From: a virus
DNA length: 29,428 nucleotides
Strand: one strand, 5' to 3'
IMG/VR virus record: IMGVR_UViG_3300013103_000041
Coordinates: 1-29,428 of that record
This document shows, in pieces, positions 1 through 29,428 of the stretch. The notes under the pieces were generated by a model. The model worked only from the letters and a program-made list of their open reading frames with translations, made no database searches and had not been told where the DNA came from. A program made the position numbers and the translations under genes. Every line of letters starts with the position of its first letter. Position 1 is the first letter of the stretch.

Positions 1-134
1 CGGATTACGCAGGTCAAAGACCTGCGTTTGTGTAGCTTACATCGAGAAATACATTACCTGTGAGATAAAATCTGCGGACTATCCCCCTTTAGTTCCGTAG
101 AGGCTGGGGGGAAGATGCGTTTGGTGATAAAAAA
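1..134 (+). other. Structured gene-free leader before the plus-strand operon
   Basis: No convincing ORF is visible here. Two strong stem-loops are. Bases 7-15 pair perfectly with 19-27 (9 bp, AAA loop). Bases 82-88 pair with 106-112 (C-rich against G-rich, 7 bp including one G-U, 17-base loop). A GGTGA ribosome-binding site at 124-128 serves the ATG at 135. The region is probably 5' untranslated RNA or the end of an upstream transcription unit. The first hairpin is not followed by a long T run, so I do not call it a terminator. No recognised riboswitch or guide-RNA box was seen. Confidence 0.4.
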
Positions 135-299
135 ATGAAAGACATCAGATTTAGAGCTCAATTGAGAAAAATGTTGGAAGAAGACAAGGAAGATTTAGAA
201 ATAATAAACTTCGTATTGGAGCATACTTGGGAACAATGGCCCCGACCTCTATTGATTTGGTTTCAGAAAAGAATCAAAGAATATGATTTGTTTAAGTAA
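135..299 (+). CDS. Small charged hypothetical protein (54 aa)
   Basis: ATG at 135 follows a GGTGA ribosome-binding site at 124-128; the ORF ends with TAA at 297-299. The product is 54 residues, highly charged (MKDIRFRAQLRKMLEEDKED at the N terminus) and predicted largely helical. It has Trp residues and a PRPLL turn near the middle. No family is recognised. It is the first gene of the plus-strand cluster of small genes and lies just before the tRNA-like gene, so its transcript may contain or be processed around that RNA. Coding status rests on the ribosome-binding site and the open frame. Confidence 0.55.
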   Translation: MKDIRFRAQLRKMLEEDKEDLEIINFVLEHTWEQWPRPLLIWFQKRIKEYDLFK

Positions 300-305
300 G
301 GCAAA

Positions 306-414
306 GCGCGGGTGGTCTAAGGCACGACACCCCAAAGCGATGCCGTGAGGGTGGTAGGGGGAGCGCGAGCATCGTGTCAGTGGGGTAATACGGGTGAAAA
401 TCCCGTCCCGCGCA
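306..414 (+). tRNA. tRNA-Asp(GUC)-like gene with ~39-nt insertion in the anticodon loop
   Basis: A class I cloverleaf can be drawn with exact spacing. The acceptor stem is 306-312 with 407-413 (7 bp, all G-C) and discriminator A414. U8 is at 313. The D stem is 315-317 with 326-328, and its loop keeps A14, A15, G18, G19 and A21. The anticodon stem is 330-334 with 381-385, and the T stem is 390-394 with 402-406. Bases 335-380 (46 nt) lie between the anticodon strands. Removing 335-373 (or 336-374) leaves a 7-base loop with U33, anticodon GUC and A37, i.e. Asp. The insertion forms its own stem, 338-343 with 369-374. The junction would be near 31/32 or 32/33, not the usual archaeal 37/38. The T loop is TGAAAAT, so positions 55 and 56 are G and A instead of U and C; this would break the normal contacts with G18 and G19. 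It may be functional but divergent, or decaying. Confidence 0.55.
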
Positions 415-435
415 TAGTTGTTTGGTGAATTTGAA

Positions 436-624
436 ATGAAGCTCAAACCATGCAAACACAGAAACGAGAAAGGAGGAGACTGCGAACGGATACAAAATGC
501 ATTTGGCAAATTTCCAAGATGCATGGTTTACGATGACCCAATTCCTCAAACAACGGAAGAAGCTTTAGCAAAAAAAGGGTCCGGTGTTTGCGTGGATTAT
601 GAACCTGAGGTGAAAGAGAGATGA
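436..624 (+). CDS. Small Cys-containing hypothetical protein (62 aa)
   Basis: ATG at 436 is chosen because GGTGA at 424-428 sits just upstream; an in-frame TTG at 418 has no such site and would overlap the end of the tRNA-like RNA. The 62-residue product has four cysteines (C6, C16, C29, C52) near basic and aromatic residues, compatible with metal binding or a disulfide-stabilised fold, but the spacing is not a classic CxxC zinc ribbon. No family is recognised. Its stop overlaps the next start in an ATGA, which indicates translational coupling. Confidence 0.55.
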   Translation: MKLKPCKHRNEKGGDCERIQNAFGKFPRCMVYDDPIPQTTEEALAKKGSGVCVDYEPEVKER

Positions 625-926
625 GTAGAAGCAAGACGATAGTTTTTTTAATGACGGGATTCCAATTAGCCGATATCTGGCTAAAGGCACGAATAGCTGG
701 CATCCAACTTAATGAGGCTATTGTCTGTGAGTTTGCTGATTTGATTCGAAAAAGAACAAATGCTAAAAGAATAATACCAAAAATCTCTGGTTTATCTCAA
801 CACATAGCAGAAACAATTGTTGGGGCGAACTTAGATGAATATTTCGTAAGCAATCCAGCCAGATATATGCGGATAGATGTGAGACCTCCCTCTCACTCGA
901 AACAATATCTCTTGAAAAAAAATTAG
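621..926 (+). CDS. Hypothetical protein (101 aa)
   Basis: Start ATG at 621 overlaps the previous stop (ATGA), and a strong GAGGTGA lies just upstream. The product is mainly helical in its first 70 residues (hydrophobic N-terminal segment TIVFLMTGFQLADIWL, then charged helices) and basic at the end. The pattern could be a small DNA-binding or regulatory protein, but no family motif is recognised. It is part of the plus-strand operon of short genes. Confidence 0.55.
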   Translation: MSRSKTIVFLMTGFQLADIWLKARIAGIQLNEAIVCEFADLIRKRTNAKRIIPKISGLSQHIAETIVGANLDEYFVSNPARYMRIDVRPPSHSKQYLLKKN

Positions 927-939
927 GAGGCGAAGAATC

Positions 940-1197
940 ATGAAGAAAGAACCGCTGAAAGATAATGCAATAGAATCAAGGAAAAAAGAACTAATCGATA
1001 AGGCAGAATTAAAAAGAGAAATGATAAAATGGGTAAAGGAATGGAGATCCCACCTTTCGGAGGGCGTATGGATAAGAATAGACAGGGGTCTTGTGTTTGA
1101 AAGCGATGCTATCAAAAAAGAATCCGATAAGAATTTAATTGGAAGAATAGATGCTTTGGTCCGGATCTTCAATATTTCAGAGGATGATTTGAAATGA
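940..1197 (+). CDS. Charged helical hypothetical protein (85 aa)
   Basis: ATG at 940 follows GGAGGCGA with 5 bases to the start. The 85-residue product is rich in Lys, Glu and Arg and looks entirely helical, with a central REMIKWVKEWRSHL stretch and a C-terminal amphipathic segment (GRIDALVRIFNISEDDLK). No domain is recognised. It ends in an ATGA overlap with the following gene, so the two are probably translated together. Confidence 0.55.
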   Translation: MKKEPLKDNAIESRKKELIDKAELKREMIKWVKEWRSHLSEGVWIRIDRGLVFESDAIKKESDKNLIGRIDALVRIFNISEDDLK

Positions 1198-1445
1198 AAA
1201 ATGAGGCGTTTCAATTGCATGCAGTAAAAGGAGATGTCTTCTGGTATGACGATGTGAAATCGGCAGTAGAAGGACTTATCCAAGAAATCGAAGACTTAAA
1301 GAACTTTTATGAATCCAAGAGAAATGGCTTTGAGAGAGTCATATTCACGGCGAAAAGGGATACCGCGTTCAGAATACTTATCAAAATCAAACGCTGGTTT
1401 CCAGATGTGGTGAGAGGAGATGAAATGCAACATTTGTATGCATAA
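1194..1445 (+). CDS. Helical hypothetical protein (83 aa)
   Basis: The ATG at 1194 overlaps the preceding stop codon. The protein is helical, with an acidic centre (DVKSAVEGLIQEIEDLKNFY) that could form a short coiled coil, followed by a basic segment. No family is recognised. Its 3' end overlaps the start of the downstream 57-aa zinc-ribbon gene (ATG at 1420) in another frame, an overlap of 26 bases. Confidence 0.5.
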   Translation: MKNEAFQLHAVKGDVFWYDDVKSAVEGLIQEIEDLKNFYESKRNGFERVIFTAKRDTAFRILIKIKRWFPDVVRGDEMQHLYA

Positions 1446-1593
1446 TGAAGCAACTCGATTTTACGAAGATTTCGTTATCCCCGCGGTCTGTGAAGATTGT
1501 CACAAACAGCCGTCTTTATGGTTTCCCGACAAACCCATAGCATCTCAAAAATCCTTGAAAGAGTGGTTAAAGATACATGGTGAGAAAGCATGA
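1420..1593 (+). CDS. Mini zinc-ribbon protein (57 aa)
   Basis: This short ORF starts at ATG 1420, just after GGTGAGAGGAG, and ends at TGA 1591-1593, overlapping the next ATG (ATGA). The 57-residue product carries two CxxC knuckles (C3/C6 and C24/C27, the second as CEDC) and a basic C-terminal tail. This is the signature of a small single zinc ribbon, which may bind nucleic acid or a protein partner. It overlaps the 3' end of the previous gene. The function is unknown; the Cys pattern and the ribosome-binding site support that it is real. Confidence 0.6.
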   Translation: MKCNICMHNEATRFYEDFVIPAVCEDCHKQPSLWFPDKPIASQKSLKEWLKIHGEKA

Positions 1594-1796
1594 GAGGCAA
1601 AGTTAAACATAGAATAGAACGGATTAATGGACGCTCATATTGGCTTCACGCAGGCGATTCTGTCAGAAAGGCAAGAAAGGAATACATATGTTTCGGGTGC
1701 GGGAAGAAGATAGAAAAGGGAGAAACTTACATATACTCTTTGATGGGAAACTTACCGCCAGTTCAATATTGTTTGGGCTGTGCTAAAGAATGGTGA
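1590..1796 (+). CDS. Zinc-ribbon protein (68 aa)
   Basis: ATG 1590 follows GGTGAGAAAGC. The 68-residue product has a basic N terminus (about 32 residues with many Arg and Lys) and then two CxxC motifs, C34/C37 and C61/C64, giving a four-Cys zinc ribbon. A basic arm plus zinc ribbon is common in small phage and archaeal nucleic-acid-binding or regulatory proteins, but no specific family is recognised. It is the second of three mini zinc-ribbon genes in this operon. Confidence 0.6.
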   Translation: MRGKVKHRIERINGRSYWLHAGDSVRKARKEYICFGCGKKIEKGETYIYSLMGNLPPVQYCLGCAKEW

Positions 1797-1802
1797 GAAA
1801 GC

Positions 1803-1982
1803 ATGACAGAAGAAGAAATGAGTTTGGAAGATTTGGCAAAAAAGGAACTAAATTATCCCGACAAATGGGACACTGCGGCATATCCCACCGTATGGGACGC
1901 TCTTTGGGAAGCCTACTGGTGGTTAAAATGGTTCAAGGAAAGAAAGTTAAAGCCCCAATGGAAGAAAGTGATAAAAGAATGA
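1803..1982 (+). CDS. Trp-rich small hypothetical protein (59 aa)
   Basis: The ATG at 1803 lies 5 bases after GGTGAG, in a leader (TGGTGAGAAAGCATGA) nearly identical to that of the upstream zinc-ribbon gene. The 59-residue product has an acidic N terminus, an unusually Trp- and Tyr-rich centre (TVWDALWEAYWWLKWF) and a basic end, and is probably one amphipathic helical hairpin. A longer ORF in another frame over the same bases (1790-1990) is judged a shadow because it has no matching ribosome-binding site. The function is unknown. Confidence 0.5.
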   Translation: MTEEEMSLEDLAKKELNYPDKWDTAAYPTVWDALWEAYWWLKWFKERKLKPQWKKVIKE

Positions 1983-2039
1983 AATCCTAAATACAATAAA
2001 GCTTGTTGAAAGAGTAGTCAAACAACGGGGTGAGAGAAC

Positions 2040-2342
2040 ATGACTGAAAACAAACCAATAAGTGAAGAGGACATTGTTTGGGTAGTAAAAGGCAAATTTA
2101 CTATTAAGAGAGGAGGACTTATTGACTTTAAAAAGGACGATATAATCTTTACAGCAATTCCTGTTGAAAGAATAAAACAAGCTTGTGAGTTTTATTTGAG
2201 GTATAAAAACAATTCAGGATTATTGATAAAAGAGCATCCCGAGCTAAGGAAGGAATTAAAGAAAGGTATTATAAAATATTATGACTACAACGAGTGGTTG
2301 TTCAGATTGGCTTTCAAAGAAGTATTAAGAAAAACGAGGTGA
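2040..2342 (+). CDS. Hypothetical protein (100 aa)
   Basis: ATG 2040 follows GGGGTGAGAGAAC. The product begins with a beta-rich half (DIVWVVKGKFTIKRGG, then DDIIFTAIPVERI) and continues with charged helices to the C terminus. No family motif is recognised. The GAGGTGA used by the next gene lies inside the last codons of this one, so the two ORFs overlap and are probably coupled. Confidence 0.5.
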   Translation: MTENKPISEEDIVWVVKGKFTIKRGGLIDFKKDDIIFTAIPVERIKQACEFYLRYKNNSGLLIKEHPELRKELKKGIIKYYDYNEWLFRLAFKEVLRKTR

Positions 2343-2347
2343 AATTA

Positions 2348-2578
2348 TTGATTGTGAATCTGGATACAATTATAGATATTTGCATGCTCCTGGGATGGTT
2401 CAGTATTGTGTTAATGATTGTGGGATTCTTTGTATCCAAAGAGCTAATGGATTTTTCAATTTATGCATTCATTTTCATACTGGTAATCGCAATAACACTT
2501 ATGTTTGTTGATCCGGTTGTCAATAGATTTCGGCGGGTGAAGAAAATTGAAAGCACGTATAATTTGTTTGTTTTGTAA
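2348..2578 (+). CDS. Small two-span membrane protein (76 aa)
   Basis: TTG at 2348 is preferred because GAGGTGA at 2336-2342 lies about 5 bases upstream; a GTG at 2294 in the same frame has no ribosome-binding site and would run through the previous gene. The 76-residue product has two hydrophobic spans, about residues 11-29 and 37-54, then a basic tail (NRFRRVKK). Topology and size would fit a holin-like or membrane-anchor role, but nothing in the sequence proves it. Confidence 0.5.
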   Translation: MIVNLDTIIDICMLLGWFSIVLMIVGFFVSKELMDFSIYAFIFILVIAITLMFVDPVVNRFRRVKKIESTYNLFVL

Positions 2579-2720
2579 AAAAGAGGCTCAAACAATCGAC
2601 CCAAGCAAAAGCCCGGACGAATTGGCAAAGCAATTCAAGTGGTGGAAAGTCAAATTTTCCAGTGAAAACGAAGCATTCTCCGGTTATTGCTGTCGGGATT
2701 GCATCAAAAAATTCAAATAA
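2547..2720 (+). CDS. Mini zinc-ribbon protein (57 aa)
   Basis: A 57-codon ORF starts at TTG 2547, 6 bases after GGGTGA, and overlaps the end of the membrane-protein gene by 32 bases in another frame. The product has CxxC at C7/C10 and a second Cys knuckle C48-C49-R-D-C52, a classic treble of a small zinc ribbon, separated by a charged, Trp-containing segment. No family is recognised. It resembles the two other mini zinc-ribbon proteins at 1420-1796 in size and Cys spacing but not in detail. Confidence 0.5.
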   Translation: MKARIICLFCKKEAQTIDPSKSPDELAKQFKWWKVKFSSENEAFSGYCCRDCIKKFK

Positions 2721-2734
2721 TCTCTGTGAAAGAA

Positions 2735-3250
2735 ATGAGCAAGAAAATGACCTCAGAGGAATTTGCTTCCAAATTCGGGAACAAAATTATTTTGGATGTA
2801 GCCTGTGGACCCAAATTATTTTGGTTCGACAAAAATCATCCAAGAGTTCTCTACAATGACATAAGGATCAGAGAAAAAGGCTACAATTCATATAGACCAA
2901 ACAGAGAAATCAAGCCGGATACTAATTTCGATTTCAGAGACATGCCGTTTCCAGATAATTGCTTCAAGTTAGTCGTATTTGATCCTCCGCATATATTCTC
3001 AAAGGGAGAAAGTTTCCGAATGGTAAAAGATTATGGCTACTTGAACAAAGAAACTTGGAGAGATGATATAAAGCGAGGTTTCGACGAGTGCTGGAGAGTC
3101 TTGGATGATTTTGGAGTGCTGGTTTTCAAGCGGAACGAAACTTCCGTAAAAAAGAAGGAAGTTCTGGAAGTTATTGGAAGAAAACCGCTTTTCGGGCATC
3201 CGATTTTGAGCAAAATACCGACGCATTGGTTTTGCTTCATGAAATTATGA
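2735..3250 (+). CDS. SAM-dependent (DPPH-type) methyltransferase
   Basis: A 171-residue class I methyltransferase. The SAM-binding motif I is ILDVACGPKLFWFD (about 19-32), followed by an acidic residue at the end of strand 2 (YNDIR, 40-44). Motif IV is VVFDPPH (80-86), and the C-terminal strands include GVLVFKRNE. Length and motifs match the small phage methyltransferase family whose DPPx motif points to amino (N6-adenine or N4-cytosine) methylation of DNA; the exact target cannot be read from sequence. ATG 2735 is chosen over an upstream in-frame start at 2687 because TGTGAA sits at the usual spacing. Its likely role is host-like marking or protection of viral DNA. Confidence 0.75.
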   Translation: MSKKMTSEEFASKFGNKIILDVACGPKLFWFDKNHPRVLYNDIRIREKGYNSYRPNREIKPDTNFDFRDMPFPDNCFKLVVFDPPHIFSKGESFRMVKDYGYLNKETWRDDIKRGFDECWRVLDDFGVLVFKRNETSVKKKEVLEVIGRKPLFGHPILSKIPTHWFCFMKL

Positions 3251-3261
3251 GGCGAAAAATT

Positions 3262-3615
3262 ATGCATAAATCAATTAGCAGCAAGAAGGAAGCGGTAATT
3301 ATTATAATCATAAGCGCTATTATAGGCGTTGCGATCGATTATGCTATTTTTTCATCCCTTATATACACTGACGGCGATTCGATGGAGCCCGTTCTCTCGT
3401 CGGGATGGCATATATGCATCAAACAGCGCGAATACCATGTCGGCGACATAGTTCGATACGAAAACACCAACCCAGAAATCAATTGCTCGCATATTTGCCA
3501 CAGGATTGTCGATGAAAACGAATATTACTACAAGATATGCGGCGACAATCCGAAATATCCCGATAACTGCGAAAAGGTCGAAAAAAACAGGGTAATATGC
3601 AAGGTTATTATTTGA
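3262..3615 (+). CDS. Signal peptidase I, archaeal/ER type (S26B)
   Basis: A 117-residue membrane peptidase that would cleave signal peptides at the outer face of the membrane. One N-terminal span (about residues 11-30) precedes the catalytic domain. Box B is DGDSMEP with nucleophile S40, then VGDIV (60-64), the catalytic-His box CHRIV (H80) and GDN (94-96). The Ser-His arrangement (HR, not the bacterial Ser-Lys dyad) is typical of archaeal and eukaryotic ER enzymes. It is shorter than most cellular homologues but keeps the core boxes. ATG 3262 is chosen because GAGGCGA lies upstream. It is the last gene of the plus-strand operon. A possible job is processing the signal-peptide-bearing fibre protein at 12297-15761. 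Confidence 0.8.
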   Translation: MHKSISSKKEAVIIIIISAIIGVAIDYAIFSSLIYTDGDSMEPVLSSGWHICIKQREYHVGDIVRYENTNPEINCSHICHRIVDENEYYYKICGDNPKYPDNCEKVEKNRVICKVII

Positions 3616-4065
3616 TCACATAACGACGAGCCATCCTTTGTATTTTTTATTATTGGGTTCGTACACGGCATCGTTTTGAGGTTCGACCAAATAGAATTTG
3701 CGCTCGTTTGAGATAAAGCAGTTCAGCGCGTGAGAATAGTTCTTTCCCGTGATCCAGATGATTCCGAACGCAAGGTCGGCGTTCCAATCCTGTATGTACC
3801 CCATTAGCCTGTATGAAAAATTATCGCAATCGAATCTTTCCGCTTTGTACTTCATTTCGTCGGTTTTATCCTGCGCCAAAAACTCTTTCAATTTGCTGAC
3901 CGATATCAGTTTGTATTTTTGATCGCTCAAATAGATTTTTGCTCTGGGAAAGACTTTAGAGACTATATTATATACTTCGTTGTAACTTATCTCCGAATAG
4001 TCTTTCGTCTGCCTTCGTTTTCCGAAGAGCAATTTGGCTATGAATTCCAGTATTTTTTTAAGCAT
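3616..4065 (-). CDS. MOA-like (agglutinin C-terminal domain) papain-fold cysteine protease
   Basis: A 149-residue protein whose second half matches what I know of the Marasmius oreades agglutinin C-terminal protease family found in many phages. The motifs are YLSDQKYKLIS (45-55), RFDCDNFSYR (catalytic C80), AFGIIW (99-104), HALN (H112) and LVEPQND (E128). The family is a calcium-dependent papain-like cysteine protease. A short basic helix forms the N terminus; no signal peptide is clear. It is the last gene of the structural operon, after the tail hub, so it may be a virion or exit-stage enzyme; that is inference. Start ATG has AGTGAA upstream. Confidence 0.65.
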   Translation of the reverse strand: MLKKILEFIAKLLFGKRRQTKDYSEISYNEVYNIVSKVFPRAKIYLSDQKYKLISVSKLKEFLAQDKTDEMKYKAERFDCDNFSYRLMGYIQDWNADLAFGIIWITGKNYSHALNCFISNERKFYLVEPQNDAVYEPNNKKYKGWLVVM

Positions 4066-4076
4066 CGTCTTTCACT

Positions 4077-4319
4077 TCAAAATTCTTTGCCCACTAACTT
4101 ATCTATTTCATTTATTTCTTTGCCTTCGTTTTTTAAATTTTCTTCCCGCTCCTTTAATCTATTTTTTATATTCGTTATAAACTTGGGTTCGCCGTTTACT
4201 TTTTTCTCCCAGCCTTGTCCTCTGGGAAACGTGAACCCCTCTCTTTTTAGATTTGGATACTCCACCATCACGGTGAATGTAGTATCTCCTTTCAAGATTT
4301 CCACTATTTTAAACTTCAT
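4077..4319 (-). CDS. Small hypothetical protein after the tail hub (80 aa)
   Basis: ATG at 4319 follows GAGGTGAT with 4 bases between. The first half looks beta-stranded (MKFKIVEILKGDTTFTVMVE), the rest charged and helical (about 50-80), perhaps a short coiled coil. No family is recognised. Its position directly after the tail-hub gene and before the cysteine protease suggests a tail-tip accessory role, but that rests on position only. Confidence 0.55.
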   Translation of the reverse strand: MKFKIVEILKGDTTFTVMVEYPNLKREGFTFPRGQGWEKKVNGEPKFITNIKNRLKEREENLKNEGKEINEIDKLVGKEF

Positions 4320-4332
4320 TCAAATCACCTCA

Positions 4333-6126
4333 TTAATGCGTATGACCGGCGTCTGTCGGGCTGTGTTGATGACTCGCTGCATTGCCTTCAAGAGTCGGTG
4401 CTACTTCCGATTCCGATGGACTATGCTGGTGGCTCGCAGCGTTGCCCTCAAGATTCGGCTCATTCGGGGTAGCAGATACATTAGCACTAGCTTTAACAGC
4501 TGTGTTTGTATCAATATCATGCGTATGCCTGCCAAATGCTCTTAATCTTTGCCACCAATCAATGACATTATCATTTTCACAATATATTTGTAACTTCAAA
4601 GTTTTATTATATCCATCCAATGAATACGGATATAGCAGCCATTGTACTGCTTGCCCGGGAACATCAAATTCCATTTCCATATAACCACTTGTTCCGTCAT
4701 GCATTCTAAGTTTATAACTTCTTAAAGCGGTTGCTGTATTATGAACTTGTAAAAACCAAAATAATTCCGATGTATGGTTTGTTCCTATAGATACGCTTCC
4801 TAAATCTGTCCATGTACCTGCAGTTAAAGATGTATTGTATACTTTCGACCATGTCCATTGCATATTTTCATAAATTGGATTTTGTGCTGTGGTTGTAGCA
4901 GATACTGTATGACTATGGTCGGATGTATAAGATGAATGATCGTGACTTGCAGCTTTGCCCTCGAGAGTTGGCGATACTTCCGATTCCGATGGACTATGCT
5001 GGTGGCTCGCAGCGTTGCCCTCAAGATTTGGTGCTACATTTGACTCCGATACATCGGCAGTTCCCGTATCGGTTCCGTGTTTATAACTTCCCAAATCCTG
5101 CAACTGCTCCTCGTTTCTCGCTAACTTGTCTAAAAATGTCGTTACCCTGTTCGATAATTCCAGTTCCAGTCTGTTGGGTTTGGTCGCATTCAAAATCACT
5201 CTCTTCTTGACTATTTTATATTCTCCCGACATACCGCTTCTCGTATCATTTACCGTCACGTCGTCGCCGACCGAAAATGTGTAATCGGTTTCGACCGGCA
5301 ATATGGAGATTCTGTAAAAAGGTTTCGGAGTGCCGTCCGGGTATGTTCCCTGGTATCCGCTGTAAGTATCCAGAATCTGGTCAGCAAGCCTTTGGGCCGA
5401 TGTCACATCGGCGATCGTTCTGTCTATGAATATCGCTTCTCTGGTGATTCCGTAATAACTTTGCGAATCTGTGTTCTCTCTCCAGCCCGAATCGATTTGC
5501 TGCGTTCCGTCGCCCATGCCCAGCACTTTTACCTTGTTTATCAATGCTTCCCTGTCCACCATTTTTTTGATATCCCAGCAATTTGCGAGGCTGCCTCCCG
5601 TGTTGAATGTGGCTTGAGGCGTGTCGTTTCCCACTCTTTCGGCTATATTGAATTGGTCGTTGTCGCTGGCGTCTTGATCCACTTTCCATTCGTAGCCTAT
5701 TTGCCTTGCCAGTTTAGCCAATCCAAGCAATCTGGATTCATGAACGCTGAAATTGATATTCCCGTAGTTTGTATTTGTTCCAACATTGATTACTCCGTTG
5801 CACAGGTCGGAAACTATGGTACTCGTTGCCGTGGCGGACCACGAACCATCGTAGGTCTTTTCGAGCAATTTGACGCTCATATCGTAGCCGTAGCATTTGA
5901 CGATGCCGGTGTCGCTGTATTGGGGCTTCTCCAATCTGCCTTTGAACACGGTCGTTGAGTTAAGCTGGAATTTAACTATGTTGCCCGCCTGAACATTGGA
6001 ATCGTCGTGATCAATATCAAACAATTCCAGCTCAAACGTGAAAGGTTCGTTCAGCTTTTCCGTGAATTCGGCTTTCAAGTAGTTATCCGAATAGTCAACG
6101 CCGTTTATCAATAATGTCCACGTCAT
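4333..6126 (-). CDS. Tail hub / tip protein with His-rich C-terminal repeats
   Basis: ATG 6126 is chosen (597 aa) because AGGTGAA lies 4 bases upstream; a GTG at 6135 has no site. Residues 1-340 resemble baseplate hub (gp27/VgrG-like, 'late control') proteins: TLLINGVDYSDNYLKAEF, a GRLEKP turn, the LARQIGYEWKVDQDA segment and a beta-rich GDDVTVNDTRSG domain. After this come repeats of the form LEGxAASHxHS plus SDHSHT, a beta-sandwich-like domain (about 425-540), an HTHD, and two more repeats ending in GHTH. HxH repeats in phage fibres bind metal in trimers (T4 gp37 is the known case). The protein probably caps the tail tube and contacts the host. It carries two exact 54-bp DNA repeats. Confidence 0.7.
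   Translation of the reverse strand: MTWTLLINGVDYSDNYLKAEFTEKLNEPFTFELELFDIDHDDSNVQAGNIVKFQLNSTTVFKGRLEKPQYSDTGIVKCYGYDMSVKLLEKTYDGSWSATATSTIVSDLCNGVINVGTNTNYGNINFSVHESRLLGLAKLARQIGYEWKVDQDASDNDQFNIAERVGNDTPQATFNTGGSLANCWDIKKMVDREALINKVKVLGMGDGTQQIDSGWRENTDSQSYYGITREAIFIDRTIADVTSAQRLADQILDTYSGYQGTYPDGTPKPFYRISILPVETDYTFSVGDDVTVNDTRSGMSGEYKIVKKRVILNATKPNRLELELSNRVTTFLDKLARNEEQLQDLGSYKHGTDTGTADVSESNVAPNLEGNAASHQHSPSESEVSPTLEGKAASHDHSSYTSDHSHTVSATTTAQNPIYENMQWTWSKVYNTSLTAGTWTDLGSVSIGTNHTSELFWFLQVHNTATALRSYKLRMHDGTSGYMEMEFDVPGQAVQWLLYPYSLDGYNKTLKLQIYCENDNVIDWWQRLRAFGRHTHDIDTNTAVKASANVSATPNEPNLEGNAASHQHSPSESEVAPTLEGNAASHQHSPTDAGHTH
4402..4455 (-). repeat. 54-bp exact direct repeat, copy 1, in tail-hub gene
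   Basis: This segment is identical to 4975-5028 by direct comparison. It encodes part of the LEGNAASHQHSPSESEV unit near the C terminus of the tail-hub protein. Two more diverged copies lie beside it (about 4350-4395 and 4925-4970). Confidence 0.85.
4975..5028 (-). repeat. 54-bp exact direct repeat, copy 2, in tail-hub gene
   Basis: Identical to 4402-4455 and 573 bp from it in the same orientation. Recombination between the copies would delete or duplicate, in frame, the middle domain of the tail-hub C-terminal part (573 is divisible by 3). Confidence 0.85.
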
Positions 6127-6131
6127 TCCGT

Positions 6132-6770
6132 TCACCTGTGCGATGCCTCAACTAAACTGATCATGACCCCAATCGTTTTCGGTCTCGTCGCTTCGTATGT
6201 CATACTGAATTTGTTCATTTGAACGGTATGCGTTGATTCCAAAGCGCTTCCCGATCCTTTATTGAATTTGAAAGTGATGTCTCCTCCCTTTTCCAAAAAT
6301 CTGCCCAAAATATTTGCCTGATTGATGGCGGATTTGTCATAATTGTATGATATGGTGCAGTCCTTCTCTGCATACGCCGAATCCAGTATCTTCAGTCTCC
6401 CGTTTGCGTAATCGATGCTGTAGTCGGTGTCTTCGGTTAATGTGGTATCTCCGTACTTGATCGTTACATTGCTCAAGCCCGTGGCTGGTAGCGGTGCCCA
6501 TTCGTTCAATCTTCCCGTTTTGAACGATTCGTCGCTAACTGTTCCGTCGCTGGTCAGGTCTTTCACGATCGCCGTCAGTTCCCATGCTATCGTGGTTTTC
6601 AGCATATCGAGAGCAGAAACCTTGCTTCCCCTGTTCCAATGGGTCTTTGATCTGGGCTCGTGAATGAACGTAATTTTTTTGTCGTATGTTTTCTTTATTC
6701 TTTGGACTTTCAAATAGATTTCATTTCCGCCCGCTACTCCTGTTTTCGACAGAGTTGCTATTTGCGCCAT
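6132..6770 (-). CDS. Distal tail-type structural protein (212 aa)
   Basis: A 212-residue beta-rich protein between the tape measure and the tail hub, the usual place of a distal tail protein. It has charged N-terminal strands, a middle Ig-like insert with the motif common in phage structural proteins (TTLTEDTDYSIDYANGRLKI), and a C-terminal beta domain ending in VMISLVEASHR. It would link the tail tube to the hub. The start ATG follows TGTGATTTT; its stop sits inside the ribosome-binding site of the hub gene (AGGTGA), which suggests coupling. The assignment rests on gene order and fold character, not on a specific signature. Confidence 0.6.
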   Translation of the reverse strand: MAQIATLSKTGVAGGNEIYLKVQRIKKTYDKKITFIHEPRSKTHWNRGSKVSALDMLKTTIAWELTAIVKDLTSDGTVSDESFKTGRLNEWAPLPATGLSNVTIKYGDTTLTEDTDYSIDYANGRLKILDSAYAEKDCTISYNYDKSAINQANILGRFLEKGGDITFKFNKGSGSALESTHTVQMNKFSMTYEATRPKTIGVMISLVEASHR

Positions 6771-6774
6771 AAAA

Positions 6775-7929
6775 TCACATAGTTAATGTAGTTAATTTTC
6801 CTACTAAATTGGATTTGAAATATTCGCCCGCCATTTCGGTGAAACTCTTGGGGTCTTCAACCCCGGCCATTTCCACATTCATATCCGCATCAATGTTGTA
6901 TGTATTGAACTGGTTGCCGGTCGTCGCCGGAGCGCCGGCTGTAGGTGGTGCGGTTATACCTCTTTCAGTTCTTGTTAAGCCAAATATTTTAAGTGCTGCG
7001 AATCGGCCTGCAAATATGCGTCCCATTAATGCAAGCACAGGTCTCAATAGATTAAATAATCGTATAATTCCTTCGGCGATAGCATCAATTATTGGATCAA
7101 CAATGCTCCATAACCAATTGAATACCTTTGCCAGTCCTTTTATTATCGGAATCAAGGCATCGGCGATGGCATCAACAACATCCCATATTGAGATGCCCAT
7201 CTTATCCATAACCCTTTTGATAACCAAACCAGCAAATATTAATACGCCTATCACAGCATATACTTGCCAACCGGCCAATCCCATAAATTTCAATCCAGTT
7301 CCCCCCAATATCGAGGCCGCTCTCACGGATGCAATTACCATTTGTATGCCTTTTAATCCGAGCGCCAACTGGGAAAACATATATATCAAAAATCCCACCG
7401 CCGCTGCCACCAATACTACGCTTCCGATGTATTTCTTTTGCTCATCGGACAAATTAGCGACCCAATCGCTGAATTTTAGCACCCAGTTCAGCACGGTGTC
7501 CGCTACCGGCATAAATAAGTAAGCCAAAGTGTCTGAAATCAATTCGGTGATACCGTATAATTTGAATGCGGGCGTCAGCAAATTCGTCATTGCTCTTTCT
7601 AATGCCATGCCAGCAAACATGGTTGAAAGCCACTCCATATGGAACCTTTGCTGGGCAAATGTCAGCATGGCAACTGCTCTCTTGTAACCAACTGTTCTTG
7701 CGGTTGTTGTATCGATAATTCTGCCTTGTTTATCCACTGCCAGATTCACTCTGGACAACGCGCCTCTCAATCTGTCCATGCCTATCTGCGAATCCGCCGC
7801 CAGCTGCATAAGCGTTTCTCTGGCTAAGTGTGACACTCTTTTTACCCTGCGTCCAGCTGCGTGTAAAGGCGCCTTTGTTTGATCTATCGCCCTCAATATT
7901 ATTGTTATCGTTTCGGTTGGTCCTGTCAT
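6775..7929 (-). CDS. Short tail tape-measure protein
   Basis: About 384 residues from ATG 7929 (GGTTGAATATT upstream; an in-frame TTG at 7938 is also possible). The N-terminal third is helical and charged. It is followed by several hydrophobic helices (about 145-260, including SVVLVAAAVGFLIYMFSQLAL and VYAVIGVLIFAGLVI), more amphipathic helices, and a Thr/Pro/Asn-rich end. This is the pattern of tape-measure proteins, which fill the tail tube, set its length and can insert in the host membrane. Position directly after a frameshifted chaperone pair supports the call. At this length the tail would be short (roughly 1.5 angstrom per residue is the family rule), so a stubby siphovirus-like tail is inferred. 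Confidence 0.7.
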   Translation of the reverse strand: MTGPTETITIILRAIDQTKAPLHAAGRRVKRVSHLARETLMQLAADSQIGMDRLRGALSRVNLAVDKQGRIIDTTTARTVGYKRAVAMLTFAQQRFHMEWLSTMFAGMALERAMTNLLTPAFKLYGITELISDTLAYLFMPVADTVLNWVLKFSDWVANLSDEQKKYIGSVVLVAAAVGFLIYMFSQLALGLKGIQMVIASVRAASILGGTGLKFMGLAGWQVYAVIGVLIFAGLVIKRVMDKMGISIWDVVDAIADALIPIIKGLAKVFNWLWSIVDPIIDAIAEGIIRLFNLLRPVLALMGRIFAGRFAALKIFGLTRTERGITAPPTAGAPATTGNQFNTYNIDADMNVEMAGVEDPKSFTEMAGEYFKSNLVGKLTTLTM

Positions 7930-7934
7930 AATAT

Positions 7935-8183
7935 TCAACCCAGAGTTGCCTCGCTGAATTCATCGGCATATGCGGCTTGTTCCCGCTTCTCGTACTTTTC
8001 TTTCAAATATTGCACGATATAATTATAAACGATTGCGTCGAGTTCCAATACTTCCTCGACTTTCATATTCATTTCCTGGGCTACAAATATGGTTTCGAAG
8101 ACTATGTTTTTTTCCATTTCCGCTCTTTCGGCCATAAGCCTCATTTTGAGCCTGAACAGCTCCATCTGCTCCCGCGGACTCAA
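7935..8183 (-). CDS. Tail assembly chaperone, frameshift (GT-type) extension
   Basis: An 82-codon ORF between the first chaperone ORF and the tape measure. Its frame is -1 relative to the upstream ORF and it opens 4 bases before that ORF's stop. The product is helical and charged (EVLELDAIVYNYIVQYLKEKYEKREQAAY). It has only a weak TTG start of its own at 8183 (or ATG 8165). It is probably made mainly as the C-terminal part of a fusion through the slippery A_AAA_AAG at 8189-8195, as lambda gpGT is made. It would recruit tail-tube subunits to the tape measure. Confidence 0.65.
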   Translation of the reverse strand: MSPREQMELFRLKMRLMAERAEMEKNIVFETIFVAQEMNMKVEEVLELDAIVYNYIVQYLKEKYEKREQAAYADEFSEATLG

Positions 8184-8506
8184 TTTGCCTTTTTTTTTAA
8201 CTGCTCTAACTGGTCTAAATTAATCTCTCCAAATCCGAACAATGGCGCAATTTTGGCGACCAAACTTCCGAAATGCTCGGTCACATAGGCTTCGATATCC
8301 TCTGCGTTAATGCCAGGATTTGCTCTCTGAATCATGCTGATTAGGATATCGAATACCTTTTTCGCATCTTGCTCGGAGAAACTGTCCCTGCTCAAAGTGC
8401 AGAACATCTCCACATCCTTTCGCTTCGGCTTGATTTTCAACTTTTCCCCGTCTATCTCTATTTCTTTGATTTTTTTGCTCAATCCTTCGAATCTCACTTC
8501 ATCCAT
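8180..8506 (-). CDS. Tail assembly chaperone (G-type), 108 aa
   Basis: ATG 8506 is chosen because GAGGTGAT lies 4 bases upstream (in-frame GTG/ATG at 8515 and 8512 overlap that site). The product has a beta-hairpin start (IKEIEIDGEKLKIKPK) and then helices, like the small tail assembly chaperones and tail-associated proteins encoded before tape measures. The 3' end contains a run of nine A residues read as LKKK and stops four codons after the slip site. Together with the next ORF it forms the usual G/GT pair; no sequence-level family match is claimed. Confidence 0.65.
   Translation of the reverse strand: MDEVRFEGLSKKIKEIEIDGEKLKIKPKRKDVEMFCTLSRDSFSEQDAKKVFDILISMIQRANPGINAEDIEAYVTEHFGSLVAKIAPLFGFGEINLDQLEQLKKKAN
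8189..8195 (-). promoter_or_regulatory. Probable programmed -1 ribosomal frameshift site (A_AAA_AAG)
   Basis: On the minus strand the upstream chaperone ORF reads CAG TTA AAA AAA AAG GCA AAT TGA. The heptamer A_AAA_AAG, in the correct phase, is the slippery sequence used by E. coli dnaX. Slipping back one base continues into GGC AAA TTG AGT..., the frame of the downstream ORF. The fusion would be about 190 residues (106 from the first ORF, 84 from the second). Confidence 0.7.
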
Positions 8507-8511
8507 TTGCA

Positions 8512-8796
8512 TCACCTCATATTTGAATTTCTTTTTTGTTTTATAATTTTAAGACATTTTTTAAGACCTTCGCGTTCAATTTTCAGTAATTGCTTCAATC
8601 TAAAAATTTTAAACTCCAATTGTAGATTTTGCTTGGAAAGCTTCTTGTAATACTTGTATATCGCCTCAATACCTTCAGTTTTTATTCCTTTGGATTTGCA
8701 TAACTTTGTAAATTGCTTCATTTTTTTATCAATTTTTTCATTTAAATCTTTGCATCTTTGTTCTGTTTTTTTGATTTCCAAATCAATTTTGCTCAT
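8512..8796 (-). CDS. Coiled-coil hypothetical protein (94 aa)
   Basis: ATG 8796 follows GAGGTGATGCGA. The entire protein is Lys/Glu/Leu-rich and predicted as long helices, with heptad-like spacing around KIDLEIKKTEQRCKDLNEKI and LEFKIFRLKQLLKIE, so a coiled coil is likely. It lies between tail-tube and tail-chaperone genes, so a tail assembly role is plausible. Its stop lies inside the ribosome-binding site of the chaperone gene (AGGTGA), which suggests translational coupling. It is notably more A/T- and Lys-rich than its neighbours. Confidence 0.55.
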   Translation of the reverse strand: MSKIDLEIKKTEQRCKDLNEKIDKKMKQFTKLCKSKGIKTEGIEAIYKYYKKLSKQNLQLEFKIFRLKQLLKIEREGLKKCLKIIKQKRNSNMR

Positions 8797-8813
8797 TCGC
8801 ATCACCTCAATTT

Positions 8814-9107
8814 TTATTTCGCATCGCCTCCAAGCGTTCGAACATCGTCTTTGGGCTTGCCTTCCAGACTTTCGATTCGTTTGCCCAAATATTCTATTTC
8901 CCTGAACAAAAAGTTAAGAATCTGAAGGCTTTGCGAACTCAGATGATCATGCCACATCTTCATCCATCTGCAGTCCCCGAACTGCTCTTTGCAGCTTTTA
9001 TCCCATTCCAGCCATAAAGAAAACGGAAAATCTGCTACGGTAACGCCAACCGTGATTTTTTTTCGGTCTTCCTTTCGATTCGTTTCATTATTCTTTTTCG
9101 CATCCAT
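8814..9107 (-). CDS. Hypothetical tail-region protein (97 aa)
   Basis: ATG 9107 follows AGGTTGATCGA. The N terminus is very basic (about 18 residues of Lys, Arg and Asn). It is followed by a Trp/Cys-containing segment (SLWLEWDKSCKEQFGDCRW), an HDHL motif and a C-terminal leucine-rich helix. No family is recognised. Gene order (directly after the tail-tube gene) suggests a small tail assembly factor. Confidence 0.5.
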   Translation of the reverse strand: MDAKKNNETNRKEDRKKITVGVTVADFPFSLWLEWDKSCKEQFGDCRWMKMWHDHLSSQSLQILNFLFREIEYLGKRIESLEGKPKDDVRTLGGDAK

Positions 9108-9157
9108 TCGATCAACCTAAATACCGCTAATTCGAGCGTTTCAATTCAAACCCAAAT

Positions 9158-9724
9158 TTAGCTCAGTTTCTTCAATTCTATGTAAAAGTCTTTCGGCAGG
9201 CATACGATCGTGAAATCTTGCTCCCAGTGTCCGTCCGGACCCGATATCCTTCTATCGCCCAGCTTGGTAACCTTTGCATTATGTAACACTATATTGACCT
9301 CATTTGTTCCGTCGCTCAAATTAACCAAAATGGAACAATTGACTCGGGTTTTTCCCGGTTCGCTGCTTCCCGCTTGAAATCGCGTATGGGTGGTGCTGAT
9401 TGTTGTTCCCGCTCCGAATGCGAAATGCTCCAAAATGTCTCCCGATGACGGTTCTCCTCCAATCTGAACCAAAGTCCCTGATATGCTTGCCAACCCGTAA
9501 GGTTTTTCATCGAATTCCGCATTTTGGAAATTCGAAGTTTCGCCCAGCAAATCTATCTTCTCTACCGCTCCTTCCGGTTCCACAATAGTTACATTTTTCG
9601 CATATGCTGTTATCGCCGTTCCGTTGCTGAAGAAGGTATCAAGTGCAGCACTGTCATCAATCGAAACGTCTGCCGCCGCGTCGATTTTTATCACGGTTTC
9701 CCGAGCTTTCCATACCTTTGTCAT
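9158..9724 (-). CDS. Major tail tube protein
   Basis: A 188-residue beta-rich protein with features of phage tail tube subunits. It has an N-terminal strand (KVWKARETVIKIDAAADVSID), a long loop region with Gly and Thr, and a C-terminal half whose strands end in HWEQDFTIVCLPKDFYIEL. A segment TNEVNIVLHNAKVTKLGDRR resembles the tube-fold strand that stacks rings. It follows neck genes and precedes the chaperones and tape measure, as expected. GAGGTGA sits upstream of ATG 9724. The protein would polymerise into the inner tail tube. Confidence 0.65.
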   Translation of the reverse strand: MTKVWKARETVIKIDAAADVSIDDSAALDTFFSNGTAITAYAKNVTIVEPEGAVEKIDLLGETSNFQNAEFDEKPYGLASISGTLVQIGGEPSSGDILEHFAFGAGTTISTTHTRFQAGSSEPGKTRVNCSILVNLSDGTNEVNIVLHNAKVTKLGDRRISGPDGHWEQDFTIVCLPKDFYIELKKLS

Positions 9725-9739
9725 TTATTTTTCACCTCT

Positions 9740-10258
9740 TTATCCATATAACACGCTCAATTCGACAACGCAATCTGCTGTAACGCCTTTTATTACTATC
9801 TCATCATCAACTCCGTCATTCAATGCCCCAATATCTTGCGGGAATGTTTGAACTAAAACGCCTCCCGCAGGTATTTTAATAGTCGGGTCTGTTCCGCCAA
9901 GCCACTGCGTGACACCATTAGAGCCTAAGCCAACTGTTATAAAATTTGTGTCATCTTTGTTCTCTATTATTAGCAATCGTAAATCCAGTCCTTCTGGATC
10001 TGCTGTTGGAACATCGTCTGATGCTGCGCCTAAAGGATTTACTGAATCGGCTAAACTGATTGTAACTCCCGAAGTGGTAGCTGTAAATGTGGTACTCAAC
10101 CAACAACTCGCTTCATTGTTTCCGCTCCCTTCACTGAATGCTTGAAGTATGCTACGCGTTAGCGTATCTTCTCCTCTGTGTCCGCCTCCTCCTATTCTCG
10201 ATAATTTTGCATTTAAGTTTATCTCAAGCTTGGATGTTAGTGTGTCCGTTATTGCCAT
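9740..10258 (-). CDS. Structural protein upstream of the tail tube (172 aa)
   Basis: ATG 10258 follows AAAGGTGAAAG. The sequence is polar with a GGGGHRGED loop early on. It is then a beta-rich domain (FITVGLGSNGVTQWLGG, IKIPAGGVLVQTFPQDIGAL, CVVELSVLYG) that resembles carbohydrate-binding or decoration modules found in phage coat proteins, where PAGG turns are common. I do not recognise a specific family. It may decorate the tail or be a second tube-type subunit. Confidence 0.55.
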   Translation of the reverse strand: MAITDTLTSKLEINLNAKLSRIGGGGHRGEDTLTRSILQAFSEGSGNNEASCWLSTTFTATTSGVTISLADSVNPLGAASDDVPTADPEGLDLRLLIIENKDDTNFITVGLGSNGVTQWLGGTDPTIKIPAGGVLVQTFPQDIGALNDGVDDEIVIKGVTADCVVELSVLYG

Positions 10259-10287
10259 CTAATCTTTCACCTTTTGAATTTTATTTT

Positions 10288-10389
10288 TCAATGCCTTTCA
10301 TAGCCTTTCGTTTCCAAACGCGCTAAAGTCACCAATTCGACAACTTCGCCGGGCTTAATCTGCCTTTTCAATTCATACCAAATCACCAA
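10288..10389 (-). CDS. Possible micro-protein (33 aa) before the tail genes
   Basis: A 33-codon ORF from TTG 10389 lies 6 bases after GGTGGT and ends 29 bases before the next start. The product (VIWYELKRQIKPGEVVELV then TLARLETKGYERH) has balanced charge and a beta/helix pattern consistent with real protein. No family is known. The start is non-ATG, and the ribosome-binding site lies in the arm of a hairpin (10397-10416), so translation may be controlled. Confidence 0.4.
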   Translation of the reverse strand: MVIWYELKRQIKPGEVVELVTLARLETKGYERH

Positions 10390-10396
10390 AAGGAAA

Positions 10397-10416
10397 CCAC
10401 CCAATTTATTGAGTGG
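10397..10416 (-). promoter_or_regulatory. Hairpin occluding a ribosome-binding site
   Basis: In the minus-strand RNA, CCACUCAA (10416-10409) pairs with UUGGGUGG (10404-10397) across a UAAA loop, 8 bp with one G-U. The 3' arm contains the GGGUGG that would serve the micro-ORF starting at 10389. U-rich bases follow, so weak termination is an alternative reading. Confidence 0.45.
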
Positions 10417-10431
10417 ATGAATTTTGGTTAA

Positions 10432-10442
10432 CCTTTAAATAC
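10432..10442 (-). promoter_or_regulatory. Possible TATA box (internal promoter for tail genes)
   Basis: The minus strand reads GTATTTAAAGG, an archaeal TATA-like box, immediately after the stop of the 67-aa gene. A start site about 26 bases downstream would fall near 10411, inside the 5' arm of the hairpin at 10397-10416. Transcripts made from here would therefore lack that hairpin, while read-through transcripts would form it. Confidence 0.35.
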
Positions 10443-10444
10443 TT

Positions 10445-10648
10445 TTAGCCATACAATCTTTTTAACATCGGAGCGGGTTGATAGCCCAGTTTTCCGTTGT
10501 TCGGATGTCGGTCAACGCATCTTTGCGTCCAGATGACCGTCTTGGTCAAAACATGCTGTGCATGGTTCCCAAGAGGTATGGAAGCCGCTTTATTGGGCGG
10601 TAGTTGACCAACATAAATTTTCCTGTTTCCTATGTATCTTCGCTTCAT
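10445..10648 (-). CDS. Small basic hypothetical neck-region protein (67 aa)
   Basis: ATG 10648 follows TTGGTAGATAACC. The 67-residue product is basic, rich in Arg, Asn, Pro and His (MKRRYIGNRKIYVGQLPPNK; then HAQHVLTKTVIWTQRCVDRH) and lacks a recognised motif. It sits between a gp10-like tail-completion gene and the tail structural genes, so a small neck or tail accessory role is possible from position only. Confidence 0.45.
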   Translation of the reverse strand: MKRRYIGNRKIYVGQLPPNKAASIPLGNHAQHVLTKTVIWTQRCVDRHPNNGKLGYQPAPMLKRLYG

Positions 10649-10650
10649 GG

Positions 10651-11145
10651 TTATCTACCAAACGATTCTCTTGTCAGTTTAATAACATCGCAATTTTGAA
10701 GTTCTGATTTGATTTTTTTTCTTGCGTTATTTAACGGTCTTCTCATCCAAGGGTGAGGCTTGACCTCAATTACGGGGGGAATTCTGCGCGTGTCATCCCA
10801 TTTGGCAATTATCCACTCCATCAGTTCGGGATGAAGATACGGGCTTACCATATGCTTTGCCATATGTTCCAAATAATGACCATAAGTTTTCATCGGTATC
10901 TGATAGACGGGGTGCCTGCCTTTCTTTATACATTGCGCTTTAATGCTTTCATACAATACACCCAAATGCCATAACTCTCCTCCTTTGCTGGCTCTTAATG
11001 CTATTTCTCCTTTTAATGCGTTTTCGTACAATTTGGCAATATTTTTCAGCGTGGCATCAAGAGATCCCGGAAGTTTGCTTACATATCTACCCAATCTATC
11101 TCTCAATTCTATGTCTCCTTTAATATCAGTTCGTATTGTTATCAT
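10651..11145 (-). CDS. HK97 gp10-like tail completion / neck protein
   Basis: A 164-residue protein with an N-terminal helical half (RDRLGRYVSKLPGSLDATLKNIAKLY), a central segment with HLGVLYESI, and the C-terminal KPHPWMRRPLNNARKKI. The last matches the conserved 'HPW/F-x-R-PA' end typical of the HK97 gp10 (tail completion) family. These proteins join the tail tube to the head-tail connector. The start follows GAGGAATGAAAT, and the gene begins 3 bases after the previous stop. Order relative to the tail terminator-like gene agrees. Confidence 0.65.
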   Translation of the reverse strand: MITIRTDIKGDIELRDRLGRYVSKLPGSLDATLKNIAKLYENALKGEIALRASKGGELWHLGVLYESIKAQCIKKGRHPVYQIPMKTYGHYLEHMAKHMVSPYLHPELMEWIIAKWDDTRRIPPVIEVKPHPWMRRPLNNARKKIKSELQNCDVIKLTRESFGR

Positions 11146-11148
11146 ATT

Positions 11149-11670
11149 TCATTCCTCAAAATATGTGCTTGTGATTCTTACCGATTTGAAATGAACCTTG
11201 ATTTTGCCTCTCATATATACGGTTGCACCGGGGGCCGTTGTATCGAATTTTATGCCCCTGAATCCGCCGTCTTTGAACGTGGTCGTTCTCCTATCTTCTA
11301 TCAATTTTATAATATCGTTTATCAAACTGTCGGCGTATTTGGCGCTCAAGTTCCCCGCCGTATATACGTCGCAGTTCATGCTCACCTCGATGCTTTTTTT
11401 ATTGAAAGTGAAATTGTCAGTATACATATCCGGGGAGTTACAGATTATGATTGGATAATCGTCCCTGTCTCTCCCCAAATTTTCGGGAAATGCCGAAAAC
11501 ACCCAATTGTCGGTGTCTCTCGCGGGCGATTGCGTATCGGTTATATCCTGTTTGATGCTTATAATTACCAGATTGTAAAAGTCGGTGATTATGCTTTGCA
11601 ATGTGGCCGGGCCGAACCGGCGGGAATCAAACGTATCAAAATCAAAGATACAAATCGGCACTTGGCTCAT
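11149..11670 (-). CDS. Tail terminator-like neck protein (173 aa)
   Basis: ATG 11670 follows AGGTGATTTGCG. The protein is alpha/beta: TLQSIITDFYNLVIISIKQD, a loop region, then strands and a helix (KYADSLINDIIKLIED), ending with strands GKIKVHFKSVRITSTYFEE. Size and position before gp10-like and tail-tube genes fit tail-terminator proteins that cap the tail and bind the neck. No specific motif proves it. Alternatives include another neck subunit. Confidence 0.5.
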   Translation of the reverse strand: MSQVPICIFDFDTFDSRRFGPATLQSIITDFYNLVIISIKQDITDTQSPARDTDNWVFSAFPENLGRDRDDYPIIICNSPDMYTDNFTFNKKSIEVSMNCDVYTAGNLSAKYADSLINDIIKLIEDRRTTTFKDGGFRGIKFDTTAPGATVYMRGKIKVHFKSVRITSTYFEE

Positions 11671-11684
11671 CGCAAATCACCTTT

Positions 11685-12101
11685 TTATGGCAATATTATC
11701 TCGCCCGCATGGTTGATTGTCCCCTTGCACTTTGAATAAGCATGCAAAGGAACCTGGCATTGCCAGCATCCGTCTCTTCCGCACACTTCCGCATATTCGT
11801 TTTCATAACTGGATTTCACTATATCGTTTATGCTGACATTGTTCATATCGGCATAAGTTCGTATATCTATCCAGGGCGAGTATGTTCTGCCAACCCTGCA
11901 CTTCACTCCTATCTCTGTTCCGTTCGCGTCGAAATAGTATCCCGTTTTTCCGCTGCTCGAAAGTCTGTCAAAAAACCCTATTTCTTGCGTTAACGGGCAT
12001 ACGTAAGCTCTGTCCAGTTCCTGAACTTCGAGGTATTGCGTTCCTCCAAATCCTGCCAGCACCAGGGTTATTATTCCCAGCACTCCAACTTTTTTATCCA
12101 T
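11685..12101 (-). CDS. Membrane-anchored or exported Cys-rich protein (138 aa)
   Basis: ATG 12101 is chosen because GGTGAGAAAC lies directly upstream (an upstream in-frame start at 12122 has none). The N terminus MDKKVGVLGIITLVLAGFGG is a signal-anchor or signal peptide. The remaining ~115 residues are outside-type sequence with six cysteines (CPLT, VKCR, EVCGRDGCWQCQ, SKCKG), an N-x-T sequon and no clear domain. It lies between the exported fibre gene and the neck genes and may be a partner or chaperone of the fibre at the cell surface. The function is unknown. Confidence 0.6.
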   Translation of the reverse strand: MDKKVGVLGIITLVLAGFGGTQYLEVQELDRAYVCPLTQEIGFFDRLSSSGKTGYYFDANGTEIGVKCRVGRTYSPWIDIRTYADMNNVSINDIVKSSYENEYAEVCGRDGCWQCQVPLHAYSKCKGTINHAGEIILP

Positions 12102-12122
12102 GTTTCTCACCCATTCAACCAA

Positions 12123-12212
12123 TTAAAATATTTCACCGCATATCTGGCATTGTTTGTATTTTTTACCTTCAATGGTATAATGTTCTAAAACTTCAAATCC
12201 GCAATGCTTCAT
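12123..12212 (-). CDS. Micro zinc-knuckle protein (29 aa)
   Basis: A 29-codon ORF from ATG 12212, with GGTGAT about 5 bases upstream, to TAA at 12123-12125. The peptide begins MKHCGF and ends with CQICGEIF, giving C4 and a C22/C25 knuckle, with a KKYKQ basic centre. His3 could be a fourth ligand. The strong start signal argues for real translation, despite the small size. It lies directly after the fibre gene and a second tiny ORF. No family is recognised. Confidence 0.5.
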   Translation of the reverse strand: MKHCGFEVLEHYTIEGKKYKQCQICGEIF

Positions 12213-12213
12213 A

Positions 12214-12291
12214 CTAAATCACCAAATAGCATGGCTGTTGACAGTATTGACACCAACGCTGAGAGTCCGATATATTTTTTTTGTTTTCCAT
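12214..12291 (-). CDS. Micro-ORF after the fibre gene, possibly frameshifted (25 aa)
   Basis: ATG 12291 lies 4 bases after GTTGAT, just past the fibre stop codon. Read straight through it gives a 25-residue Cys-containing peptide (C14, C17, C21) ending at 12214. A run of eight A (12282-12275 on the minus strand) follows the start. Slipping one base back would give instead MENKKKYIGLSALVSILSTA and seven more residues, a basic start plus one membrane span. That reading stops in an ATGA overlap with the next start (12212). Which product is made is unclear; a miscounted homopolymer is possible. Confidence 0.35.
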   Translation of the reverse strand: MENKKNISDSQRWCQYCQQPCYLVI

Positions 12292-12296
12292 GGTTA

Positions 12297-15200
12297 TCAA
12301 CTCAAGGGTGCTGTTTTCCATGTGTCTGTAGATGTGCAAACGCAAATGTGGGTAGTGTTCCAACTGATAGTTCCTGCTGTGCAAGAACCGCTGCATTTTG
12401 ATTGGAAAACAACATCGCCACCCATCGTTATAAGGTTAGTTCCGTTATCAATTGAAAGTGCAGTTGCTCCTGCACCGTATCCGTAAATCTTAAACTTATC
12501 GTTTTCAGAGTAATCGTTCCAAATTCCCCATTTGTTTGAACCACCTCTTTGAATGTTGATTTGACTGTCTGATGTTCCTGAATCATCTATGTAGAGAACT
12601 GGATTCGCTTTTTCTATTTCAATATTTCCTTTAATTACTTGCGTTGTAGATGAGGCTTTTTTGACATAGTTCCCTGAAGCGTCGTGGCTCGCCAAGCCGA
12701 GCAGGTATTCTGCCATGATTTCCTGTGCCGTCAAACTTCGGTTGAATATTTTTACTTCATCTATTGTGCCGTTGAAGGAATTTATAGTGTCGTCGGCTCG
12801 GTATAATCCTATTTTTAAGGTGCGTGATGAAAGCCAGTCAATGCCTCCGCCTATTGCGTTGCCGTCAGTTCCCTTTACACCGTCAACATAAACTTTGCCA
12901 ACTCCCGTTGAATTGTCAAAAGTGGCGACGCCAAAGTGCCAGTTTGTATCTGTAACTGGTTCGCTGTAAGGATAAGTGATATCATCAGAAGCGTTGTAGC
13001 AGAGCATTCTGAATCTATCATCCGTGTAAAAAAAGATGCGACATCCTACGGTTCCTGATGGAGTTCCTTGAGTTACCAATCCTTCTTGAACTCCTGTTCT
13101 CGTTCTCTTGAACCAAAGCGATACTGAGAAGTCACCAGTGAGTTCCTTGCTTGCGTTGAAAGTGGTGTCAACATACTGGTAATCAGACGAATCAAAGTTG
13201 ATAGCATTGCCGAACCTTCCGTCTGTCCAAGTGGCATTTTTTAGCGTTCCGTCGTTTTCTAACCTTGAACTGTCGTAAGCAGTTGTTCCAGTATTCTCAT
13301 CAAATGCCCAGTAGCCGACCAAACCTTCGCCGTTTGATATAAAGGAATTTCCAAGACCATAAATAGAACTTTCTAAATATGTTTTAGATGTATTAAAGTA
13401 GTATGCTTCGTTGTTGTATCCTGTAAATACTGTATTGTTTCCGTTATCAACTATTGTTAGGTCGGGATCGCCATAAGCATCACCCAAATCAAACCTTGTA
13501 TTTCTTGCATTACTTGAGATATTAATAAAACTGTTTGCTGGTGCTGAAACGAAATTAATGAATGTATTGTCCCATGATTCTCTTTCAAAACCTATCTCTA
13601 TTGTATTCCAGTTTCTGCCATTCAAAAATAAGTTAGAATGCCCGCTAATTCTTAAGTCAGTTACATCAGGTTCTTCTGTATAAATTGAAATGAAGGTATT
13701 ATCTTGGCAGTCATCACAGAAAAATTGACCAGTGTTGACTGCTATATCATTGAACTGCGAGTGCCAAACTCTGTCTAAATACCAGCTGATATCGTTTGAT
13801 TGACCGTAAGTTGACACATGGTCAAATATCGCATGCCTGAACTCAAGACTTGCACTTGCGTTGTTGGTTATGTTTATTGCAACAGCACCATAGTAAATAT
13901 AAATATCTCTGAAAACAGCGTAAGTGTTGCCTGAATTATTAACCTTGATGCCATTATGAAAATTAACTATTTGTAGATTTTCAAATATACAGTTAGGACA
14001 CCATGTATTTACAGTTCCGTTGTTAGTGTCAACGATTCCTGACGCAGTTGTATCAGAGGAATTGCCATAAAGATACAAGCCTGATATTTTCCCGGGTTGA
14101 TAACGTCCTCCACCATAGTTTGTATTGTTAAGCAAGATGCCGTTTCCGCCAGCGGAACTCCAATCTAAAAGTGTGCTTTCAGAACCATCACCAATCAAAT
14201 TTGGTTTACTGTTATGATTAAAGAAATAAACTATTGGATTGCACATGTAATAGTGTCCCCGCTTAATGAAAACTGTGCTTGGTTTTGAACTGTCTGAATA
14301 AGCATCTTTTAACGCTTCGTTGATTTCAACTTCATCACAAGTTCCGTCAGTAACGTAATCACAACTATCATCTCCGCATACTGTCAGATATGTTTTCGTT
14401 ATTTTTATGCCATCAGCATAAAACCCTTTTGTTGTATTTATTTCCTTTGTAGAATTCACTGTTATATCATCTACAATTTCACTATCGGCCCAATCAAATC
14501 CCAATATTCCCGTATTTGCCAATGCTCCTTTATCAACAGACGAACCAGAACCAAGCGTTAAAGTATCGGATATGTTGCCATCGTTAATCGGGTTCGTCAT
14601 GTAAATATAATCTAACCAGGCGCTGTTTATGTTTGTGAAATTCGAATCCGACCAGTCAAACACCGAGTTGGCAACCGCCGTGTCGCCGTCCACATCTATA
14701 AACGTGTTCACGTCTCCCTCGACATCAGACTTGTCCACATCTCCCGTGAGTTTTGTAGCGCTTATCAAATTGGCTCCCGTTATATTATAATTGTTCATGT
14801 TCAGATTTCCGCTCATCGTATCTCCAGAAACATCCACGTAATTGTCATCCAAAAGGGCGGTCAAATCAGACTCGGAATCAAAATATTGGTCATCCAACGC
14901 ATTGTCGTCTATTACAATATTGTTATAAGTTCCCGAAACTTCTCCGCCAAAGGTTGTGCTGGTATCGAGAACCTTGTTTCCGTTTTGATAAACATTCGTT
15001 GCATTAAGGTCTGTTATGTTAATTAGATTTGACAAAGCCCAGTTGAAAAGGGAGCTCGCCGAAACCGTGTCGCCGCTCTCGTCTATGAACTTGTCGTTCA
15101 GATTTGTCCCATCATCGTAAAAATTCGAAGCATTGATATTCTCTGCCACAATGTCGTATCCGGTGCCGTCAAGGTTGGTTTCAAGATTTGTGGCATACAA

Positions 15201-15761
15201 ATTGGTTGTATGAATATTAGTCGCGTTCACATTTGTAGCATTATAAACATCGTAACCTCCCAAATCAATATTGATCCCGAGTATGCCTCCGGTAATATTG
15301 TTTAAAAGGATTGTTATTCGATTGTTTAAGTAATCCAATCCCGTTAATCGGTCTGCATCCATTGTGTTATCCCATGTGCTTGAAAGCGTTGGTATGTCAT
15401 CTTCCACAAGATTGTAGTTTGTGGCATGAATATTCGTACAATTTACATCCAGCGCTCCTGTTATACTACCGCTTTCTATAGTTAATGTGCCGTCTGTTAT
15501 CGTTCCGCTGGCATAAACATTCGTTGTATTGACATTCGTTATGTTGAATACATCTTTTTGCAGCATGTTCAAAGAATCGTTCAGGCTCACATTCCCGTAA
15601 ACGGTAAAACCGTCCGAATCGGTTATGTTTAGAATATTTTTGATGCCGTACCAGTTTTGCAAATCGATATCGGCTCCCGGTCTGAAATCGGTCAGAGCAT
15701 AAACTATGCTGCTTAAAGCCCCGATTCCCAGCAAGATAACAAATATTTTTTTTACATCCAT
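12297..15761 (-). CDS. Exported tail fibre / receptor-binding protein with beta-helix and LamG domains
   Basis: A 1154-residue protein. Residues 1-22 form a signal peptide (MDVKKIFVILLGIGALSSIV, then YA as a likely cleavage site). Residues 40-450 hold repeats such as NITNVNTTNVYASG and NATNVNATNIHTTNLYATNL, with more than 20 N-x-S/T sequons. Residues about 455-790 form a right-handed beta-helix of pectate-lyase type (STVFIKRGHYYM, then GIKV, ISGLYLYG and similar turns). Residues about 812-1020 are a LamG/concanavalin-like domain (GLVGYWAFDENTGTTAYDSS; FNGTIDEVKIFNRSLTAQEI). The end has a fibre-like GGSNKWGIWNDYSENDKF domain and a Cys-rich tail. Such architecture suits glycan binding at the host surface. 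A signal peptide is unusual for a tail fibre. Confidence 0.7.
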   Translation of the reverse strand: MDVKKIFVILLGIGALSSIVYALTDFRPGADIDLQNWYGIKNILNITDSDGFTVYGNVSLNDSLNMLQKDVFNITNVNTTNVYASGTITDGTLTIESGSITGALDVNCTNIHATNYNLVEDDIPTLSSTWDNTMDADRLTGLDYLNNRITILLNNITGGILGINIDLGGYDVYNATNVNATNIHTTNLYATNLETNLDGTGYDIVAENINASNFYDDGTNLNDKFIDESGDTVSASSLFNWALSNLINITDLNATNVYQNGNKVLDTSTTFGGEVSGTYNNIVIDDNALDDQYFDSESDLTALLDDNYVDVSGDTMSGNLNMNNYNITGANLISATKLTGDVDKSDVEGDVNTFIDVDGDTAVANSVFDWSDSNFTNINSAWLDYIYMTNPINDGNISDTLTLGSGSSVDKGALANTGILGFDWADSEIVDDITVNSTKEINTTKGFYADGIKITKTYLTVCGDDSCDYVTDGTCDEVEINEALKDAYSDSSKPSTVFIKRGHYYMCNPIVYFFNHNSKPNLIGDGSESTLLDWSSAGGNGILLNNTNYGGGRYQPGKISGLYLYGNSSDTTASGIVDTNNGTVNTWCPNCIFENLQIVNFHNGIKVNNSGNTYAVFRDIYIYYGAVAINITNNASASLEFRHAIFDHVSTYGQSNDISWYLDRVWHSQFNDIAVNTGQFFCDDCQDNTFISIYTEEPDVTDLRISGHSNLFLNGRNWNTIEIGFERESWDNTFINFVSAPANSFINISSNARNTRFDLGDAYGDPDLTIVDNGNNTVFTGYNNEAYYFNTSKTYLESSIYGLGNSFISNGEGLVGYWAFDENTGTTAYDSSRLENDGTLKNATWTDGRFGNAINFDSSDYQYVDTTFNASKELTGDFSVSLWFKRTRTGVQEGLVTQGTPSGTVGCRIFFYTDDRFRMLCYNASDDITYPYSEPVTDTNWHFGVATFDNSTGVGKVYVDGVKGTDGNAIGGGIDWLSSRTLKIGLYRADDTINSFNGTIDEVKIFNRSLTAQEIMAEYLLGLASHDASGNYVKKASSTTQVIKGNIEIEKANPVLYIDDSGTSDSQINIQRGGSNKWGIWNDYSENDKFKIYGYGAGATALSIDNGTNLITMGGDVVFQSKCSGSCTAGTISWNTTHICVCTSTDTWKTAPLS

Positions 15762-16138
15762 AGCATCACTTCCAAATTCGAATCGTCTGCCAGCTTGTCC
15801 AAAAACGTGATGGTCGTTGGAGGACCGTGCGACACGGTGTAATCCTTGTCCTCATGCAAAACGACCCTGTCCTTTATGACCATAACCATAGTCGAAGCGT
15901 GCGAAGTATTATCGCATGTAAGCACCCTGTTTTTATCCCCATTGCTTCCCGAGCAATCCGCTCCGGTTTTGTTTTTAACCTTATGCGGATAAATGCCCGC
16001 TCCGCCGGAGGAAAAATCCAGCTCGTCGCTTCCGCCGGGATTATGCCTTGCGCTATGATTTTTCAAGTCCGCGACCAAATCATTCCAATCAGATGACAGC
16101 ACAAGATTAGTGCTATCTTTGGTATCATCAAACGCCAT
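15752..16138 (-). CDS. Fibre-associated protein with HNPGGSDEL motif (128 aa)
   Basis: ATG 16138 follows AAGGCGGTCTTTCT. The product carries HSARHNPGGSDELDFSSG (about 28-45), a motif recurring in phage and archaeal-virus fibre or baseplate proteins. It also has an Ig/beta-type C-terminal half (VVLHEDKDYTVSHGPPTTITF) similar in style to the insert in the distal tail protein. It overlaps the start of the exported fibre gene by about 10 bases, indicating coupling; it could be a fibre adaptor. It lacks a signal peptide, unlike the fibre. It is the first full-size gene downstream of the 28-bp promoter element at 16207-16234. Confidence 0.6.
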   Translation of the reverse strand: MAFDDTKDSTNLVLSSDWNDLVADLKNHSARHNPGGSDELDFSSGGAGIYPHKVKNKTGADCSGSNGDKNRVLTCDNTSHASTMVMVIKDRVVLHEDKDYTVSHGPPTTITFLDKLADDSNLEVMLWM

Positions 16139-16152
16139 AGAAAGACCGCCTT

Positions 16153-16191
16153 TTACAAAGACGCAATTATGACCTTGGCACCGCCAAGCAT
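16153..16191 (-). CDS. Possible leaderless 12-codon ORF (MLGGAKVIIASL)
   Basis: An ATG at 16191 starts 12 sense codons ending in TAA at 16153-16155. It lies 15 bases after the 28-bp promoter element; in the second copy of that element the protease ATG lies 13 bases after it, so the two ATGs are equivalently placed for leaderless starts. A hairpin (16174-16179 with 16183-16188) lies inside. It may be a leader peptide controlling the fibre genes, or a chance ORF. Confidence 0.3.
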   Translation of the reverse strand: MLGGAKVIIASL

Positions 16192-16206
16192 CTGATTATT
16201 AGTTAG

Positions 16207-16234
16207 GATTATCGAACTTATATATTAATTATTA
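16207..16234 (-). promoter_or_regulatory. Promoter element (28-bp exact copy) for the fibre block
   Basis: The minus strand carries TAATAATTAATATATAAGTT followed by CGATAATC, with an archaeal TATATAAG box at 16224-16217 and an A/T-rich BRE-like stretch before it. The same 28 bases occur at 22235-22262. The expected transcription start, about 26 bases from the box centre, is near 16194. It overlaps the stop codon of the upstream head-closure gene. Confidence 0.65.
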
Positions 16235-16594
16235 TTTGATTCTCTGTCCTCTCACTTCGAAATGGGACCAGGTATCCCCCGGATTCACGCCTTTCTCTTT
16301 GATAATATCGATAATTTTGTATTCCGATCCGTTGTAAACGAACCGGTTATTAAGTTTCACATAACTGATATTTGTATCGCTGGGGCTGACATACAGAACG
16401 GCGTCCCCCACGCTCAATACTCCCTCTTTCACTTCGTCGCTTTCCGCGTTCATTATCAGAACCAGTCCGGTAATGCTGTAACTTGACGTCGATTCGGTTG
16501 GATGACCGTAATCGTCGAAACTTATCGAAATATCCTTTATGGTAATCGTTTCTCCGTGTTCCTCCAATATGCTGTTAATATCTTCGTTTGCCAT
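16232..16594 (-). CDS. Head closure / head-tail joining protein (120 aa)
   Basis: ATG 16594 is preferred over an upstream in-frame TTG at 16603. The protein is a small beta-barrel type sequence: GETITIKDISISFDDYG, a central ITGLVLIMN, and the family-like C-terminal segment RFVYNGSEYKIIDIIKEKG followed by SHFEVRGQRIK. This fits SPP1 gp16/HK97 gp7-type head-closure proteins, where 'V-x-x-G-x-x-Y-x-I' precedes a final basic strand. It follows the connector gene directly, as in typical head-completion clusters. The stop codon lies inside the promoter repeat. Confidence 0.6.
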   Translation of the reverse strand: MANEDINSILEEHGETITIKDISISFDDYGHPTESTSSYSITGLVLIMNAESDEVKEGVLSVGDAVLYVSPSDTNISYVKLNNRFVYNGSEYKIIDIIKEKGVNPGDTWSHFEVRGQRIK

Positions 16595-16599
16595 ACAGA

Positions 16600-17268
16600 T
16601 CAAAACGGCTTCATTATGTCGGTTACGGGCTCGCCCTTAACCATTTTAAGAGGCATGTTCCGTATCTGGTTCACTATCTCTTTGTATTTATCGTAAAATA
16701 TTTTGAATCCCTGAGACTGCTGAGTGATTTTCAGTTTTCCTATCGAATATTTCTGTATTTTTTTGACATCTATCTTGGTAAAAGCGTATGCGGCAGCCAG
16801 ATACGCATTGGCGAGAGCGAGCAAGTTATCGGGAGTGGCAATTCTCACGGGAGAGTATACGTAAGTTACATATATTTTTGTTCCCGCGTCGGGAGCGCTT
16901 GCCAATACGAACTTGCAATCATCGTCGTCTATCGAACTGACCGTTGCCGTCGTTTCCGTGCCGTCGGGATCCACCAAATACACGATTATATCATCCGTAT
17001 CGACATCGCTGTCGTCATCCAGATCGCCAAGATAATATCCCTTCCAGTTCTGGCAGTAAAAAGTTGTATTCGATCCGTCTATCAGGTTGCGTCTGGTATT
17101 GTCGATATATTTGACCCGCTCCCTGATCACTTTGATTTGGATATCGTGGTTCAATTGGTACGCCGCCATGCTGATCAAAGTATTCAAATCATCGTCGGAA
17201 ATATTGCTGCTTGTGAGCCCCGAAATCGCTCTGACCTGAGAAACGCTACAATAGCTAATAATAATCAC
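16600..17268 (-). CDS. Head-tail adaptor with an EF-hand-like insert
   Basis: Starts helical with SVSQVRAISGLTSSNISDDD, then NTLISMAAYQLNHDI, as in HK97 gp6/SPP1 gp15 adaptors, which dock on the portal ring. An insert from about residue 65 to 150 carries GDLDDDSDVDTDDIIVYLVD, matching a dockerin/EF-hand calcium loop (D at positions 1, 3, 5, 7, 9 and 12), then beta strands. The C-terminal helical part ends the protein. The GTG at 17268 overlaps the strong ribosome-binding site GGGTGAT itself, so the true start may be ATT at 17259, 4 bases after it; no ATG, GTG or TTG is available there. 222 codons from the GTG. Confidence 0.6.
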   Translation of the reverse strand: MIIISYCSVSQVRAISGLTSSNISDDDLNTLISMAAYQLNHDIQIKVIRERVKYIDNTRRNLIDGSNTTFYCQNWKGYYLGDLDDDSDVDTDDIIVYLVDPDGTETTATVSSIDDDDCKFVLASAPDAGTKIYVTYVYSPVRIATPDNLLALANAYLAAAYAFTKIDVKKIQKYSIGKLKITQQSQGFKIFYDKYKEIVNQIRNMPLKMVKGEPVTDIMKPF

Positions 17269-17295
17269 CCTTTGGCTCTAATTGCAAAGACTGCT

Positions 17296-17565
17296 TTACC
17301 AGAATGTTATTAGATCCAATTTAAGATACATTCTTTTTGACAGATTCTTTCGCTTTACAGCGATGTTGTTGTCGGCAGCCTCCCTCGAAAGTTCTTTGAA
17401 AAATGCCAATCCCGCTTGAATCGAAGCAACGAATATCGATACGCCGATCATCATTTTGATATCCAAACCGCTTGAAACAACCGCCTCATAGCTTAACATT
17501 CCCGACAATGTCGAAAAAAATGCCACCCCTGCGTTTCCAATCAATTTCAGCCAGTTAACGCACAT
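17296..17565 (-). CDS. Two-span membrane protein, possibly holin-like (89 aa)
   Basis: ATG 17565 follows AGGTGAAACTGA. The product has two hydrophobic segments (about 5-28 and 36-56: LKLIGNAGVAFFSTLSGM and MMIGVSIFVASIQAGLAFF) with a short loop, then a basic tail. Size and topology resemble class II holins, but many phage genomes have unrelated small membrane proteins in the head region, and no lytic enzyme is adjacent. Call held at topology level. Confidence 0.5.
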   Translation of the reverse strand: MCVNWLKLIGNAGVAFFSTLSGMLSYEAVVSSGLDIKMMIGVSIFVASIQAGLAFFKELSREAADNNIAVKRKNLSKRMYLKLDLITFW

Positions 17566-17571
17566 TCAGTT

Positions 17572-17967
17572 TCACCTTTCCTGAGACTTTAAGATGTCAT
17601 TGATTAGTCCCGATATGCTTCGCCCGGTCACATGAAACGTTTTTTTAGCCCATTTTCTGAACTCTCTAAATCCCATCGAAGAAGCTTTGGTTTCGAGCTC
17701 TTCTTTGGTGAATTTGGAATCGCTTTGGGCCGGTTTCTGCGCCGATGAACCTTTGACCGGTTTTGAACGCTTGGTTAAATCAATCGAATCGATGAATTTC
17801 TGATCCACCGTTTTTCCGTTTATTTTTATTCCGGGCAAAATGCCTTTGCGTCCCTGCGCCAGTACTTTGTCTTTGGCTGCGAGCCTGTCCGCAATCTTTT
17901 CCTTTACATCTTCGGGCAAATTGGCAAACTTAAACGGTTTGCCTCCCATCTTTATTCTAAAAGCCAT
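17572..17967 (-). CDS. Basic hypothetical protein with SAP-like C terminus (131 aa)
   Basis: ATG 17967 follows AGGTGAGTATCG. The N-terminal half is basic with a GRKGILPGIKINGKTVDQKF segment; a Ser/Lys/Gln linker follows. The last ~40 residues (KEELETKASSMGFREFRKWA ... TGRSISGLINDIL) form two helices like SAP or other DNA-binding motifs. It may bind DNA at the portal or be a connector accessory; no family is certain. Confidence 0.5.
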   Translation of the reverse strand: MAFRIKMGGKPFKFANLPEDVKEKIADRLAAKDKVLAQGRKGILPGIKINGKTVDQKFIDSIDLTKRSKPVKGSSAQKPAQSDSKFTKEELETKASSMGFREFRKWAKKTFHVTGRSISGLINDILKSQER

Positions 17968-17978
17968 CGATACTCACC

Positions 17979-18179
17979 TTAACTCAGACTTACCGATTTT
18001 ATGGTCCCTTCTTTGTTAATTTTGATTTGATTGTTTGTTACATCGAACCAAATCTCGCCGTCCAATGGTTTTGCCGGCGCATTTGCGTATCTTGGTATAA
18101 TTAGATGAGCGCACTCAAATCTGCCTCCGGGACCTTTCTTTAAATCGGAATGCTTTGTTGTGTTTGCGATTTCTACCAC
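17979..18179 (-). CDS. Small beta-rich hypothetical protein (66 aa)
   Basis: The product contains KPLDGEIWFDVTNNQIKINK, a 'GEIWFDxTNNxxKI' motif often seen in short phage structural proteins and fibre tips. GTG at 18179 lies inside the strong ribosome-binding site GAGGTGGT (18182-18175); ATC at 18170, 4 bases after it, is the better placed start and would give a product beginning (M)ANTTKHSDLKK. Function unknown; probably a small head or decoration protein from its position between head genes. Confidence 0.5.
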   Translation of the reverse strand: MVEIANTTKHSDLKKGPGGRFECAHLIIPRYANAPAKPLDGEIWFDVTNNQIKINKEGTIKSVSLS

Positions 18180-18227
18180 CTCATGCCATCAAACATTTGG
18201 CTGGCCGAGCAAATTAATTAGCCTGCA

Positions 18228-18578
18228 TCACTCCTGCTTGGCATTCATGAATTCTTCTATCGCTTTTGAAATATTCGGATTGAGCCCCCATGTTGAAGGG
18301 ATTTCCTTTTCTATGCTGGATTTCAGGAACTCGTAATCGCCTTCTTCCAGCTCCAGAACTCCAGTTCGATCCGCTTTTTCGAAGGCTTTGCTAAGTCTGC
18401 TGAATAATCTGAACTTATCCAATCCTCGTGGAATCTGCTCCGGTCTTTTATTGGCTATCAGCACATTCAAAACCATAAGCAGATCCTCGTCTTGCATTTT
18501 GAAATCTCCGGTAAACTCTCCCTTCTCGTTTTTAACGGGCACTTTGCTTTTCCATCTCTCAATCTTTATTCTTCTCAT
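18228..18578 (-). CDS. Hypothetical head-region protein (116 aa)
   Basis: ATG 18578 follows GGTGAAGGAGA. The product is alpha-helical and charged: a basic beginning (MRRIKIERWKSKVPVKNEKG), a central helix run (DLLMVLNVLIANKRPEQIPR, then GLDKFRLFSRLSKAFEKADR), an acidic ELEEGDYEFLKSSIEKEI and a final helix. It looks like a conserved phage head-region protein, but I cannot name the family. It lies between the decoration/fibre-like gene and the connector genes. Confidence 0.5.
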   Translation of the reverse strand: MRRIKIERWKSKVPVKNEKGEFTGDFKMQDEDLLMVLNVLIANKRPEQIPRGLDKFRLFSRLSKAFEKADRTGVLELEEGDYEFLKSSIEKEIPSTWGLNPNISKAIEEFMNAKQE

Positions 18579-18645
18579 TCTCCTTCACCAAAAATAATGC
18601 TATTTATGGCTTCCTTAACGAACCAAAATACAGCATATGCTACTT

Positions 18646-19674
18646 TTATGCAACTGTTCCTACATGAATGTATCTCGTTCCAACTCCGTCAATGTTGATC
18701 GCAATTTTATGCGTGGGCGTCAAACTACCCGGTGTATCGGATATACATCCTTCGACTGCGTCAAAACTGAGCAAGTAAGTTCCGGCGCCTTCGATTCTGA
18801 GTGCGGCAGTTTGGGTTCCACCTATCAGCATCGCGTTGGTAACGTTTCCGCTGACATTAATGGCATTCGTACAAGCCCCAATTTCCATTGCATCCGTAAC
18901 AGTTCCGCCAGATATTTTTATTGCGTCCGTGGCGTCTCCAGCAATATTTATTCCCGTAGTTACCGCGCCAGACAAGTGTATCCCCGTGGTACATGCTCCG
19001 ATCTCTATGCCCTTATCTATGTATCGCATATAAATACCGGTTCCTATGGATACCGAACTCGTTCCCTCTATGTATGCGCCGTAACTATTGGTTATAGTTC
19101 CGCTGTTATTTAGATTTGCGTGAATAAGAGCTGCCGTTGTCACCGTTCCTCCGCTGCTGACATCGATCGATGCCTCAACTCCGTACGCCGTTGTGACAGT
19201 GGCGTTTTTTGCATCGGCATTGCCGACCACTCCTTTAAGCAGCCCCACAGTATAAGAGTTGTCGGTCGTATGCCGCGCCTTGATCTCTGCTCCGATGACG
19301 CTGTTAGAAGTATTTGCCGAACCGTTGAAAGTTGATCGTATTTCAAGGCACGTCGCTCCTCCACCGCTCATATCGCCGGTGAGGGTAAACCGCCAGTAAT
19401 TCAATCTGCCTGGATTGGTACTGGAGCTTGAAACGTTCTCGTTTATAGCCGCTCCGCATGTTCCGTCTATGTTAATCGCGGATGTGCTGTATGTTCCTCC
19501 CATATCAATGCCTATTGCGCTCGTTGTCCCCGACATATCTATTCCGCCAGTTACTCCTAACGCTCCGGCGGAAACGTCGCTGAATACAATATCATCCTGA
19601 ACGTAAAGGTCTCCTTGCGCTTTGATATCTCGGCAATACAGCGTTCCGCTGTGCCAGCCAAATCGTCTTGACAT
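18646..19674 (-). CDS. Repeat-rich beta-helical decoration or head-fibre protein (342 aa)
   Basis: ATG 19674 follows GAGGTGAATAATTTAA. The product is Gly/Thr/Ala/Ile-rich, with tandem beta turns such as GIEIGACTTGIHLSGAVTTG, INIAGDATDAIKISGG and AMEIGACTNAINVSGNVTN, consistent with a parallel beta-helix. The N terminus (SRRFGWHSGTLYCRDIKAQG and the following DLYVQDDIVF) is a common anchor in metagenomic phage structural proteins. The gene lies directly after the capsid gene, the usual place for decoration or head-fibre genes. It may present adhesive repeats on the capsid. No enzyme motif is seen. Confidence 0.6.
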   Translation of the reverse strand: MSRRFGWHSGTLYCRDIKAQGDLYVQDDIVFSDVSAGALGVTGGIDMSGTTSAIGIDMGGTYSTSAINIDGTCGAAINENVSSSSTNPGRLNYWRFTLTGDMSGGGATCLEIRSTFNGSANTSNSVIGAEIKARHTTDNSYTVGLLKGVVGNADAKNATVTTAYGVEASIDVSSGGTVTTAALIHANLNNSGTITNSYGAYIEGTSSVSIGTGIYMRYIDKGIEIGACTTGIHLSGAVTTGINIAGDATDAIKISGGTVTDAMEIGACTNAINVSGNVTNAMLIGGTQTAALRIEGAGTYLLSFDAVEGCISDTPGSLTPTHKIAINIDGVGTRYIHVGTVA

Positions 19675-19843
19675 TTAAATTATTCACCTCGCTCGTGAAA
19701 ATTTAGGTAACAAAATAAAAATTTAGTTACCACCGCGAGCCGAGTTTATCAACTGCGGCCGCGGATTGGGACTCTGACGAGTCCCCTAACTAAATTATAA
19801 TGGAAACTAAAAAAAATGCCGTTTCCAACCAAAAAATTAAATC
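19675..19843 (-). other. Structured intergenic region after the capsid gene
   Basis: The 169 bases hold no gene. In minus-strand order there are U-tracts after the capsid stop; a perfect 7-bp hairpin (19785-19779 with 19774-19768, loop of 4); a GCGGCCGC palindrome (19755-19762); a larger stem-loop in which 19706-19711 pairs with 19726-19731; and a flanking pair, 19691-19695 with 19736-19740. The last ends just before the ribosome-binding site of the decoration gene. It probably separates capsid expression from downstream genes and may control the next start. Confidence 0.5.
19809..19836 (-). terminator. U-tract terminator after the capsid gene
   Basis: Just downstream of the capsid stop, the minus strand has T6 (19836-19831) and T8 (19816-19809), with GGAAAC...GTTTCC inverted bases around the second. 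Archaeal RNA polymerase terminates at such T-rich stretches. Partial read-through to downstream genes is expected. Confidence 0.5.
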
Positions 19844-21010
19844 CTACCCGTCAGATACTACGAGCCGGACAATCGCGTCTGGATGAACCGCCTTGGCCTC
19901 GTATGCGAGACTGAGTTTCATTCTTATTTGGTCTGCATTAGGCCAGTCAAACACTTTTACCGTTGCTTGTCGTCCCCAAACTATTGCTCCGCATTTCTTT
20001 GCTTTTACCAGTCCGCAAATGTGACCGTTAACATCGGTGCTAACATTTGCTCCTTGCACTCTTATTACGCCCGCACTTGAAAATGCTGGAACTTTTGAGG
20101 TGCATACCACTTTAACTCCCAAGTACTGTCCTATCTCTCCGTGTAGCACCACTTCGTCCGAACCGTATTCCGATGCGTTGACAAACTGAGAATCGTCTTG
20201 CAACGCTTGTCTTTGCTCAGGCGCTATGAATAAGACAAACGGTTCGTCCGGTGTTGGTTCCCAAGCATTTTTGGTTACCGCTGATTTGGTGAATGTATTG
20301 CTGCTCCAATAGTAACCGTGATTGGAAGTCAGCAATCTAATTGCTTTCGCAATCATGCTCGTTGTCAGAGTGTCGTCGGCATCCAGAGAATCGTCTGCAT
20401 TCGTCGCGTCTCCGCCAAATATCGTTTGCGCGCCGTTCACGGTATTGCTCATTGGCGTTGGTTCGGATGCGTCTTCTCCGCTCGCATCCGTTTTAAATGT
20501 TCCGAGCAATGCGTCTCTGATCGCGCTATCGACGGAGTTTTCGTATTTGTAAGCCAGCTCCTCTCTACAGTACGTCACTTGATCCAGCGCATTGGTCATT
20601 ATTGCTTTGTTGGAAATTGCGACGCCGTAGTTGTAGTATGTTGGCGTGAACTGAACCGAATCGGCGGTATTTATCTGTGTCCATGAAATCTCGTTGCCCG
20701 CCGAATATTCCTCTGAACTTGTTTCCCAACTTGAATCCGCTAAGTATTTCTTTCTTTTAGCCATGAAGTAATCCTTTGCCCCCTCTGCTAACTGAACTTG
20801 GGTAACCACGTCCAAGAATCTTAATCTCTCTCTCGCAGCATCAACGGCCTTTTTGGCATAAATCGCCGGAGTAAGACCGTAGATGTTGGTTCCCGCGCTA
20901 CCCTGAACGCTGGATACGGTAGTTACTGTGCTTGCCAGTTCGAATGTCTTGAAGCCAAGTTTATCCATTCGCGGTACCATCGACAATTTATATGTTATTC
21001 CATTTTCCAT
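19844..21010 (-). CDS. Major capsid protein (HK97 fold)
   Basis: A 388-residue protein directly after the protease/scaffold gene, with GGTGATTTAA upstream of ATG 21010. It has an N-terminal arm, a helical region with KKAVDAARERLRFLDVV (spine-helix type), a strand region SWTQINTADSVQFTPTYY (E-loop-like), and helices with EELAYKYENSVDSAIRDALL. A P-domain-like segment follows (FVLFIAPEQRQALQDDSQFV ... IGQYLGVKVVCTSKVPAF), then a C-terminal strand (AIVWGRQATVKVFDWPNADQ). The 'GxxLGxxVxxTxxVP' motif is typical of HK97-type capsid proteins. It would build the icosahedral head. Confidence 0.85.
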   Translation of the reverse strand: MENGITYKLSMVPRMDKLGFKTFELASTVTTVSSVQGSAGTNIYGLTPAIYAKKAVDAARERLRFLDVVTQVQLAEGAKDYFMAKRKKYLADSSWETSSEEYSAGNEISWTQINTADSVQFTPTYYNYGVAISNKAIMTNALDQVTYCREELAYKYENSVDSAIRDALLGTFKTDASGEDASEPTPMSNTVNGAQTIFGGDATNADDSLDADDTLTTSMIAKAIRLLTSNHGYYWSSNTFTKSAVTKNAWEPTPDEPFVLFIAPEQRQALQDDSQFVNASEYGSDEVVLHGEIGQYLGVKVVCTSKVPAFSSAGVIRVQGANVSTDVNGHICGLVKAKKCGAIVWGRQATVKVFDWPNADQIRMKLSLAYEAKAVHPDAIVRLVVSDG

Positions 21011-21015
21011 TTAAA

Positions 21016-21672
21016 TCACCCGATTGGCAATCCCAAAAAGTTTTTCTGTATGAACTGAGCCATAGCTTCGTCAACGTCTTCGATTTTCTCCTCGTTTAAT
21101 TCTGCCTTAACGCTGAGTCTTTCAGGCTTTGCCGATAGTTCGAATTTCTCGGCTTTCAATGCCTCGATTTCTTCTCTTAGTTCGGACAATTTTTCTTCCG
21201 CAGTCATGGATTTTTCCTTTTTCCATGCCTTGGCCGCGTCCGATATCGTCTTTCCTGGGTTCTTTTTGAGGAATTTCTTGATGAATTCGGTGTATTCGCT
21301 CAGTTCTTTTTCCTTCGCTTCCTCAAGATCCTGTTTTGAAATAGCCTTCATTTCCTGTTCGGTTAGTTTTTCAGGATAAGGATATTTCTTCTTTTTCATT
21401 TCTTCGTCTTCAGGATACGGATACTTTTTGTCTTTCTCTTTTGCCTTTTCGGTTTCAGGATAAGGATACTTTTTCTTTTTCAATGCCTGCTCGACGGATT
21501 TCGCTATTATTTCCTCGAGCTCCTGCTTTGTCAGCGTTATTTTTTCTTCGAGGTTTTCCTCTTTTTGGTCTTTGTTTTGTTCTTCCGAAGAATTTTGCTC
21601 TTCCGAAGACTCTGCTTTTGCTGGTTCATCATTTTCCGGTTTGTTTTCCGGCTGCTTTTCTTCATCTGCCAT
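21016..21672 (-). CDS. Nested scaffold protein from an internal start
   Basis: Within the protease gene, ATG 21672 follows AAAGGTGAGTCT, a strong ribosome-binding site in the same frame. Starting there gives a 218-residue protein: an acidic Glu/Asn/Ser-rich N terminus, three KKYPYPE repeats, and Lys/Glu coiled-coil helices. This is the organisation of a scaffold, as lambda Nu3 is made inside gene C. It would organise capsid assembly and then be removed by the protease. Confidence 0.6.
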   Translation of the reverse strand: MADEEKQPENKPENDEPAKAESSEEQNSSEEQNKDQKEENLEEKITLTKQELEEIIAKSVEQALKKKKYPYPETEKAKEKDKKYPYPEDEEMKKKKYPYPEKLTEQEMKAISKQDLEEAKEKELSEYTEFIKKFLKKNPGKTISDAAKAWKKEKSMTAEEKLSELREEIEALKAEKFELSAKPERLSVKAELNEEKIEDVDEAMAQFIQKNFLGLPIG

Positions 21673-22221
21673 AGACTCACCTTTCACTCGTGAATCAACG
21701 GAATCAGCTACGCTGGTTCCGCTCTCATTAAGAGTATAAAATTGGTTGGGAAACAAAAACTTGCCGCCATCCGAAGCATTGCTTCGATTGAGATAAGTGG
21801 TTTTGCATGCGGGATTGGTGACGAACGAGAAATTCTTATACACTATGTCTCTGACGCTGTTGCCAACCTGCCTCCCCACTATTTTCGGGCTGATGCCCCA
21901 CTTTACGCCAACCAGTAGCGATTTCTGGGCTTTGTCGTCAACCACGTATAAATCTCCGACCAGGTTGTTTTTTTCTATGCGAATGTTTTTAGCCATTCCC
22001 GCCCATTGCCATGCGGCGTCATCGTTGTGATCCCAATAAAGATAAGTATTCGTTTCATCGTCCCAATCGGTATTTATGTATCCTTGCCTGATAGTCTCGC
22101 TGTCATAATAAAGGTTGTTCCATATACCCGGGCTCATCAGTTTGCAGTCTTTGATAACCAATGTTTTCACACCATTTATATTTTTGAATTCAAATCTGGT
22201 ATTTTTGATTTTAGAATCCAT
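21016..22221 (-). CDS. Prohead protease-scaffold fusion
   Basis: A 401-residue protein. Residues 1-145 form a prohead-protease-type domain: KLMSPGIWNN, an exposed-His segment TYLYWDHNDDAA (H65), a core GVKWGISPKIVGRQVG with candidate nucleophile S111, then FSFVTNPACKTT. His/Ser positions fit the S78-like herpesvirus/HK97 protease fold, though it is divergent. Residues 184-401 are a scaffold (acidic, KKYPYPE repeats, coiled coils) that also has its own internal start. ATG 22221 has no ribosome-binding site but sits 27 bases after the centre of a TATATAAG box, so the message is probably leaderless. Confidence 0.75.
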   Translation of the reverse strand: MDSKIKNTRFEFKNINGVKTLVIKDCKLMSPGIWNNLYYDSETIRQGYINTDWDDETNTYLYWDHNDDAAWQWAGMAKNIRIEKNNLVGDLYVVDDKAQKSLLVGVKWGISPKIVGRQVGNSVRDIVYKNFSFVTNPACKTTYLNRSNASDGGKFLFPNQFYTLNESGTSVADSVDSRVKGESMADEEKQPENKPENDEPAKAESSEEQNSSEEQNKDQKEENLEEKITLTKQELEEIIAKSVEQALKKKKYPYPETEKAKEKDKKYPYPEDEEMKKKKYPYPEKLTEQEMKAISKQDLEEAKEKELSEYTEFIKKFLKKNPGKTISDAAKAWKKEKSMTAEEKLSELREEIEALKAEKFELSAKPERLSVKAELNEEKIEDVDEAMAQFIQKNFLGLPIG

Positions 22222-22234
22222 AATTTAGTTATTA

Positions 22235-22262
22235 GATTATCGAACTTATATATTAATTATTA
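22235..22262 (-). promoter_or_regulatory. Promoter element (28-bp exact copy) for protease/capsid block
   Basis: TATATAAG at 22252-22245 on the minus strand, with an A/T-rich BRE-like region, is identical over 28 bases to 16207-16234. The box centre is about 27 bases before ATG 22221, so transcription would start at or one base before the start codon. Confidence 0.7.
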
Positions 22263-22267
22263 CACTT

Positions 22268-25200
22268 TCAAATGAGTTTGAGAACCTTTTGATACCGATA
22301 AACGGTGTTTTTTGACAATCCGGTCGCCAGACTGATGCTTCTTCTGGACTCGTTTTTTGCCGTGAGCTCGATTATCTGCTTCAATATCTTGCCCGTGACT
22401 TTTACCGGCTGACCGGCTTTTTTGATTTTGTCAAAAAGCATTATCCAAGTTTGAGGCCCGATATGAGCGATGTGGAACGAATATTCGCCCGTCATATCGA
22501 TCAGCTTTTTGGGCGGTTTAATCAATGTTGGAGCTCCCTCTTTTTTCGCCATTTGCAAGGGCTTCAGGTTAACATCGCCCTTGTCCGATCTGAACTCTAT
22601 TCTTATTTTATGATCCGTTACTTCGTGGATGGTGTATACGCCTCTGGAAATTATGATGAACACTCCGGGATAATGCGTTTTAGCCGTGCCGATTCTATGG
22701 GTAACCCCGTCAAAGAACAGCCAATCCACCGGCTCGGTCAGCTTAATCGTTCCTCTGACATGCGAACTGTCGGCATAGTTCGATTCTTCTATCGTTGCGG
22801 GAGTGAACAACGTTATTCCTTCGAGACATCCTTTAAGATCGCCCTTCTTGAACAATGCCAGCGCATCGTCGTATGTCAAAACTTTGTGGGTTATCTTGTC
22901 GGGAACAAACAATCTGACATCCCGGTGCGTCTTGCGCCCTATGCTGTGCAAGTGTATGACATAGGGCATCCACAGTTTGTTGTTCATGATTTTTTTGAAA
23001 TTCCTCTGCATCCTCTTCGGAAAGTCCCTGATTATTTTGACTTCTTTGGCTTCCTCCGGCTCTTTTTTCAATTCTTCGTGTTTCACCGCAACGCCAATCG
23101 AAGTGACTATGTCCTCGAGTTCGTCTATTGTCGAAGTTTCCTTTTTTTCCGTGATATGATTGACTCTCGGCTTATGTATCGAATACCATCTGCCTTTGTC
23201 CGATTCGTGCCTCCAGACTTCCTCGACCAAGATGCTCAATATGTCTCCGACTTCGTATTTTTCGGACGTATTGAATGTTTTGCCCAAAACCAGCACCTTT
23301 TTTCCTTTGAATTCGGTTATCTTGTCGGGATTGATGCCAGAATCTTTTTCTCTTAAATAAACTCCCACGAGATAGTTGTAAAGATTCTTTTCCTTTGGAA
23401 TGCGTTCCAGTATTACCGCGTCTATATCGACAAGATTGCGATACTTCAACCACGACCTATGCTCTCCGAAATGGTATTTCGCCGACAGATCTTTGATCAC
23501 GGCCCCTTCCGAGTAAGGCAAATCCTTTGCCCACTTTATCGCTTTTTCAACTTCATCGACCCCTTTCGCAAACTTTCTCTGGATGAGCAGGGTCCTGGGA
23601 CCGAAATTCAATTTATTCAAATATTTGATGCGCTCACGCAAGCTCAGGTTCGTGATATCGTTATCGAAATAAACGATGTCCCATATGACTATTTTGATGT
23701 TTTTGTCGTCCACTTTTTTTCCGCTTTCGATTGCTCCTATGAATTTCATCAATGCGTTTCTTCCAAGCTGCTTGCCGTCATCGAAAGGAACTATTTCCCC
23801 GTCCACTATGAAATTGCCATCGCTCATCTTCGATATCGCATCGCACAAAGTCGGGAACGCAAATGTTAGCTCTTTTTTTTGCTCCGAAAATATCTTCACT
23901 TCGCTTCCCTTCTTGTGGCAGCACACATGAAATCCGTTTATCTTTTTTTCTACGGAATATTCGACATCGTTCCTTATCTTTGCCATTATGTCATCGATTT
24001 TATAGTAAGCCGAACCGAAGGGTTTTTGAGGAAGATAAGGCTCGAACAGCCGAACCGAGTCTCCGAGAATTATTTCGTTCATTTCCACTATTTTGGTCGG
24101 TTTGATGCGCTCCAGTTTCAAATCGTAAAGCGGAATGAACGAGTCGTGGCTGCCTTCCGAATCTCCCCATATCATGTGAATTTTCGGTATCAATTCGACA
24201 TAGCCGTTTTCTTCGAGCATTTTCAGCAGCCTGACCTCGATCGCCCTTCTTATATACGAGTTCTTCTCCGCTCGCAATCTGATCTGCAAGTCCACGTCGT
24301 TCGGTATGTGCCCTTTCGGCCTTTTCACGGTAGAACCGACCAGGGAAATGCAATCCTTGACTATCTTGAAATCCTTGAATGCGTCCAGAAAATCGAGATT
24401 CGTCAAGTCAACTTTCTTGTGTATCATCTCTTTTTTCCCGGTTATTCGCTTATACAAATCCAGCGACCATTTCTTGTAGGTTTCCGGGTGAAACTCGATG
24501 CCCCTTTTCTTAAGCTCCTCGTATATCATTTTGGCAAGATTGACAAGGGTTTCTTCCGAATACGGCGTTTTCTCGCCCCTTTTGAGTTTGCTGTAATGAG
24601 CGCACACGATCCTGTAATCGTCTTTCAAAACATCGGTATCCAGCTTTTGAGGGTCATAAGTCTCCGGGTTCTGTATCAAATTCGCTTCGATGTTCTGAAA
24701 CTCAAATTTTTCCAATACGCTTTCGATTTTTTCGGCAAGCGAATCCCACCAGCTTTCCCAGCCTTTTTCGCCGTACCATACCTTGCCCGCAACGACAACT
24801 CTTGGTCTGTTCTCGGCGCCGATGTCGCATTTGGAATACAATCCGTCCTGCTTGTCCAGTTCCTTGCTGATGTCTTCGGCCTTGTCGTCGTCGGCCGGGT
24901 TCGCCATCCTGAATACTATGAAAGCGACCCTCTCGGGCGACTTTCCCTCGTCGCTTGCCCTTATTTCTATCTCCTTGATTCCGTTCAGTCGCTCAAGCCA
25001 TTCGTCCTTTATATGAATATCGATGTCGTTGAAACCGTTCCACGATTTTTTCGGACCGTTTGTGCGACCGCTTAACCAGCCTCCCGGCGGCATTTTGTTG
25101 TATACCGCGTAGTATGCAAATGTCGGCGAATTCATTTTCGGCGCATAGTCCGAATTCAAAAATTCGATATCCTTTACGAAGGTTTGCGTGCCCTTTTTGA

Positions 25201-27106
25201 ACTTCCATCTTCGAGGGGTTGCAAACTTCGTGATCCATTCGAATGAGAATTCGTAAAAATACTTTTTGTCTTTCCATCCCCACTTTTCGATATCGTTGTC
25301 GCTGATCAAATGAAGATTTGCCCTCTCGTCGAACTGCTTCTTCGTAATTCTGTTTGGCGCGTGAAGCCTGATGACGCCGTAAACGAATTCCTTGTCCACA
25401 ACGTAAAGAGCCTTATCTACCATCTCGGGATACGGTCTCGTTTTTATTATCAGCGATTTCTTTCCGCCCCACAGCCATTTGGCATGAGGCGACGGTAAAT
25501 AAATTCCCTCTCTCTGCTCGAAAAGCTGCAACTCCACGCGACTTTGACTCAGATCGATTGAATCGGGATCGTAATTGCTGAATACCAGTTCGTATTCGGG
25601 CTTGTCGTCCTTGGCGAATGTTCTTTTATGAAGCATCTTTTTCATGCGAAAATCTTTGAACAAATCCCTTATCCAGTCGGCATTGTTCAATGTTAAAAGA
25701 AACTTTCCCTTTATCGATTTCAAAATGTCCCGAAGCTCCTCCAAGTTTTCTTTCGTAAATTTCAAACCGTCGCTTTCGAACTCCCACTCGTCGGGATAAG
25801 GGGGATCGACAAAGAAAAACGTTTGCGGAGAATCGAATTCCTTTATGATCGGCTTATAATCGCGATTGTATATCTTCACGTTCTTTAATCTCTCCCTCAA
25901 TGCATCCCATCTACTCAAAATTCCGAGCAGCTTTTTTTTGTTGAACCAGCCGTATGTTTCCCTGTCTATTCCATAAGAATATCTCGTGAGATACAAAAAT
26001 TTGGCAAATCTTTCGATATCGTTCTTCGGCTTCAATTCTTTGATCTTGAAGAAAGTCGGTTTGTCGTTTTTCCATTCGTATTGCTTGAGCTTTTGAGCTT
26101 CCTCCGCGCTCGTGTTTTGTATGAACCTGTACGCGAACGCGATTTCGGAATCGAGATCGTTTAAAACTTCGACTTCGCTCGGGCTCTTTCTCCAGAACAC
26201 GGCTGCCCCGCCCGCAAACGGTTCGCAATAAATTTTGTGCTGAGGCATCATCCTGATTAACTTTTCCGCGACCCTGCTCTTGCCGCCCGGACTGCCGAAC
26301 GCTTGCTGCATAAGTTCGTGATCCTGATACAATACCATGCTGTCGTAAGACAAAATGATTTCGCTGCTCGATTTCCCCTTTATCTGGTTCCAGTATCGCT
26401 GAATCTGTTTTTCGGCCTTGTAATAATCGGGATAGGAGCGTCCCGCTTGTATCAGCACGAATTTGTCTGGATTGTATATTTGAGCGTATGCCAACGAATC
26501 GGCAACATTCAAATGCCCCCTTAGCATCTTGCCCGTGGCAACTATCTCGCCTCCCTTTTCTTCCAGATTGTAAATGGCGGCGTCGAGAATCATCGTGTCC
26601 GCGTTTTTAAGATACTGCTCGTTTTCGGCCGGAACCGATTCCATATCCTCGGCGTAAACCAAGCCGTCGATTCTGTATCCGTAGCAGGGAAACTTCTTGC
26701 CGGTCGGAAAAGGTTCCGCGTGAATCACCCTGAACGGAATTATCTTGAATCCCATTATTTTGTTCGTTTGGTGAGGAGTTATCGGTTTAAAAACGATGTT
26801 TTTGAACTTCTTTTGCAGCCTTTCGTTTGCCAGAACCTTAGGCGGAGCGTAAACGTTTACGGGCTCGCTCAGCCATTTATCCATATCGGAAAGACCGCCG
26901 ATGCAGTCCTCGTGGGCGTGCGTGAGCAGGCAAAAGTCTATCTTCTCGATGCCGTTCTTTTCCACCTGCTCCTTGAAGTGCTTGGTAACATCGATTATGA
27001 ACGACTTCCCTGCTTTTTCTATGTAAACAGAACTATTCGTGCGCCTGTTTCTTCCTCTTCCTTCAACTAATTGAGTCGGACCCGAGCCCAGCACAACTAT
27101 TTTCAT
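22268..27106 (-). CDS. Giant multi-enzyme fusion: MBL fold, Dam methylase, ASCH-like, NTase-like, DNA ligase, LigD phosphoesterase, HTH
   Basis: 1612 residues in one frame. Residues 1-255: metallo-beta-lactamase fold (HAHEDC, H63/H65/D67 with C68 in place of the usual His; H129, D175, H198). 268-510: D12-class adenine methylase (GSPGGK 271-276, CEPFAGGAAVFW 294-305, DPPY 434-437). About 535-650: ASCH/PUA-like. 650-890: unassigned. 897-1010: nucleotidyltransferase-like (GS 924-925, DVD 937-939, D995). 1025-1320: ATP-dependent ligase (EKKING with K1055, DGE 1102-1104, EGAVIK 1200-1205, WLKYR 1219-1223, OB-fold part). 1360-1565: LigD-type 3'-phosphoesterase (HLHSIGRKTHRDVRL). 1568-1612: helix-turn-helix (SRRSISLATGLSKNTVYRYQ). 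It overlaps the portal stop (ATGA). It may modify or repair viral DNA ends; processing into parts is possible. Confidence 0.8.
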   Translation of the reverse strand: MKIVVLGSGPTQLVEGRGRNRRTNSSVYIEKAGKSFIIDVTKHFKEQVEKNGIEKIDFCLLTHAHEDCIGGLSDMDKWLSEPVNVYAPPKVLANERLQKKFKNIVFKPITPHQTNKIMGFKIIPFRVIHAEPFPTGKKFPCYGYRIDGLVYAEDMESVPAENEQYLKNADTMILDAAIYNLEEKGGEIVATGKMLRGHLNVADSLAYAQIYNPDKFVLIQAGRSYPDYYKAEKQIQRYWNQIKGKSSSEIILSYDSMVLYQDHELMQQAFGSPGGKSRVAEKLIRMMPQHKIYCEPFAGGAAVFWRKSPSEVEVLNDLDSEIAFAYRFIQNTSAEEAQKLKQYEWKNDKPTFFKIKELKPKNDIERFAKFLYLTRYSYGIDRETYGWFNKKKLLGILSRWDALRERLKNVKIYNRDYKPIIKEFDSPQTFFFVDPPYPDEWEFESDGLKFTKENLEELRDILKSIKGKFLLTLNNADWIRDLFKDFRMKKMLHKRTFAKDDKPEYELVFSNYDPDSIDLSQSRVELQLFEQREGIYLPSPHAKWLWGGKKSLIIKTRPYPEMVDKALYVVDKEFVYGVIRLHAPNRITKKQFDERANLHLISDNDIEKWGWKDKKYFYEFSFEWITKFATPRRWKFKKGTQTFVKDIEFLNSDYAPKMNSPTFAYYAVYNKMPPGGWLSGRTNGPKKSWNGFNDIDIHIKDEWLERLNGIKEIEIRASDEGKSPERVAFIVFRMANPADDDKAEDISKELDKQDGLYSKCDIGAENRPRVVVAGKVWYGEKGWESWWDSLAEKIESVLEKFEFQNIEANLIQNPETYDPQKLDTDVLKDDYRIVCAHYSKLKRGEKTPYSEETLVNLAKMIYEELKKRGIEFHPETYKKWSLDLYKRITGKKEMIHKKVDLTNLDFLDAFKDFKIVKDCISLVGSTVKRPKGHIPNDVDLQIRLRAEKNSYIRRAIEVRLLKMLEENGYVELIPKIHMIWGDSEGSHDSFIPLYDLKLERIKPTKIVEMNEIILGDSVRLFEPYLPQKPFGSAYYKIDDIMAKIRNDVEYSVEKKINGFHVCCHKKGSEVKIFSEQKKELTFAFPTLCDAISKMSDGNFIVDGEIVPFDDGKQLGRNALMKFIGAIESGKKVDDKNIKIVIWDIVYFDNDITNLSLRERIKYLNKLNFGPRTLLIQRKFAKGVDEVEKAIKWAKDLPYSEGAVIKDLSAKYHFGEHRSWLKYRNLVDIDAVILERIPKEKNLYNYLVGVYLREKDSGINPDKITEFKGKKVLVLGKTFNTSEKYEVGDILSILVEEVWRHESDKGRWYSIHKPRVNHITEKKETSTIDELEDIVTSIGVAVKHEELKKEPEEAKEVKIIRDFPKRMQRNFKKIMNNKLWMPYVIHLHSIGRKTHRDVRLFVPDKITHKVLTYDDALALFKKGDLKGCLEGITLFTPATIEESNYADSSHVRGTIKLTEPVDWLFFDGVTHRIGTAKTHYPGVFIIISRGVYTIHEVTDHKIRIEFRSDKGDVNLKPLQMAKKEGAPTLIKPPKKLIDMTGEYSFHIAHIGPQTWIMLFDKIKKAGQPVKVTGKILKQIIELTAKNESRRSISLATGLSKNTVYRYQKVLKLI

Positions 27107-28380
27107 TCGCGATCTCCCCGAATTTTGGGCATGCCTTCGATCTCCCTGATGTATTCTTCGGTTTCAGGGTTTGGAGTTATCAAGCCGTGCTTCGCGCACC
27201 TCGCTATTCTCTCCATCTTCGAGTCGAGCTCTTCCAAAGAAATCTCTCCCCATTGTATCTTCACGGCCGGGACATGGTTGACCTGGGATATCCTTCTTAT
27301 CACTTTGGATTCGAGAACTCCGACCGTTCTCTCTATTATGTCCTTGAGCCTTATTTTAAAGATGTATTCCTGCCTGTTGAGAGTGGATCGGTTGGTCGTT
27401 TCCCCAAGCCCGGTCGCAAACGCTTTCGGTATGCCCATGCCGGTGATCATGACGTCCATCCAGTAGTCCAAAAAGTTTCTTATTTTGGCGGACTGCTTCG
27501 ATTCCAAGAGCCCGAGCTTCAACCAGCTGGGATGGGAGAAAGCGGTCAAACTGTTGATGTCCTTCAATTGCTCGGCGACCTTGGTTATCTGCTCCGGCGT
27601 GGCGTCGTGGGTCTCGTCTCCCACCGACGCGTCGATCAGCGGAAAGCCAACCCTGTAACTGGCGTTGGCGAAGCCGTCTTCGACCGCGAGCTGCCTCAAA
27701 TAAGATTTGTAAATGGGCTCGATCAAGCCGATTCCGTAGAAACCGTCTCCGACCTCGTACAGCTTGAAATGGGCGACCCTTTCGGGAGGCAGAAAAATCT
27801 TGTTGCCTTGCAGAGAAACCTGGGGCGGAGGAGTTATCTTGTTGTTCACGCTTTCCATCGACGGGACCGATTGCGTGTATCCGACCGGGTTCCCGTAAGC
27901 GTCCAGCACGATTCTGTCCGAGCTGTTCTTCGCGTAGTCGAATCTTTTCGGATCTATGATGTCCAGATCGACTATCGCGCTCTTTTTCAAGCTTCCCTTC
28001 TGGATCGTGCCGTAGATTATCTCCCAGGGACAGAACCCGTAGATGAACTGGTACTGAAACGTTTTGGTGAGAATGTTCCGCCAGTTCGTTTCCCCGCCCG
28101 TGTATCCGACATTGTTGAAAAACTCCGAAAAATATTCAACCGCTTCGTCGCTGCCCTTCAAGGAATATCCCGCGCTCATGATGATCTGGGTCAGCACGTT
28201 TATCGAATTGTGTATGATCCCGTTTTTCGTGTAGCATTGCTCGAGCTCCTTCAGCTGCCCCGGAACCATTCTCTCCAGTTCGGGCGTGGCTTTCTTGGCG
28301 ACCGGGACCGGAGAAATCTTGGGAACGGCCGAAGCCAGACTGAACGACCTCTTGCCTCCAAACAAATCCGACAACAGCAT
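27103..28380 (-). CDS. Portal protein
   Basis: A 425-residue portal of the HK97/SPP1 kind (DUF935-like in style). It has an N-terminal region with VPGQLKELEQCYTKNGIIHN, a core with ILTKTFQYQFIYGFCPWEII, a turn FDYAKNSSDRIVLDAYGNPV, and the helix-rich stem and crown (LDYWMDVMITGMGIPKAFATG, then STLNRQEYIFKIRLKDIIER). It would form the dodecameric ring at the capsid vertex through which DNA is packaged. ATG 28380 follows AGGTGGTTGA. It lies after the terminase and the 76-aa membrane gene and overlaps the start of the giant fusion by four bases, tying the fusion to the head operon. Confidence 0.8.
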   Translation of the reverse strand: MLLSDLFGGKRSFSLASAVPKISPVPVAKKATPELERMVPGQLKELEQCYTKNGIIHNSINVLTQIIMSAGYSLKGSDEAVEYFSEFFNNVGYTGGETNWRNILTKTFQYQFIYGFCPWEIIYGTIQKGSLKKSAIVDLDIIDPKRFDYAKNSSDRIVLDAYGNPVGYTQSVPSMESVNNKITPPPQVSLQGNKIFLPPERVAHFKLYEVGDGFYGIGLIEPIYKSYLRQLAVEDGFANASYRVGFPLIDASVGDETHDATPEQITKVAEQLKDINSLTAFSHPSWLKLGLLESKQSAKIRNFLDYWMDVMITGMGIPKAFATGLGETTNRSTLNRQEYIFKIRLKDIIERTVGVLESKVIRRISQVNHVPAVKIQWGEISLEELDSKMERIARCAKHGLITPNPETEEYIREIEGMPKIRGDRE

Positions 28381-28388
28381 TCAACCAC

Positions 28389-28619
28389 CTATTTCTGCCT
28401 CAACTTCTTTACCAGTGCGGGAAATTCCTCGAAGCAAAAGTAGTATAAGAATCCGCACGCGAACACGCTCACGATGTCGAACCTGAAATCGACAAATGCC
28501 GAAAGTATCACGTTCAAAACGAAACCATACGCCAAAGAATACAGGATGAAGTTCTTGATGACGTCGACCGAGTCGGAATGTTTTTTCAAAAACCTGCGTA
28601 AAGAATCGAGCGTTTTCAT
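28389..28619 (-). CDS. Two-span membrane protein between terminase and portal (76 aa)
   Basis: ATG 28619 begins two bases after the terminase stop and has no ribosome-binding site; a TATA-like box (28650-28642) lies about 27 bases upstream, so a leaderless message is possible. After a basic helical N terminus there are two hydrophobic spans (about 22-43 and 48-66: FILYSLAYGFVLNVILSAFV; DIVSVFACGFLYYFCF), then a basic tail. A holin-like or membrane-docking role is possible; nothing distinguishes these. Confidence 0.55.
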   Translation of the reverse strand: MKTLDSLRRFLKKHSDSVDVIKNFILYSLAYGFVLNVILSAFVDFRFDIVSVFACGFLYYFCFEEFPALVKKLRQK

Positions 28620-28621
28620 AA

Positions 28622-29428
28622 TTATATTATTATCGCTTTAGTATTTAAAGTTTTAGTCTCGGGAACGTTGCCCTTTTTGGTCCCCACCAGCAAATCGCCT
28701 TTTGCCTGCACCTTCGCGGAAACCGAACTGACCGCCAACGCGAGCGCCATCACCATGTCGTCGTGAGCTGCGCTCGACTGATAACTCGTGATTCCCGACT
28801 GGGTCTTGACCTTCTTCATTGCCGTGAGCTCCTTGTAGAGCTCGTCGGTCAAATGCTCCGCATACGAACCGGGCTTGTGAGGAAATATGATCTTCTTTTC
28901 CTCTATTATTCGCCTCAGATTCAAAAGATAGTTGATTCTTCGTTTATAATCGAACCTGCAGCCGATGGCCCGAAGCCCCTGCATCCTCAAATCCTGTATG
29001 AAGTTCGATCCGAACAAGCTCTCGTCGATGAGAATCGCCTTCGGATGAAACGTTTCGCTCAATTTTATCAACTCCCTTCTCTGGATGGGAATGGCAACCC
29101 CCCTCATTCTGACGATCTTCCTCACAACCGACGTCGCGCCCAAATTATCGACAACGACAAACACCGTGTAGTCCGCGTCCTTGCCGGTCGAGTACGCCAG
29201 ATCGCAGCCTATGTAGCACGCCCCCTCCACATTCTCCGAGAAATCTATTTTATCGTCCCAGCACTCAATCACCATATTCGGAGGAAACAGCGCATCCTCG
29301 ACCGCCAGCGTATCGACCATATACTCCCTGTCAAATTTTATGCTTCCCATCGAATCCCTTATCGTGGCAAGCCTTTCCGGGGGATATAGCTCGGGAAATA
29401 TCGATTCCCCGTATTTCATTTTCTTGTA
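28622..29428 (-). CDS. terL: Terminase large subunit, nuclease part (5' end beyond window)
   Basis: The frame is open to the window edge, so the ATPase half is missing; the ATG at 29419 is probably internal. What remains is the RNase H-like headful/packaging nuclease (numbering from that ATG): YIGCDLAYSTGKDADYTVFV with catalytic D73, the second acidic site ILIDESLFG (D132/E133), and the third, SAAHDDMVMALALA (D220/D221). An ELYPPERLATIRDSMGS linker, common in phage terminases, precedes it. It cuts concatemeric DNA and, with its ATPase half, drives it through the portal. The stop is two bases from the next start. Confidence 0.85.
   Translation of the reverse strand, partial: YKKMKYGESIFPELYPPERLATIRDSMGSIKFDREYMVDTLAVEDALFPPNMVIECWDDKIDFSENVEGACYIGCDLAYSTGKDADYTVFVVVDNLGATSVVRKIVRMRGVAIPIQRRELIKLSETFHPKAILIDESLFGSNFIQDLRMQGLRAIGCRFDYKRRINYLLNLRRIIEEKKIIFPHKPGSYAEHLTDELYKELTAMKKVKTQSGITSYQSSAAHDDMVMALALAVSSVSAKVQAKGDLLVGTKKGNVPETKTLNTKAIII
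28642..28650 (-). promoter_or_regulatory. Possible TATA box for a leaderless membrane-protein transcript
   Basis: The minus strand reads CTTTAAATA inside the terminase 3' end, centred about 27 bases before ATG 28619, which lacks a ribosome-binding site. The geometry matches the capsid-block promoter at 22235-22262. Confidence 0.4.

Follow-up and report, generated by a model that had tools for sequence, protein, structure and literature searches.

The window, that is, the whole stretch of 29,428 nucleotides of viral DNA analyzed here, carries on its minus strand a single open reading frame of 1612 residues (P0001) that starts with an ATG at position 27106 and ends with a stop codon at 22268. 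An earlier note on this DNA, based on its letters, had described an uninterrupted frame of this length at the same coordinates, with an ATGA overlap with the portal and a place between portal and protease; all of these statements hold, the overlap being that of the fusion's start with the portal stop, and the strand is minus. The order of genes on that strand is the C-terminal part of the large terminase subunit (TerL), a 76-aa ORF, the portal protein, the fusion, a probable prohead protease with scaffold, and the major capsid protein (Table 1). A tape-measure-like protein, an Ig-domain tail protein and connector proteins lie beyond the capsid gene, thus indicating a tailed virus. The prohead protease of the window was assigned by motif and not by Pfam: D64-H65 and G-I-S-P are invariant in an alignment of nine relatives, and the protease homologue in contig L035 also matches the XkdF-type S78_2 profile.

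The possibility that the ORF is an assembly chimera of separate genes, which the earlier note had named as a finding that would overturn its reading, is ruled out by an independent 63-kb contig in which the same 1612-aa ORF recurs with 93% amino-acid identity. The two copies differ by zero indels, and dN/dS is 0.069 overall and ≤0.12 in every domain; the fusion ORF is under purifying selection.

Table 1. Coordinates of the fusion gene, its domains and the adjacent head genes, in order of transcription.
Feature	Position	Strand	Evidence
Terminase large subunit (TerL), C-terminal part, cut by contig end	28622..29419	-	Pfam Terminase_6C 1.3e-11
Portal protein, 425 aa	27103..28380	-	Pfam Portal_Mu 5.7e-12; ATGA overlap with fusion
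Fusion ORF (P0001), whole, 1612 aa	22268..27106	-	Same-length homologue 93% identical in L002; dN/dS 0.069
MBL fold, residues 1-262	26321..27106	-	Pfam Lactamase_B_2 4.6e-17
D12-class adenine-N6 DNA methyltransferase, residues 265-527	25526..26314	-	Pfam MethyltransfD12 6.9e-20 (273-496); phrog_56 6.9e-49
ASCH, residues 528-655	25142..25525	-	AF2 model; VIA Z 11.3 to 2dp9, 10.8 to 5guq; Foldseek 8.8e-5
Insert, residues 656-808	24683..25141	-	Absent from L005; low pLDDT
Family-conserved helical linker, residues 809-905	24392..24682	-	Family alignment; predicted helices
Putative Pol-beta-type NTase, residues 906-1015, GS...DVD...D	24062..24391	-	Residues conserved; weak profile/fold match
ATP-dependent DNA ligase adenylation domain, residues 1016-1235	23402..24061	-	Pfam DNA_ligase_A_M 3.9e-23 (1036-1222); PDB 3gde 6.9e-15
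Ligase OB fold, residues 1236-1340	23087..23401	-	VIA Z 9.2 to Pyrococcus ligase 2cfm, model residues 1-114
LigD-type phosphoesterase (PE), residues 1360-1560	22427..23029	-	Profile + Foldseek + VIA Z 13.1
C-terminal HTH, residues 1561-1612	22271..22426	-	VIA Z 7.0 to serine recombinase DNA-binding domain 2r0q, 46 residues
Probable prohead protease with acidic/coiled scaffold tail, 401 aa	21016..22221	-	Family alignment, motif
Major capsid protein (N4-gp56/HK97-like)	19844..21010	-	NCBIfam capsid_maj_N4 2.7e-14, below cut-off; phrog_1357

Domains of the fusion protein

From the N-terminus the chain consists of a metallo-beta-lactamase (MBL) fold, a D12 adenine methylase, an ASCH domain, a putative Pol-beta-like nucleotidyltransferase (NTase), an ATP-dependent DNA ligase with its OB fold, a LigD-type 3'-phosphoesterase (PE) and a helix-turn-helix (HTH). 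Every domain except the NTase was confirmed by profile or fold searches, among them the ligase, phosphoesterase and methylase folds on which the earlier note had staked its interpretation; the MBL-fold, ASCH and HTH calls, which like these had been made by eye, were also right. For the NTase the verdict is divided: the GS/DxD/D residues are conserved, with the G, the DxD and the D invariant in the family alignment, but the matches are weak both to Pfam (NTP_transf_2, 0.003, in 6 of 12 members) and to known folds (1ylq, Z 5.5), and it is the weakest of the domain calls.

The MBL domain finds its best PDB profile matches in the PhnP-like structures 3py5, 3md7 and 6b9v (~1e-26), followed by RNase Z and then by the anti-Pycsar enzyme Apyc1 (1.5e-7). 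It keeps H63, H65, D67, H129, D154 and H198, while the last His of the HxHxDH motif is replaced by Cys (C68); in most relatives this position is Ala, Val or Cys and the other metal ligands are kept. The D12 domain carries EPFAGG and DPPY motifs and is matched by the MTase_II model of PADLOC. The region from ASCH to NTase was modeled with AlphaFold2 (residues 528-1015; pLDDT 68), and Pfam ASCH is matched in two of seven relatives (7e-6). A fold search with the low-pLDDT model of the insert (656-808) returned nothing significant, its best rows (Z about 6) being at the level of unrelated matches. The ligase shows the motif I lysine (K1055), DGE (DGE1104), EGxxxK (here EGAVIK) and OB fold by which this class of enzyme is recognized, with motif I reading KxNG rather than KxDG. 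In the PE the conserved residues are H1387, H1394, D1396 and R1398, a spacing of Hx6HxDxR that corrects the HxxxxxxxHxDxR given before. The only PDB matches to a nine-sequence PE profile are two archaeal LigD phosphoesterases, and the four best Foldseek matches to the model of the C-terminal part (residues 1225-1612, covering OB, PE and HTH; pLDDT 76.7) are all LigD PE, with TMt up to 0.81. The C-terminal HTH has a weak match to Pfam HTH_7 as well.

A family of head-module repair proteins

Scans of IMG/VR and of GTDB genomes with alignments of the NTase-ligase-PE core yielded, once duplicates were removed, 71 non-redundant contigs that contain this set or parts of it. The search for the same domain order in other viral contigs, proposed as a check in the earlier note, thus finds the repair core recurring in head modules. 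In 31 of the 71 contigs a core domain and a prohead protease share one ORF, and 33 further ones have a head gene no more than 6 kb from the core, a count that is a lower bound because the portal, protease and capsid profiles were home-made from the same family; the remaining seven, short contigs or ones with head genes outside the profiles used, are counted in neither class.

Two arrangements recur. In group A, to which the window belongs, the order is TerL, portal, [MBL-(MTase)-ASCH-(MTase)-NTase-ligase-PE], protease and capsid, with parts split over two genes in L008, L025 and L212, the MTase missing in L005 and L010 and placed after ASCH in L009, and MBL-PE-PE fused to the protease in L210. 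In group B the NTase-ligase-PE core is N-terminal to an XkdF/S78_2 protease in one ORF; Pfam matches place ligase and Peptidase_S78_2 (XkdF) in one polypeptide in L028, L034, L160, L162, L163 and L189, and a D12 domain is added in L162 and an MBL domain in L160. The constant part of the family is NTase-ligase-PE, and modification, glycosylase and hydrolase modules vary around it. Since the MTase is absent from L005 and follows ASCH in L009, the MBL and MTase parts are regarded as exchangeable modules. This narrows the earlier claim that the combination is new to described viruses: the core belongs to a large family that is also found in the ANMV-1 virus.

Several members show further rearrangements. 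A uracil-DNA glycosylase (Pfam UDG 1.6e-7) shares one polypeptide with NTase, ligase, PE and prohead protease in L189:3593-7054, and L193:7725-14138 is a 2137-aa ORF in which methyltransferase profiles match three times alongside NTase, ligase, PE and S78_2 protease. A single 789-aa ORF in L005:9704-12073 unites the prohead protease, a scaffold-like region and the major capsid protein, for which the window has separate genes. L025:7548-10298 has tandem ligase domains, the first without the active-site Lys and the second intact. The N-terminal part of L014:5705-9199 and L015:6033-9527 resembles by eye a TGT/DpdA-type 7-deazaguanine enzyme, fused to MBL-NTase-ligase, and both fusions adjoin a QueT-like transporter gene.

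Nearly all members, some with identities as low as about 25%, retain the catalytic residues of MBL, NTase, ligase and PE. L011:6155-8473 and L012:5203-7962 have lost them in MBL, NTase and ligase alike and have no detectable PE, yet both dead genes still sit between portal and protease; part of the role may therefore be structural. These two fusions, and that of L026:4475-8473, carry a duplicate of the N-terminal segment that begins the family's own capsid protein (ATTT..GISDVQG; z against shuffles 17 in L011, 6.7 in L012 and 9.5 in L026), which in L012 and L026 precedes a stretch that looks LAGLIDADG-like by eye. Homing may have introduced the copy, or the segment may serve for protease cleavage or for binding to the capsid; as a protease site in the window's fusion this segment was rejected, being absent from the window.

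A maximum-likelihood tree was built from 150 ligase domains, 65 of them from head modules, 71 cellular and 14 from other viral ligases returned by the same query. The 65 head-module ligases fall on one side of a single branch with support 100/97; since co-occurrence with NTase or head genes was what defined the "head" label, this separation is not fully independent of the search. With the same profiles, the flanks of 32 other viral ligase loci (many of them near-copies) yielded no head, NTase or PE domain. The MuF domain is found in none of 24 group A records, the window included, as against 21 of 26 protease-fused group B records; this contrast is strong, whereas absence from one fragmentary contig alone would be weak, and the group A fusion proteins occupy the MuF slot beside the portal. 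No Ku, LigD polymerase or MuF (Phage_Mu_F) domain was found in the window, itself a genome fragment. Ku is encoded in 2 of 51 related records, the contigs of L023, whose ligase is close to that of the window in the ligase tree, and of L180. The two Ku-family proteins are at L225:389-1171 (G007) and L226:180-986 (G020).

Relatives occur in a genome binned as Thermoplasmata (L068), in two more genomes of the same phylum (L218, L219) and in two from the phylum of a Nitrososphaeria genome (L221, L222). Together with ANMV-1 these Thermoplasmatota and Nitrososphaeria-phylum relatives point to archaea as the likely hosts of the window and of group A. MCM, PCNA and DnaB gave almost no host clues; two contigs of group B do encode DnaB, which would fit bacterial hosts for that group.

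Comparison with known systems

A first parallel is LigD of bacterial nonhomologous end joining (with its archaeal version of separate Pol, Lig and PE in Methanocella), which the fusion resembles in uniting ligase, PE and a putative nucleotidyl-adding domain in one chain, and two related viruses also encode Ku. Unlike LigD, the fusion has a putative Pol-beta-type NTase and not an archaeo-eukaryotic primase polymerase, adds MBL, D12, ASCH and HTH domains, and lies in a viral head module with no Ku in the window. No archaeo-eukaryotic primase-type polymerase was matched by Pfam or NCBIfam outside the ligase part. Because its putative NTase is of another type than the LigD polymerase, the fusion is not itself a LigD; by analogy it is presumed to work like one.

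Polyvalent proteins, a described class in which many domains are joined in one packaged viral polypeptide (Iyer et al. 2017, PMC5512222), offer a second parallel, with many enzymatic domains, a portal-terminase context, adenine methylase modules and suspected packaging in common. The fusion has one trait of that class, several enzymatic domains in one chain encoded by an element with portal-terminase packaging, but the hub domains MPTase, ArdC, ART, SNF2 and MuF were not found in it. MuF likewise carries fused enzymatic domains, and the term "DNA ligase" is absent from the text of that paper (PMC5512222). Head proteins of the MuF/SPP1 gp7 type share with the fusion the slot beside the portal, and differ in that neither the window nor group A has a MuF domain.

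In the ANMV-1 virus of ANME archaea (KP703175), the gene right after the portal (AJP62006) encodes an NTase-ligase-PE core that belongs to the same clade; the product of the next gene is rich in Cys and its end is weakly MuF-like (5e-4). Unlike that of the window, this core has no MBL, methylase, ASCH or HTH; it is annotated only as "ATP-dependent DNA ligase", and the ligase is not mentioned in the paper on the virus. Phage-database searches with the ligase part reached only ANMV-1 and one unannotated record, and with the middle part (residues about 510-1010) gave no match. Peptidase_S78_2 (XkdF) proteases carry the core at their N-terminus in group B, in one ORF, whereas the window's protease is a separate gene of a different subfamily. 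In the literature searched, no fusion of a ligase with a prohead protease and no paper on a ligase in a viral head module was found; a study of hydrothermal-mat viruses lists one gene annotated "DNA ligase" among those under diversifying selection and gives no context for it (PMC10159854).

Methylase-prohead protease fusions of Lactococcus and Rhizobium phages were considered as a precedent and rejected, as the genes in question are short and of the XkdF type, the word methyltransferase standing in their product name. The "DNA methyltransferase" genes between portal and capsid in KX456206 (Lactococcus phage 28201) and MN988558 (Rhizobium phage RHph_Y1_11) match the XkdF part of L034, and the name is probably a propagated misannotation. 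Particles of ASFV and CroV carry the repair enzymes Pol X and ligase, as separate proteins. The Ku of mycobacteriophages Omega and Corndog serves genome circularization together with host LigD, and thus relies on an enzyme of the host and not on a head-borne ligase.

Proposed role and alternatives

Of the readings considered, a virion-packaged, LigD-like protein for the incoming genome, acting on viral DNA at packaging or entry, is given a probability of roughly 0.5 on the sequence evidence. The earlier note's idea of a one-polypeptide system that protects, heals and seals DNA ends and is tied to the head module thus stands as the best-supported interpretation, owing to the 31 protease fusions, the head-specific ligase clade and the Ku genes in two relatives' contigs; the novelty is narrower than had been claimed. 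With about 70 contigs carrying the core in the same place, often fused to the protease, viruses that pack DNA-repair enzymes are suggested. The covalent link to the prohead protease would put the repair set inside the prohead in group B, and homology and position indicate that the group A set is probably there too.

In the proposed sequence of events, the fusion would be made late, with portal, protease and capsid protein, would enter the prohead where other viruses have MuF, and would travel with the genome, either whole or as domains after cleavage by the prohead protease. The PE would then trim 3'-blocked ends, the NTase would add or tailor an end or cofactor, and the ligase would seal nicks or join ends; the D12 methylase would mark DNA against host restriction, and MBL and ASCH would probably hydrolyze or bind nucleic-acid products or host signals. 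Packaging, injection, enzymatic activity, order of action and protease cleavage are all presumed here. The best explanation of the composite chain appears to be that entry-protection modules were added onto a head-module LigD-like end-repair protein. Against this reading, a 1612-aa protein would need to be cleaved or unfolded to exit through the tail (a tape-measure-like gene is present), closeness to head genes could reflect late expression only, Ku is found in few records, and L011 and L012 are catalytically dead yet keep the gene.

Counter-defence at entry, by a packaged and injected polyvalent protein with no part in healing or circularizing the genome, overlaps in part with the packaged-repair reading. 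It would account for modules that, like those of polyvalent proteins, are not always present or in the same position, for the D12 methylase with its PADLOC MTase_II match, and for the MBL profile match to Apyc1; the constant part of the family is, however, NTase-ligase-PE, anti-defence modules are often absent, Apyc1 ranks below PhnP-like and RNase Z structures, and the metal ligand H68 is missing in the window. Counter-defence as the sole role, in which the methylase would block restriction, ligase and PE would mend nuclease cuts and the MBL domain would destroy a cyclic-nucleotide alarm in the manner of Apyc1, is judged unlikely. A late intracellular role, in which the enzyme would stay unpackaged and heal nicks and gaps of concatemers before terminase packaging, the head operon providing only timing, seems quite unlikely: the direct prohead-protease fusions predict a location inside the prohead and ordinary viral replication ligases sit elsewhere in genomes, although strand, operon position and ATGA coupling to the portal agree with such a role and ligase and PE suit nicked replicative DNA.

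It is distinctly improbable that the protein mainly serves head assembly in MuF's place, with enzyme domains that are inherited and partly dispensable, given that catalytic residues are conserved in nearly all members other than the dead ones even at low identity and that dN/dS is low in every domain; what such a structural role would explain is that MuF is absent exactly where the fusion is a separate gene (0/24 versus 21/26), that L011 and L012 retain the gene and that L013 retains only ASCH-NTase. Repair of RNAs cut by host defence ribonucleases could draw on a weak Pfam RNA_ligase match (0.013), the KxNG form of motif I and the relation of the MBL domain to RNase Z. The DNA ligase profile is far stronger (3.9e-23), an OB fold of the DNA-ligase kind is present (Z 9.2), the PE is of the LigD DNA 3'-end type and the UDG and Ku partners act on DNA, and RNA repair by ligase, NTase and PE is therefore a very remote prospect.

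A packaged core would, as far as is known, be the first enzyme for DNA end repair carried in the head of a tailed virus. Packaging would also explain how viruses of sediments and hydrothermal sites make damaged or linear genomes fit to replicate, and which enzymes enter the cell with the DNA would become directly testable. The prohead-protease fusion offers a clean handle for virion proteomics and genetics, and the ligase-PE unit suggests a compact end-repair enzyme for biotechnology. A wider proposal, held tentatively and at somewhat less than even odds, is that tailed viruses of archaea, and probably also of bacteria, couple repair of DNA breaks to capsid maturation: a LigD-like enzyme would be made with or beside the prohead protease, packed, and used on arrival to heal and join genome ends and nicks, with Ku or alone, while methylase, UDG and MBL modules would be swapped according to host.
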